Source: Microbacterium sp. (GTDB taxonomy: Bacteria; Actinomycetota; Actinomycetes; Actinomycetales; Microbacteriaceae). From it: DNA of 53,165 bases. The position numbers and the translations under genes are program-made. The first letter of the stretch is position 1, and the number at the start of each line of letters is the position of its first letter. Location: positions 1 to 53,165 of the forward strand of contig NZ_WOYP01000023.1 of assembly GCF_011620715.1 (NCBI RefSeq), read 5' to 3'. Positions 1 to 53,165 of the stretch are shown here, in pieces. The notes under the pieces are model-generated. The model worked only from the letters and a program-made list of their open reading frames with translations, made no database searches and was not told the origin of the DNA.

Positions 1-31
1 GACAAATACCTCTTGACCTGGGCTTCTTCAA

Positions 32-55
32 GCGGAGACGGAGGGATTTGAACCC
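32..55. repeat. Direct repeat of the tRNA-Ser(GCT) 3' end; candidate att site (distal island boundary)
   Basis: gcggagacggagggatttgaaccc is identical to 4610-4633, which is the acceptor/T-arm 3' half of the tRNA at 4611-4699. Similarity continues imperfectly upstream (tgacctgggcttcttca vs tgatcagggcttttcat). Confidence 0.8.
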
Positions 56-232
56 CGACTCTGGGGTTGTGTCCAGGTACGCTCGGGCACGTTCGCGTTG
101 CTCTGACGTGGTTCGCGGTCATTTTCGATGGCGTTCAGAGATGCTCGAAGCTGTTGAGTTGTTCGCAAATCTTTCGCACGTCGCTTCTCGCCGAAGCGGG
201 GACGGGCCTTCGCTCGCACCATGCATCGGAGT

Positions 233-1927
233 TCACCCGCGGGCGTCCGGCAATACGTATCGGGCACCGCGGCGGTCCCCAAGCATCTCAAGGAGGCCTC
301 GATCGCGCATTCTACGCAGCAGCACCTTTGCCGCGTCCGATGAGATCGCACATAGTTCCGCGGCGTCGCGACGTGTGATCGCACCATGCGAATTCACGTA
401 TGTGAGCACCATCTGCTCCTGCTGCACCTCATCGAATGAGCGCACGCGCACGTACCCCGAGGGTGTTGACAGAGCACGGTATGAGGCGGCGGTCAGCGTG
501 TACCGGCGCCCGCGACCGTTGCCACGCATTTCAACAACACCGCCCTCGACGAGACGAGTGAGCGTGTTCCGCGTGGAGATCTCGCTTGCCTGAGTGATGC
601 GGGACAGCTCGCCGACGGTGAGTCGCGGGTCATCCAGTAGCGCATGCACGATCTGCAGCTCGTCCAGCGAGAATGGTCGCCCGCCACGTTCGTCGTGCTC
701 AACCACGAACTTCACGACAGCGAGGTCGGCTTCCCCCGTCGGCAACGACACGACCACCTGAGTTGCATCAGTCCGCGAGAAGTCCGGTGTCGTACGGCCG
801 CTTCGCAATGTCCACTCAAAGACACGATTGATGCCGCGCCCCGTTCGTTCCACTAGGCCAGCCCGGAAGAACGCCTCCGAAAGGATCCGACTGCGCGGAC
901 GTGACGTCGTGAGGAAGTTGTCGAGGGTGACGCCGCGGGGGAAGCCACCAGGGTTCGAGATCGTGAGTTCACCATCGCTCAGCCTCACCGCAATCGGACC
1001 GAGCATTGTGTAGTCCCGATGCACGAGAGCGTTTGCGATCAACTCACGGGCAGCGACCGGCGGAATCCGCGGAACTGCGACTCGCGTCAGACCGATATCG
1101 ATCTCTTCCTCGTCGTTGTACCGCTGGAGCTGCGCGAACAGGTCCTCTGCCGCCTTTAGCAGGGGGTCGTGCGCAAAGACGTTCTGCCTGATCGACGTGC
1201 CCTCGATGACCTGGAACGCGGTCTCGTGCGTCGGGATGTATTGACGGATCGCTTCCGGGCGGCCGAAGAGCAAGAGCGCCCCCCGGCGTACCACCGGCGA
1301 GTCCTCGCGGCCGTCCAGCACACCTAGTGCACGACCAATCTCGAAATCACTGAGCGTCGTGAGCACACTGGCGTCTCCTGAACTCACTCCCACCATTCGA
1401 CGCAGGCGGTCGAACTCAAGGGGATCGAGATCGCTAAGCGTGGCCCGGGGCTCCGCGATTGCTGCGTAGTCGATCTCCCCGCGCTCGATGCGGTCGGCGA
1501 GCATCTCGTGCGAGAGAAATGGCATGCATTCGGGCCTCCCATCCGCGCGCAGGCCTCGCCGGACGTAAAGCCCTCTCGACGTTCCCGTGACGGTGGCAGC
1601 ATGCGGAACAGAGATGGCGATGACCGAGACACCGCCGACCTCGACCAGATCCACGGCGGTCACTACTGGAGGAACAGTCTTGTTCGAGATCACAGCTTGG
1701 AGGCGGAACGGGTCAGTGGAATCACCGTGTCGGGGGCGCGCGCCGGTGATTGCGCCGTCGTCCTCGATCCCGAGCAGTAATGTCCCGCCGTCGCCATTCG
1801 CCAGGCACGCGACGGCCTCTGCGAGCTTGTCATCGCTGAATTGTTCTCGGCGGTCGGACTTGAACTCAACAGTCAGCGACTCGCCGGTGGCAGCGATAGC
1901 AAGGACCTCGTTTGGATTCACAACCAA
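233..1927 (-). CDS. AlbA_2 (Schlafen-type) domain, RecG-like C-terminal ATPase and wHTH protein; putative regulator or defence-associated
   Basis: N-terminal ESLTVEFKS...LANGDGGTLLLGIEDDG (AlbA_2-like); ARELIANALVHRDY...ISNPGGFP...GRGINRV (HATPase_c_4-like); C-terminal winged-helix-like segments. Confidence 0.8.
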   Translation of the reverse strand: MVVNPNEVLAIAATGESLTVEFKSDRREQFSDDKLAEAVACLANGDGGTLLLGIEDDGAITGARPRHGDSTDPFRLQAVISNKTVPPVVTAVDLVEVGGVSVIAISVPHAATVTGTSRGLYVRRGLRADGRPECMPFLSHEMLADRIERGEIDYAAIAEPRATLSDLDPLEFDRLRRMVGVSSGDASVLTTLSDFEIGRALGVLDGREDSPVVRRGALLLFGRPEAIRQYIPTHETAFQVIEGTSIRQNVFAHDPLLKAAEDLFAQLQRYNDEEEIDIGLTRVAVPRIPPVAARELIANALVHRDYTMLGPIAVRLSDGELTISNPGGFPRGVTLDNFLTTSRPRSRILSEAFFRAGLVERTGRGINRVFEWTLRSGRTTPDFSRTDATQVVVSLPTGEADLAVVKFVVEHDERGGRPFSLDELQIVHALLDDPRLTVGELSRITQASEISTRNTLTRLVEGGVVEMRGNGRGRRYTLTAASYRALSTPSGYVRVRSFDEVQQEQMVLTYVNSHGAITRRDAAELCAISSDAAKVLLRRMRDRGLLEMLGDRRGARYVLPDARG

Positions 1928-2032
1928 ACTATCCCATATTATTTGGGAGTATTACGAATGACTCCTGATCGAATCCAAAGACACCAATCCAATGACCAAA
2001 GCGCAGCAGCCGACTGTCCGCGCGAGTCCATG

Positions 2033-3082
2033 TCATCGCTCATTGCAGATTCCCTTCTCGTTGTCGGATCTCGCCGAGGCGCGCTCCGCGCTCTGCTCTG
2101 CGATCATACGAGCCCAGTACCCGGTGTTGGCGACGGGCGTCTTGTCGTCGTGGACATCGGTCACGAGCTCAGGCGCGAAGAGTCGGAGGAATTCGTCCGC
2201 GTTATCGAGGATGACGCCCGTGCTCGGGTGGTGCGCGAGGAATGCGCGGCAGGTGCTCGTGCCATCGTCGGCAAGGGAGAACTCGCGCAGCCGGTAGCTG
2301 TCCCCTTGCCGGTTGAAGTGCAGCAGCGTGTCGGGAGCGATCTGCGGGCAGGAGATGAGCCACGTTTCAAAGCCATGCCGATCGCGGCGATTTGAGCGCG
2401 TCCTGATTGTGGTCTTCGTCGCGGGCGGCCACACTGGCGCGTCGGGACCGTGCAGGTCCCATCCGGTCAGCCCTTCCGCGAATGTCGCGTGGAGGCGTGC
2501 GTCGAGGTCGTCGCCGAGCGTCAGCCTGGTGGTGAAGAGGAGCGCGGGGTTGAGGACGCAGATGGCGAAATCAATGTCGTGGGTCGCGATGCCGCCATGC
2601 TCGAGTAAGAGCGACCACGCGTCGCGGATATGCAGGGCGAGGGTTGCCAGTGTCCGTGGTGTGGCCTTCTCGAGGGTGTGGAACCAAAGCCCAGCGACGC
2701 CTTCGCGGGTCAACTTCTCAAGGTCCTTGCGGAACACCTCCACGGGCGGGGTCCCCGCCTTGAACTCCACATTGAGAATGCGGTCCCCGTTGCGCCGGCT
2801 GCCGTGCACCGTGAGGTCGGCGCGCGCGCTCAACGCGTACGTGCCACTCTGCTGGTACGTTTCCGCCGTCGGTGTCTCTACCGAGTAATACGAGCCCGCC
2901 TGCTCGAGCAGCACGCACATGAGCACACGCGCTTCCTGCTCGCTCACGCGGCGGATCCCAGCCCGAGTGTCCGCGAAGATCAACTTCGGTGCCGTCGGTT
3001 CATCGCTGTAGGCGAGCCACAGCCGTTCGGCGAGCGGGACGCAAAGGTCACCGATGACATCCAGTGTGGTCACACCGTCCAC
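2033..3082 (-). CDS. Uncharacterised protein with possible PD-(D/E)XK nuclease-like core
   Basis: 349-aa ORF. ADLTVHGSRRNGDRILNVEFKAG matches a D-x(n)-E-x-K arrangement. Start overlaps the 3' end of the upstream MBL gene (3070-3082). Confidence 0.6.
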   Translation of the reverse strand: MDGVTTLDVIGDLCVPLAERLWLAYSDEPTAPKLIFADTRAGIRRVSEQEARVLMCVLLEQAGSYYSVETPTAETYQQSGTYALSARADLTVHGSRRNGDRILNVEFKAGTPPVEVFRKDLEKLTREGVAGLWFHTLEKATPRTLATLALHIRDAWSLLLEHGGIATHDIDFAICVLNPALLFTTRLTLGDDLDARLHATFAEGLTGWDLHGPDAPVWPPATKTTIRTRSNRRDRHGFETWLISCPQIAPDTLLHFNRQGDSYRLREFSLADDGTSTCRAFLAHHPSTGVILDNADEFLRLFAPELVTDVHDDKTPVANTGYWARMIAEQSAERASARSDNEKGICNER

Positions 3083-4340
3083 CAGGCACCGTCGCCTTCC
3101 AATACCGTCCGCACGCCGAACGTCGATTCGTACATCGTAGGAGCCTCCGTATGGATCGGCACCAGTCGGCTCGGGGCGATCGCGTCGACCAGAAGCTTCA
3201 GATCAGCGATTCTCGCGTGCCCGGAGGTACGGTGATGGATCAGCGGAATACCTGCTCCGCCGAGGAGGCGCCGCAGCCGTACACCACTCGGCTTGTCGAG
3301 GTACCCGTCCCACATCGACCACACAACCGCTCCTCCGCGGTGTGCTCCGCTGCGGATCAGGTGTGGGATCTCTCGCTGATATGACCCGAGCAGCATCCAT
3401 CGGCCCCTCCCTGCCGCGAGGTCGTCGCCGAATACACGCCGTTCCTTGACTACCACGACTCGGTCGAACTGTTCTGCGTCCTTCACCTTCACGCGTTGGT
3501 GGAGGGGGACGAATGCCCGCATCCGCGGCCAGTCGGCATGCACGTGAGGGGATCGTCGGACGGCCGGTCGCTTCGAGCACATCCGCGGAGTACAGGTCCA
3601 CCGCCACATCTCGGCCAGCGCGCAGCGCCGCCCGGTACGCGGTAACGGCCCGGTCGATGTTCTGCGGCGAGCTCAGTACGACCACCATCCCGTCCGTCTC
3701 GCGCAACGTCTCCGTAAGTGCATGTTCGACCGCGGTCTCGGAATCCACTGCAGTCTGAGCATCGTCCCCATCGATGACGGCAAGCCGCAGGGAGGTGCCT
3801 TCGATCACCAGCGCGTGAACGTCTCGCGGCGGATGGGCCAGGAGATGTTGCAGGGAGTGCTTGCGACCATGACCACGAAAGTCCCCCGTGTAGAACAGCG
3901 AGCGTCCGCCCGCCTCGATATGCAGCGAATACGCGGCGAATCCAGAGTGGTCCGTGAGGTAGGGAGTGACGGTGAACGGACCGACCCGGAAGGGCTCGCG
4001 ATCGCGGTAGTGCCCTGCCTCACGGAGATCGATGCCCGACCCCCAGAAGTCAGCGGCACGCAAAATGTCTGCGGCACCGCGCCCGATCCACACCGGTATC
4101 GTCGACGGCAACGTCGGGACCAACCCCCAATGACCCTGATGCCCATGACTCACCAACACCGCCAGCGGCAAGGGGCCCGACTCCCCGATCCCGACAGCCT
4201 GCGGCAGAACCGGCTCTTCCCCCCACCAGCGGAGCGCCGGCGTCGATCAGGATCGTCGCCGCGCCGTAGGAGAGCTCCACGCAACTCCCGCCAACCTCGG
4301 TTGAACCGCGCAACACTCGTGCTCGAAGCGCCTCCCCCAT
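3070..4340 (-). pseudogene. MBL-fold/beta-CASP (RNase J-like) nuclease gene interrupted by two +1 frameshifts
   Basis: One protein is split over three frames: MGEALRARVLRGSTEVGGSCVELSYGAATILIDAGAPLVG / EEPVLPQAVGIGESGPLPLAVLVSHGHQGHWG...DHSGFAAY...YTGDF...ATGRPTIP / HVHADWPRMRAF...HRTSGHARIADL. Breaks fall at C6 (4219-4224) and G4 (3548-3551) on the + strand. Confidence 0.75.
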
Positions 4341-4526
4341 GAACTGGACGCTAGGCGACGCCGCCGACACCCGTCCCCAGCCACGGGCTGAGTAGCCTGC
4401 GCATTGCACGAAGGGGCGAGGGATGGAGCCCCTCCCCCTCCGAACAAGCGCTATCCGCCAGAATCATCACCTGAACTGGGCTTTCACATGATCACGGAGG
4501 GCAGGAGACAGATATGCGCCCTCCAA

Positions 4527-4561
4527 TTGCGAACAGAAAGTTGTTCGCAGCGTGTTCGCAA
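4527..4561. repeat. TTGCGAACA...TGTTCGCAA inverted repeat with an internal TTGTTCGCA copy
   Basis: ttgcgaaca 4527-4535, ttgttcgca 4541-4549, tgttcgcaa 4553-4561; ttgttcgcaaatc also occurs at 159-171. Confidence 0.6.
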
Positions 4562-4610
4562 ATCGGTCCATCGTAAGGAACAACATGCCCCTGATCAGGG
4601 CTTTTCATGG

Positions 4611-4699
4611 CGGAGACGGAGGGATTTGAACCCTCGGACCCCGTGAGGGGTCTCCACCTTAGCAGGGTGGTGCACTAGGCCGAACTATGCGACGTCTCC
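4611..4699 (-). tRNA. tRNA-Ser(GCT)
   Basis: Reverse complement GGAGACGTCGCATAG...CCACCCTGCTAAGGTGG...GGTTCAAATCCCTCCGTCTCCG; acceptor GGAGACG/CGTCTCC, 7-nt anticodon loop CTGCTAA, long variable arm. Confidence 0.95.
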
Positions 4700-4773
4700 A
4701 GGCACCCAGCGACCGAGGCCGACGGGATGTGCCCAGCAATCATAACCGCTCGTGCTGGAGCGCAACGAACCGG

Positions 4774-6066
4774 CTATTGCTCCGCACGGGTGCAGGTCAC
4801 CTGCGCGGCGGTGGTCCCGGTGATCTCCGGCGGCAGGTCGACGCGCGTCTCTGCGGCCACCGAGTCGGACGGTGCGGGAGTTGTGCCATCGGCATCCGGA
4901 GTCGCCGCAGGCGTCGGTTCGGCCGCCTCGCCCGTGACGTCGACGCCCGACCCCTGGCTGGCCTCCCCGGTCAGCGTGATCGGCTGGTTAGCCCGCAGCG
5001 CCGCGAACAGCTGGTCGGCGACGTCGGTCAGAGGCAGCACGCTGATGAAGTCGGACGTGTATTCGGTGGGGTACTGCACGAAGACGATGTCCTGGTACGG
5101 CACGTCCTTCGCCGCCATCGCGATCTGCACCATGCGCGTCGGGTTGGCCAGCTCCGAGCTCAGCACGAGCTGCGGCGGGTCGCTGCGAGTCAGGCCGACC
5201 GCGGTGGACGCGAGATTGAACAGCACCGGGGCGTTGGACAGCACTGCGTCGGATTTGAGCTTGCGCACCAGGGAGGACATGAACTGCTGCTGGTTCGAGA
5301 TGCGACCGAGGTCGGACCCGTCGCCGATGCCGTGGCGGATGCGCAGGAACTGCAGCGCCTCGACCCCCTGCAGCGTGTGCGTGCCGGCGGTGAGACTGAG
5401 GCCGGTGTTCGGATCGCTGATGTCGCCGTCGACGCACACGTCGACGCCGCCGATTGCGTCGGACATGTCGATCACGCCGGTCCAGCGGATGGCGCCGGCG
5501 AACTGGATCTCCTCGCCGGTGAGCTGCTCGATCGTCGCCACCGTGCAGGCCAGGCCGCCGTAGCCGTATGACGCGTTGAGCGGCTGCGAGCTCATGGCCG
5601 AGTACGAGCCCCCACTGCCGTCGGGGCACGCCGGGATCGGCACCATCATGTCGCGCGGGAATGAGACGACGGTGATACGGCGCGGCTGGTCGCTGATGTG
5701 CATCAGCATGGTGACGTCATTGCGCTCACCGGGCGCGTCGTCCGGGTCGGCGCACCGCGGGAAGAGGGCGACGTCCTGTCCCTCGCACGAGTCCGAACCG
5801 ACCAACAGCAGGTTGACCCCGCCCTCGATCTCTCCGATCGACGGGGGCAGCGCCTGGTCACCGGCGATCTCGACCGAGTTCTCACCGAGTGCCGACACTG
5901 TGTCCCACACCGCATATGCCGCCACCCCCGCCGCACTGACGGCCAGGACGGCCACGACGACGCCGAGGATCGAGAGAACACGCAGGAGCGGATGCCGCTC
6001 CCGCTGCACCGCATGGCGCGCCAGCGGCGCCTTCCCTCCCTCAGAGGGAGCCTTCTCAGCACTCAC
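4774..6066 (-). CDS. LytR-CpsA-Psr (LCP) family protein
   Basis: Single N-terminal TM segment; GGVNLLLVGSD...RNDVTMLMHISDQPRRITVVSFPRDMMV LCP motifs. Confidence 0.85.
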   Translation of the reverse strand: MSAEKAPSEGGKAPLARHAVQRERHPLLRVLSILGVVVAVLAVSAAGVAAYAVWDTVSALGENSVEIAGDQALPPSIGEIEGGVNLLLVGSDSCEGQDVALFPRCADPDDAPGERNDVTMLMHISDQPRRITVVSFPRDMMVPIPACPDGSGGSYSAMSSQPLNASYGYGGLACTVATIEQLTGEEIQFAGAIRWTGVIDMSDAIGGVDVCVDGDISDPNTGLSLTAGTHTLQGVEALQFLRIRHGIGDGSDLGRISNQQQFMSSLVRKLKSDAVLSNAPVLFNLASTAVGLTRSDPPQLVLSSELANPTRMVQIAMAAKDVPYQDIVFVQYPTEYTSDFISVLPLTDVADQLFAALRANQPITLTGEASQGSGVDVTGEAAEPTPAATPDADGTTPAPSDSVAAETRVDLPPEITGTTAAQVTCTRAEQ

Positions 6067-6072
6067 GAACCG

Positions 6073-7344
6073 TCAACCGCGCAGGTTTCCGGCCGAGCAG
6101 GTGTTCTGCGACGCATCCGTACCCGGGATCGAGTCAGGCAGTTCGATCGCGGTCTCGGTCGGAGCGTCGGTCGCGCCGGGGGTTGCGGCCGGATCGGCAG
6201 TGGCGGGGTCGGTCGGGGCGGGATCCTGGGTGATGACGCCACCACCGGCGTTCGGGTCGCTGGTCAGCACGATCGGCTGGTTCGCGGCGAGCGCCGCCCA
6301 GAGCTGGTCGGCGGCGTCGTAGTTCGGCGCGACACGGTTCGAGTCGGCCGGGTCATCGACGACCGGGTACTGCACGAACACGATCTGATCGAACGGCACG
6401 CTCTTCACGGCGAGCGCGATCTGCACGAGCGTCAGCGGATTCGTCAGGCTCTTGCTCGGGGTGGTGTTCTCGACCGCGGTGGTGGCCAGCTTGAGCAGTG
6501 TCGTGGGGTTGGTCAGCACCTCATCGCTCACGAGCTTGCGCGCCAGTCGCGACATGTACTGCTGCTGGTTGCTGATGCGGGCCAGATCGCTGCCGTTCTC
6601 GAGACCGTGGCGGGTGCGCAGGAACTGCAGCGCCTCGATGCCCTGGACGGTGCGGTTGCCCGCGGGCCAGTCGATGCCCGTGTAGAAGTCGCGGATGCCG
6701 CCGTTGCCGATGCACACTTCGACACCGCCGATCGCATCGGTGATGTTGATCACCCCGCCGAAGTTGACCTTCGCCGCGAACGGAATGTTCATGCCGCTCA
6801 ACTGCGAGACGGTCTTGACGACGCAGTTGAGACCGCCGTCCATGAACACTGAGTTGATCTGCTGCTTGCTCGCGCCCCCTGTCTCGGAGCCGTCCTCCCG
6901 CGTGCACGATGGCACCGGTGCCATCAGGTCGCGCGGGAAGGAGATCACCGTCACGCGCCGCGGCGCATCGGAGATGTGCACGAGCAGGTTGACGTCGTTG
7001 AGCTCGCCCTCCGAGTCTGCGCCGGTGCAGCGATCGCCGAAATACGCGGCGAATTCGGGCAGGCATTCGTCGGTGCCGGCGACGAGCAGGTTGACGCCAC
7101 CCTCAATCGCCCCGATGTCGGGCGGCACGGCTTCCTGACCCTCGAGGTCGACGGCATCCTCGGTGAAGGTCGCCGTGATGTCGTAGGCGGCATATGCCGC
7201 GACGCCGGCGCTGGAGACGAGCCCGACCGCGACGACGATGCCGAGCACCTTGAGGAGCAGCGCGAGCGGATGCGGCGACTTCAGCTCACCGTGACGCGCA
7301 ATGGTGCGGCGGCCACGCTTCGCGGGCTTGGTCGACTGACTCAC
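6073..7344 (-). CDS. LCP family protein, paralog of the neighbouring gene
   Basis: GGVNLLVAGTD...LNDVNLLVHISDAPRRVTVISFPRDLMAPVPSC. GTG start at 7344 chosen because the longer ORF runs into tRNA-Ser(TGA). Confidence 0.85.
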   Translation of the reverse strand: MSQSTKPAKRGRRTIARHGELKSPHPLALLLKVLGIVVAVGLVSSAGVAAYAAYDITATFTEDAVDLEGQEAVPPDIGAIEGGVNLLVAGTDECLPEFAAYFGDRCTGADSEGELNDVNLLVHISDAPRRVTVISFPRDLMAPVPSCTREDGSETGGASKQQINSVFMDGGLNCVVKTVSQLSGMNIPFAAKVNFGGVINITDAIGGVEVCIGNGGIRDFYTGIDWPAGNRTVQGIEALQFLRTRHGLENGSDLARISNQQQYMSRLARKLVSDEVLTNPTTLLKLATTAVENTTPSKSLTNPLTLVQIALAVKSVPFDQIVFVQYPVVDDPADSNRVAPNYDAADQLWAALAANQPIVLTSDPNAGGGVITQDPAPTDPATADPAATPGATDAPTETAIELPDSIPGTDASQNTCSAGNLRG

Positions 7345-7401
7345 TCGGGTCCTCTCCGGATGCTTCGGGGTGCAGGCCTCGAGAGCACACCCACGACGAA
7401 G

Positions 7402-7486
7402 CGGAGGGTGTGGGATTCGAACCCACGGGACATTGCTGCCCACTGGTTTTCAAGACCAGGTCCATCGGCCGCTCGGACAACCCTCC
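7402..7486 (-). tRNA. tRNA-Ser(TGA)
   Basis: Reverse complement GGAGGGTTGTCCGAGCGGCCGATGG...CTGGTCTTGAAAACCAG...GGGTTCGAATCCCACACCCTCCG; anticodon loop CTTGAAA, acceptor GGAGGGT/ACCCTCC. Confidence 0.95.
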
Positions 7487-7644
7487 CGACGGACGACCGC
7501 TTGTGGCGGACGTCCCTCGAACAGGCGTCGAGTCTAGCCGACAGCACTGCTGACCCATTCTTCCAGGGACGCCTGGGCAGGTCCTGTGTCTCGACCCGGT
7601 TCCTTGGTCGGCGACGCGAGAACCGCGGGGCGCGCCGGCCGGAG

Positions 7645-8553
7645 CTACAGCTCGCGCAGGACGGCCGCGACCCCGCCCGCCTGAACGGAGGTGGTGACCT
7701 CGCCGGCCGCATCCCGCACTTCCTGCGGACCCTGCTCCATCGCGACCGCGCGGCCGCCGTTCTCCAGCGCCCACCGGAACATGCCGAGATCGTTGCGTCC
7801 GTCACCCATGACGAGCACGTGCGCGGGATGGATGCCGAGCCACTCGCGTACGCGATCTAGTGCGGTGCCCTTGTCCACGCCCTGCGGCGCGATGTCGAGC
7901 CAGGCCGTCCAGCCGACCGCGTAGGAGACTTCGTTGAGGCCGATCCGCTCGACGAGTTCGACGAAGTCCTGCTCGGTGTCGCCGGGCGAGACCACCACGA
8001 TGCGGCAGACCGGCACCGAGCTGAGGTCATCGAACGGCACCCGCGCGGCATTCGCGAGGTTCCAGTCGCCGAGGTGCTCGGTGAAGAGCCGGCGGCCGTC
8101 GGGCAGCTCGACCATGTATTTCGCATCGGGCAGGTGCTCGCGCAGAAGCGTGAGCACCTCGCTGGGGTCGAAGGTCTCGACGTGGAAGCGCTCGTAGCCG
8201 TCTTCGTGGCCCGCACGCCTGTGCAGGATCACGGCGCCGTTCGAGCATACGACGAACTCGGGAGCGAGCCCGAGCGCCTCGAGGATGGCCTGGGTCCCCT
8301 CCCAGCTGCGGCCGGTCGCCAGCATCACCTCGTGGCCGGCGCGGTGCACGTGCTCGACGGCGTCGACGACGCCGGGGCTCAGCGTCTCGTCTTCGAGGAT
8401 GATGGTGCCGTCGATATCGAGCGCGATGAGCAGCCGCCCGGTGGACACGCCCGGGTCATCGACGTCGCGCGCGACCTGTTCGACGAGCTTGGCCGCATTC
8501 ATCTGCTTCACGACCTTGACGCTGCCCGTCGGCGGCAGGTGGGCCTCCGTCAC
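7645..8553 (-). CDS. HAD superfamily hydrolase (Cof-like)
   Basis: [45 protein letters not shown]. Confidence 0.85.
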
Positions 8554-9878
8554 GCGACAGGCTCCATGATCTCGAGGCCGCCGAGGTAGGGCCGCAGCAC
8601 CTCGGGAACGACGACCGAGCCGTCAGCGCGCTGGTGCGTCTCGAGCATCGCGACGATCCAGCGGGTCGTGGCGAGCGTGCCGTTGAGCGTCGCGACGTGC
8701 TGGGTCTTCGTGCCGCCTCCCCCTTGGCCGCGGGCGCCGCCTCCCCCTTGGCCGCGCGCGCCGCCGCCGACTTCGACCGGCGGGCGGTGGCGGATGTCGA
8801 GCCGGCGAGCCTGGTAGGTCGTGCAGTTCGACGTCGACGTGAGTTCGCGGTACGCGCCCTGCGTGGGGACCCAGGCCTCGACGTCGTACTTGCGGGCGGC
8901 GCTGGACCCGAGGTCGCCGGCGGCGACGTCGATCACGCGGTAGCTCAGCCCGAGGCTCTGCAGCATCCCCTCCTGCATCGCGACGAGGCGCAGGTGCTCG
9001 GCCTCGGCATCCTCCGGCGTGGTGTAGACGAACATCTCGAGCTTGTTGAACTGGTGCACGCGGATGATGCCGCGCGTGTCCTTTCCGTAGGAGCCCGCTT
9101 CGCGCCGGTAGCACGTGGACCAGCCGGCGTATCGCTTGGCGCCCTGCGACAGGTCGAGGATCTCGTCCATGTGGTAGCCGGCGAGGGGCACCTCACTCGT
9201 GCCGACCAGATAGAGGTCGTCCTCTTCGAGGTGGTACACCTCGTCGGAGTGCTGTCCGAGGAACCCGGTGCCGCGCATGACCTCGGGCCGCACCAGGGTC
9301 GGCGGGATGAGGGGAATGAACCCGGCCTGCAGCGCACGGTCGAGGGCCAGCATCATCAGCGCGAACTCCAGCCGTGCGCCGATTCCCTTGAGGAAGTAGA
9401 ACCGGCTGCCCGACACCTTCGTGCCGCGCTCCATGTCGATCGCATCGAGCAGTTCACCCAGCTCGACGTGATCGCGCGGCTCGAAGTCGAACGTCGGGAT
9501 CTTGCCGTGCGTGCGCAGGGTGATGAAGTTGTCCTCGCCGCCGGCGGGCACACCCTCGATCACGATGTTCTCGATCTTCGCGAGCGCGGCGTCCGCAGCC
9601 TCTTCGGCGGCGGTCACGCTGTGCTGTGCGGACTTGACCTGCTCGCTCAGCGCTTTCGCCTCGGCCACGAGAGCCGCCTTCTCTGCTTTCGGCGCCTGCG
9701 CGACGCGCTTGCCGTGCACGTTCTGCGCGGCCCGCAGCTCTTCGAACGCGGTGATCGCGGCACGGCGCTCGCGGTCGGCCGCGAGCGCATCGTCGACCGT
9801 GCTCGCCGACTCTCCGCGCGCCTCCTGCGAGCGCTTGACAAGCTCGGGATTCTCGCGCAGGAAAGTCAGATCGATCAC
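8550..9878 (-). CDS. serS: Seryl-tRNA synthetase
   Basis: [74 protein letters not shown]. Confidence 0.95.
8712..8757. repeat. Two-copy 24-bp tandem repeat inside serS
   Basis: gccgcctcccccttggccgcg at 8712 and 8736; encodes [21 protein letters not shown] in SerRS. Confidence 0.9.
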
Positions 9879-9976
9879 CCCGCAAGTCTAGTCAGCGGCA
9901 TCCGCCCCGATCCGTGACCTCGGGTACCCCGCATTCCGCGCTCATCCCGCCCGGCATCCACGGCTATCGTGTCACC

Positions 9977-10975
9977 ATGACCGAGCCTGCCGTCGCCTCC
10001 CGCCGGGCCGCGCTCGTCTACAACCCCATCAAGGTGAATGCCGCGATCCTGCGTGCCACAGTCGAACGGCTCTCCGCCGCAGCAGGCTGGGCGAAGCCGC
10101 TGTTCTTCGAGACCACGATCGAAGATCTCGGCTCGGGCGTTGCCCGTCAGGCTCTCGAGGCGAGGGTTGATGCGCTGCTCGTCGCCGGGGGCGACGGCAC
10201 CGTGCGCGCCGTCTCGGAAGCGATGAGCGGCACCGGCGTGCCGGTCACGATCATCCCGAGCGGCACGGGCAACCTGCTCGCGCGCAACCTGCTGCTGCCG
10301 CTGACCGACCCGACGGCGATGGTGCAGGCGACCTTCGACGGCGACCGGCAACCGGTGGATGTGGGCTTCGCGGCGATCCGGCGTGCCGACGGGTCGAGCG
10401 AAGAGCGCGCGTTCGTCGTCATGGGCGGCATGGGCCTGGACGCCGCGATGATCGCGAACACCAGCGGCGACCTCAAGAAGCGCGTGGGCTGGATCGCCTA
10501 CGTCGATGGAGCCGCGCGCTCCCTCGCGAACGCCAAGCCGTTCCGCATCGCCTACCAGGTGGCCGGGCGACGCCTGCACTCCGCGAAGGTGCAGAGCATC
10601 CTGGTCGCCAACTGCGGGTCGCTGCCGGCGGGGCTGGAGCTCATCCCGCAGGCGTCGGTGACCGACGGTGAGCTCGACATCGTGATCTTCCAGCCCAAGA
10701 ACACCTTCGGGTGGATCCTGGTATGGCGCCGGCTCGCGTGGGACAACAGCATCCTGCGCCGCTTCCGTGCCGGGCGCCAGGTGCTCGCGCTGCGCACCGA
10801 GGACAACGCGGTGCTGTACGCCCGCGGCAGGGGTCTCGATGTCGCGAGCGAGGCCCCGCAGCCGGTGCAGCTCGACGGCGATGAGTTCGGCGAGGCGGTC
10901 CGCCTGCGCTGCCGCGTCGTCGAAGGCGGCATGATCGCGATGGTGCCCAAGGGTCACGACACCTCGAAGATCTGA
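9977..10975 (+). CDS. Diacylglycerol kinase family lipid kinase
   Basis: AALVYNPIKVN; LLVAGGDGTVRAVSEAMSGTGVPVTIIPSGTGNLLARNL. Confidence 0.9.
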   Translation: MTEPAVASRRAALVYNPIKVNAAILRATVERLSAAAGWAKPLFFETTIEDLGSGVARQALEARVDALLVAGGDGTVRAVSEAMSGTGVPVTIIPSGTGNLLARNLLLPLTDPTAMVQATFDGDRQPVDVGFAAIRRADGSSEERAFVVMGGMGLDAAMIANTSGDLKKRVGWIAYVDGAARSLANAKPFRIAYQVAGRRLHSAKVQSILVANCGSLPAGLELIPQASVTDGELDIVIFQPKNTFGWILVWRRLAWDNSILRRFRAGRQVLALRTEDNAVLYARGRGLDVASEAPQPVQLDGDEFGEAVRLRCRVVEGGMIAMVPKGHDTSKI

Positions 10976-10982
10976 GCTCGGC

Positions 10983-12260
10983 TCAGGTGCCGGGCGTCGA
11001 CGCGTCCGGCGCGACGGCGGTCGCAACAGCGGTGAAGAGCGGATTCGCGATGTTCGCGGAATTCGGGGCCCCGGTCGAGGGGTCGAATGCCTCGTCGGCG
11101 TAGGTGGCGGCGATCGCGACGGTGATGTCCTCCGAGGGCAGGTACGCAGTGACCCCCGCGAAGCCGTGGAACTGCGGATTCTGCAGCAGCCAGTCTCCGG
11201 ACAGGACGATGCCCAGGCCATATGTGTAGAACTCGTTCTGCACGAAGCACGTGTTCGGGCAGGCATCGAGTTTGGTCGTCTTGCCGCGCAGTGTCGGCGC
11301 GATCATCTTCTCGAACGACTCGGCGCTGACCATATCGCCACGTCCGATCGCCTGGATGACCGTCGCCATGTCGGTGATGTCGGTGTTCTGGATCGAGCCC
11401 GGCCCGAGCGACCACGACGGGTTCCAGTACGTCGAGTCCTCGATGTACGGCAGACCCTCGGCGACCTGCAGGTACTCGCGACGCTCGCTGTCGAAAGCGT
11501 GCAGCACCGGCTGCAGGATCTCGGGCGTGCCCGGGTCGGCGGTCTGCTCCATGCCCAGGGGATCGAAGATGCGCTCCTGGATCAGGTCGATCATCGACTG
11601 CCCGGTGATCTTCTCGAGCGCGAGGGCGAGCAGCACGTAGTTCGTGTGCGCGTAACCCCAGTTGGTTCCGGGCTCGAACAGGAGCGGCTGGCTGGTGCCG
11701 AAGGTGTAGAGCTCCTCCGGGGTCCACTGCCGGAACGGGTTCCGGTTGAAGTCGTCGAGGAACGTCGGGTCCTGGACGTAGTCGGCATAGCCCGAGGTCA
11801 TCTGCGACAGCTGTCCGAGCGTGACCTTGTCGGCGTTCGGAACATCGGGCATCCAGGTCGCGAGCGGGTCGTCCATCGTGACGGTTCCCTCGTCGACGAG
11901 CTGCAGGAGCACCGTCGAGACCATGGGGATCGAGACCGCCCCGCTGCGGAAGTGCATGTCCGTCGTGGCCGGGACCTCGGCCATCGACTCACCCCATGCC
12001 TGCATCAGCACGACCTCGTCGCCGCGCAGGACCCGTACGATCGCCGCGCGCACGTGATTCTGCTCCATGGTGCTCTCGACGGCGGCCTGGATCGCGGCGA
12101 CCTCGGCCGGGTCGGCCGTCGAGCCCCCGGCATCCGGGCTCGCCGTCGTGGTCGGGGTCGCATCGGGTGCGGGCGCGGTGCAGCCGGCAAGCAGCAGCGC
12201 AACCGCCATCATGGCCACGCCGCCGATCGCCATCGCCCGAATCCGTCGCGAATCGCCCAC
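10983..12260 (-). CDS. Serine hydrolase (beta-lactamase/class C-like), putative lipoprotein
   Basis: Lipobox LLLAGC; beta-lactamase-like domain (FRSGAVSIPMVSTVLLQLVDEGTVTMDDPL; GYAHTNYVLLALALEKITG). Confidence 0.8.
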   Translation of the reverse strand: MGDSRRIRAMAIGGVAMMAVALLLAGCTAPAPDATPTTTASPDAGGSTADPAEVAAIQAAVESTMEQNHVRAAIVRVLRGDEVVLMQAWGESMAEVPATTDMHFRSGAVSIPMVSTVLLQLVDEGTVTMDDPLATWMPDVPNADKVTLGQLSQMTSGYADYVQDPTFLDDFNRNPFRQWTPEELYTFGTSQPLLFEPGTNWGYAHTNYVLLALALEKITGQSMIDLIQERIFDPLGMEQTADPGTPEILQPVLHAFDSERREYLQVAEGLPYIEDSTYWNPSWSLGPGSIQNTDITDMATVIQAIGRGDMVSAESFEKMIAPTLRGKTTKLDACPNTCFVQNEFYTYGLGIVLSGDWLLQNPQFHGFAGVTAYLPSEDITVAIAATYADEAFDPSTGAPNSANIANPLFTAVATAVAPDASTPGT

Positions 12261-12360
12261 GAACACCTCCCTGCCCCGCTGCCGATCGCATGAACGCGCC
12301 CACACTACCGTCGCGAGGCACTCGTGCGCGGGGTCGGCCCGACGCATGTCGACCCCGACG

Positions 12361-12392
12361 GGATCGTAACCGCGTCGGCGCGGTTACGATCC
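12361..12392. promoter_or_regulatory. Perfect inverted repeat/hairpin immediately upstream of the photolyase start
   Basis: ggatcgtaaccgcg-tcgg-cgcggttacgatcc: 14-bp arms, 4-nt loop, ends 4 bp before the GTG start at 12397. Confidence 0.85.
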
Positions 12393-12396
12393 GAGG

Positions 12397-13812
12397 GTGA
12401 GCCAGCCCTCGGTCGTATGGTTCCGCGACGACCTCCGGCTCGCGGACAACCCCGCCCTGAGAGTCGCGATCGACCGGGGCGAGCCGATCATCGCGCTGTA
12501 CGTGCTCGACGAGGATTCGGTCGGCATCCGTCCGCTCGGCCGCGCGGCGAAGTGGTGGCTGCACGGCTCGCTGACCTCCCTCGGCGAGCGATTGGCTGAG
12601 CGTGGCGGCCGCCTCGTGCTGCGTCGCGGCCCCGCCGGCCGGGTCGTGCGAGAGGTCGTGACGGAGACCGGCGCCGGAGCGGTCTTCTGGAACCGGCGTT
12701 ACGGCGGAGCCGAGCGGGCGGTGGATGCCGACCTCAAGGACGGGCTGCGCGGCGACGGCCGGACCGTCGAGTCGTTCGCGGCATCCGTCCTGTTCGAGCC
12801 GTGGACCGTGCGCACGGTCGGCGGCACACCGTATTCGGTGTTCACGCCCTTCTGGCGCGCATGTCAGTCCATGCCCGCGCCGCGGGCGCCGATGCCGGAG
12901 CCGCGCACGGTTCCGGCGCCGGACCGGTCGCCGGCGAGCGACGCGCTCGACGAGTGGATGCTGCTGCCCACCGCTCCGGATTGGGCGGGAGGTCTGCGCG
13001 AGACGTGGGAGCCCGGCGAGCCGGCCGCCCGCGCCCGGCTGCGGGACTTCCTGGCCGAGGACCTCGGCTCGTACGACCGCTCGCGCGACGAGCCGGCGAC
13101 CGGGTCGACCTCGCGGCTGTCGCCGCATCTGCGCTGGGGAGAGATCAGCCCGTACACGGTGTGGAACGAGACCGCCGATGCCCGCGGCGCGGGCGCCCAT
13201 GCCGCCTCGGCCGGGAGGTTCCTCTCCGAGATCGGGTGGCGCGAGTTCGCGACGCACACGCTGTTCCACTTCCCCGACCTCGCGACGCAGAATCTGCGGC
13301 CCGAGTTCGATGCGTTCCCATGGCCGCCGCTCCAGCCCACCCAGCTCGAAGCGTGGCAGCACGGCCGCACCGGGGTGCCGCTCGTGGATGCCGGAATGCG
13401 CGAGCTCTGGCACACGGGGATCATGCACAACCGGGTGCGCATGGTTGCGGCATCCTTTCTCGTCAAGAATCTGCTGATCGACTGGCGGCACGGTGAGCAG
13501 TGGTTCTGGGACACCCTGGTCGACGCCGACGGCGCCTCGAATCCGTTCAACTGGCAGTGGATCGCCGGGTCTGGGGCCGATGCCGCGCCCTACTTCCGGG
13601 TGTTCAACCCCGAGCTGCAGGCCGCGAAGTTCGACCCCCGCTCGGAGTACATCCGCGACTGGGTGCCGGAGCACTCCGGCGGCGAGGCGACCGATGCGAT
13701 CGTCGACCTGGGCGAGACCCGCAAACGCGCGCTGGCCGCGTACGCGCAGATGCGGAGCACGTCGGCCCGAGCGGATCCGTCCCGGTCTGTTGACAGCAGC
13801 GGTGGGGAATAG
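12397..13812 (+). CDS. Deoxyribodipyrimidine photo-lyase/cryptochrome family
   Basis: VVWFRDDLRLADNPAL; LRWGEISPYTVWNE; IGWREFATH; DAGMRELWHTGIMHNRVRMVAASFLVKNLLIDWRHGEQWFWDTLVDADGASNPFNWQW. Confidence 0.92.
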   Translation: MSQPSVVWFRDDLRLADNPALRVAIDRGEPIIALYVLDEDSVGIRPLGRAAKWWLHGSLTSLGERLAERGGRLVLRRGPAGRVVREVVTETGAGAVFWNRRYGGAERAVDADLKDGLRGDGRTVESFAASVLFEPWTVRTVGGTPYSVFTPFWRACQSMPAPRAPMPEPRTVPAPDRSPASDALDEWMLLPTAPDWAGGLRETWEPGEPAARARLRDFLAEDLGSYDRSRDEPATGSTSRLSPHLRWGEISPYTVWNETADARGAGAHAASAGRFLSEIGWREFATHTLFHFPDLATQNLRPEFDAFPWPPLQPTQLEAWQHGRTGVPLVDAGMRELWHTGIMHNRVRMVAASFLVKNLLIDWRHGEQWFWDTLVDADGASNPFNWQWIAGSGADAAPYFRVFNPELQAAKFDPRSEYIRDWVPEHSGGEATDAIVDLGETRKRALAAYAQMRSTSARADPSRSVDSSGGE

Positions 13813-13842
13813 ACCCGACGGCCAGCGCGGTTGGCTCTGTGG

Positions 13843-14892
13843 ATGTCAACTTCTGCGCCCGCCCTGTCCGTCCTCGACCTCGTGCCGGTGCGCACCGGGC
13901 AGACCAGCGCCCAGGCGGTTGCTTCGTCGCTCGCGCTCGTGGCGCGCGCCGACGAGCTGGGCTACCGCCGCTATTGGTTCGCCGAGCATCACAACATGCC
14001 CTCGGTCGCATCGACGACCCCGCCGGTGCTGGTCGCCGCGGCCGCCGCGCGCAGCGAGCGGATCCGCGTGGGATCGGGTGGCGTGATGCTGCCGAACCAC
14101 TCGCCGCTCGTCGTCGCCGAGCAGTTCGCCGCCCTCGAGGCGCTCGCGCCCGGGCGCATCGACCTGGGCATCGGACGTGCTCCGGGCAGCGACCCGGTGA
14201 TCACGCAGCTGCTGCGGATGTCGGGCACCACCTCCGACGTGGAGCGGTTCCCCGAGCACGTCCGCGACATCCTCTCGCTCGTCTCGCCCGAAGGGGCGAC
14301 CGTGCGGTACACGAGCGGCGGAACGTACGACGTGCACGCGACACCGGCCGCCGAAGGCGCTCCCGAAGTGTGGCTGCTCGGCTCGAGCGACTATTCAGCG
14401 CGGCTCGCGGCATCCCTCGGTCTTCCCTACGTGTTCGCCAATCACTTCTCGGGCGAGGGACTCGATCGCGCGCTCGAGCTGTACCGCGGCGGCTACCGCG
14501 CCTCGGAGGCTCACCCTGAGCCGCAGACGTTCCTGACGATCAACGCCGTTGCCGCGCCCACCGCCGAAGAAGCAGAGGCCCGCGCGCTGCCGCAGCTGCG
14601 CATGATGGCGCGGCTGCGCACCGGCAAGGCGCTCGTCGCGCTCGAGACCGTCGAGCAGGCACGGGCGGCGCTCGCCGTCGAGGCCGACGTGCAGACCGAG
14701 TCGGTCATGGCTGCGGCGCGCAGCCGCTGGCTGGTCGGCACCGGCAACGAGGTGCGTGCACAGCTGACCGAGTTCGCGTCGCGATACGCAGTCGACGAGG
14801 TCATGATCTCGCCGGTCGCGGGGGCATTCGACGGCGAGCCGATGGATGCTGCGCTCGCGCGCGTGCAGACGCTCGAGCTGCTCGCGGCCTGA
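13843..14892 (+). CDS. LLM class flavin-dependent oxidoreductase
   Basis: LSVLDLVPVRTGQ; GYRRYWFAEHHNMPSVASTTPPVL; VGSGGVMLPNHSPLVVAEQFAALEALAPGRIDLGIGRAPG. Confidence 0.88.
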   Translation: MSTSAPALSVLDLVPVRTGQTSAQAVASSLALVARADELGYRRYWFAEHHNMPSVASTTPPVLVAAAAARSERIRVGSGGVMLPNHSPLVVAEQFAALEALAPGRIDLGIGRAPGSDPVITQLLRMSGTTSDVERFPEHVRDILSLVSPEGATVRYTSGGTYDVHATPAAEGAPEVWLLGSSDYSARLAASLGLPYVFANHFSGEGLDRALELYRGGYRASEAHPEPQTFLTINAVAAPTAEEAEARALPQLRMMARLRTGKALVALETVEQARAALAVEADVQTESVMAAARSRWLVGTGNEVRAQLTEFASRYAVDEVMISPVAGAFDGEPMDAALARVQTLELLAA

Positions 14893-14926
14893 GCCCGTTC
14901 CAGGCCCTGAGCCATGCTCGGCGGAC

Positions 14927-15376
14927 CTACCAGGCGATCAGCTGCAGCGGCGTGATCTCGATGAACACGCTATAGCGCGCGGCCATCTCGGGAAGGGTGA
15001 GCTTGAGGCCCGCGAGACCGCCGCGGTACTTGCGCGCGTACTCTGCGCCGATGTCGTCGAGCCAGTCGGCCGTCGGCCGCGGTGACAGCTGCGCCGTACC
15101 GCGCAGCACGGTCAGCTGCTCGTGGTCGGCGCCCGCCTCGAGGTGCAGGGCGACGCGGGGGTCAGCGCGCAGGTTGCGCACCTTGACGGTGTTCGGCTCG
15201 CTGAGGACGAGCGCGCGGCCATCGTGCCACAAGAACCAGACAGGCACGACGTGAGGGTATCCGTCGCGGCCAGTGGTGCCGATCCACGCGATCTGCTCGG
15301 ACTCGAGCCGCGCGATCGCGCGAACGTGCACGTCGTTCGACGGCTCGAACACGAATGGGGAGCTTCCGATCGGCAT
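14927..15376 (-). CDS. PPOX-class (pyridoxamine 5'-phosphate oxidase/F420-type) protein
   Basis: IAWIGTTGRDGYPHVVPVWFLWHDGRALVLSEPNTVKVRNLRADPRVALHLE. Confidence 0.8.
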   Translation of the reverse strand: MPIGSSPFVFEPSNDVHVRAIARLESEQIAWIGTTGRDGYPHVVPVWFLWHDGRALVLSEPNTVKVRNLRADPRVALHLEAGADHEQLTVLRGTAQLSPRPTADWLDDIGAEYARKYRGGLAGLKLTLPEMAARYSVFIEITPLQLIAW

Positions 15377-15381
15377 GCCGC

Positions 15382-16335
15382 TCAGACCTCCGGCTCGCCG
15401 CTGACGAGCCCGCGCAGCCAGTCGCGCGCCTCGACGAACACGTCGTCGGAGTACCGGTCGGGGTAATGCACGATCGCCCGGTCGGCGCGCGGATAGGAGC
15501 CGAGGAAGATCACCTTCGGGCTGAACCGGCGCAGGCCCAGCAGGGCATCGGCCATGCGCTCGTCCTCGATGTGCCCGTCGGCGTCGATGACGAACCGGTA
15601 CCGGCCGAGCGAATCGCCGATCGGCCGGGAAGCGAGCAGTGAGAGGTTGATGCCGCGCGTGGCGAACTGCTCCAGCATCTCGAGCAGTGCGCCAGGGTGG
15701 TCATCGGGCAGCTCGGCGATGAGCGAGGTCTTGTCGGCGCCGGTCGGCGCGGGCGGCGCGGTCGTGCGGGCGACGAGCACGAACCGGGTGACCGCGTTGG
15801 GGTTGTCGCCGATCTTCTCGGCGAGCAGGTCGAGGTCGTGATGCTCGAGGATGCCCGGCGGGGCGATCGCGGCATCCGCATCGCTCGTGCCGTCGAGCAG
15901 TCCCACGGCGCTGGCGACATTGCTCGATGCGGGGATGTGCGCGTGGGCAGGCAGAGTCGTGGTGAGCCACTGCAGGCATTGCGCATAGGCGACCGGGTGG
16001 GCGGCGATGAGCGAGACAGCTTCGAGTTTCGTGCCGGGACGGGCGACGAGCACGAAGTCGACCGGGACGAGGTATTCGCCCACGATGCGCAGGCCCGGCA
16101 TCGTGGCCAGGGCGTCCTGCGCGGTCGAGACCCCACCGTCGATCGAGTTCTCGATCGCGATCATCGCGGCATCCGACCGGCCTTCGACCACGTCTGCGAG
16201 GGCCTCGCCGACGTTGCGCACCGACTGCCAGGCCTGGTTGCGCGCCTCAGGAACCTGCGCGAGCGCCGCCTCCGTGAATGTGCCGGCCGGGCCCAGGTAG
16301 CTGTAGGTGCGGCGAGGGGCGTCAGCTGTGGTCAC
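15382..16335 (-). CDS. pheA: Prephenate dehydratase
   Basis: [38 protein letters not shown]-like [22 protein letters not shown]. Confidence 0.9.
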
Positions 16336-16412
16336 CCGGATAGCCTAGCCACCGCCACGTTCGGTGCTCCGCCTCGCATCCGTGGCGCCGATCACCGTTG
16401 TGGCAACGCGGT

Positions 16413-16505
16413 CCGGCGCACAACTCCTGCAATCTGTGCGCGCATGCGCCGGATCCGAGGCGAGAGGACCCCCGGGCGGGAAAAAGTGCAGGAGTTGTGC
16501 GCCGG
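16413..16505. repeat. 19-bp perfect inverted repeat with 55-bp spacer (pheA-pgm intergenic region)
   Basis: ccggcgcacaactcctgca (16413-16431) and tgcaggagttgtgcgccgg (16487-16505). Confidence 0.9.
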
Positions 16506-16578
16506 GGCGGCGCGGGCATCGAGTCGAACGTGTGCAGTGCAGATGCCGACGAAGCCCAGCAAGGGGCAGACTGGGACC

Positions 16579-18219
16579 ATGAGCCGCGCGGGACAGCCAG
16601 CTGAAGCATCCGATCTGATCGACATCGACGAGCTGATCAACGCCTATTACGACCGCAAGCCGGATGCCGGGGTCCCCGAGCAGCGGGTCGCCTTCGGCAC
16701 GAGCGGGCATCGCGGGTCGTCGCTGAGCACGAGCTTCAACGAGGACCACATCCTCGCCACCACCCAGGCGATCGTGGACTATCGCAACGCCCAGGGCATC
16801 GCCGGTCCGCTGTTCCTGGGGCGCGACACACACGGTCTGTCGCTGCCGGCCGAGCGCAGCGCGATCGAGGTGCTCGTGGCGAACGGCATCGACGTGCGCG
16901 TCGACGCCCGCGACGCGTGGGTGCCGACACCGGCGCTCAGCCACGCGATCCTCGCCTACAATCGCGGCCGGACGCTGGATGACCCGGGCCGCTCCGACGG
17001 CATCGTCGTGACCCCGTCGCACAATCCCCCGCGCGACGGCGGCTTCAAGTACAACCCGCCGAACGGGGGGCCCGCTGACACCGACGCGACCGGCTGGATA
17101 GCGGACCGCGCGAACGAGCTGATCGCCGGCGGTCTGGAGGGAGTGCGTCGCACTCCGTTCAAAGACCTCGACGGCGACGGGCTCGGCGAGTACGACTTCC
17201 GAGAGGCGTACGTGCGCGACCTCGAGAACATCATCGACATCGCTGCGATCAAGAAAGCGGGTGTGCGCATCGGAGCCGATCCGCTCGGCGGCGCCTCGGT
17301 CGAGTACTGGGACCTGATCGGCGAGCACTACGGGCTCGACCTCACGGTCGTCAACCCCGACGTCGACCCGACCTGGCGCTTCATGACGCTGGACTGGGAC
17401 GAGAAGATCCGCATGGATCCGTCGTCCCCGAACGCCATGGCGTCGCTGGTCGCGAAGCGGCACGACTACGACATCCTCACCGGAAACGACGCGGATGCCG
17501 ACCGCCACGGCATCGTCACCCCCGACGCCGGGCTGATGAACCCCAACCACTACCTCGCGGTGGCGATCGACTACCTGTACGCGCACCGTCCGGGATGGCC
17601 GGCGGACTCGGCGGTCGGCAAGACCCTGGTGTCGTCGATGATCATCGACCGGGTCGCGGAATCGCTCGGCCGGACGCTGCTCGAGGTGCCGGTCGGATTC
17701 AAGTGGTTCGTTCCCGGACTGCTGGACGGCTCGGTCGCGTTCGGCGGCGAGGAGTCGGCCGGAGCCTCGTTCCTGCGGTTCGACGGCACCGTGTGGACGA
17801 CCGACAAGGACGGCATCCTGCTGTGCCTGCTCGCCGCCGAGATCCTCGCGGTGACCGGCAAGACACCCTCGCAGCGTTACGCCGAGCTCGAGGAGACCTT
17901 CGGCTCGTCGGCCTACCGGCGCGTCGACGCGCCCGCGACGCCGGCGCAGAAGGCGCAGCTGGCCAAGCTCGCGCCCGAAGCCGTCACCGCGACCGAACTG
18001 GCCGGCGAGCCGATCATCGCGAAGCTGTCGCACGCACCCGGCAACGGGGCCGCGATCGGCGGCGTGAAGGTCGTGACCGAGCACGCGTGGTTCGCCGCGC
18101 GCCCGTCCGGCACCGAGGACGTGTACAAGCTGTACGCCGAGTCGCTGCGCGGCGAGGAGCACCTGCGCGAAGTGCAGGAGGAAGCCCGCGCGGTCGTGGA
18201 CGCGGCCCTCGAGGCATAA
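16579..18219 (+). CDS. pgm: Phosphoglucomutase (alpha-D-glucose phosphate-specific)
   Basis: [97 protein letters not shown]. Confidence 0.93.
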
Positions 18220-18232
18220 GCGACGGAGTCCG

Positions 18233-19372
18233 TCAAGCGAGGGTGCGGGCGAGCGCGGCGCCTGCCTCGCGCAGCCACCGCGCCGGGTCGGCGATCGCGG
18301 CCTCACCGCTGCCGGCCAGTTCGGTGAGCGAGACGGATGCCGCGAACGCCGAGGTGTCGGCATCCGGGGCAATTCGCCCCGCGACCAGCGCGACCGGCAC
18401 CGCCGCCTCGGCGGCGAGCGCGGCGACGTGGGTGGGGGCTTTGCCCGCGGCGGACTGCCCGTCGAACGAGCCCTCACCCGTCACCACGACGGATGCCGCC
18501 GCCAACGCTCCGCGAAGGTCGACGAGCTCCGCGACCTCGGCAGCCCCCGGGACGATCCGCGCCCCCCAGGAGAGCAGCCCGAAGCCCACTCCTCCGGCAG
18601 CCCCGGCTCCAGGAGTCCGAGGATCGGCGGGCAGCAGCCGCGCGAGCCGGGCCAGGCCGGCATCCGCGCGGAGGACTGCGGCCTCGCCCAGGCCCTTCTG
18701 CGGTCCGAAGACAGCCGCCGAGCCGAAGGTGCCGAGCAAGGGGTTCGTCACGTCGCTGAGCACGAGCACGCCTTTCGCGGGCAGGGGGCGAAGCGCCGAC
18801 AGGTCTGCCGCCGCCACGGTGTCGAGGCCGCGGGCGCCGAGCGGGATCGTGGTGCCGGCGGCATCCGTGAATCTGGCGCCGAGCGCGGTCAGCATGCCCG
18901 TGCCGCCATCGGTCGAAGAGCTGCTGCCGATGCCGAGCACGAGTCGCGAGACAGGCTTCTCAAGAACCCCGTGATCGAGGGCGGCCGCGATCGCCTCGCC
19001 GAACCCGACCGTGTGCGCGTCGAGCGGGAGCACTCCTGACCCGAGCAGTTCGATGCCCGACGTGGACGCGAGTTCGACGACCGCCGTGCCGTCCGGGGCT
19101 TCCGCGGTGGCGGGGAGGAGCAGCCAGGATGCCGCGACCGGGCGTCCGTGCGGACCCGTCACGGTCACCGGCATGCGAGTGCTGTCCGGGATCGCCGCGG
19201 CGAACGCTTCGAGCGTGCCCTCTCCGCCGTCGGCCATCCCTCGGGCGAGGATCTCGACCGAGGGATCGACCGTGCGCCACCCGTCGGCGAGTGCCGCGGC
19301 CACGTCGGCCGCGGCGATCGACCCCTTGAAGCCGTCGGGCGCGAGGACGACCCTCGTCACGGCACCACTCAC
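18233..19372 (-). CDS. Glycerate kinase
   Basis: VVLAPDGFKGSIAAADVAAALADGWR; ARGMADGGEGTLEAF; LVLGIGSSSSTDGGTGMLTALGARF. Confidence 0.88.
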   Translation of the reverse strand: MSGAVTRVVLAPDGFKGSIAAADVAAALADGWRTVDPSVEILARGMADGGEGTLEAFAAAIPDSTRMPVTVTGPHGRPVAASWLLLPATAEAPDGTAVVELASTSGIELLGSGVLPLDAHTVGFGEAIAAALDHGVLEKPVSRLVLGIGSSSSTDGGTGMLTALGARFTDAAGTTIPLGARGLDTVAAADLSALRPLPAKGVLVLSDVTNPLLGTFGSAAVFGPQKGLGEAAVLRADAGLARLARLLPADPRTPGAGAAGGVGFGLLSWGARIVPGAAEVAELVDLRGALAAASVVVTGEGSFDGQSAAGKAPTHVAALAAEAAVPVALVAGRIAPDADTSAFAASVSLTELAGSGEAAIADPARWLREAGAALARTLA

Positions 19373-19591
19373 GGGGCAGAGTCTACGGGCGCGGAAACCA
19401 GCGGCGAGATCGCCGGCAGCGGGTGGTTCTCCGGGCTGGTGCAGGTTGGTCACGGCCAGGTTGTCATGACGTCTGCGCGATGAGATTGGGCGTAGCATCA
19501 CAGCACCGTGGAAGATCAGCCGAAGGCGCTATCCCGGCCACGGGAGCGGCGAGCTCCGAAACACCATCCGCCTACTCTTCAACGATGAGGA

Positions 19592-21319
19592 ATGACCATG
19601 TCGATCAGCCCTGCTGCCGAACGTTTCCGCGCCGCGCGCGATCAGCTTGACGAGCTTCGCGAGGACTACCCGCGAGCGCTCTCGGAGTTCGCGTGGCCGC
19701 AGATCGACGGCGCGTTCAACTGGGCGATCGACTGGTTCGACGACATCGCGCGCGGAAATCACGCGCCCGCCCTGGTGATCGTCGAGGAAGGCGGTCAGCG
19801 CGTGACGCGGACGTTCGACGAGATGGCGACGCGCTCTGACCAGCTCGGGCACTGGCTGCGGGCGCGAGGAGTCCAAAAGGGGGACGCAGTCCTGCTGATG
19901 CTCGGCAATCAGGTCGAGCTCTGGGAGTCGATGCTCGCGCTCACCAAGATCGGTGCGATCATCCTGCCCACGACGCTGGCGATCGGCAGCGACGACCTGC
20001 AGGACCGCCTCGAGCGCGGCTCGGTCGCGCACGTGATCGCAGCCGGGGATCATGTCGACAAGTTCACCCTCCTGCCGCAGCAGGTGTCCGGCGTCCGCGT
20101 CGGGGACGGCCCACAGGGATGGGCCGATTACGACGAGGCGTTCCGCACTCCTGCCGATCGGATGCCGCACCCCGGCACGCTCGCGACCGACCCGCTGCTG
20201 CACTATTTCACCTCCGGCACGACCAGTCGCCCGAAGCTCGTGGAGCACACACACGTCTCCTACCCGGTCGGTCACCTCACGACGATGTACTGGCTGGGTC
20301 TGCGTCCGGGCGATGTTCATCTGGCGATCAGCTCGCCCGGGTGGGCCAAGCACGCGTGGAGCTGCTTCTTCGCGCCCTGGATCGCAGAGGCGACGATCTT
20401 CGTGTACAACTACGCGCGGTTCAACGCCGATCGGATGCTGGAGACCATCCGCGCCGAGGGGGTCACCTCGTTCTGCGCACCTCCCACTGTCTGGCGGATG
20501 CTGATCCAGTCCGACCTCTCCGCCGGTCCCGGTGGGCTGCGCGAGGCCGTCTCGGCGGGCGAACCGCTCAACCCCGAGGTCATCGCCCAAGTGCGCACCC
20601 ACTGGGGGCTCACCATCCGCGACGGGTACGGTCAAACCGAGATGACCGCAGTGATCGCGAACTCCCCCGGTCAGCCGATCAAAGACGGCGCGATGGGCCG
20701 GCCGCTTCCCGGCTGCCCGATCGTGCTCATCGACCCGGTCACCGGAGAGCAGTCCGACGAGGGCGAGATCTGCGTGGATCTGGCACAGCACCCGACGAAC
20801 CTGATGACCGGATACCTCGCCGATCCGGAGCGCAACGCCGAGGCATCCGCGGGCGGCTACTTCCACACGGGTGACATCGCCGCGCGCGACGAGGACGGCT
20901 ATCTCACTTACATCGGTCGCACCGACGACATCTTCAAGGCCTCCGACTACAAGATCAGCCCTTTCGAGCTCGAGAGCGTCCTCGTCGAGCACCCCGCGGT
21001 CGTCGAGGCGGCCATCGTCCCGGCCCCTGACGAGCTGCGGCTCGCGGTGCCCAAGGCCTACGTCGTCCTGGCCGCGGGCGTCGAGCCGACGATCGAGACC
21101 GCGCACGACATCCTGCTGTACGCCCGCACCCATCTCTCGGCGTACCAGCGCATTCGGCGAATCGAGTTCTTCGACCTGCCCAAGACCATCTCCGGCAAGA
21201 TCCGCCGTGTCGAGCTCCGCCAGCGCGAGGAGCGCATCCACCGCGGCGAAGAGTCCGCCCACGAATGGCGGGACGATCAGATCCGCGACGCCCCGATCGA
21301 AGGCGAAGCAGGATCATGA
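19592..21319 (+). CDS. AMP-dependent acyl-CoA/acetyl-CoA synthetase
   Basis: YFTSGTTSRPKLVEHTH; GYGQTEMTA; YFHTGDIAARDEDGYLTYIGRTDDIFKASDYKISPFELES; LPKTISGKIRRVELR. Confidence 0.9.
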   Translation: MTMSISPAAERFRAARDQLDELREDYPRALSEFAWPQIDGAFNWAIDWFDDIARGNHAPALVIVEEGGQRVTRTFDEMATRSDQLGHWLRARGVQKGDAVLLMLGNQVELWESMLALTKIGAIILPTTLAIGSDDLQDRLERGSVAHVIAAGDHVDKFTLLPQQVSGVRVGDGPQGWADYDEAFRTPADRMPHPGTLATDPLLHYFTSGTTSRPKLVEHTHVSYPVGHLTTMYWLGLRPGDVHLAISSPGWAKHAWSCFFAPWIAEATIFVYNYARFNADRMLETIRAEGVTSFCAPPTVWRMLIQSDLSAGPGGLREAVSAGEPLNPEVIAQVRTHWGLTIRDGYGQTEMTAVIANSPGQPIKDGAMGRPLPGCPIVLIDPVTGEQSDEGEICVDLAQHPTNLMTGYLADPERNAEASAGGYFHTGDIAARDEDGYLTYIGRTDDIFKASDYKISPFELESVLVEHPAVVEAAIVPAPDELRLAVPKAYVVLAAGVEPTIETAHDILLYARTHLSAYQRIRRIEFFDLPKTISGKIRRVELRQREERIHRGEESAHEWRDDQIRDAPIEGEAGS

Positions 21320-21364
21320 GATCTCGGCCTCTGTGGACATCCACCGGGCCGACACCACACGTCT

Positions 21365-21396
21365 CACCCCCTGAACGGCGCACCCCCTGAACGGCG
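21365..21396. repeat. Two-copy 16-bp tandem repeat (caccccctgaacggcg)
   Basis: Direct reading at 21365-21380 and 21381-21396. Confidence 0.9.
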
Positions 21397-21461
21397 CAGA
21401 GCCGGCCTCCGCCGGGACCCATAACCTCCCGACGCGCGGGCCGCAACCCCCTGGCGGGTAG

Positions 21462-22361
<900 letters not shown>

Positions 22362-22414
22362 CCCCAAGCGTCAGCTGACCCGCATCGCACGCGCGACCTC
22401 CTGAGCCGCGGGCG

Positions 22415-24706
22415 CTACGACTGCGGCGCGTTCGCCATCGCCAGCAGCTGGTCGATCATCTCCGGTGAGAAGTCCTCGCCCGCCATCATGCCGATGCGGC
22501 CGATCGGGAACGAGTTCATCATCCTCATCATGTCCACACCCTCGGGCATGATCGAGGCCGCGCCGTCCATCGTGCTCATCATCTGCGTCAGGGCAGCCTG
22601 CACGATCGGGCCGGCGACCGGGTGGGCGAACACCTCGCCGAGCGAGGACTCCCGCGTGAGCGGCAGCGATACCGCGTCGCCCTCGACCGTGACCGAAGCC
22701 GACGAGCGGAGGTCACGGCTCGAGGCCGCGACTTCGACCAGATACGAGCCACCCTCGACGACCCACCGCTGCGCGGCGACATGCCAGTACGCGAGGTCTT
22801 CGCGACGGACGGTGAGCACGATCTCGCGGCTCTGGCCCGCGGCGAGGGCGACTGAAGCGAACGCCTTGAGCTCGCGCACCGGCCGCCGCACGGTCGAATC
22901 GGCCAGCGAGGTGTACACCTGCACGACCTCGCGGCCATCGCGGGTGCCGGTGTTGGTCACCGTCAGGCACACGTCGATGTCGCCGTTCGCGTCAACGGAT
23001 GCCGCGGCATCCCCGTACGCGAACGTCGTGTACGAGAGTCCATGCCCGAAGGGGTATGCGACCTCGATGTCGCGCGCGTCATACCAGCGGTAGCCGACGA
23101 AAAGGCCCTCGCCATAGCGCACGTGGCCGTCCATCCCCCCGAAGTCGAGGAAGGACGGGGTGTCCTGAAGCCGCAGCGGGATCGTCTCGGTGAGCTTCGC
23201 GGAAGGGTTGACCGCGCCGTAGAGCACGTCAGCAGTCGCGCCGCCCCCGGCCTGGCCGAGCAGCCACGCCTCGAGGATCGCGGGCACGCGGTCCGCGAAC
23301 GGCAGCGCGACGACGCCGCCGTTCGAGAGCACGACGACCGTGTTCGGGTTCGCCGCGAGCACAGCGTCGAGCAGCGCGAGCTGGTCGGCGGGCAGGTCGA
23401 TGTGCTCGCGGTCGTAACCTTCGGACTCGGCCGCCTCGGGCAGTCCCAGGAACAGCACCGCGACGTCCTTGGACCCGGCGAGCTCGACGGCGGCGGCGCG
23501 CAGCTCGTTCGCGTCGGCGGTGTCGCGCGGGCTCACGGTGTACCCCTGGGCGAAGAACGTGTTGTCGTGGCCCGCGTAGCCGCTGATCTCATCGAGCGCG
23601 TTGTCGAGCCGGGTCGGGTTGATCTTCGACGACCCGGCGCCCTGGTATCGCGGCTTCTCGGCGAACGCGCCGATCACCGCAACCGAGGCGGCCGGGCTCA
23701 GCGGCAGCAGGTCGCCGTCGTTCTTCAGCAGCACGATGCCGCGCCCCGCCGCCTCGCGCGCCAGTGCGTGGTGTGCATCCGCGTCGAGCGGGCCCGTGAT
23801 CGACCCGGCACCCGCCTGCGACTTGCGCACGAGGTCGAGCACACGCCCGGCGGCGACGTCGAGCACGCTCTCATCGAGCGAACCGTCCCGGACGGCGGCG
23901 ACGAGCTGCGCGTCGGTGTGGCCGTTCGAGGTCGGCATCTCCAGGTCCATGCCGGCGGCGAGCGAGGGCACACGTTCGTTGACGGCGCCCCAGTCCGAGA
24001 CGACGAGTCCCTCGAAGCCCCATTCGTCGCGCAGCACACGCGTCAGCAGCCACGGGTCCTCCGATGCGTAGACGCCGTTGATGCGGTTGTACGAGCACAT
24101 GACCGTCCACGGCTGCGCGTCCTGCACGGCCCGCTGGAATCCGCGCAGGTAGATCTCGCGCAGCGGCCGCTCGTCGACGTCGCTCGACGCGCGCATGCGG
24201 TCGTTCTCCTGATTGTTCGCCGCGAAGTGCTTGAGCGAGGCACCCACACCCTTCGACTGGATGCCGCGCACCAGGCCGGCGCCGAGCACGCCCGAGACGA
24301 TCGGGTCTTCGGAGAGATACTCGAAGTTGCGCCCGCACAGCGGCGAGCGCTTGATGTTGATGCCGGGGCCGAGCAGCACAGCGACGTTCTCGATCGCCGA
24401 CTCGACTCCGAGCGCCTCACCGACGCGCTCGGCGAGCTCGGCATCCCACGACGCACCCAGACCGACCGCCGGCGGGAAGCACGTCGCGGGGACGCTCTCG
24501 GCGAGACCCAGGTGGTCGGCCGAGCCCGCCTGCTTGCGCAGACCGTGCGGGCCGTCGGTGAGCATGATCGCCGGAATGCCCACGCGTTCGACCGCCTTGG
24601 TCGTCCAGAAGCTGCCGCCGCTGGTGAGCGATGCCTTTTCTTCGAGGGTCAGTTCGGCGATGTTTTCGGCGGTGCTCGGGGGCAGGGTCTGCGTGGTGTC
24701 GGTCAT
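22415..24706 (-). CDS. Glycoside hydrolase family 3 beta-glucosidase
   Basis: LTLEEKASLTSGGSFWTTKAVERVGIPAIMLTDGPHGLRKQ; GRNFEYLSEDP; LVVSDWGAVNER; PFGHGLSYTTF; fibronectin III-like C-terminus. Confidence 0.92.
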   Translation of the reverse strand: MTDTTQTLPPSTAENIAELTLEEKASLTSGGSFWTTKAVERVGIPAIMLTDGPHGLRKQAGSADHLGLAESVPATCFPPAVGLGASWDAELAERVGEALGVESAIENVAVLLGPGINIKRSPLCGRNFEYLSEDPIVSGVLGAGLVRGIQSKGVGASLKHFAANNQENDRMRASSDVDERPLREIYLRGFQRAVQDAQPWTVMCSYNRINGVYASEDPWLLTRVLRDEWGFEGLVVSDWGAVNERVPSLAAGMDLEMPTSNGHTDAQLVAAVRDGSLDESVLDVAAGRVLDLVRKSQAGAGSITGPLDADAHHALAREAAGRGIVLLKNDGDLLPLSPAASVAVIGAFAEKPRYQGAGSSKINPTRLDNALDEISGYAGHDNTFFAQGYTVSPRDTADANELRAAAVELAGSKDVAVLFLGLPEAAESEGYDREHIDLPADQLALLDAVLAANPNTVVVLSNGGVVALPFADRVPAILEAWLLGQAGGGATADVLYGAVNPSAKLTETIPLRLQDTPSFLDFGGMDGHVRYGEGLFVGYRWYDARDIEVAYPFGHGLSYTTFAYGDAAASVDANGDIDVCLTVTNTGTRDGREVVQVYTSLADSTVRRPVRELKAFASVALAAGQSREIVLTVRREDLAYWHVAAQRWVVEGGSYLVEVAASSRDLRSSASVTVEGDAVSLPLTRESSLGEVFAHPVAGPIVQAALTQMMSTMDGAASIMPEGVDMMRMMNSFPIGRIGMMAGEDFSPEMIDQLLAMANAPQS

Positions 24707-24836
24707 GTGCGCTCCAGTTTCGTGCGTGTGTTCGGGAGGAGAAGTCGGGGTCGGTGGGTTCAGGAGCCCGCGCCAGCGCGCTCTCGGCGGTGGAGGAACC
24801 ACCGGTGCGCGTTGATGAGCGTGCGCTGCCACACCA

Positions 24837-26162
24837 TCAGCGGGTTGCCTTGATCGGCCAGACCGCGAACGCACCGAGAATGCTCAGCACGATGCCGACC
24901 GGGAACAGACCGGCGAAGCCGAACGCGAGCACGATCGCACCCGCCACGGCGGGAGCAAGCGTCTGCGGCAGCGTCGCGGCGATGTTCACGACGCCGAGGT
25001 CCTTCGCGAACGACTTGGCAGAGGGCAGCACTTCACTCATCAGCGCGGTGTCCACGGCTTGGAACATGCCGAAGCCGAGTCCGGCGATGAAGCTCATGAT
25101 CATCCACGCCTCCAAGGTCGGTGAGATCCACGGCAGCAGCATCGCAAGGCCCATGGCGACGGAGGAGCCGAAGACGAAGGGCTTGCGACGGCCGATCTTG
25201 TCGGACAGCGGCCCCGAGACGACCGTCGCGATGAGGATGCCGGCGAGGGTGATCAATCCGACGACCGGGATGACAGCCTGCGGGGACTCGACCTTCAGGT
25301 AGTCGGTGAGGATGAACAGCTGGTACCCGGTGATCGCGAAGTAGCCCGTGTAGAGCAGCAGGCGACCGGTGAAGGCCCAGAAGAAGTCGGGGTACTTGAT
25401 CGGATTGACCCAGAAGGTACGAAGGAAGTCGGGGAAGCTGAAGGGCTCGCGGGGCAGCTCCGTGCTCGGGTAGTCGGGGTTGAAGATCACGAACAGAGCC
25501 AGCACGACGACCGAGATCACCGCGAAGGTCACATAGCCCGCTGCGATGCTGTTGAAGAACAGCGACCCGATCACCTGGCCGCCGATCGCCCCCACCATGA
25601 GGCCGATACCCGACAGTGCCGCGAAGGTGCCACGGCGGGAGACGGGAACTCGGTCGGGCATGACCGCGCTCAGCGGACCCTGCGCGAAGTTGTAGGAGAT
25701 CTGCACGAGCGACCAGGCGATCGCCACGCCGACGAGGGTGTTCGCGAACGCGAGACCTACCAGCGACAGCGCACCGGCGAGAGAGCCGATGACGATCCAG
25801 GGCGCGCGGCGGCCGAATCGGGTGCGCGTGCGGTCGGAGATCTGACCGGCGACCGGCTGGGCGACCATCGCCAAGAACGCGCCGATCGTGGCGACGATCG
25901 CGAGGTTGGCGACCTTGTCGGCTTCTCCGAACTGCACGGTGATCTGCTGCGGGAGCAGGATGGCCGGAACTGCTCCCCAGACCAGGAAGATGCCGAGGTT
26001 GGCGGGGACGATCCAGCCCAGAAGCCGGCGCACGCCCTTGATGGGGGGAGGCGGGTCGTCGTTTCCGGCGGCGGTGGCGACGAAACTGTTCTCCGTCAGG
26101 GGCGAGGAGAGGTCGGTCTCGGGTGCGGACGACGGGATGTACGAATCAGACGGCAGTGTCAT
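24837..26162 (-). CDS. MFS transporter
   Basis: About 12 hydrophobic segments; QPVAGQISDRTRTRFGRRAPWIVIG. Confidence 0.88.
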   Translation of the reverse strand: MTLPSDSYIPSSAPETDLSSPLTENSFVATAAGNDDPPPPIKGVRRLLGWIVPANLGIFLVWGAVPAILLPQQITVQFGEADKVANLAIVATIGAFLAMVAQPVAGQISDRTRTRFGRRAPWIVIGSLAGALSLVGLAFANTLVGVAIAWSLVQISYNFAQGPLSAVMPDRVPVSRRGTFAALSGIGLMVGAIGGQVIGSLFFNSIAAGYVTFAVISVVVLALFVIFNPDYPSTELPREPFSFPDFLRTFWVNPIKYPDFFWAFTGRLLLYTGYFAITGYQLFILTDYLKVESPQAVIPVVGLITLAGILIATVVSGPLSDKIGRRKPFVFGSSVAMGLAMLLPWISPTLEAWMIMSFIAGLGFGMFQAVDTALMSEVLPSAKSFAKDLGVVNIAATLPQTLAPAVAGAIVLAFGFAGLFPVGIVLSILGAFAVWPIKATR

Positions 26163-26205
26163 GGCGATCCTCGATCTTCGGGACGGCTCTGCATCGAGCC
26201 CATAG

Positions 26206-26226
26206 AAACCTTACGACACTAGGTTT
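26206..26226. promoter_or_regulatory. Candidate TetR operator between the divergent MFS and TetR genes
   Basis: AAACCTtacgacactAGGTTT: 6-bp inverted arms in the divergent intergenic region. Confidence 0.5.
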
Positions 26227-26261
26227 TCAAAATCAAGTGCCGTTCGGTTTAGTCTGGAGGC

Positions 26262-26879
26262 ATGGCACAGCGAGGTTCCTACGCCAAGGGCGTGGCCAAG
26301 CGCGAAGAGATCCTCGAGCGCGCCCTCGAGGTGATCGCCCGCGAGGGCTACCGCGGCGCCTCGATAAAGGAACTCGCCGAGGCTGTCGGGCTCAGCCAGG
26401 CGGGACTGCTGCACTACTTCGACAGCAAGGAAGAGCTCTTCACCGAGATCCTCCGCAAGCGTGACGAGATCGATGTGGTCCACTACGGCCCGGTGCCGCC
26501 CGCCGGCACCGATGCCGTCGACCTTCGTTCCGCCTACGTGGGAATCATCCGCCACAACAGCGATGTGCCCGGATTGGTGCAGCTGTTCTCACGGCTCTCG
26601 GTCGATGCCGCCGATCCCGAGCACCCCGCCCACAAGTACTTCATCGAGCGCAACGACAATATCCGGCGGGTCTTCCAGACCGCGCTGGCCCAGCAACAGG
26701 CAGCGGGTGAGCTCACCGACCGCGTCGATGCGGCCACGCTGGCACGCGTGTTCCAGGCCGTCGCCGATGGACTGCAGATCCAGTGGATGCTCGATCCGAG
26801 CGTCGATATGGCGGCCACGGTCGAGGCACTGTTCGAGGCCCTGACCACCGCGCCCGCGAACAACGGCAGCACCCCGTGA
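26262..26879 (+). CDS. TetR/AcrR family transcriptional regulator
   Basis: KREEILERALEVIAREGYRGASIKELAEAVGLSQAGLLHYFDSKEELFTEILRKRD. Confidence 0.92.
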   Translation: MAQRGSYAKGVAKREEILERALEVIAREGYRGASIKELAEAVGLSQAGLLHYFDSKEELFTEILRKRDEIDVVHYGPVPPAGTDAVDLRSAYVGIIRHNSDVPGLVQLFSRLSVDAADPEHPAHKYFIERNDNIRRVFQTALAQQQAAGELTDRVDAATLARVFQAVADGLQIQWMLDPSVDMAATVEALFEALTTAPANNGSTP

Positions 26880-27013
26880 CGCAGCATCCCGACTCGTTCG
26901 TGACCATCGCCCCGGGTCGGGTCAGCGGAGTCATCAGCGTCGCGTCAGGCATCGCGGCGCAGGACCTCACGAGGTGGAGCGCACTCGCGGCCTGACGGCG
27001 AGGCCGCCGGCCT

Positions 27014-27970
27014 TCAGACGACCACGCGGGCGTAAGGCATCCGTTCCTGCATCACGGCGATCGCCTCGGGGTTGGTGTCGACCAGAACGGCGTCGCGCCC
27101 GAGCGCCGAGGCGACCGCTCCGGTTGTGCCGCTGCCTGCGAACAGGTCGAGCACCCGGTCACCCGGGCGGCTGGATGCCGCGACGATGCGCCGCAGCACC
27201 CCCTCGGGCTTCTGCGTCGGATAGCCCGTCTTCTCGCGTCCGGTTGTGGGCACGATCGTGTGCCACCACACGTCGGTGGGAAGCTTGCCGCGCGCAGCCT
27301 TCTCGGCGGTGACCAAGCCCGGCGCCATGTAGGGCTCGCGGTCGACCGTCTCGGAATCGAACCAGTACGCAGCGGGGTTCTTGACGTACACGAGGATCGT
27401 GTCGTGCTTGGTCGGCCAGCGCTTGCGCGTCTTCGCGCCGTAGTCGTAGGCCCAGATGAGCTCGTTGAGGAAGCATTGGCGGCCGAAGAGCGCATCCATG
27501 AGCACCTTCGCGTAGTGCGCCTCGCGGTAGTCGAGGTGCAGGTACAGCGTGCCGTCGTCGGCGAGCAGCCGCCACGCCTGGATGAGCCGGGGCTCGAGGA
27601 AGCCCCAGTAGTCGTCGAACCGGTCGTCGTACGTGCGCAGGTCGCCTCGCAGCCGCTCATACTCGCGGCCGTGGAAGCCGCGTCGGACCACCGCGCCGGT
27701 CTCTTCGGGTGCGGAACGCAGGACCTCTGGTGCGGATTCTGCTTTCTGAGACGGCAGCAGCCCCGCGGCAGCCGATTCTTCCTGCGTTGCGTCCGCGGCG
27801 GGGCGGTACTGGGCGGTCTCGAGCGCTCTGCCCTGCACGCGGCCCGTGTTGAACGGCGGGTCCAGGTAGATCAGGGTGAACGACCCGTCGGCGAACCCGG
27901 CGGCCACCGCGAGGTTGTCGCCGTGGTAGATCGTGACCGAGCCTCGTTCCCCAGGCCCCGGATCGCTCAC
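27014..27970 (-). CDS. Site-specific DNA methyltransferase (N4-cytosine/N6-adenine type), orphan
   Basis: FTLIYLDPPFNTGR; YPTQKPEGVLRRIVAASSRPGDRVLDLFAGSGTTGAVASALGRDAVLVDTNPEAI. GTG start at 27970 overlaps the upstream TGA. Confidence 0.85.
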   Translation of the reverse strand: MSDPGPGERGSVTIYHGDNLAVAAGFADGSFTLIYLDPPFNTGRVQGRALETAQYRPAADATQEESAAAGLLPSQKAESAPEVLRSAPEETGAVVRRGFHGREYERLRGDLRTYDDRFDDYWGFLEPRLIQAWRLLADDGTLYLHLDYREAHYAKVLMDALFGRQCFLNELIWAYDYGAKTRKRWPTKHDTILVYVKNPAAYWFDSETVDREPYMAPGLVTAEKAARGKLPTDVWWHTIVPTTGREKTGYPTQKPEGVLRRIVAASSRPGDRVLDLFAGSGTTGAVASALGRDAVLVDTNPEAIAVMQERMPYARVVV

Positions 27971-29016
27971 GGAACCCGGTGCAGCCACGGCTGCGTCGCG
28001 AACTTGGACTCGACCAGAGCCTCGGCGTCGGCGTACTCGTCGTCGCTGATGGTGCCCGGCACGGCGCCGTAGAGCCTCGCGAACGTGTCGATGAAGCGCT
28101 CGATGATGGCCTCGCGCGGCAGCCCGGTCTGACGCCGCAGCGGATCCACGCGTTTGGCTGCCGAGACGGTGCCCTTGTCGCTGAGCTTCTCGCGCCCGAT
28201 GCGCAGCACCTCGGTCATCACCTGACCGTCCATGTCGTAGCTGAGGGTCGCATGGTGCAGCACTCCCCCGTTCGCCAGCCGCTTCTGGGCGGCACCGCCG
28301 ATCTTGCCCTGCGGCGAGGCGATGTCGTTGAGGGGCTGGTAGGTCGCCTCGATGCCGAGCGAGCGCAGCGCCTGCAGCACCCATTCATCGAGGAAGGCGT
28401 ACGAGTCGGCGAAGGTCATTCCGGCGACGAGGGATGCCGGCACATACAGCGAATACGTGACGATCGAGTTCGCGCCCATCATCATGGCGCCACCACCCGA
28501 GATACGGCGGACGACGTCGTAACCGTGCCGGGCCGCTCCCTCGGGATCGACCTCGTTGCGATACGACTGGAACGAGCCGATCACGACCGCCGATTCGTTC
28601 CACTCCCACAGCCGCAGCGTCGGGCGGCGCAGCCCATCCCCGACCCGGGTGGTGAGCACTTCATCGAGCGCCAGGTTCATCCTCGGCGAGACGGGCCTCT
28701 CGTGCACGATCTCCCAGTCGAAATCGCGCCAGCCGGGGGCGGTGACCAGCGCGCGCCGCACGGCCGTGCCGACCGCCTCGGGCGTGAAGCCGAGCAGCTG
28801 CGCGCCCTCGGGCAGGGCCGCTCGCACGGCCGTCGCGATGGCAACGGCATCCGATTCGATCGGCAGGCCGTTGACGGCGGCATCGATGTCCTCGAGAGCG
28901 CTGTCGGGCTCGAGGAAGAAGTCTCCGGCGAGGCGGAACTCGGCGATCCTGCCGTCGCGCTCCTCGAGGTCGACGACGACCAGCTTTCCTCCGGGCACCT
29001 TGTATTCACCGTGCAT
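27967..29016 (-). CDS. Lipoate-protein ligase A family protein
   Basis: MNLALDEVLTT...PTLRLWEWNESAVVIGSFQSYRNEVDPEGAARHGYDVVRRISGGGAMMMGANSIVTYSLYVP. Confidence 0.88.
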   Translation of the reverse strand: MHGEYKVPGGKLVVVDLEERDGRIAEFRLAGDFFLEPDSALEDIDAAVNGLPIESDAVAIATAVRAALPEGAQLLGFTPEAVGTAVRRALVTAPGWRDFDWEIVHERPVSPRMNLALDEVLTTRVGDGLRRPTLRLWEWNESAVVIGSFQSYRNEVDPEGAARHGYDVVRRISGGGAMMMGANSIVTYSLYVPASLVAGMTFADSYAFLDEWVLQALRSLGIEATYQPLNDIASPQGKIGGAAQKRLANGGVLHHATLSYDMDGQVMTEVLRIGREKLSDKGTVSAAKRVDPLRRQTGLPREAIIERFIDTFARLYGAVPGTISDDEYADAEALVESKFATQPWLHRVP

Positions 29017-29046
29017 GGGACTCAGCCTATGCGCGCCGGCCCGCCC

Positions 29047-29898
29047 TCAGTCGCGAGCGGGAAAGCGCGCGTCGAGCCAGGCGAGGAGATCGGCGCGCAC
29101 CTTGTCCTGCCCGATCTCGTGGAAGATCTCGTGGCGCATGCCGGGATACACGAATGTCGTCACGTCAGTGAAGCCGGAGCGGGTGCGGTAGGCATCGGCA
29201 AGCTTGTGCACGCTGATCGGGCCGCCCACCGTGTCTTCACGACCCACCATGAGCAGGGTCGGGATGTCGCGGCCGAGGTTCTTCTTCGGCTTGCCCATCA
29301 GCCGGGCGGCATCGACCGGCCCGAAGAGCGTGAGCAGCGGCGTCGACGTCGTGAGCGGATCGTCGAGGAATGCCTGGCCGACCGAAAGGTCGGTCGAGAG
29401 CCACTCGGTCCCCATCGCGTCCTTGTGCTTCCACGGGCCGTTGAGGTCTCCTGAGTTGAGCGAGCCCGGCCAGCGCAGGGCCGAACCGCTCAGGATCACC
29501 GCGTCGTAGGCGTCGGGGTGGTCGTTGACCAGCATCTGGGCGAGGAATGATCCCCACGAGTGACCGAGCAGGATCAGGGGCAGACCCGGGTTCTCGCCGC
29601 GGATGAGCTCGGTGAACTGCCACACCGCCGCGAGCGTCGCCGGAAGTCCGCCCGGTCCGAGCTTTCCGAGCTTGGTCGGATCATCGCCGTGCTGCTTGAG
29701 CCCGGTGCGGCCGTGGCCGCGATGATCGTCGGCGTACACGGAGTATCCGGCGGCGGTGAGGGCGTCGATCAGGGCGACATAGCGCCCGGCGTGCTCCCCG
29801 ACGCCATGGGCCAGCTGCACCACACCTCGCGCAGCGGCCTGGGCGGGGTGGACGTCGTAGACGATCGCGATGCCGTGTGCATCGATGAACTCGGGCAT
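29047..29898 (-). CDS. Alpha/beta hydrolase (monoacylglycerol lipase-like)
   Basis: GVVQLAHGVGEHAGRYVALIDALTAAGYSVYADDHRGHGRTG; LLGHSWGSFLAQ. Confidence 0.88.
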   Translation of the reverse strand: MPEFIDAHGIAIVYDVHPAQAAARGVVQLAHGVGEHAGRYVALIDALTAAGYSVYADDHRGHGRTGLKQHGDDPTKLGKLGPGGLPATLAAVWQFTELIRGENPGLPLILLGHSWGSFLAQMLVNDHPDAYDAVILSGSALRWPGSLNSGDLNGPWKHKDAMGTEWLSTDLSVGQAFLDDPLTTSTPLLTLFGPVDAARLMGKPKKNLGRDIPTLLMVGREDTVGGPISVHKLADAYRTRSGFTDVTTFVYPGMRHEIFHEIGQDKVRADLLAWLDARFPARD

Positions 29899-29965
29899 GG
29901 GGCCGAGTATAGGTTCCCTCGACCCGACGGATGCTTCGCGAGAAGAGCCGGCTGAAGACCCTGAA

Positions 29966-29996
29966 TATCCTTAGCAAGGATAATGAACTATGCTAA
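29966..29996. promoter_or_regulatory. MarR-type operator overlapping a TATGCT -10-like box
   Basis: TATCCTT-AGC-AAGGATA (29966-29982); also TTAGCA...TGCTAA (29971-29996); TATGCT 29989-29994; ATG at 30003. Confidence 0.65.
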
Positions 29997-30002
29997 GTAT
30001 CA

Positions 30003-30446
30003 ATGACCGAGAACGCAGCATCCCCCCACGACCTTTCGCGCGAGGCATCCGATCTGCGTATCGCCACGTTCCGGCTCGCCCGTCGCATGCGCACGCACCG
30101 CGCCGTCGACTCGATGAGTGACGGCCAGTTCGCCGTCCTCGCGGGCCTGTTCATCCACGGCCCGCACACCCTCACCGCTCTCGCCGACCGCGAGCGCGTC
30201 TCGGCCCCGGCGATGAACCGCACGGTGAACTGCCTGCAGGATGCCGGGTACATCACGCGCAGCGCGGACGAGCGCGACGGCCGTAAGGTCGTCATCGACC
30301 TCACCGACGAAGGTCGGGCTGTCGTGGACGAGACCGCGCGCCGCCGCGACGCCTGGGTCGAGGAGGCCCTCGCCGAGATCGAGCCCGACGAACGCGAGGT
30401 CCTCACGAAGGCCGCCGCGATCATGCAGCGGATGGTTGCCCGATGA
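30003..30446 (+). CDS. MarR family transcriptional regulator
   Basis: wHTH with TLTALADRERVSAPAMNRTVNCLQDAGYITRSADERDGRKVVIDLTDEG. Confidence 0.9.
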   Translation: MTENAASPHDLSREASDLRIATFRLARRMRTHRAVDSMSDGQFAVLAGLFIHGPHTLTALADRERVSAPAMNRTVNCLQDAGYITRSADERDGRKVVIDLTDEGRAVVDETARRRDAWVEEALAEIEPDEREVLTKAAAIMQRMVAR

Positions 30447-31945
30447 TCCCCTCGTCCCCTTCACGCGCCGCCGGCGCGTCGGGCCGAGCTTCCGGTCGGG
30501 GCGCCCCGGCCATGTTCCGTTCGTTCTCAGTGTTCAACTACCGCGTCTGGTTCACCGGCGCGCTCGTGTCGAACATCGGGGCCTGGATGCAGGCGACCGC
30601 GCAGAACTGGGTGGTGCTCACCGAGCTCACCGACAACGACGCCGCCGCGATGGGCGCCACGATGGCGCTGCAGTTCGCACCGCAGCTCCTGCTGGTCGGC
30701 GTGACCGGCTGGGTGGCCGACCGCTTCGATCGCCGCAAGCTGCTGATGGTGACGCAGGGCATCCTGCTGCTGCTCGCCGTCGCGCTCGGCGTCATGATCC
30801 TCACGGGCATGATGACCCTGCCGATCATGTACGGCTTCGCGCTCGCGCTCGGGGTCGTCACGGCGTTCGACAACCCCGCGCGGCAGGCTTTCGTCTCCGA
30901 CGTCGTCACCCGCGAGAACGCCTCGAACGCCGTCGCCTTGAACGCGGCATCCTTCAACGGAGCCCGCATGATCGGTCCCGCGGTCGCCGGCGTGCTCATC
31001 GTCGCGGTCGGCACCGGCTGGGTCTTCCTGGTGAACGCGGTCACGTTCCTCGGCATGATCGTCGCGCTCGTGCTCATCCGGCCCCACGAGCTCGTGCCGC
31101 GCGTGCACACCGCCGGCGCCTCGCGCCTCGCCGACGGATTCCGGTACGTCGGCCGGCGCCCCGACCTGATCGTGATCTTCGCGATGGTGTTCCTGGTCGG
31201 CGCGTTCGGCATGAACTTCCCGATCTTCGCATCGACGATGGCCCTCGAGTTCGGGCGGGATGCCGACGGGTTCGGCCTGCTGAGCTCGATCCTCGCGATC
31301 GGTTCGCTGGCAGGAGCGCTGCTGGCCGCACGGCGCGACCGGGCGCGACTTCGGGTGGTGGTCGGAGGCACGCTGCTGTTCGCCGTAGCGGCCGGGGTCT
31401 CGTCGATCATGCCCGGCTACTGGGCATATGCCGCGACACTCATGTTCACCGGCTTCGCCGTGGTCACCATGCTCACGACCGCGAACGGCTATGTGCAGAC
31501 CACGACCGACCCCGCCCTGCGCGGGCGCGTGCTCGCGCTGTACATGGCGATCCTGATGGGCGGCACCCCGATCGGCGCGCCGATCGTGGGCTGGGTCGCC
31601 GCTGAGTTCGGGCCGCGCATGGCGATCCTCGTGGGCGCCGCTGCCGCGCTGGTCGCCTTCGCGATCGGATCGATCTGGCTGCTCGCCTCCGGGCGCGTGA
31701 AGCGCGACGAGTCGCGGAGATTCCGCCTGACGATCGACGAGACACTGCCCCTGCGGGTCATCGCCCCGGCGCCCGCAGAGTTCTCGGCGGAGCTCGCCTC
31801 GACGGCCCCGATCCGCCTGCCGGACGCTCCCGACCGCGCGGGGCGCAATCCCTCCCTCGGGGCGCAGGTTTCACGCCCCAGCGGCAGAACCGCGCCCCAG
31901 ACCCCGGTCGCCAAGCGCGCGAGCGCCCCTGTCGCGCGTCCGTAG
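30443..31945 (+). CDS. MFS transporter, ATGA-overlapped with the MarR gene
   Basis: FSVFNYRVWFTGALVSNIGAWMQATAQNWVV; GWVADRFDRRKLL; multiple TM segments. Confidence 0.9.
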   Translation: MIPSSPSRAAGASGRASGRGAPAMFRSFSVFNYRVWFTGALVSNIGAWMQATAQNWVVLTELTDNDAAAMGATMALQFAPQLLLVGVTGWVADRFDRRKLLMVTQGILLLLAVALGVMILTGMMTLPIMYGFALALGVVTAFDNPARQAFVSDVVTRENASNAVALNAASFNGARMIGPAVAGVLIVAVGTGWVFLVNAVTFLGMIVALVLIRPHELVPRVHTAGASRLADGFRYVGRRPDLIVIFAMVFLVGAFGMNFPIFASTMALEFGRDADGFGLLSSILAIGSLAGALLAARRDRARLRVVVGGTLLFAVAAGVSSIMPGYWAYAATLMFTGFAVVTMLTTANGYVQTTTDPALRGRVLALYMAILMGGTPIGAPIVGWVAAEFGPRMAILVGAAAALVAFAIGSIWLLASGRVKRDESRRFRLTIDETLPLRVIAPAPAEFSAELASTAPIRLPDAPDRAGRNPSLGAQVSRPSGRTAPQTPVAKRASAPVARP

Positions 31946-32151
31946 CGGCAGGGACCAGCAGCGCTGCGGGCGCTTCGGGGCGCGGCACGATGACTTCGAC
32001 CGAGGCTGCCGCGCGGTCACGGCCGAGATGAGCTCGGAGGCGGTTGCCATGTGCGAGGCGATCGCGGATGCCGCAGCATCCGCTTCGCCGCCCTCACCGC
32101 GCATGACGGGCCTGACGCACAGAGAACTCGCAGACCCCTATGCTAAGCGAC

Positions 32152-32544
32152 ATGACCCCTTTCACATCAATCACTCAGCAAGCTGACGTCACCGCCCTCC
32201 AGACCACGTACGGCATCATCGGCCTCATCGTCTACATCATCACCGTCGTCGCCCTCTGGAAGGTCTTCACCAAGGCGGGCTACCCGGGCTGGCTTGCCAT
32301 CATCCCGATCGTGAACCTCTTCATCCTCGTCAAGATCGCCGGATTCTCGGCCTGGCTGGGACTGCTGTACCTGATCCCGATCGTCAACCTCATCTTCCAC
32401 ATCATCGTGTCGCTGCGCGTCGGCAAGGGCTTCGGCAAGGGAGCCGGCTTCTCGATCTTCCTGCTGTGGCTGTTCTCCTTCATCGGCTACCTGATTCTCG
32501 GATTCGGCTCCGACACGTACGACAAGGCACGCATCGCCGCGTGA
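32152..32544 (+). CDS. Small membrane protein (DUF5684-like)
   Basis: VVALWKVFTKAGYPGWLAIIPIVNLFILVKIAGFSAWLGLLYLIPIVNLIFHIIVSLRVGKGFGKGAGF. Confidence 0.75.
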   Translation: MTPFTSITQQADVTALQTTYGIIGLIVYIITVVALWKVFTKAGYPGWLAIIPIVNLFILVKIAGFSAWLGLLYLIPIVNLIFHIIVSLRVGKGFGKGAGFSIFLLWLFSFIGYLILGFGSDTYDKARIAA

Positions 32545-32619
32545 CGCTCTGATCGCCCTGGGCGCGTCCGGCCGCCAGGCCGGGCGCGCCCTTCCTCCGC
32601 CTGCGGCGACCACGGCATC

Positions 32620-32680
32620 CCGAGTGCACGACCTGACTTCGACTGCACGGGCTGGGCGCGGCGCGAAGCCGTGCACTCGG
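32620..32680. repeat. 11-bp inverted repeat with 39-bp spacer (convergent intergenic region)
   Basis: ccgagtgcacg 32620-32630 and cgtgcactcgg 32670-32680. Confidence 0.7.
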
Positions 32681-32700
32681 CGCGGGGGTGCCGCGACCGG

Positions 32701-33546
32701 CTACGCCTCGCGCGTGATCGTCACCTTCACGTGCAGCTGGGACTTGGACGGGCCCGCGTACACACCGCGCAGCGGGGGCACATCGTTGTAGTCGCGGCCG
32801 CGGCCGACGAGCACGTGACGGTCGCCGATGTCGATGTTGTTGGTCGGGTCGAAACCCTGCCAGTCGCCCGCGAACCACTCGACCCAGGCATGCGACTCGC
32901 CCGTGACGGGAACGCCGACATCGGCATCCGGTCGCGGGTGCAGGTAGCCCGAGACGTAGCGGGCCGGGATGCCGACCTCGCGGAGCGCGCCGAGGGTGAT
33001 GTGCGCGATGTCCTGGCAGACGCCCTTGCGCGCGTCCCACGCCTCGGCCGCGGTGGAGTGCACGCCGGTGATGCCGTGCATGTACTCGACGGCGTTGCCG
33101 ATCGCCATCGAGATCCCCTGCGCCGCCGCACCGGGACTTTCGTGCTGCGCGGCGATCGACCGGGCGATCTCGGCGACCTCGGGATGCGGCTTGGTGCGCG
33201 CGCTCTGTCCCATCTGCTCGACAGTGGCGATCGACCGGGCGGCCTCGGCGTTCAGCTGGTCCCACGAGATGTCGGGGTGCGTCATCGGGCGCGGTCGCAC
33301 CTCGACGAGCGAGCGCGCCGAGATCGTCAGCGAGGCGTGCGGTGACAGCACGTCGAATGCGGCCACCCGGGTGCCGAAGTAGTCGACATACTGGTTGACC
33401 GACGTCGACGGCTCGATCTCGAGCGACGAGCTCAGCACGAACTGGCTGTCGGTCGAGTTCGGCAGCATCCTGGCCTCGTTGTAGGACGCCGAGACATCGC
33501 CCTCGTAAGAGAAGCCTGTGGTGTGCTCGATGCGGAGTCTTTTCAC
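32701..33546 (-). CDS. Transglutaminase family protein
   Basis: GVCQDIAHITLGALREVGIPARYVSGYLHP; SHAWVEWFAGDWQGFDPTNN. Confidence 0.92.
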   Translation of the reverse strand: MKRLRIEHTTGFSYEGDVSASYNEARMLPNSTDSQFVLSSSLEIEPSTSVNQYVDYFGTRVAAFDVLSPHASLTISARSLVEVRPRPMTHPDISWDQLNAEAARSIATVEQMGQSARTKPHPEVAEIARSIAAQHESPGAAAQGISMAIGNAVEYMHGITGVHSTAAEAWDARKGVCQDIAHITLGALREVGIPARYVSGYLHPRPDADVGVPVTGESHAWVEWFAGDWQGFDPTNNIDIGDRHVLVGRGRDYNDVPPLRGVYAGPSKSQLHVKVTITREA

Positions 33547-33606
33547 GATCTCTGCTCCCGCGGTTTCACGGTTGTCGCCTCAGCGGTCGGTGAGCGTGTC
33601 GAACCA

Positions 33607-34539
33607 TCACGAGATCTCTCCGATCCAGCTGGGTTCCGCCTGCGTCGGGAAGAAGCGGGCCTTGATCGCCTCGGATGCCTCACGCGTCACCTTCTGGACG
33701 CGCTCCATGTGCTCCGGCAGCTCCCCCAGGATCTCGCTGACCGGTCGGTACTCGAGATCGTTGCGGATCTGCCCGAGCGCTCGCAGCACCGTGTTGGAGT
33801 GGCCGACGCGGTCGGCGCGCGGATCGATCGCGCTCATGCAGTCCTCCGCGCGGGAGATCGAGTAGATGATCGAGCGCGGGAACAGTCGGTCCAGCAGCAG
33901 GAACTCCGCGGCGTTCTTGGCGCTGGGCATCCCGCGATACGTGCGCAGATAGGCCTCGTACGCGCCGCACGAGCGCAGGATCGTCGTCCACGATGGGCCG
34001 GATGCCTCGGTGAGCGAACGTGTCGCGAGCAGCCGCGCGGTCATGTCGGCGCGCTCGATGCTGCGGCCGAGGGTGAAGAACTGCCACGCCTCGTCACGGC
34101 TGGTCGACGAATCGACGATGCCGACCGCGAGCGCCGAGCGCTCCCGCACCCACTGGAAGAAGCCGTGCACCTTGTCGGTCTGCAGGCGGCGCGGCATCCG
34201 GGAATTGGTCGTGTTGAGCGTTTCCCAGAGTTCCGTCGAGACGATCTCGCGTGCCCGACGGGCGTTCTCGCGTGCCGCTGTGAGTGCGTAGGCGATGGAT
34301 GCCGGATTCCCCCGGTCGACGGCGAGCTTGGCGAGCACGTCATCACGCCGGACGATCTCGCCGGGCGCGGGCGGCTGGGACCCCATGACCAGCAGAAGCG
34401 ACCGGCACGCGGTGTCCTCGTCGATCCAGGGGTCCTCGAGCAGCAGTTGGAGGTGCACGTCGAGGATGCGCGCCGTTCCATCGGCACGCTCGATGTAGCG
34501 CCCGATCCAGAACAGGCTTTCGGCGATGCGACTCAACAC
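33607..34539 (-). CDS. Alpha-E domain-containing protein
   Basis: LSRIAESLFWIGRYIERADGTARILDVHLQLLL; GTG start at 34539. Confidence 0.9.
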   Translation of the reverse strand: MLSRIAESLFWIGRYIERADGTARILDVHLQLLLEDPWIDEDTACRSLLLVMGSQPPAPGEIVRRDDVLAKLAVDRGNPASIAYALTAARENARRAREIVSTELWETLNTTNSRMPRRLQTDKVHGFFQWVRERSALAVGIVDSSTSRDEAWQFFTLGRSIERADMTARLLATRSLTEASGPSWTTILRSCGAYEAYLRTYRGMPSAKNAAEFLLLDRLFPRSIIYSISRAEDCMSAIDPRADRVGHSNTVLRALGQIRNDLEYRPVSEILGELPEHMERVQKVTREASEAIKARFFPTQAEPSWIGEIS

Positions 34540-34623
34540 GACGGGAGACCCTTCTCCGCGGCGGTTCCTGAGTAGCGCGCGCAGCGCGCGTATCGAAGGG
34601 CGGCGATGCGACTCAACACGACG
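34521..34623. repeat. 23-bp direct repeat flanking a 57-bp insert containing a REP-like element
   Basis: cggcgatgcgactcaacacgacg at 34521-34543 and 34601-34623; insert includes ttcctgagtagcgcgcgcagcgcgcgtatcgaaggg (34565-34600). Confidence 0.85.
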
Positions 34624-36346
34624 CACCGGGGGCGGTCGGCACTTCGGTGGTCGAGCGAGCGGAGCCGGACGAAACGCGGTGCGAATGCTGCGACTGCTGT
34701 TGCTGCTCCTGCTGTTCGATGCGCGAGCGGGGGCGGTCCTGCGGCGAGTGGGCCGGTGCGGGCTGGCCGTCGTAGATGATCGGGATCGCGGCGGTGACGG
34801 TCGCCGCCTGGTCGGCGACGAGGCCCGCGAGTCCGCTGCCCTGCCCGTATTCGACGTGCGAGGGGGCCGAGCCGCCGACGATCCAGGTGTCCTTCGACCC
34901 GCCGCCCTGACTGGAGTTGACCACGAGCTGGCCCTCCGGAAGGGCGACGCGGGTGAGGCCGCCGGGCAGCACCCAGACCTCCTCGCCGTCGTTCACGGCG
35001 AACGGGCGCAGGTCGGCGTGGCGCGGCCGCATGCCGTCCTCGACGAGTGTCGGGATGGTTGAGAGCATGACGACCGGCTGCGCGATCCACCCGCGCGGGT
35101 CGGCGAGCAGGCGCTGGCGCAGCGCTTCGAGCTCGGCCGGCGAGGCGTCCGGGCCCACCACGAGGCCCTTGCCGCCCGATCCGTCGACGGGCTTGATCAC
35201 GAGCTCGGGCAGGCGGTCGAGCACCTCTTCGAGCGCGCCCGGATCTTCGAGCCGCCACGTGTCGACATTCTTGAGGATCGGCTCCTCCGCCAGGTAGTAG
35301 CGGATGAGGTCGGGCACGTATGTGTACAGCAGCTTGTCGTCGGCGACCCCGTTGCCGACCGCGTTCGCGATCGTCACGTTGCCCAGCCGAGCGGCGAGCA
35401 TGAGCCCGGGCGCACCGAGCATCGAGTCGGCGCGGAACTGCAGCGGATCGAGGAACTCATCGTCGACGCGACGGTAGATCACATCGACGCGCTGCGGGCC
35501 GCGCGTCGTGCGCATGAACACCTTGCCGCCGACGCAGAGCAGGTCGCGACCCTCGACGAGCTCGATGCCCATCAGGCGCGCCAGCAGCGTGTGCTCGAAG
35601 TACGCGGAGTTGTAGACGCCGGGTGTCAGCACGACCACGTTCGGGTCGTCGATGCCGGCCGGTGCCGAGGCCCGCAGCGCCGCGAGCAGCTTGTTGGGGT
35701 AGTCGCCGACCGGGCGCACCCTCATCGAGACGAACAGTTCGGGGAGCGTCTGGGCCATCACCCGGCGGTTCGAGATGACATAGCTGACGCCGCTCGGCAC
35801 ACGGACGTTGTCCTCGAGCACCCGCATCTCGCCGTGCTCGTCGCGGATGAGGTCGATGCCCGACACCTGGATGCGGACGCCGTTGGCGCTGTGGATGCCG
35901 GCCGCCTGCCGGTAGAAGTACTGCGACGAGGCGATCAGTCCCGCCGGCAGGACACCGTCGCGCACGCAGTGCTGGCGGCCGTAGGCGTCATCGAGGAAGG
36001 CCTCCAGAGCGCGCACCCGCTGCTTGACCCCGGACTCGACGTGCGACCACTCGTCGAACTCGATCACCCGCGGCACGGCATCCAGCGGAAACGGCCGCTC
36101 CTCACCGGCGAAGTCGAACGTCACACCCTGGGCGAGGTACGAGCTCGCCAGCGACTCGGTGCGCCCGCGCAGCTCATCCTGGGTCATCTGCGCCAGTGCC
36201 TGATAGAGCTCGCGGTAGGCGTCGCGGGACTGTGCAGCCTCTCCCGGAGAGGCCGGCGCACCGAACATCTCGTCGAACGCAGGGATGCCGGATGCCGTCT
36301 TGCGAGGCGCCAACGTGGAGCCGTAGCCGTCGAAGAGATCACCCAT
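34613..36346 (-). CDS. Circularly permuted type 2 ATP-grasp protein
   Basis: RVIEFDEWSHVESGVKQRVRALEAFLDDAYG; DLIRDEHGEMRVLEDNVRVPSGVSYVISNR; LPELVIKPVDGSGGKGLVVGPDAS. Confidence 0.92.
   Translation of the reverse strand: MGDLFDGYGSTLAPRKTASGIPAFDEMFGAPASPGEAAQSRDAYRELYQALAQMTQDELRGRTESLASSYLAQGVTFDFAGEERPFPLDAVPRVIEFDEWSHVESGVKQRVRALEAFLDDAYGRQHCVRDGVLPAGLIASSQYFYRQAAGIHSANGVRIQVSGIDLIRDEHGEMRVLEDNVRVPSGVSYVISNRRVMAQTLPELFVSMRVRPVGDYPNKLLAALRASAPAGIDDPNVVVLTPGVYNSAYFEHTLLARLMGIELVEGRDLLCVGGKVFMRTTRGPQRVDVIYRRVDDEFLDPLQFRADSMLGAPGLMLAARLGNVTIANAVGNGVADDKLLYTYVPDLIRYYLAEEPILKNVDTWRLEDPGALEEVLDRLPELVIKPVDGSGGKGLVVGPDASPAELEALRQRLLADPRGWIAQPVVMLSTIPTLVEDGMRPRHADLRPFAVNDGEEVWVLPGGLTRVALPEGQLVVNSSQGGGSKDTWIVGGSAPSHVEYGQGSGLAGLVADQAATVTAAIPIIYDGQPAPAHSPQDRPRSRIEQQEQQQQSQHSHRVSSGSARSTTEVPTAPGASC
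34646..34675. repeat. REP-like element variant in the 3' end of the ATP-grasp CDS
   Basis: ggtggtcgagcgagcggagccggacgaaac. Confidence 0.55.
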
Positions 36347-36478
36347 GCGACGACTCTAGTCCGGGGCATGTTGCCCGCATGTTTCGCACTCTGCTGCGCC
36401 CAGGAACCGGCCCCGGGACGTCTCGATTCGCCACATCCCGCGCGCCTCCGGCACAGGCGGCCGACGTAGGCTCGTCCC

Positions 36479-38062
36479 GTGGCAGACACGGCGAAGGGTC
36501 GATGGTCGGCGGCTGGGGCCGGAGTGGCCGCAGCGGTGCTCGGCGCCGGGCTGGGCGAGCTGACCGCGGCGATCATCGCGCCCGGGGCGAGTCCGTTCGC
36601 GGCGATCGGATCGGCGCTGATCGACCTGGCTCCGGCGTGGGCGAAAGAGACCGCGATCGCGCTGTTCGGCACGAACGACAAGCTGGCTCTGCTGATCGGC
36701 ATCGGCATCGTCCTCGTCGCCGCTGCGGCCGCCGCCGGGCTGGTCGAGCTGAAGCGGCCGCCGTTCGGCCTGGCGATCATGATCGCGTTCGGCGGAGTCG
36801 GCGTGCTCGCCGCGGTGACCCGCGCGAACGCGGGCCCGTTCGACTGGGTTCCCTCGCTGGTCGCGGGCATCATGGCTGCGGTCGCGCTCAGCCTGCTGAT
36901 CGCGCGGGTGCCGGGTCGGCCGCGTCTCTCGGCGGCGACCTCGTCCGGCCCGGATGGCGCACCCGTCGCGCTGCCGCCCCGCGAGCCGGCGCTCGAGCGC
37001 CGGACCTTCATCCTGTGGACCGTCGGCACCGCCGCGGTGGGCCTGGTCGCCACCGTCGGCTCGTCGCTCGCCCGCGCCGGATCGCGGGCGGTGACGATCG
37101 TGCGCGATGCCCTCACCCTGCCGACGCCGGCCGTGACGGCCCCGCCGATCCCCGCGACCGCCGAGCTGGGCATCAGCGGTCTGGCGCCGGTCGTGACTCC
37201 GAACGCGCAGTTCTACCGGATCGACACGGCGCTCATCGTGCCGCAGATCGCCCCGGCAGACTGGAGCCTGCGCATCCACGGTCTGGTCCAGAACGAGGTG
37301 ACGATCACGTGGGACGAGCTCCTCGCGCTGCCGCTCGAAGAGAGCTTCACCACCCTCGCCTGCGTCTCGAACAACGTCGGCGGCGACCTGATCGGCAACG
37401 CCCTCTGGCTCGGCTATCCGATCCGCGAGCTTCTGGCCCGCGCGGCGCCGACCGCCGACGCCGACATGGTGCTGTCGAAGTCCATCGACGGCTTCACCGC
37501 GAGCTCACCGATCGAGGCGCTGACCGACGCGCGCAACGCGATCCTCGCCGTCGGCATGAATGGCGAGCCGCTGCCGGCCGAGCATGGTTTCCCGGTGCGG
37601 ATGGTCGTTCCCGGCCTGTACGGCTATGTCTCGGCGACGAAGTGGGTCACCGAGCTCGAGGTCACCCGTTTCGACAAGGCGACCGGCTACTGGACGACCC
37701 GAGGCTGGTCCGAGCGCGGGCCGATCAAGCTGCAGTCGCGCATCGATGTGCCCAAGAAGCAGCAGGGCGTGAAGGCGGGCGAGTCCGTCATCGCGGGCGT
37801 CGCCTGGCAGCAGCACGTCGGCGTGTCCGGTGTGGAGGTGCAGATCGACGAGGGCGCGTGGCAGCCCGCCACCCTCGCGACCGCGATCTCCGGCGACACC
37901 TGGGTGCAGTGGAGCATGCCGTGGACGGCCACCGTGGGCGACCATCTCATCCGGTGCCGCGCGACCAGTGCCACGGGCGAGCTTCAGACCGAGGAGCTCT
38001 CCCGGACGGATCCCGATGGCGCGACAGGCTGGCACGAGCGCTTCATCACGGTCTTCTCCTAG
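36479..38062 (+). CDS. Molybdopterin-dependent oxidoreductase (sulfite oxidase-like), membrane-anchored
   Basis: N-terminal TM segments; ADWSLRIHGLVQNEVTITWDELLALPLEESFTTLACVSNNVGGDLIGNALWLG; C-terminal dimerisation-like domain. Confidence 0.88.
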   Translation: MADTAKGRWSAAGAGVAAAVLGAGLGELTAAIIAPGASPFAAIGSALIDLAPAWAKETAIALFGTNDKLALLIGIGIVLVAAAAAAGLVELKRPPFGLAIMIAFGGVGVLAAVTRANAGPFDWVPSLVAGIMAAVALSLLIARVPGRPRLSAATSSGPDGAPVALPPREPALERRTFILWTVGTAAVGLVATVGSSLARAGSRAVTIVRDALTLPTPAVTAPPIPATAELGISGLAPVVTPNAQFYRIDTALIVPQIAPADWSLRIHGLVQNEVTITWDELLALPLEESFTTLACVSNNVGGDLIGNALWLGYPIRELLARAAPTADADMVLSKSIDGFTASSPIEALTDARNAILAVGMNGEPLPAEHGFPVRMVVPGLYGYVSATKWVTELEVTRFDKATGYWTTRGWSERGPIKLQSRIDVPKKQQGVKAGESVIAGVAWQQHVGVSGVEVQIDEGAWQPATLATAISGDTWVQWSMPWTATVGDHLIRCRATSATGELQTEELSRTDPDGATGWHERFITVFS

Positions 38063-38093
38063 CCCCAGCACCCAGCCCCAGCACCCAGCCCCA
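38061..38093. repeat. 13-bp tandem repeat, about 2.5 copies (agccccagcaccc)
   Basis: Direct reading between convergent stops. Confidence 0.9.
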
Positions 38094-38159
38094 TCGCCCA
38101 AGCCCAATCTCCAGCGCAGCGCCGAGCCCGGCATCCGTCAGCGCTCGTCTCGGCGCCCG

Positions 38160-39407
38160 TCAGTCGGCGAGGACGAGCCTCAGCTGCTCGACGGCCCAGT
38201 CCAGCTCGGTGCCGCGGATCACGAGCGGCGGGGCGATCCGGATCGTCTGGCCGTGCGTGTCCTTCACGAGCACACCGCGACCGAGCAGCCTCTCGGCGAT
38301 CTGGCGCCCCGTGCCCTGTGCTGGATCGATATCGACCCCGGCCCACAGGCCGGCCACGCGCACGCCGGTGACGCCGTGCCCGACCAGTTCGGCGAGCTTC
38401 GCCTCGAGGTGCTCCCCGAGCGCCGCCGCGCGGCGCTGGAACTCACCCGTGGAAAGCATCTCGACGACACGGGTGCCGACGGCGGCCGCCAGCGGGCTGC
38501 CCCCGAAGGTCGAGCCGTGCTCGCCGGGGCGGATCACGCCGAGCACGTCGCGGTTCGCGACCACGGCGGACACAGGCAGGATGCCGCCGCCCAGCGCCTT
38601 GCCGAGCAGATAGACGTCCGGCACCACGCCCTCGCGATCGCACGCGAACGTCTCGCCGACGCGACCGAGGCCGGACTGGATCTCGTCCGCGATCATCAGC
38701 ACGTTGTGGCGCTCGGTGATCTCGCGGACCGCGCGCAGGTAGCCCTGAGGCGGAATGATCACGCCGGCTTCCCCTTGGATCGGCTCGAGCAGCACGGCGG
38801 CGGTGTTCTCGTCGATCGCCGCCTCGAGAGCCGCGGCATCCCCGAACGGCACCGTGACGAACCCGGGCGGGTAGGGTCCGAAATCCTCGCGCGCCTGCGG
38901 GTCGTCGCTGAAGCCGACGATCGTGGTCGTGCGGCCGTGGAAGTTCTCGGACGCGACGATGATCGTCGCACGGTCGGCCGCGATGCCCTTGACGCGGTAG
39001 CCCCACGCGCGAGCGACCTTGATGCCGGTCTCGACGGCTTCGGCGCCGGTGTTCATCGGCAGCACGACGTCTTTGCCGCACAGCTTCGCCAGGGCAGCGG
39101 CGAAGACGCCGAGCTGGTCGTTGTGGTATGCACGGCTCGTGAGGGTCAGGCGGCCGAGCTGCTCACGCGCGGCGGCGAGGATCGCCGGATGCCCATGGCC
39201 GAAGTTGAGCGCGGAGTAGGCGGCGAGCAGGTCGAGGTAGCGCTTGCCCTCGACATCGGTCACCCATGCACCCTCGCCCTTGGCGATCACCACAGGGAGC
39301 GGGTGGTAGTTGTGCGCGACGTGCTCTTCTTCGGCTGCGATGATTTCAGACGCGATGGCCGACGTGCTCGCCGACGTCATGTCGTGCACGACCTGCGGGG
39401 TGGTCAT
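38160..39407 (-). CDS. rocD: Ornithine aminotransferase
   Basis: EGKRYLDLLAAYSALNFGHGHP; VLPMNTGAEAVETGIKVARAWGY; LLGKALGGGILPVSAVVA; GEHGSTFGGSPLAAAVG. Confidence 0.93.
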   Translation of the reverse strand: MTTPQVVHDMTSASTSAIASEIIAAEEEHVAHNYHPLPVVIAKGEGAWVTDVEGKRYLDLLAAYSALNFGHGHPAILAAAREQLGRLTLTSRAYHNDQLGVFAAALAKLCGKDVVLPMNTGAEAVETGIKVARAWGYRVKGIAADRATIIVASENFHGRTTTIVGFSDDPQAREDFGPYPPGFVTVPFGDAAALEAAIDENTAAVLLEPIQGEAGVIIPPQGYLRAVREITERHNVLMIADEIQSGLGRVGETFACDREGVVPDVYLLGKALGGGILPVSAVVANRDVLGVIRPGEHGSTFGGSPLAAAVGTRVVEMLSTGEFQRRAAALGEHLEAKLAELVGHGVTGVRVAGLWAGVDIDPAQGTGRQIAERLLGRGVLVKDTHGQTIRIAPPLVIRGTELDWAVEQLRLVLAD

Positions 39408-40294
39408 GAACCGGCCCCGCGCAGCTCGAGCGTGCAGCACTTGATGCCGCCGCCGCCGAGCAGGAGCTCGGACAGGTCGACCAGGATCGGGTTGTAGCCC
39501 CGGTCGCGCAGCTGCTTCTCGAAGCCCTTCGCCCGCGGGGAGATGATGACGTTGCGGCCGTCACTCGCGGAATTGAGCCCGAAGACCGCGCCGTCCTCGT
39601 CCGAGACGTGGATCGCGTCGGGGTAGCGCTCAGCGAGGACAGCCTGGCTGCGCTCGTCGAACGCCGACGGGAGGTAGGCGATGTTGGCCCGCTCGGGTCC
39701 CCCGTTGGCGATGCCCTCAACCGGGTCGAGCACGGCGAGCGCCGTGTCGAGGTGGTAGAACCGCGGATCGCTCAGGGTGAGCGAGACGACCTCGCGGCCG
39801 AAGACCTCGCCGATCTCACGGTGGCTGTCACCGGTGGAGCGGAAGCCCGTGCCGGCGAGGATCACCTCGCCCACGAGCAGGAAGTCGCCCTCGCCCTCGT
39901 TCACCTCGACGGGCTCGCGCGTGTCGAACCCGGCGGCGCGGAACCAGTCGATGAAGGGCGCAGCCTCGCCTGCGCGTTCCGCGAAACGGAACTTGGGACC
40001 GTAGGCGATGCCGTCGATCAGGAATCCGCCGTTGGCGGTGTAGACCATGTCGGGAAGCCCCTCGATCGGGTCGATGAGCTCGATCTCGTGTCCGAGCGAG
40101 CGATAGGTGTCGTGGAGGTCCTGCCACTGGCGCATGGCCACGGCGGTGTCGGTCGGGTTCGCCGGCTCCATCCACGGGTTGATCGTGTAGCTGACCGTGA
40201 AGTGCTCGGGGCGGCACATCAGGTAGCGGCGGTGGTGTGCTGTGCGGGTCGGCGCGTTCGCGGCCTCAGCGGCCGGCGCAGTGTTCTGCGTCAT
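39404..40294 (-). CDS. ddaH: Dimethylarginine dimethylaminohydrolase (dimethylargininase)
   Basis: YLMCRPEHFTVSYTINPWMEP; DMVYTANGGFLIDG; GEGDFLLVGE; GGGIKCCTLELRG. Confidence 0.88.
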   Translation of the reverse strand: MTQNTAPAAEAANAPTRTAHHRRYLMCRPEHFTVSYTINPWMEPANPTDTAVAMRQWQDLHDTYRSLGHEIELIDPIEGLPDMVYTANGGFLIDGIAYGPKFRFAERAGEAAPFIDWFRAAGFDTREPVEVNEGEGDFLLVGEVILAGTGFRSTGDSHREIGEVFGREVVSLTLSDPRFYHLDTALAVLDPVEGIANGGPERANIAYLPSAFDERSQAVLAERYPDAIHVSDEDGAVFGLNSASDGRNVIISPRAKGFEKQLRDRGYNPILVDLSELLLGGGGIKCCTLELRGAGS

Positions 40295-40345
40295 GGTGTG
40301 CTCCTGTGGAGAGGGGCGGCGGACGCTGTCCTCGGGGCCCGGCGG

Positions 40346-40372
40346 CCCTTCGACTCGCTGCGCGCTCAGGAA
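40346..40372. repeat. REP-like element in the ddaH leader
   Basis: cccttcgactcgctgcgcgctcaggaa; reverse complement TTCCTGAG...TCGAAGGG shares both ends with 34565-34600. Confidence 0.6.
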
Positions 40373-40441
40373 CGGCAACGGGGAAGGGTGCGACTCGGGC
40401 ACGCCGGCTCCATTCTCGCACAGGGCCTTCCGCGCTTGCAT

Positions 40442-41497
40442 TCAGAACTCAGGAGTCGACCTGCGACCGGTTCGGCCCTGGTCTGCGAAGGGGTCGACGT
40501 CCACGACGACCTTGCCGACCGTCCGACCCGCATCGATGTGAGCCAGGGCCTCGCGTGCCTCGCTCAGGGTGAAGGTGCGCTCGATCACCGCCCGGAGGCG
40601 CCCGGCGGCGGCGAGCGAGGCGAGCTCGCGGGTCACCTCCGGCTTTGCGACGGCGGCAAGGGGACGGATGCGGCGGCCCGCGCCCCCGATCGACACGAAG
40701 ACTGCTCGCAGCATCCGGCCGAGCGGCCCGAGCATGCGACCGCCGTCTCCTGCGACCACCACGAGCGTGCCGCCCGGCCGCAACAGGGCTTTGAGCGTGC
40801 GCAGCGGTGCCGTGCCGGCGATGTCGAGCACCGCATCGAACGTCGCGGCAGGCAGTGCGTCGACATCCGTCACGCGGTAGTCGAACGTGCGCCGCGCGCC
40901 GAGTTCGGCGACGAGCTGCTCGCTGCGTGCCCCCGTCAGTGCCCAGACCTCCGCCCCGCGCAGCACCGCCAGCTGTACTGTGTAGGTCCCGACCCCGCCC
41001 GAAGCGCCGATCACGAGCACACGCTGGCCGTCGGCGACCGCACCCGCCTCCAGCGCCTGCCAGGCTGTGCCGCCGGCCAGCGGCAGCGCCGCGGCCGTCA
41101 CGGCATCCAGCCCCGCCGGCCGTGCCACCAGCCGGGCGGCGGGGCTGACCGCGAACTCGGCGAGTGCGCCGCCGCCCGGCAGTTCGCCCATGACCTCGTC
41201 GCCCCGGGCGAACTGCGTGACCCGCGCGCCGACGGCGACCACGGTGGCTGCGACGTCGATGCCCCGCGTCGCGTTCCTCGGCCGTCGGAGCCCCAAGCCC
41301 AGGCGAAGCAGCAGCGGCTCCCCACGCAGCAGGTGGTGATCGGCGGCGTTCAGGCTCGTCGCCCGCACGCGCAGCAGCACGTCGTGATCGCCGGGGGCGG
41401 GCACGTCGACGCGCTCGGCGCTGACGATCTCGGGTCCGCCGTACCGGCTCTGCCGCCATGCCGTCATGGTGCGGGTCGTCGTGATGTTCTCGCTCAT
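40442..41497 (-). CDS. Zinc-type/quinone oxidoreductase-like NAD(P)-dependent dehydrogenase
   Basis: MTAWRQSRYGGPEIVSAERVDVPAPGDHDVLLRVRATSLNAADHH; VLVIGASGGVGTYTVQLAVLRGAEV; AGGAGG SD-like before the ATG at 41497. Confidence 0.88.
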   Translation of the reverse strand: MSENITTTRTMTAWRQSRYGGPEIVSAERVDVPAPGDHDVLLRVRATSLNAADHHLLRGEPLLLRLGLGLRRPRNATRGIDVAATVVAVGARVTQFARGDEVMGELPGGGALAEFAVSPAARLVARPAGLDAVTAAALPLAGGTAWQALEAGAVADGQRVLVIGASGGVGTYTVQLAVLRGAEVWALTGARSEQLVAELGARRTFDYRVTDVDALPAATFDAVLDIAGTAPLRTLKALLRPGGTLVVVAGDGGRMLGPLGRMLRAVFVSIGGAGRRIRPLAAVAKPEVTRELASLAAAGRLRAVIERTFTLSEAREALAHIDAGRTVGKVVVDVDPFADQGRTGRRSTPEF

Positions 41498-41507
41498 GTG
41501 TTTCCTC

Positions 41508-44500
41508 CTAGATGACCCCTTCCGACCACGCGTCGGGGTTGCCGAAGCGGTGCGCGGTGATCGTGATCGACTGCTCGTGCAGGAACGGCAGCAGCTCGAT
41601 CCGCCCGGCGGTGGTGACCTCGTTGGCGTAGATCGCGAGATCGGGGTCGCCGCCCACGGCCTCGGACAGCCGGCGGTGCAGCGCCGCGACCGACTCGGGC
41701 AGCCCGACCAGTCGAGCACGAGGCGGCCGAGGAGCCGCTGCCCCATCCGCCGACGTCATTCGCTCGAGCCACTGCTCGTCGGTCTCGACGAAGACCGCGA
41801 CCGCCTGGTCGCCGAGCGCTCGCCGCACCGCACCCGGCAGCCCGACGGGGGCGCTGACGGTGAAGTCGGACCCACCGCGGATGCCGGCCACCACGATCCG
41901 CAGCAGCGCCTGCCACGACGCATCACCCGTCGCTCGCACGGCGACATCGACCGGACGGTACCGCAGCAGATTGCGCTCGAGGCCGAGGTGCGAGACATCG
42001 CGCACCTGCCCGAACTCGCGGTCCCATGCGAGCGCATCCGACAGGGCGCCGCGCCGCAGCCACTCGAAGGCGTCGTAGTGCAGCGACGGCTGTGCCGCCT
42101 CGATCACGTCGCTGATGCGAGAGTCGAGGCCGCGCAGGTGCAGCGACGCCGAGTTCGCTGCGCCGCCCGACGCACGCCACGAGCCCAGTCCGATCAGGTA
42201 GTTGGGCCCGCCGGCCTTCGCACCGGCACCGACCGAGGACCGCTTCCAGCCGCCGAACGGCTGGCGCTGCACGATCGCTCCTGTGATGCCACGGTTGACG
42301 TAGAGGTTTCCGGCCTCGACCCCGTCCAGCCAACTCGCGAGATCATCGGGATTCTGCGTGTAAAGGCCGGCGGTGAGGCCGTACGCGACCGCGTTCTGCA
42401 ACTCGAGCGCGTGTGCGAGCGAGTGCGCGTGCATCACGCCGAGCACGGGGCCGAAGAACTCCTCGCGGTGGAAGCGCGAGCCCGGCTGGACGCCGGTGCG
42501 GATGCCGGGGGTCCAGAACCGCCCCTCGTACTCCGGACCGAAGTCGCACGGCTGCGGCTCGACGAGCCAGCTCTCACCCTCGTCCAGCGTGGTGAGGGCC
42601 CACGCGAGTTTGCCCTGGGGCGCTTCGATGACGGGACCCACCTCGGCCATCGGATCGCTCGGCGGACCGACGCGCAGCGAGGTGGCGGCATCGGCCAATT
42701 GACGTGCGAAGCGCGCGGACCGCCCGACCGGCCCGACCAGGATCGCGAGCGAGGCCGCCGAGCACTTCTGGCCGGCGTGACCGAACGCGCTCTTGATGAG
42801 GTCGGATGCCGCCAGGTCGAGGTCGGCGGAGGGCATCACGATCATCGCGTTCTTGCCGCTCGTCTCGGCCAGCAGCGGCAGCTCCGGACGCCACGAGCGG
42901 AACAGGGCGGCGGTCTCCCACGACCCGGTGAGGATCACGCGGTCCACGTCTGGGTGCGAAACCAGCTGCTGCCCGAGCGAGCCCTCATCGAGGTCGACAA
43001 GAGCGAGCACGTCGCGCGGCACCCCGGCCTCCCACAGCGCCTCGGCGAGCACCGCCGCGCACCGGCGGGCCTGCGGGGCCGGTTTGAAGATGACGCCCGA
43101 GCCCGCGGCGAGCGCGGCGAGCACACCGCCGACGGGGATCGCGAGCGGGAAGTTCCAGGGCGGGGTCACCACCGTGAGCCGAGACGGCACGAACACGGCA
43201 CCGCTCACACGGTCGAGCTCGCGGGCGGTCGCGGCGTAGTAGTTCGCGAAGTCGACCGCCTCGCTGACCTCGACGTCCGCCTCGGCGAACACCTTGCCGG
43301 TCTCGGATGCCGCCACCTCGATGAGCTCGCCGCGGCGTGCTTCGAGCGCCCGGGCGGCGGAGCGCAGCACGGCGGCCCGGTCGTTCGCGGGCAGGGCGCC
43401 CCACGCCTCCGCGGCCCCGCGAACGCGCGCGACCGTCTGCTCGAGGACCTCGGCGTCGGTGATCAGCGCAGCGCCGATCGTGGAGTCGCCGGCGGTGGAC
43501 CCGTCGATGCGCGCGAGGATGCTGCGGCTCCACTCGCGGTTGGCCGGCAGCGACGGGTCGGTGTCTGCGGCATTGCGGAAACCGGGAGCACCGACCGCCC
43601 GCTGATCGGCCTCGCGCGCGGCGAACACTGCGGTCTCGACGAAGGCGGCGCCGCCGAACATCATCTCGGAGCCCACCGGCTCGAGGGGTGCGGTGTCGCC
43701 GACGGCCTCGGACGCGGCCGCCGTGCGGGCGATGCCGAGCACGGCCTGCGTCAGTCCGGCGGCTGCGGTCTGCTCCGCATCGTCTTCACCCGCATCGCCA
43801 TCGCCGGCTCTGCCGTTCATCGGGGGGCGTGCCGCTCGCGGTCCGGGCTCGGCGGGAGTCGCGGTGCGGTCCTGGCCGCGGTTGCGTCCGGTCAGCAGCG
43901 CAGCATCCTTCGCCCGGCCGACCGAGGCGAGGAACCGGTCGCGCTCGCGATCGAACAGCGCGGGCTCGTCGGCGAGTTCGAACGCGGCGGAGAGGAAGTT
44001 CTCGCTCGAGGCGTTCTCTTCGAGGCGGCGCACGAGGTAGCTGATCGCGACGTCGAACTCGTCGGGTCGCACGACCGGAACATACAGGAGCACATGGCCG
44101 ACCTCGCGGGTGACCGCTTCGACCTGGCCCTGGGCCATCCCCAGCAGCATCTCGAACTCGACGTCGGCTCGCACGTCCCGTTCGGCCGCGAGCAGCCACG
44201 CATAGGCGATGTCGAACAGGTTGTGGCCGGCGACACCCAGGCGCACCGCCGCGGTGTGCTCGGGCTGCAGTGCGAACTCGAGGCAGCGCAGGTAGTTCGC
44301 GTCGGCATCGCGCTTGCTGCCGTACGTGGCGAGCGACCAGTCGTGCATCACGGCATCCACTCGCTCCATCGCGAGGTTCGCGCCCTTCACGAGACGGACC
44401 TTGATGCGAGCGCCGCCGGTCTGCACGCGGTCGCGTGCCCACTGCGTGAGCTGCGTGAGCGCAGGCTGGGCGTCGGGAAGGTACGCCTGCAGCACGATGC

Positions 44501-45275
44501 CGGCCTCGAGCCCCTGCAGCCGGGGGTCTTCGAGGATGCGCGTGAAGACGGAGATCGTCAGGTCGAGGTCGCGATACTCCTCCATATCGAGGTTGATGAA
44601 GGTGCCCTCGGATGCCGCGGTGAGGTAGAGCGGGAGCAGCCGCTCTACGACCTCGTCGACGACCGCGTCGAACGCCCACATCGAGATGCGGCTCGCGATC
44701 GCCGAGACCTTCACCGAGACGTAGTCGACGTCGGGGCGGCGGATGAGCTGGTGGATGCCGTCCAGTCGGCGCAGCGCCTCCCGCTCGCCGAGCACGGCCT
44801 CGCCCAGCAGATTGAGATTGAGCCTCGCGCCGTTCGCGCGGATCTTGGCGATCGCCGGTCCGAGCTTCTCGGGGCGCGCGTCGACCACGAGGTGCCCGAC
44901 CATCTCACGCAGCATGCGCCGTGCGATCGGCACGACCGGCGACGGCAGCACGGGCGCGACGGCGCCGCCGAGCTGCACGGCGCCGCGCAGGTACCAGGGC
45001 AGGAACTTCGGCACGAGCGGGGCGATGCGGCTGAGACTGGATGCTGCCGCCGAAAGGCTCTCGGGACGCATCACGCCGTCTACGAAGCCGATCGTGAAGG
45101 GCAGTCCGTTAGGGTCCTTCAGGACTCCGGCCAGCCGCTCGGCCGCGGGATCGACCTCGACCTGGGCACTTTCGGCCACCCAGCGCCGGGCGAGTTCGAT
45201 CGCCTGGTCGGCGAGGGTGTCGGCAGGCGCGGTGGAGGGCACGGGTGCGGACGGCATGTATCCAGCATGCGGCAT
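41508..45275 (-). CDS. putA: Bifunctional proline dehydrogenase/L-glutamate gamma-semialdehyde dehydrogenase
   Basis: PRODH half (LNLLGEAVLGEREALRRLDGI; FINLDMEEYRDLDLT; RLVKGANLAME) and ALDH half (PWNFPLAIPVGGVLAALAAGSGVIFKPAP; AETSGKNAMIV; GHAGQKCSA). Confidence 0.95.
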   Translation of the reverse strand: MPHAGYMPSAPVPSTAPADTLADQAIELARRWVAESAQVEVDPAAERLAGVLKDPNGLPFTIGFVDGVMRPESLSAAASSLSRIAPLVPKFLPWYLRGAVQLGGAVAPVLPSPVVPIARRMLREMVGHLVVDARPEKLGPAIAKIRANGARLNLNLLGEAVLGEREALRRLDGIHQLIRRPDVDYVSVKVSAIASRISMWAFDAVVDEVVERLLPLYLTAASEGTFINLDMEEYRDLDLTISVFTRILEDPRLQGLEAGIVLQAYLPDAQPALTQLTQWARDRVQTGGARIKVRLVKGANLAMERVDAVMHDWSLATYGSKRDADANYLRCLEFALQPEHTAAVRLGVAGHNLFDIAYAWLLAAERDVRADVEFEMLLGMAQGQVEAVTREVGHVLLYVPVVRPDEFDVAISYLVRRLEENASSENFLSAAFELADEPALFDRERDRFLASVGRAKDAALLTGRNRGQDRTATPAEPGPRAARPPMNGRAGDGDAGEDDAEQTAAAGLTQAVLGIARTAAASEAVGDTAPLEPVGSEMMFGGAAFVETAVFAAREADQRAVGAPGFRNAADTDPSLPANREWSRSILARIDGSTAGDSTIGAALITDAEVLEQTVARVRGAAEAWGALPANDRAAVLRSAARALEARRGELIEVAASETGKVFAEADVEVSEAVDFANYYAATARELDRVSGAVFVPSRLTVVTPPWNFPLAIPVGGVLAALAAGSGVIFKPAPQARRCAAVLAEALWEAGVPRDVLALVDLDEGSLGQQLVSHPDVDRVILTGSWETAALFRSWRPELPLLAETSGKNAMIVMPSADLDLAASDLIKSAFGHAGQKCSAASLAILVGPVGRSARFARQLADAATSLRVGPPSDPMAEVGPVIEAPQGKLAWALTTLDEGESWLVEPQPCDFGPEYEGRFWTPGIRTGVQPGSRFHREEFFGPVLGVMHAHSLAHALELQNAVAYGLTAGLYTQNPDDLASWLDGVEAGNLYVNRGITGAIVQRQPFGGWKRSSVGAGAKAGGPNYLIGLGSWRASGGAANSASLHLRGLDSRISDVIEAAQPSLHYDAFEWLRRGALSDALAWDREFGQVRDVSHLGLERNLLRYRPVDVAVRATGDASWQALLRIVVAGIRGGSDFTVSAPVGLPGAVRRALGDQAVAVFVETDEQWLERMTSADGAAAPRPPRARLVGLPESVAALHRRLSEAVGGDPDLAIYANEVTTAGRIELLPFLHEQSITITAHRFGNPDAWSEGVI

Positions 45276-45347
45276 CGACGTCGTGATCGCCGGGCCTTAC
45301 GCGCGCTCGATTTCCCTCCCCCGGAGGGCCGAGCGTAGAGTCGCCCC

Positions 45348-45854
45348 ATGGGAGCCGAACTGCAGACCGACATCGTCGTCCGTCCGGTCCGAGACGTCGA
45401 CGCCGAAGCGCTCGGCCGCGTCCACGCGACCTGCTGGCACGAGACCTACGACCACCTCATCAGCAAGGCGGCGCTGGAGAAGATCTCCCCGCGACGCTTG
45501 GCCGAACTCTGGACGCACTGGGCCGCCCAGGGACCCGAGTTCAAGATCTTCGCCGCGCTCGCCGACGGCGAGATCGTCGGATTCGCCGGCTCAGGGCCGG
45601 CCCGCGACAAAGACGCCCCGCGATTGCGCGAACTGTACTTCATCTACCTGCTCGATGCCTGGCACGGCACCGGCATCGGGCAGCGCCTGTTCGACGCCGT
45701 CGTCGGCGCAGAGGAGCCGCTCTACCTGTGGGTCGCCGAGGACAATCCGCGCGCCCACCGCTTCTACGTCCGAAACGGTTTCGCGCTCGACGGCGGCGCA
45801 CACACCGAGCCCTTCCTCGGTGAGACGCTCACCGAGGTGCGGTTCGTCCGCTGA
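45348..45854 (+). CDS. GNAT family N-acetyltransferase
   Basis: IVGFAGSGPARDK...LRELYFIYLLDAWHGTGIGQRLFDAVV...AHRFYVRNGF. Confidence 0.9.
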   Translation: MGAELQTDIVVRPVRDVDAEALGRVHATCWHETYDHLISKAALEKISPRRLAELWTHWAAQGPEFKIFAALADGEIVGFAGSGPARDKDAPRLRELYFIYLLDAWHGTGIGQRLFDAVVGAEEPLYLWVAEDNPRAHRFYVRNGFALDGGAHTEPFLGETLTEVRFVR

Positions 45855-45886
45855 CTCGACCGCACTGATCTCACTGCCGGCCTGAG

Positions 45887-46654
45887 GTGCTTCAGATCTG
45901 GGCCCTCGAGGGCATTCCCGAGGTCACCCCGGGCGCCGATCTCGTCGGGGTGATCGCTGAGGCCGCCGGCTCGACGCTGCACGACGGCGACATCCTCGTC
46001 GTGACGTCGAAGGTCGTCTCCAAAGCCGAGGGGCGGATCATCGCCGCGGACGACCGCGAGGACGCCATCACCGCAGAGACCGTCCGAGTGGTGGCCTCGC
46101 GCACCTCCCCGGGCGGCCGCACCACCAGGATCGTCGAGAACAAGCTCGGCATCGTGGCGGCCGCGGCCGGGGTCGACGCGTCGAACACACCGCGCGGCAC
46201 GGTGCTGCTGCTCCCGATCGACCCGGATGCCTCGGCCCGCGCGCTGGCGGCCGGGCTTCGGCTGCTGCTGGGCGTGGAGGTCGGCGTGATCGTCTCCGAC
46301 ACCCTCGGACGCGCGTGGCGCGAAGGCCAGACCGACTCTGCGATCGGGGCCGGTGGCGTTCACGTCTTCGAGGATCTGCGCGGCCAGAAGGATGCCGAGG
46401 GGCGATCGCTCGAGGTGACCATGCCGTGCGTGGCCGACGAGATCGCCTCGGCTGCCGACCTGGTCAAGGGCAAAGCGACGCGCAGGCCGGTCGCCGTGGT
46501 GCGCGGACGCGCCGACCTCGTCGGGTCGCTGGAACTGCCGGGCGCCCGGTCCATCGTGCGCGACCCGGATCAGGACATGTTCCGGCTCGGTGCGGAAGAG
46601 GCTTACGCCGACGGGTACGCCGCGGGGGCGGCATCCATCCCCGTCATCGAATAG
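45887..46654 (+). CDS. cofE: Coenzyme F420-0:L-glutamate ligase
   Basis: [70 protein letters not shown]. Confidence 0.9.
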
Positions 46655-46785
46655 CCCGAGCCCCGGTGGTCACTTCGGCGATGCTCGGCTCCTTCGTGTC
46701 ATCGAGTCATGGCTCGCCCGCGCGTGCTCATGCGCGCTGACAGAAGTGAGAGGCTACCGTGGAAAGCGCGGGAAGGGAGCCGACG

Positions 46786-47322
46786 ATGCCGAGACCAGGA
46801 CCGCTTCCCGTCGACCCGATCGCCGAAGCGAAGCGCCAGTGGATCGCGCACGGATGGACGGATGCCGCTGCCGGCATGTCCGCCGTCACCTCGATCATCC
46901 GCGCCCAGCAGCTGATGCTCGCCCGCATCGACGCGACGCTGAAGCCCTTCAGCCTGTCATTCGCGCGCTACGAGATGCTCCGGCTGCTCGCCTTCACCCG
47001 CAAGGGGCGGATGCCGATGGCCAGCGCGACCGCGCGGCTGCAGGTGCACCCCACGAGCGTCACCAACACGGTGGAGCGGCTGGTGCGCGATGGGCTCGTC
47101 GTGCGCGAGCCGCACCCCGCCGACGGACGGGCGGCGATGCTCGAACTCACTCCGGCCGGCCGCGAGCTCGTGGAGCGCGCGACGAACGCACTCAACACCG
47201 AGGTGTTCGCCGACCCGGGGCTCTCGGACGACGACACCGTGGAGCTCGTGCGGATCCTGGCGCGGTTCCGCAAGGATGCCGGCGACTTCGCCGACCCGCG
47301 TCCGCTGCCCGAGCCCCTCTGA
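46786..47322 (+). CDS. MarR family transcriptional regulator
   Basis: FSLSFARYEMLRLLAFTRKGRMPMASATARLQVHPTSVTNTVERLVRDGLVVREPHPADGRAAMLELTPAG. Confidence 0.88.
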   Translation: MPRPGPLPVDPIAEAKRQWIAHGWTDAAAGMSAVTSIIRAQQLMLARIDATLKPFSLSFARYEMLRLLAFTRKGRMPMASATARLQVHPTSVTNTVERLVRDGLVVREPHPADGRAAMLELTPAGRELVERATNALNTEVFADPGLSDDDTVELVRILARFRKDAGDFADPRPLPEPL

Positions 47323-47359
47323 CCGTCAGAGGTCCTCCCGCGGGGCAGGGGACGCGGGG

Positions 47360-48142
47360 TCAGCGGTTCTGAAAGTCGGGGCCCCGCTTCTCACGGAACG
47401 CCGCCATCCCCTCCTTCTGGTCCGCAGTGTCGAACAGGGCCGCGAACGCGTGCTTCTCGAAACGGATGCCCTCCGCGAGCGTCGACTCGAGCGCGGCGTC
47501 GAGTGCGGCCTTCGCGGCATACACCGACGGCAGCGACTTCGAGGCGATCGTGTCGGCGACTCTGCCCGCCTCCTTCAGCAGTTCCGCGGCCGGAACCACG
47601 CGGGAGACGAGTCCGGCGCGCTCGGCCTCCGCAGCATCCATCATCCGCCCGGTCAGGAGGAGGTCGGCGGCCTTGTAGAACCCCACCGCGCGCACCAGGC
47701 GCTGCGAGCCGCCGATGCCGGGGATCACACCGAGATTGATCTCGGGCTGGCCGAACTTCGCGGTGTCGGCGGCCAGGATGATGTCGCACATCATCGCGAG
47801 TTCGCAGCCGCCGCCGAGGGCGTAACCCGAAACCGCCGCGATGACAGGGGTGCGGACCGCCGCGAACTGCGCCCAGCCGCCGAAGGGGTCGTCCATCGCC
47901 ATGTCGAGGCCCGACCTGGGCTCCATCTCCTTGACGTCGGCGCCCGCCGCAAAGGCGCGCTCCGACCCGGTCACCACGATCGCCCCGATGCGCGGGTCGG
48001 CGTCGAAGGCCGATGCCGCGGCGACGGTGTCGTGCATCACCTGCGAGTTGAGGGCATTGAGCGCTTCGGGCCGGTTCAGGGTGATCCACCCGACACGCCC
48101 TCGGATCTCGACCAGGATCGTCTCGTACGTGTAGCCGGTCAT
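47360..48142 (-). CDS. Enoyl-CoA hydratase
   Basis: [74 protein letters not shown]. Confidence 0.92.
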
Positions 48143-48153
48143 GCGGGGTCTCC

Positions 48154-49056
48154 TCAGGCTCTGCTCTCAGCGCGGATCGTGTTGATGATTCCCGAGAAAT
48201 CCTGCCCCGCTCCGGCGCCGTTCGCGAACTCTTCGTAGATCTCGCGCGCCAGGCGCCCCATTCTGGCGTCCACCCCGGTGAGTTCGATCGCCTGTTCGGC
48301 GAGTCCGAGATCCTTGTTCATCAGCGCACCGGCGAAGCCGGGCTGAAAGTCGCGGTTCGCCGGACTCGTCGGCACCGGCCCCGGAACGGGGCAGTTCGTG
48401 GTGAGCGCCCAGCACTGACCCGAGGCGTTCGAGGCGACGTCGAACAGCGCCTGATGGCTCAGCCCGAGCCGTTCGCCGAGCACGAACGCCTCGGCGACGG
48501 CGATCTGAGAGATGCCCAGGATCATGTTGTTGCACACCTTCGCGGCCTGGCCGAGACCTGCGCCGCCGCAGTGCACGACCCGGCGCCCCATCACCTCGAG
48601 CAGAGGACGGGCCGCCTCGAAGTCCTCGTCGGTGCCACCCACCATGAACGCGAGTGTCGCGTTCTCGGCGCCCACGACGCCGCCCGACACCGGCGCGTCG
48701 ACGCTGCGGTGCCCGGCCGCCTCGGCGAGCGCATGCGCTTCGCGGGCCTCGTCGACCGCGATCGTCGAAGAGTCGATGAAGAGGGTTCCGGATGCCGCCA
48801 CCGCGAGCAGCCCGGGAGTCTCCGCCGATCCGCGATAGGCGTCGATCACGTGCCGGCCGCTCGGGAACATCGTGATGACGACCTCGGCGGATGCCGCGGC
48901 ATCCCGTCCCGAGTCCGCCACGGGGATGCCGGCCGCACGCGCCGCGTCGATCGCGGCGGGGACCACGTCGAAGCCGACGACGTCGTGACCGGCCCTGACC
49001 AGGTTCAGCGCCATCGGCAGGCCCATGTGACCTAAGCCCAGGAAGGAGATCCTCAT
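48154..49056 (-). CDS. mmsB: 3-hydroxyisobutyrate dehydrogenase
   Basis: [77 protein letters not shown]. Confidence 0.9.
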
Positions 49057-49084
49057 CGCACGCAGCTCTCTCTCGAATGCGAAC

Positions 49085-50299
49085 TCATCGCGCAGCTCCC
49101 AGCAACTCGCGGCCGATGATCACGCGCATGATCTCGTTCGTCCCCTCCAGGATCTGATGCACGCGCAGGTCGCGGACGACCTTCTCGATGCCGTACTCGT
49201 GCAGGTAGCCGTAGCCGCCGTGCAGCTGGAGGGCCTCGTTCGCCACCCGGAACCCGGCGTCGGTCGCGAAGCGCTTGGCCATCGCGCACTGCAGCGCGAC
49301 ATCGGCGGCCTTCTCGTCGATCGCGCGTGCGGCGTCGCGCACGAGAGCGCGTGCGGCGCGGAGCTCGGTCGCCATGTCGGCGAGCGTGAAGACGACGGAC
49401 TGCTTCTCGGCCAGCGCCTGGCCGAAGGTGTGGCGCTCGTGCACATACTGCACGGCGCGGTCCAGCGCCCACTGCGCTCCGCCCAGCGAGCACGCGGCGA
49501 CGTTGATGCGGCCACCGTCGAGGGCTGACATGGCGATCTTGAAACCCTGACCGAGCACGCCGAGCATCGCGGATGCCGGCACCCGCACTTCGTCGAGGAT
49601 CACCTGGCGCGTGGGCTGGGCGTTCCAGCCCATCTTCTTCTCGTTCTGCCCGAACGACAGGCCCTGAGCGTCGCCGGGGACGAGGAACGCGGTGATGCCG
49701 TGCGCACCGCCCTCTCCGGTGCGGGCCATGACGACGTATACGGCCGCCTCGCCGCCGCCGGAGATGAACTGCTTCACCCCGGTGAGCAGGTAGTGGTCAC
49801 CACCATGCTCATCAGAGACCCGGATCGCGCTGGTCGTGATGGCTGCGGCATCCGAGCCCGCACCCGGCTCGGTGAGGCAGTAGCTGCCGAAGCCGGTCAT
49901 CGCCGCCAGCTGCGGCAACCAGGCATGGCGCTGCTGTTCCGAGCCGTACGAGTCGATCATCCACGCGACCATGTTGTGGATCGTGATGTACGCGGCGATC
50001 GACGGGTCGGCCTTGGCGAGCTCCTCGACGATCGCAACGGTATCCGATCGGCTCATCGCCGAGCCGCCCACGTCTGCGCGGACGTAGATGCCGCCGAGCC
50101 CGAGCTCGCCGGCCAGGCCGAGCGCCTCGCGCGGGAAGTGCTTCTGCTCGTCCCATTCCAGGGCATGCGGTGCGAGCTCGGTCTGTGCGAAATCGCGCAC
50201 CGCCTCGAGGATCGCCGCCCGCTCGTCGGGTGTCAGGGGCGGCATCGATTCCGCCTCGGTGTGCTGTTCACCCACCGAGTTCGCCGTGGTCTGCGTCAT
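49085..50299 (-). CDS. Acyl-CoA dehydrogenase (isobutyryl-CoA dehydrogenase-like)
   Basis: GSYCLTEPGAGSDAAAI; LQLHGGYGYLHEYGIEKVVRDLRVHQILEGTNEIMRVIIGREL. Confidence 0.92.
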   Translation of the reverse strand: MTQTTANSVGEQHTEAESMPPLTPDERAAILEAVRDFAQTELAPHALEWDEQKHFPREALGLAGELGLGGIYVRADVGGSAMSRSDTVAIVEELAKADPSIAAYITIHNMVAWMIDSYGSEQQRHAWLPQLAAMTGFGSYCLTEPGAGSDAAAITTSAIRVSDEHGGDHYLLTGVKQFISGGGEAAVYVVMARTGEGGAHGITAFLVPGDAQGLSFGQNEKKMGWNAQPTRQVILDEVRVPASAMLGVLGQGFKIAMSALDGGRINVAACSLGGAQWALDRAVQYVHERHTFGQALAEKQSVVFTLADMATELRAARALVRDAARAIDEKAADVALQCAMAKRFATDAGFRVANEALQLHGGYGYLHEYGIEKVVRDLRVHQILEGTNEIMRVIIGRELLGAAR

Positions 50300-50456
50300 T
50301 GTGCAGACTCCCTTCGCACCCTCTTCGGCACGATGGGTACTTTAGCTTGACTCCCCCGTATATGCGAGGACTACCACGGTTCAGGTGCACCCATCTCGGT
50401 GTGCCGCGCGGCGGCTGGACTAGCGTGGGAATGTTGCACGCGCGAGGGGAGACGGT

Positions 50457-52055
50457 GTGGTCACGGGTCCGTTGAAGGGTCAGGTCGACAAGGTCTGGGA
50501 CGCCTTCTGGTCGGGCGGCATCGCCAATCCCGTCGAGGTCATCGAGCAGATCACCTACCTGCTGTTCATCAAGCGCCTGGACGAACTCCACACCAAAGAG
50601 GAGCAGAAGGCGGCCCGCTTCGGCGACCCGATCGAGAACGCCGTGTTCCCCGAGGGCTACGACAGCGACACACCGGGCAGGCGACCGTATCGCGACCTGC
50701 GGTGGAGCGTGTTCACGAACTACGCGCCCTCCGAGATGTTCGAGGTCGTCTCCGAGCACGTCTTCCCGTGGCTGCGCCGGATGGGTGCCGAAGGCTCGAG
50801 CTACGCCCGAAACATGCGTGACGCGCGGTTCACGATCCCGACGCCGGCGCTGCTGACGAAAGTCGTCGATCTGCTCGCCGACATTCCGATGGAAGACCGC
50901 GACACCAAGGGCGACATCTACGAGTACATGCTCTCGAAGCTCGCCACGAGCGGCACGAACGGGCAGTTCCGCACCGCGCGGCACATCATCAAGCTCATGG
51001 TCGACCTGCAGCAGCCGCGGCCCGACGACCGCATCATCGATCCGGCGGTCGGCACGGCCGGCTTCCTGGTGATGGCGGAGGAGTATCTGCGCGAGCATCA
51101 TCCCGAGTTGTGGGCGGATTCCGCGGCCCGAGCCCACTTCAACGGCCCGATGTTCACGGGCTACGACTCGGATGCCGCGATGGCCCGCATCGCGAGCATG
51201 AACATGCTGCTGCACGGCGTCGAGAATCCCACGATCGAGCGTGCGGATTCGCTCACCGAGGGCCATCCCGGCGATGACACGTACACGCTCGTGCTCGCCA
51301 ATCCGCCGTTCGCGGGGTCGCTCGACGACGAGACGGTGGCGAAGGACCTGCAGAAGGTCGTGAAGACGCGCAAGACGGAGCTTCTCTTTCTCGTTCTCAT
51401 GATCCGGATGCTGCGCAACGGCGGTCGCGCGGCCGTCATCGTGCCCGAGGGCGTGCTGTTCGGCTCGAGCAACGCGCACAAGGCGGTGCGCAAGATGCTC
51501 ATCGAGGATCACAAGCTGGATGCCGTCATCAAGCTGCCGAGCGGAACCTTCAAGCCCTATACGGGCGTCTCGACCGCGATCCTGCTCTTCACGAAGACGT
51601 CCTCCGGCGGCACCGATCAGGTCTGGTTCTACGACGTGCGCGCCGACGGCATGACCCTCGACGACAAGCGCACTCCGATCGAGGCGAACGACCTCCCCGA
51701 CGTTCTCGCCCGCTGGCAGTCACTCGCCGGTGATCGAGTAGGCGAGGAACGAGCCGTATCGAGATCCCCCGGCGATCGAGTAGGCGAGGAACTGACCACC
51801 CCCGGTGATCGAGTAGGCGAGGAGCGAGCCGTATCGAGATCCCCCGAACACGACCGCCCCCGCACCGCGCAGTCGTTCCTCGTGCCGAAGCAGGAGATCG
51901 TCGACAACGGCTACGACCTCTCGCTCAACCGCTACAAGGAACTCGAGATCGAAGAGGTCGAGCACCGCTGGCCGCAGGAGATCCTCGACGAACTCGACGC
52001 CCTGGAGGTCGAGATCCAGGACGGCCTGAAGCGCCTGCGGAAGATGCTCGCGTGA
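50457..52055 (+). CDS. hsdM: Type I restriction-modification system methyltransferase (M) subunit
   Basis: VDKVWDAFWSGGIANPVEVIEQITYLLFIKRLDE; QFRTARHIIKLMVDL; DPAVGTAGFLVMAEEYL; LVLANPPFAGSL. Confidence 0.95.
   Translation: MVTGPLKGQVDKVWDAFWSGGIANPVEVIEQITYLLFIKRLDELHTKEEQKAARFGDPIENAVFPEGYDSDTPGRRPYRDLRWSVFTNYAPSEMFEVVSEHVFPWLRRMGAEGSSYARNMRDARFTIPTPALLTKVVDLLADIPMEDRDTKGDIYEYMLSKLATSGTNGQFRTARHIIKLMVDLQQPRPDDRIIDPAVGTAGFLVMAEEYLREHHPELWADSAARAHFNGPMFTGYDSDAAMARIASMNMLLHGVENPTIERADSLTEGHPGDDTYTLVLANPPFAGSLDDETVAKDLQKVVKTRKTELLFLVLMIRMLRNGGRAAVIVPEGVLFGSSNAHKAVRKMLIEDHKLDAVIKLPSGTFKPYTGVSTAILLFTKTSSGGTDQVWFYDVRADGMTLDDKRTPIEANDLPDVLARWQSLAGDRVGEERAVSRSPGDRVGEELTTPGDRVGEERAVSRSPEHDRPRTAQSFLVPKQEIVDNGYDLSLNRYKELEIEEVEHRWPQEILDELDALEVEIQDGLKRLRKMLA
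51729..51845. repeat. Three REP-like units inserted in-frame in hsdM
   Basis: ggtgatcgagtaggcgaggaacgagccgtatcgagatccccc (51729-51770), ggcgatcgagtaggcgaggaactgaccaccccc (51771-51803), ggtgatcgagtaggcgaggagcgagccgtatcgagatccccc (51804-51845). Confidence 0.9.
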
Positions 52056-53134
52056 CGACCGTGCGAGTCGGCGACATCGCTCATCAGATTCGTGGCGTCA
52101 CCTACGCCAAAGGCGATGCATCTGATGTGCCGCTTGACACGCATGTTGCCCTACTTCGCGCAGGCAACATTGGCGAATTTGGTCTGTTGATGGACGACTT
52201 GATCTTCGTCCCCAAAGCGAGGGTCAGCCCCCGTCAGATGCTCCAGCCCGACGACGTCCTCATCGCGGCATCCAGCGGGAGCCTGAGCGTGGTCGGCAAG
52301 GCGGCGCGCGTTGTAGACCCGATTCAAGGATCGTTCGGTGCGTTCTGCAAAGTCCTCCGCCCGACACCAGGCGTCGATCCCGCCTACTTTGCGCACTTCT
52401 TCCGAACGTCCGACTACCGGCGGCACATCTCGTCGGTGGCGGCTGGAGCGAACATCAACAACCTGCGAGGCGGAGACCTCGATCGGATCGAGATACCCCT
52501 CCCACCCCTCCCCGAGCAACGCCGAATCGCGGCGATCCTCGACGAGGCCGACGCCCTCCGCGAACGCAAATCTCGGGCCGTTCACTTTCTGCAAGCTCTG
52601 GAAGTCTCAACTTTTCGAGACCGAGTAGCGCGGTTGCAGACTCAACGGGTTCGACTCAGAAGCGTCGCAATCACGACGAGCGGCGGAACTCCGTCGCGGA
52701 GTCAGCCCGAGAACTTTGGCGGGGCTGTTCCTTGGGTGAAGTCGGGTGAGGTCGCGCAGGGAATAGTCACGTCGACATCCGAGACCATCACGGAGCTCGC
52801 GCTGCAGAGAAGTAGCGCGAAGGTCATGCCGGCCGGAACGGTAGTCATCGCGATGTACGGTGCCACTGCCGGGGAGGTAGGCGTCCTGGGTGTCGATGCA
52901 GCGACCAACCAAGCCGTTTGCAGCATCACTCCGGCCGAGAGTCTCGATGCGGGATTCTTGCGCCGCTCCCTGTTAGCGATGAAGGAGGATCTCAAGTCAA
53001 AGGCCGTCGGCGGCGCCCAGCCGAATCTTTCGCAGGGCATGATCCGCGACATCAACCTCGACCTACCCGCCGTTGCGGAGCAACGCGCCGTAGTCCAGAT
53101 TTGTGACGAGCCCTCTTTGCCAGGCTGGTTGTGA
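52052..53134 (+). CDS. hsdS: Type I restriction-modification specificity (S) subunit, probably C-terminally truncated
   Basis: Two TRD-like halves, each followed by L(P)xxxEQR (LPPLPEQRRIAAILDEADALRERKS and LPAVAEQRAVVQI). Stop soon after the second EQR. ATGA overlap with hsdM. Confidence 0.9.
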   Translation: MTTVRVGDIAHQIRGVTYAKGDASDVPLDTHVALLRAGNIGEFGLLMDDLIFVPKARVSPRQMLQPDDVLIAASSGSLSVVGKAARVVDPIQGSFGAFCKVLRPTPGVDPAYFAHFFRTSDYRRHISSVAAGANINNLRGGDLDRIEIPLPPLPEQRRIAAILDEADALRERKSRAVHFLQALEVSTFRDRVARLQTQRVRLRSVAITTSGGTPSRSQPENFGGAVPWVKSGEVAQGIVTSTSETITELALQRSSAKVMPAGTVVIAMYGATAGEVGVLGVDAATNQAVCSITPAESLDAGFLRRSLLAMKEDLKSKAVGGAQPNLSQGMIRDINLDLPAVAEQRAVVQICDEPSLPGWL

Positions 53135-53165
53135 GTCATTCCACGATCGGTGAGGGAGCAGGGTG

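Follow-up and report, generated by a model that had tools for sequence, protein, structure and literature searches.

Flexible genomic islands of the additive kind, in which cassettes are stacked at a tRNA gene together with tRNA repeats, are described for 'Ca. Methylopumilus' (fGI-2; PMC10872708), Alteromonas (PMC4119200) and 'Ca. Actinomarinales' (PMC7771536). A CIME keeps attL and attR, carries neither integrase nor transfer genes, and accretes in tandem at one site (PMC5704250). CALIN and other hitcher elements are integrase-less cassette arrays that rely on an integrase from elsewhere (PMC11389934), and tycheposons are tRNA-bordered cargo elements of 4-200 kb with a tyrosine recombinase within (PMC10872708). 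At the locus studied here, variable cassettes are found across congeners at a conserved tRNA gene with tRNA-derived direct repeats, as in additive islands. The integrase inside the att sites that marks an autonomous ICE/IME or integrase-type island is absent from the module described below.

The window, i.e., the whole stretch of 53,165 nucleotides that was analysed, is the entire contig C53 of a Microbacterium sp. draft genome (2.36 Mb, 124 contigs, 94.7% complete). A first-pass annotation had claimed an integrase-less island between two copies of a tRNA-derived 24-bp repeat. Both copies were recovered with 0 mismatches, and homology was found to continue imperfectly outward of the core as claimed, with 83% identity across 42 nt (Table 1). 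The probability that 24 identical nucleotides occur by chance within 53 kb is negligible, by our estimate far below 1e-6. Since tRNA-Ser(GCT) lies on the minus strand across the right copy, that copy is the 3' end of the tRNA gene. The left copy holds just a piece of the tRNA, and ARAGORN finds no intact tRNA gene there, so it is not part of a second tRNA. Across the first 5 kb the G+C content is 61-66%, compared with mostly 65-75% for the remainder of the contig. Beyond the tRNA, two tandem LytR-CpsA-Psr (LCP) genes occupy 4774-7486, with tRNA-Ser(TGA) just past them; a similar pair was seen in many congeners and was used as the synteny anchor.

Table 1. Features of the integrase-less module and its target gene, in window coordinates
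Feature	Positions	Strand	Details
Left att copy	14-55	+	Exact 24-nt tRNA-Ser 3'-end core at 32-55
Conserved left end (presumed P' arm)	56-196	+	GTTCGC repeats at 91, 111, 161; tandem TTCGCAAATCTTTCGC at 162-177
AlbA_2 (Schlafen) + RecG-C-like ATPase + winged-helix protein, 564 aa	233-1927	-	Domain matches
349-aa protein of no known family	2033-3082	-	No Pfam, NCBIfam or PADLOC match
Broken RNase J-like metallo-beta-lactamase gene with RMMBL domain	3070-4409	-	Three frames; breaks near 3560-3575 and 4170-4230
Conserved right end (presumed P arm)	4415-4566	+	Inverted TTGCGAAC at about 4527; tandem TTCGCAGCGTGTTCGC at 4544-4559
Right att copy	4592-4633	+	Exact 24-nt core at 4610-4633, inside the tRNA gene
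tRNA-Ser(GCT), target gene	4608-4699	-	ARAGORN

Three cargo genes lie between the repeat copies, and domain searches found no recombinase among them. The earlier claim of three genes without a recombinase thus stands for the number of genes and for the absence, and has to be corrected for the third gene, which is not intact: the RNase J-like gene is spread across three frames and is therefore broken. Its plasmid homologues have a single open frame of about 410-430 aa, which indicates that the window copy has been frameshifted twice. Almost no homologues of the 349-aa protein were found among the genomes, plasmids and phages searched, and single-sequence fold prediction was uninformative (pLDDT 33); a D...ExK-like stretch (ARADLTV...NVEFKAG) suggests a candidate PD-(D/E)XK nuclease. 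The plasmid homologues of the RNase J-like gene, which are 43-48% identical (loci L113, L114, L115, L116, L119), are accompanied nearby by a protein of ~320 aa with an invariant R.D.V...FWEAK stretch that is likewise PD-(D/E)XK-like, and several of them lie near restriction-modification or Tn7-like genes. The motif of the window's 349-aa protein resembles this stretch, yet the two proteins have no detectable sequence similarity. The RNase J-like gene and its PD-(D/E)XK-like neighbour may form a candidate defence-like pair. A reading of the cargo as a defence island, for which there are weak partial PADLOC matches and in which one gene is broken, is a lead only. The cargo is decaying in this genome.

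A tandem array had also been proposed, and the same genome holds a further module end. Contig C25 (3264 nt; a response regulator and a histidine kinase gene) terminates in a third copy of the repeat, and the sequence in front of this copy is a right end with homology to the one in the window; the genome therefore has two or more modules whose right ends are of TTCGC type. We infer that both modules belong to one array. Direct abutment of C25 on the window was rejected: the cores match only 91% over 46 nt and their outer flanks differ, which implies at least one further module or a gap in between. In congeners, arrays of up to five cores were observed, consistent with the proposal.

Forty congener loci were examined, located via the neighbouring LCP gene. 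tRNA-Ser(GCT) is present, within the piece examined, at 39 of these loci. Among the first 20, the genes downstream of the tRNA vary by genome and the LCP gene alone is common to all. The different cargos expected of an island at this site are therefore found, and the opposite pattern, in which relatives all carry the same genes without a second repeat, is not. The tRNA 3' end is found a second time in G058, G012, G024, G919, G1074 and G1142, and arrays of cores are seen in G1142, G924 and G869. In the G1142 array (L134, 1439-16231), five consecutive tRNA-Ser cores delimit modules of 3.2, 5.2, 2.4 and 4.0 kb with differing arm classes, and an integrase (family A) is present only in the tRNA-adjacent module. 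Some second copies extend over the whole tRNA body or the greater part of it (L134 about 12223-12310; L083; L130 at 1937), and ARAGORN then reports a second tRNA-Ser. A related yet distinct 3'-end-like sequence, GGAGACGGAGGGAATCGA, was seen about 220 bp away from tRNA-Ser(GCT) (L067 about 10728; L073 and, reversed, L136 about 18004 and 18260) and is perhaps tmRNA-derived. At L065, L067, L068, L140 and L147, the LCP gene is separated from the 5' side of tRNA-Ser(GCT) by an insertion of several to about 16 kb; the variability thus extends to the other side of the tRNA.

If the left repeat were a chance fragment of a tRNA, the sequences just inside the two cores would lack conserved arm-like ends, which both of them have. 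Each end contains paired TTCGC repeats 11 bp apart (TTCGC-N6-TTCGC, at 162 and 4544). A search of 795 kb of loci selected for synteny gave 13 instances of T[AT]CGC-N6-T[AT]CGC in which the letters match, of which 10 are just inside a tRNA-Ser core; the window module has one instance per end. Going by how attP sites are generally built, the layout is that expected of arm-type sites of a tyrosine integrase, and we regard the two ends as presumed P and P' arms. With the core excluded, the window's left end resembles those of modules without an integrase in G1142 and G1074. A profile was built on 141 positions of these four left ends, with the tRNA core omitted, and searched against 308 congeners. 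Among the 23 non-seed matches with E<=1.7e-4 that were examined as loci, 18 adjoin a tRNA-Ser-type core with <=4 mismatches, a level to be set against random windows, which seldom have <9. Seventeen of these cores are <=2 nt from the predicted place and the remaining one is 11 nt away; one core among the 18 belongs to the tRNA-Ser(CGA) type. In G901, a left-end match (E=7e-8; L166/L196, C1 about 490254-490460) lies by tRNA-Ser(GCT) in the orientation opposite to the core, possibly owing to an inversion between cores.

The right ends give a second line of evidence. Measured against dinucleotide shuffles, the window's right end matches those of C25 (z 16.8), G854 (13.1), G1041 (11.4) and G1022 (8.4), whereas against the TACGC-class right ends of G1142, G1074 and G017 z is near zero. 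C25 was chosen by its core, and G854, G1041 and G1022 were chosen by the left end alone, so for these three the right-end match is independent. Within-module pairs of ends, compared over 17 modules, have more 8-mers in common than permuted pairs have (P=0.0002); the excess holds for 7-mers (P=0.004) and is not significant for 6-mers (P=0.26). Both ends belong to the same repeat class in nine of ten classifiable modules, a count that is descriptive only, as the class names were assigned once the ends had been inspected and the inverted repeat was the sole basis for classing some right ends. The agreeing modules are the window, G854, G1041 and G1022 (TTCGC), two modules of G1142 and that of G1074 (TACGC), and modules of G1142 and G012 (TTCCCA); the exception is G1020. 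Thus the claim of an island bounded by tRNA-derived att sites is supported by arm-like ends that the module has in common with modules of other species at the same tRNA.

Complete modules with such left ends range from 1.5 to 13.8 kb: G1022 (1.47 kb, with one 271-aa ORF), G1142 (2.4 and 5.2 kb), G926 (2.7 kb), the window (4.6 kb), G924 (7.4 and 13.2 kb), G1041 (9.2 kb), G1074 (9.8 kb), G1020 (10.1 kb), G1029 (10.6 kb) and G854 (13.8 kb). They carry unrelated cargo and often stand in tandem. No integrase was detected in complete modules by tblastn with families A, B and the C87 integrase, or by a local integrase profile that recovers 8 of 9 held-out integrases. Among the first 25 Pfam families listed for 68 module proteins are transporters, hydrolases and regulators, and no recombinase.

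Integrases do occur at this tRNA. Family A tyrosine integrases were found at tRNA-Ser(GCT) in G1142 and G1022, with remnants in G044 and G919, and family B in G036, G017, G1019 and G919, with a partial copy in G051. An element of 75.5 kb in G017 (C7:30018-105521) carries an Int B gene and a TrwC-type relaxase, has no internal core, and has TACGC arms in its right end; it is probably conjugative or mobilisable. Its left end is similar to those of most TACGC-class modules (z 6-16) and to that of the window (z 7.5-8.4). The left ends of this element and the window are thus homologous and the right ends are of different class, and the window has no remnant genes. Right-end homology also links the G1074 module, which has no integrase, with the Int B elements in G017 (z 23.6) and G1019 (z 17.5). 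Integrase-less modules therefore share ends with an integrase-bearing element, at least in the TACGC class.

For the window's own class, no TTCGC-armed integrase was found in the same genome, and none at tRNA-Ser(GCT) among 19 further integrase regions and one weak profile match (C10) in six genomes. A helper of this class is thus hypothetical, and mobilisation in trans stays inferred. The closest intact integrase of the genome is that on C87, which lies next to tRNA-Ser(CGA) and shares 48% identity with family B. The region (G000:C87; L124, 4000-8860) has an intact integrase of 373 aa, an upstream protein of ~200 aa and a ParA-like gene, and is another integrated element in the same genome; C54 has a fragmentary integrase. 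Although related, the C87 integrase is not claimed as the helper, being located at a different tRNA and without arm repeats.

Taken together, 32-4633 is probably a non-autonomous cassette with att sites on both sides and no integrase, inserted site-specifically at tRNA-Ser(GCT) as a unit of a tandem array. The best reading of the module is a CIME-like unit of an additive island, which either moved in trans or was left behind after integrase loss. If it is mobile, the end repeats would serve as arm-binding sites (P, P') for an integrase, and a tyrosine integrase from another element could recombine the two cores and free the cassette as a circle with one attP. Such circles would be re-inserted at the tRNA 3' end, newcomers stacking beside the tRNA, and a helper ICE, a phage or DNA uptake might bring them from cell to cell.

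The module could instead be a CIME in the strict sense, i.e., an ICE/IME that lost its integrase and transfer genes and kept attL and attR, with ends that are alike from ICE ancestry and with movement only passive and in cis, if at all. We hold this to be rather unlikely, even though the definition matches the anatomy (PMC5704250). Integrase remnants lie beside this tRNA in G044, G919 and G051, and a relaxase is present in the G017 relative, whose ends are of the same kind; a broken cargo gene is as expected of a relic, and together with the missing helper it speaks for decay. Nevertheless, integrase or relaxase remnants were not seen in the complete modules, and independent deletions would each need to have stopped at both arms. 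Compact single-gene units that fill the space between both ends (G1022, 1.47 kb; with G1142 at 2.4 and 5.2 kb) speak for cassettes.

It is very improbable that the module is part of a larger autonomous element whose integrase lies to the left of position 1, with an old internal site in place of a true border at 32-55. The contig does end close to the left core, and C25 holds a further module end; however, 32-4633 is bordered precisely by arm-like ends of a single class, which makes it a unit by itself, and integrase genes adjoining this site lie on the tRNA side (G036, G1142, G1022), where the window has none. Least probable of all, an ordinary stretch of chromosome beside a chance or misassembled tRNA piece would fit the start of the contig 31 bp left of the repeat, a frequent place for assembly breaks, but not the different outer flanks of the two copies, the homology inside both cores at the same place in other species (single-contig genomes included), or interval genes that are not common to congeners.

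More tentatively, and with the odds somewhat against it, the non-autonomous cassette may be one member of a true gene-cassette system at the tRNA-Ser(GCT) site of the genus, in which cargo units of several arm classes, each equipped with nothing but an attP (P arm, tRNA core, P' arm), are stacked and shuffled in trans by tyrosine integrases from resident ICE-like elements. If so, it would combine integron-like logic with phage-type att sites, and additive genomic islands, a source of strain differences in gene content, would gain a defined recombination mechanism. Integrase-less islands with tRNA repeats are easily mistaken for remnants; class-specific ends would provide a signature for finding cassettes and a testable rule for which integrase moves which cassette.

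tRNA-targeted stacking of cassettes is known already, and what is apparently new are the shared arm-type ends on both sides; no report of such ends in tRNA-stacked cassettes was found in the open-access literature, as far as its text was available and with subscription papers and preprints outside its scope, which is weak evidence of novelty. The comparisons that follow refer to the available text of the sources cited at the outset. The window module borders cargo with tRNA sequence as tycheposons do, but has no tyrosine recombinase. Arrays of its type lack their own integrase as CALIN do; CALIN, however, have attC sites and depend on integron integrases, whereas tRNA-Ser cores with arm repeats take the place of such sites here, and the related integrases are tyrosine recombinases of ICE/phage type. 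Like a CIME, the module keeps attL and attR, as cores with conserved ends on both sides, without integration or transfer genes; unlike a CIME, some modules are single-gene units with no trace of an ICE, and several arm classes share one tRNA core. The locus is like the additive flexible islands in having variable cassettes stacked at a conserved tRNA, direct repeats of its 3' end, and metabolic or miscellaneous cargo. It differs in that those islands are described with the tRNA repeat alone, whereas the modules here have conserved arm-like ends that fall into classes, and an integrase-bearing relative.
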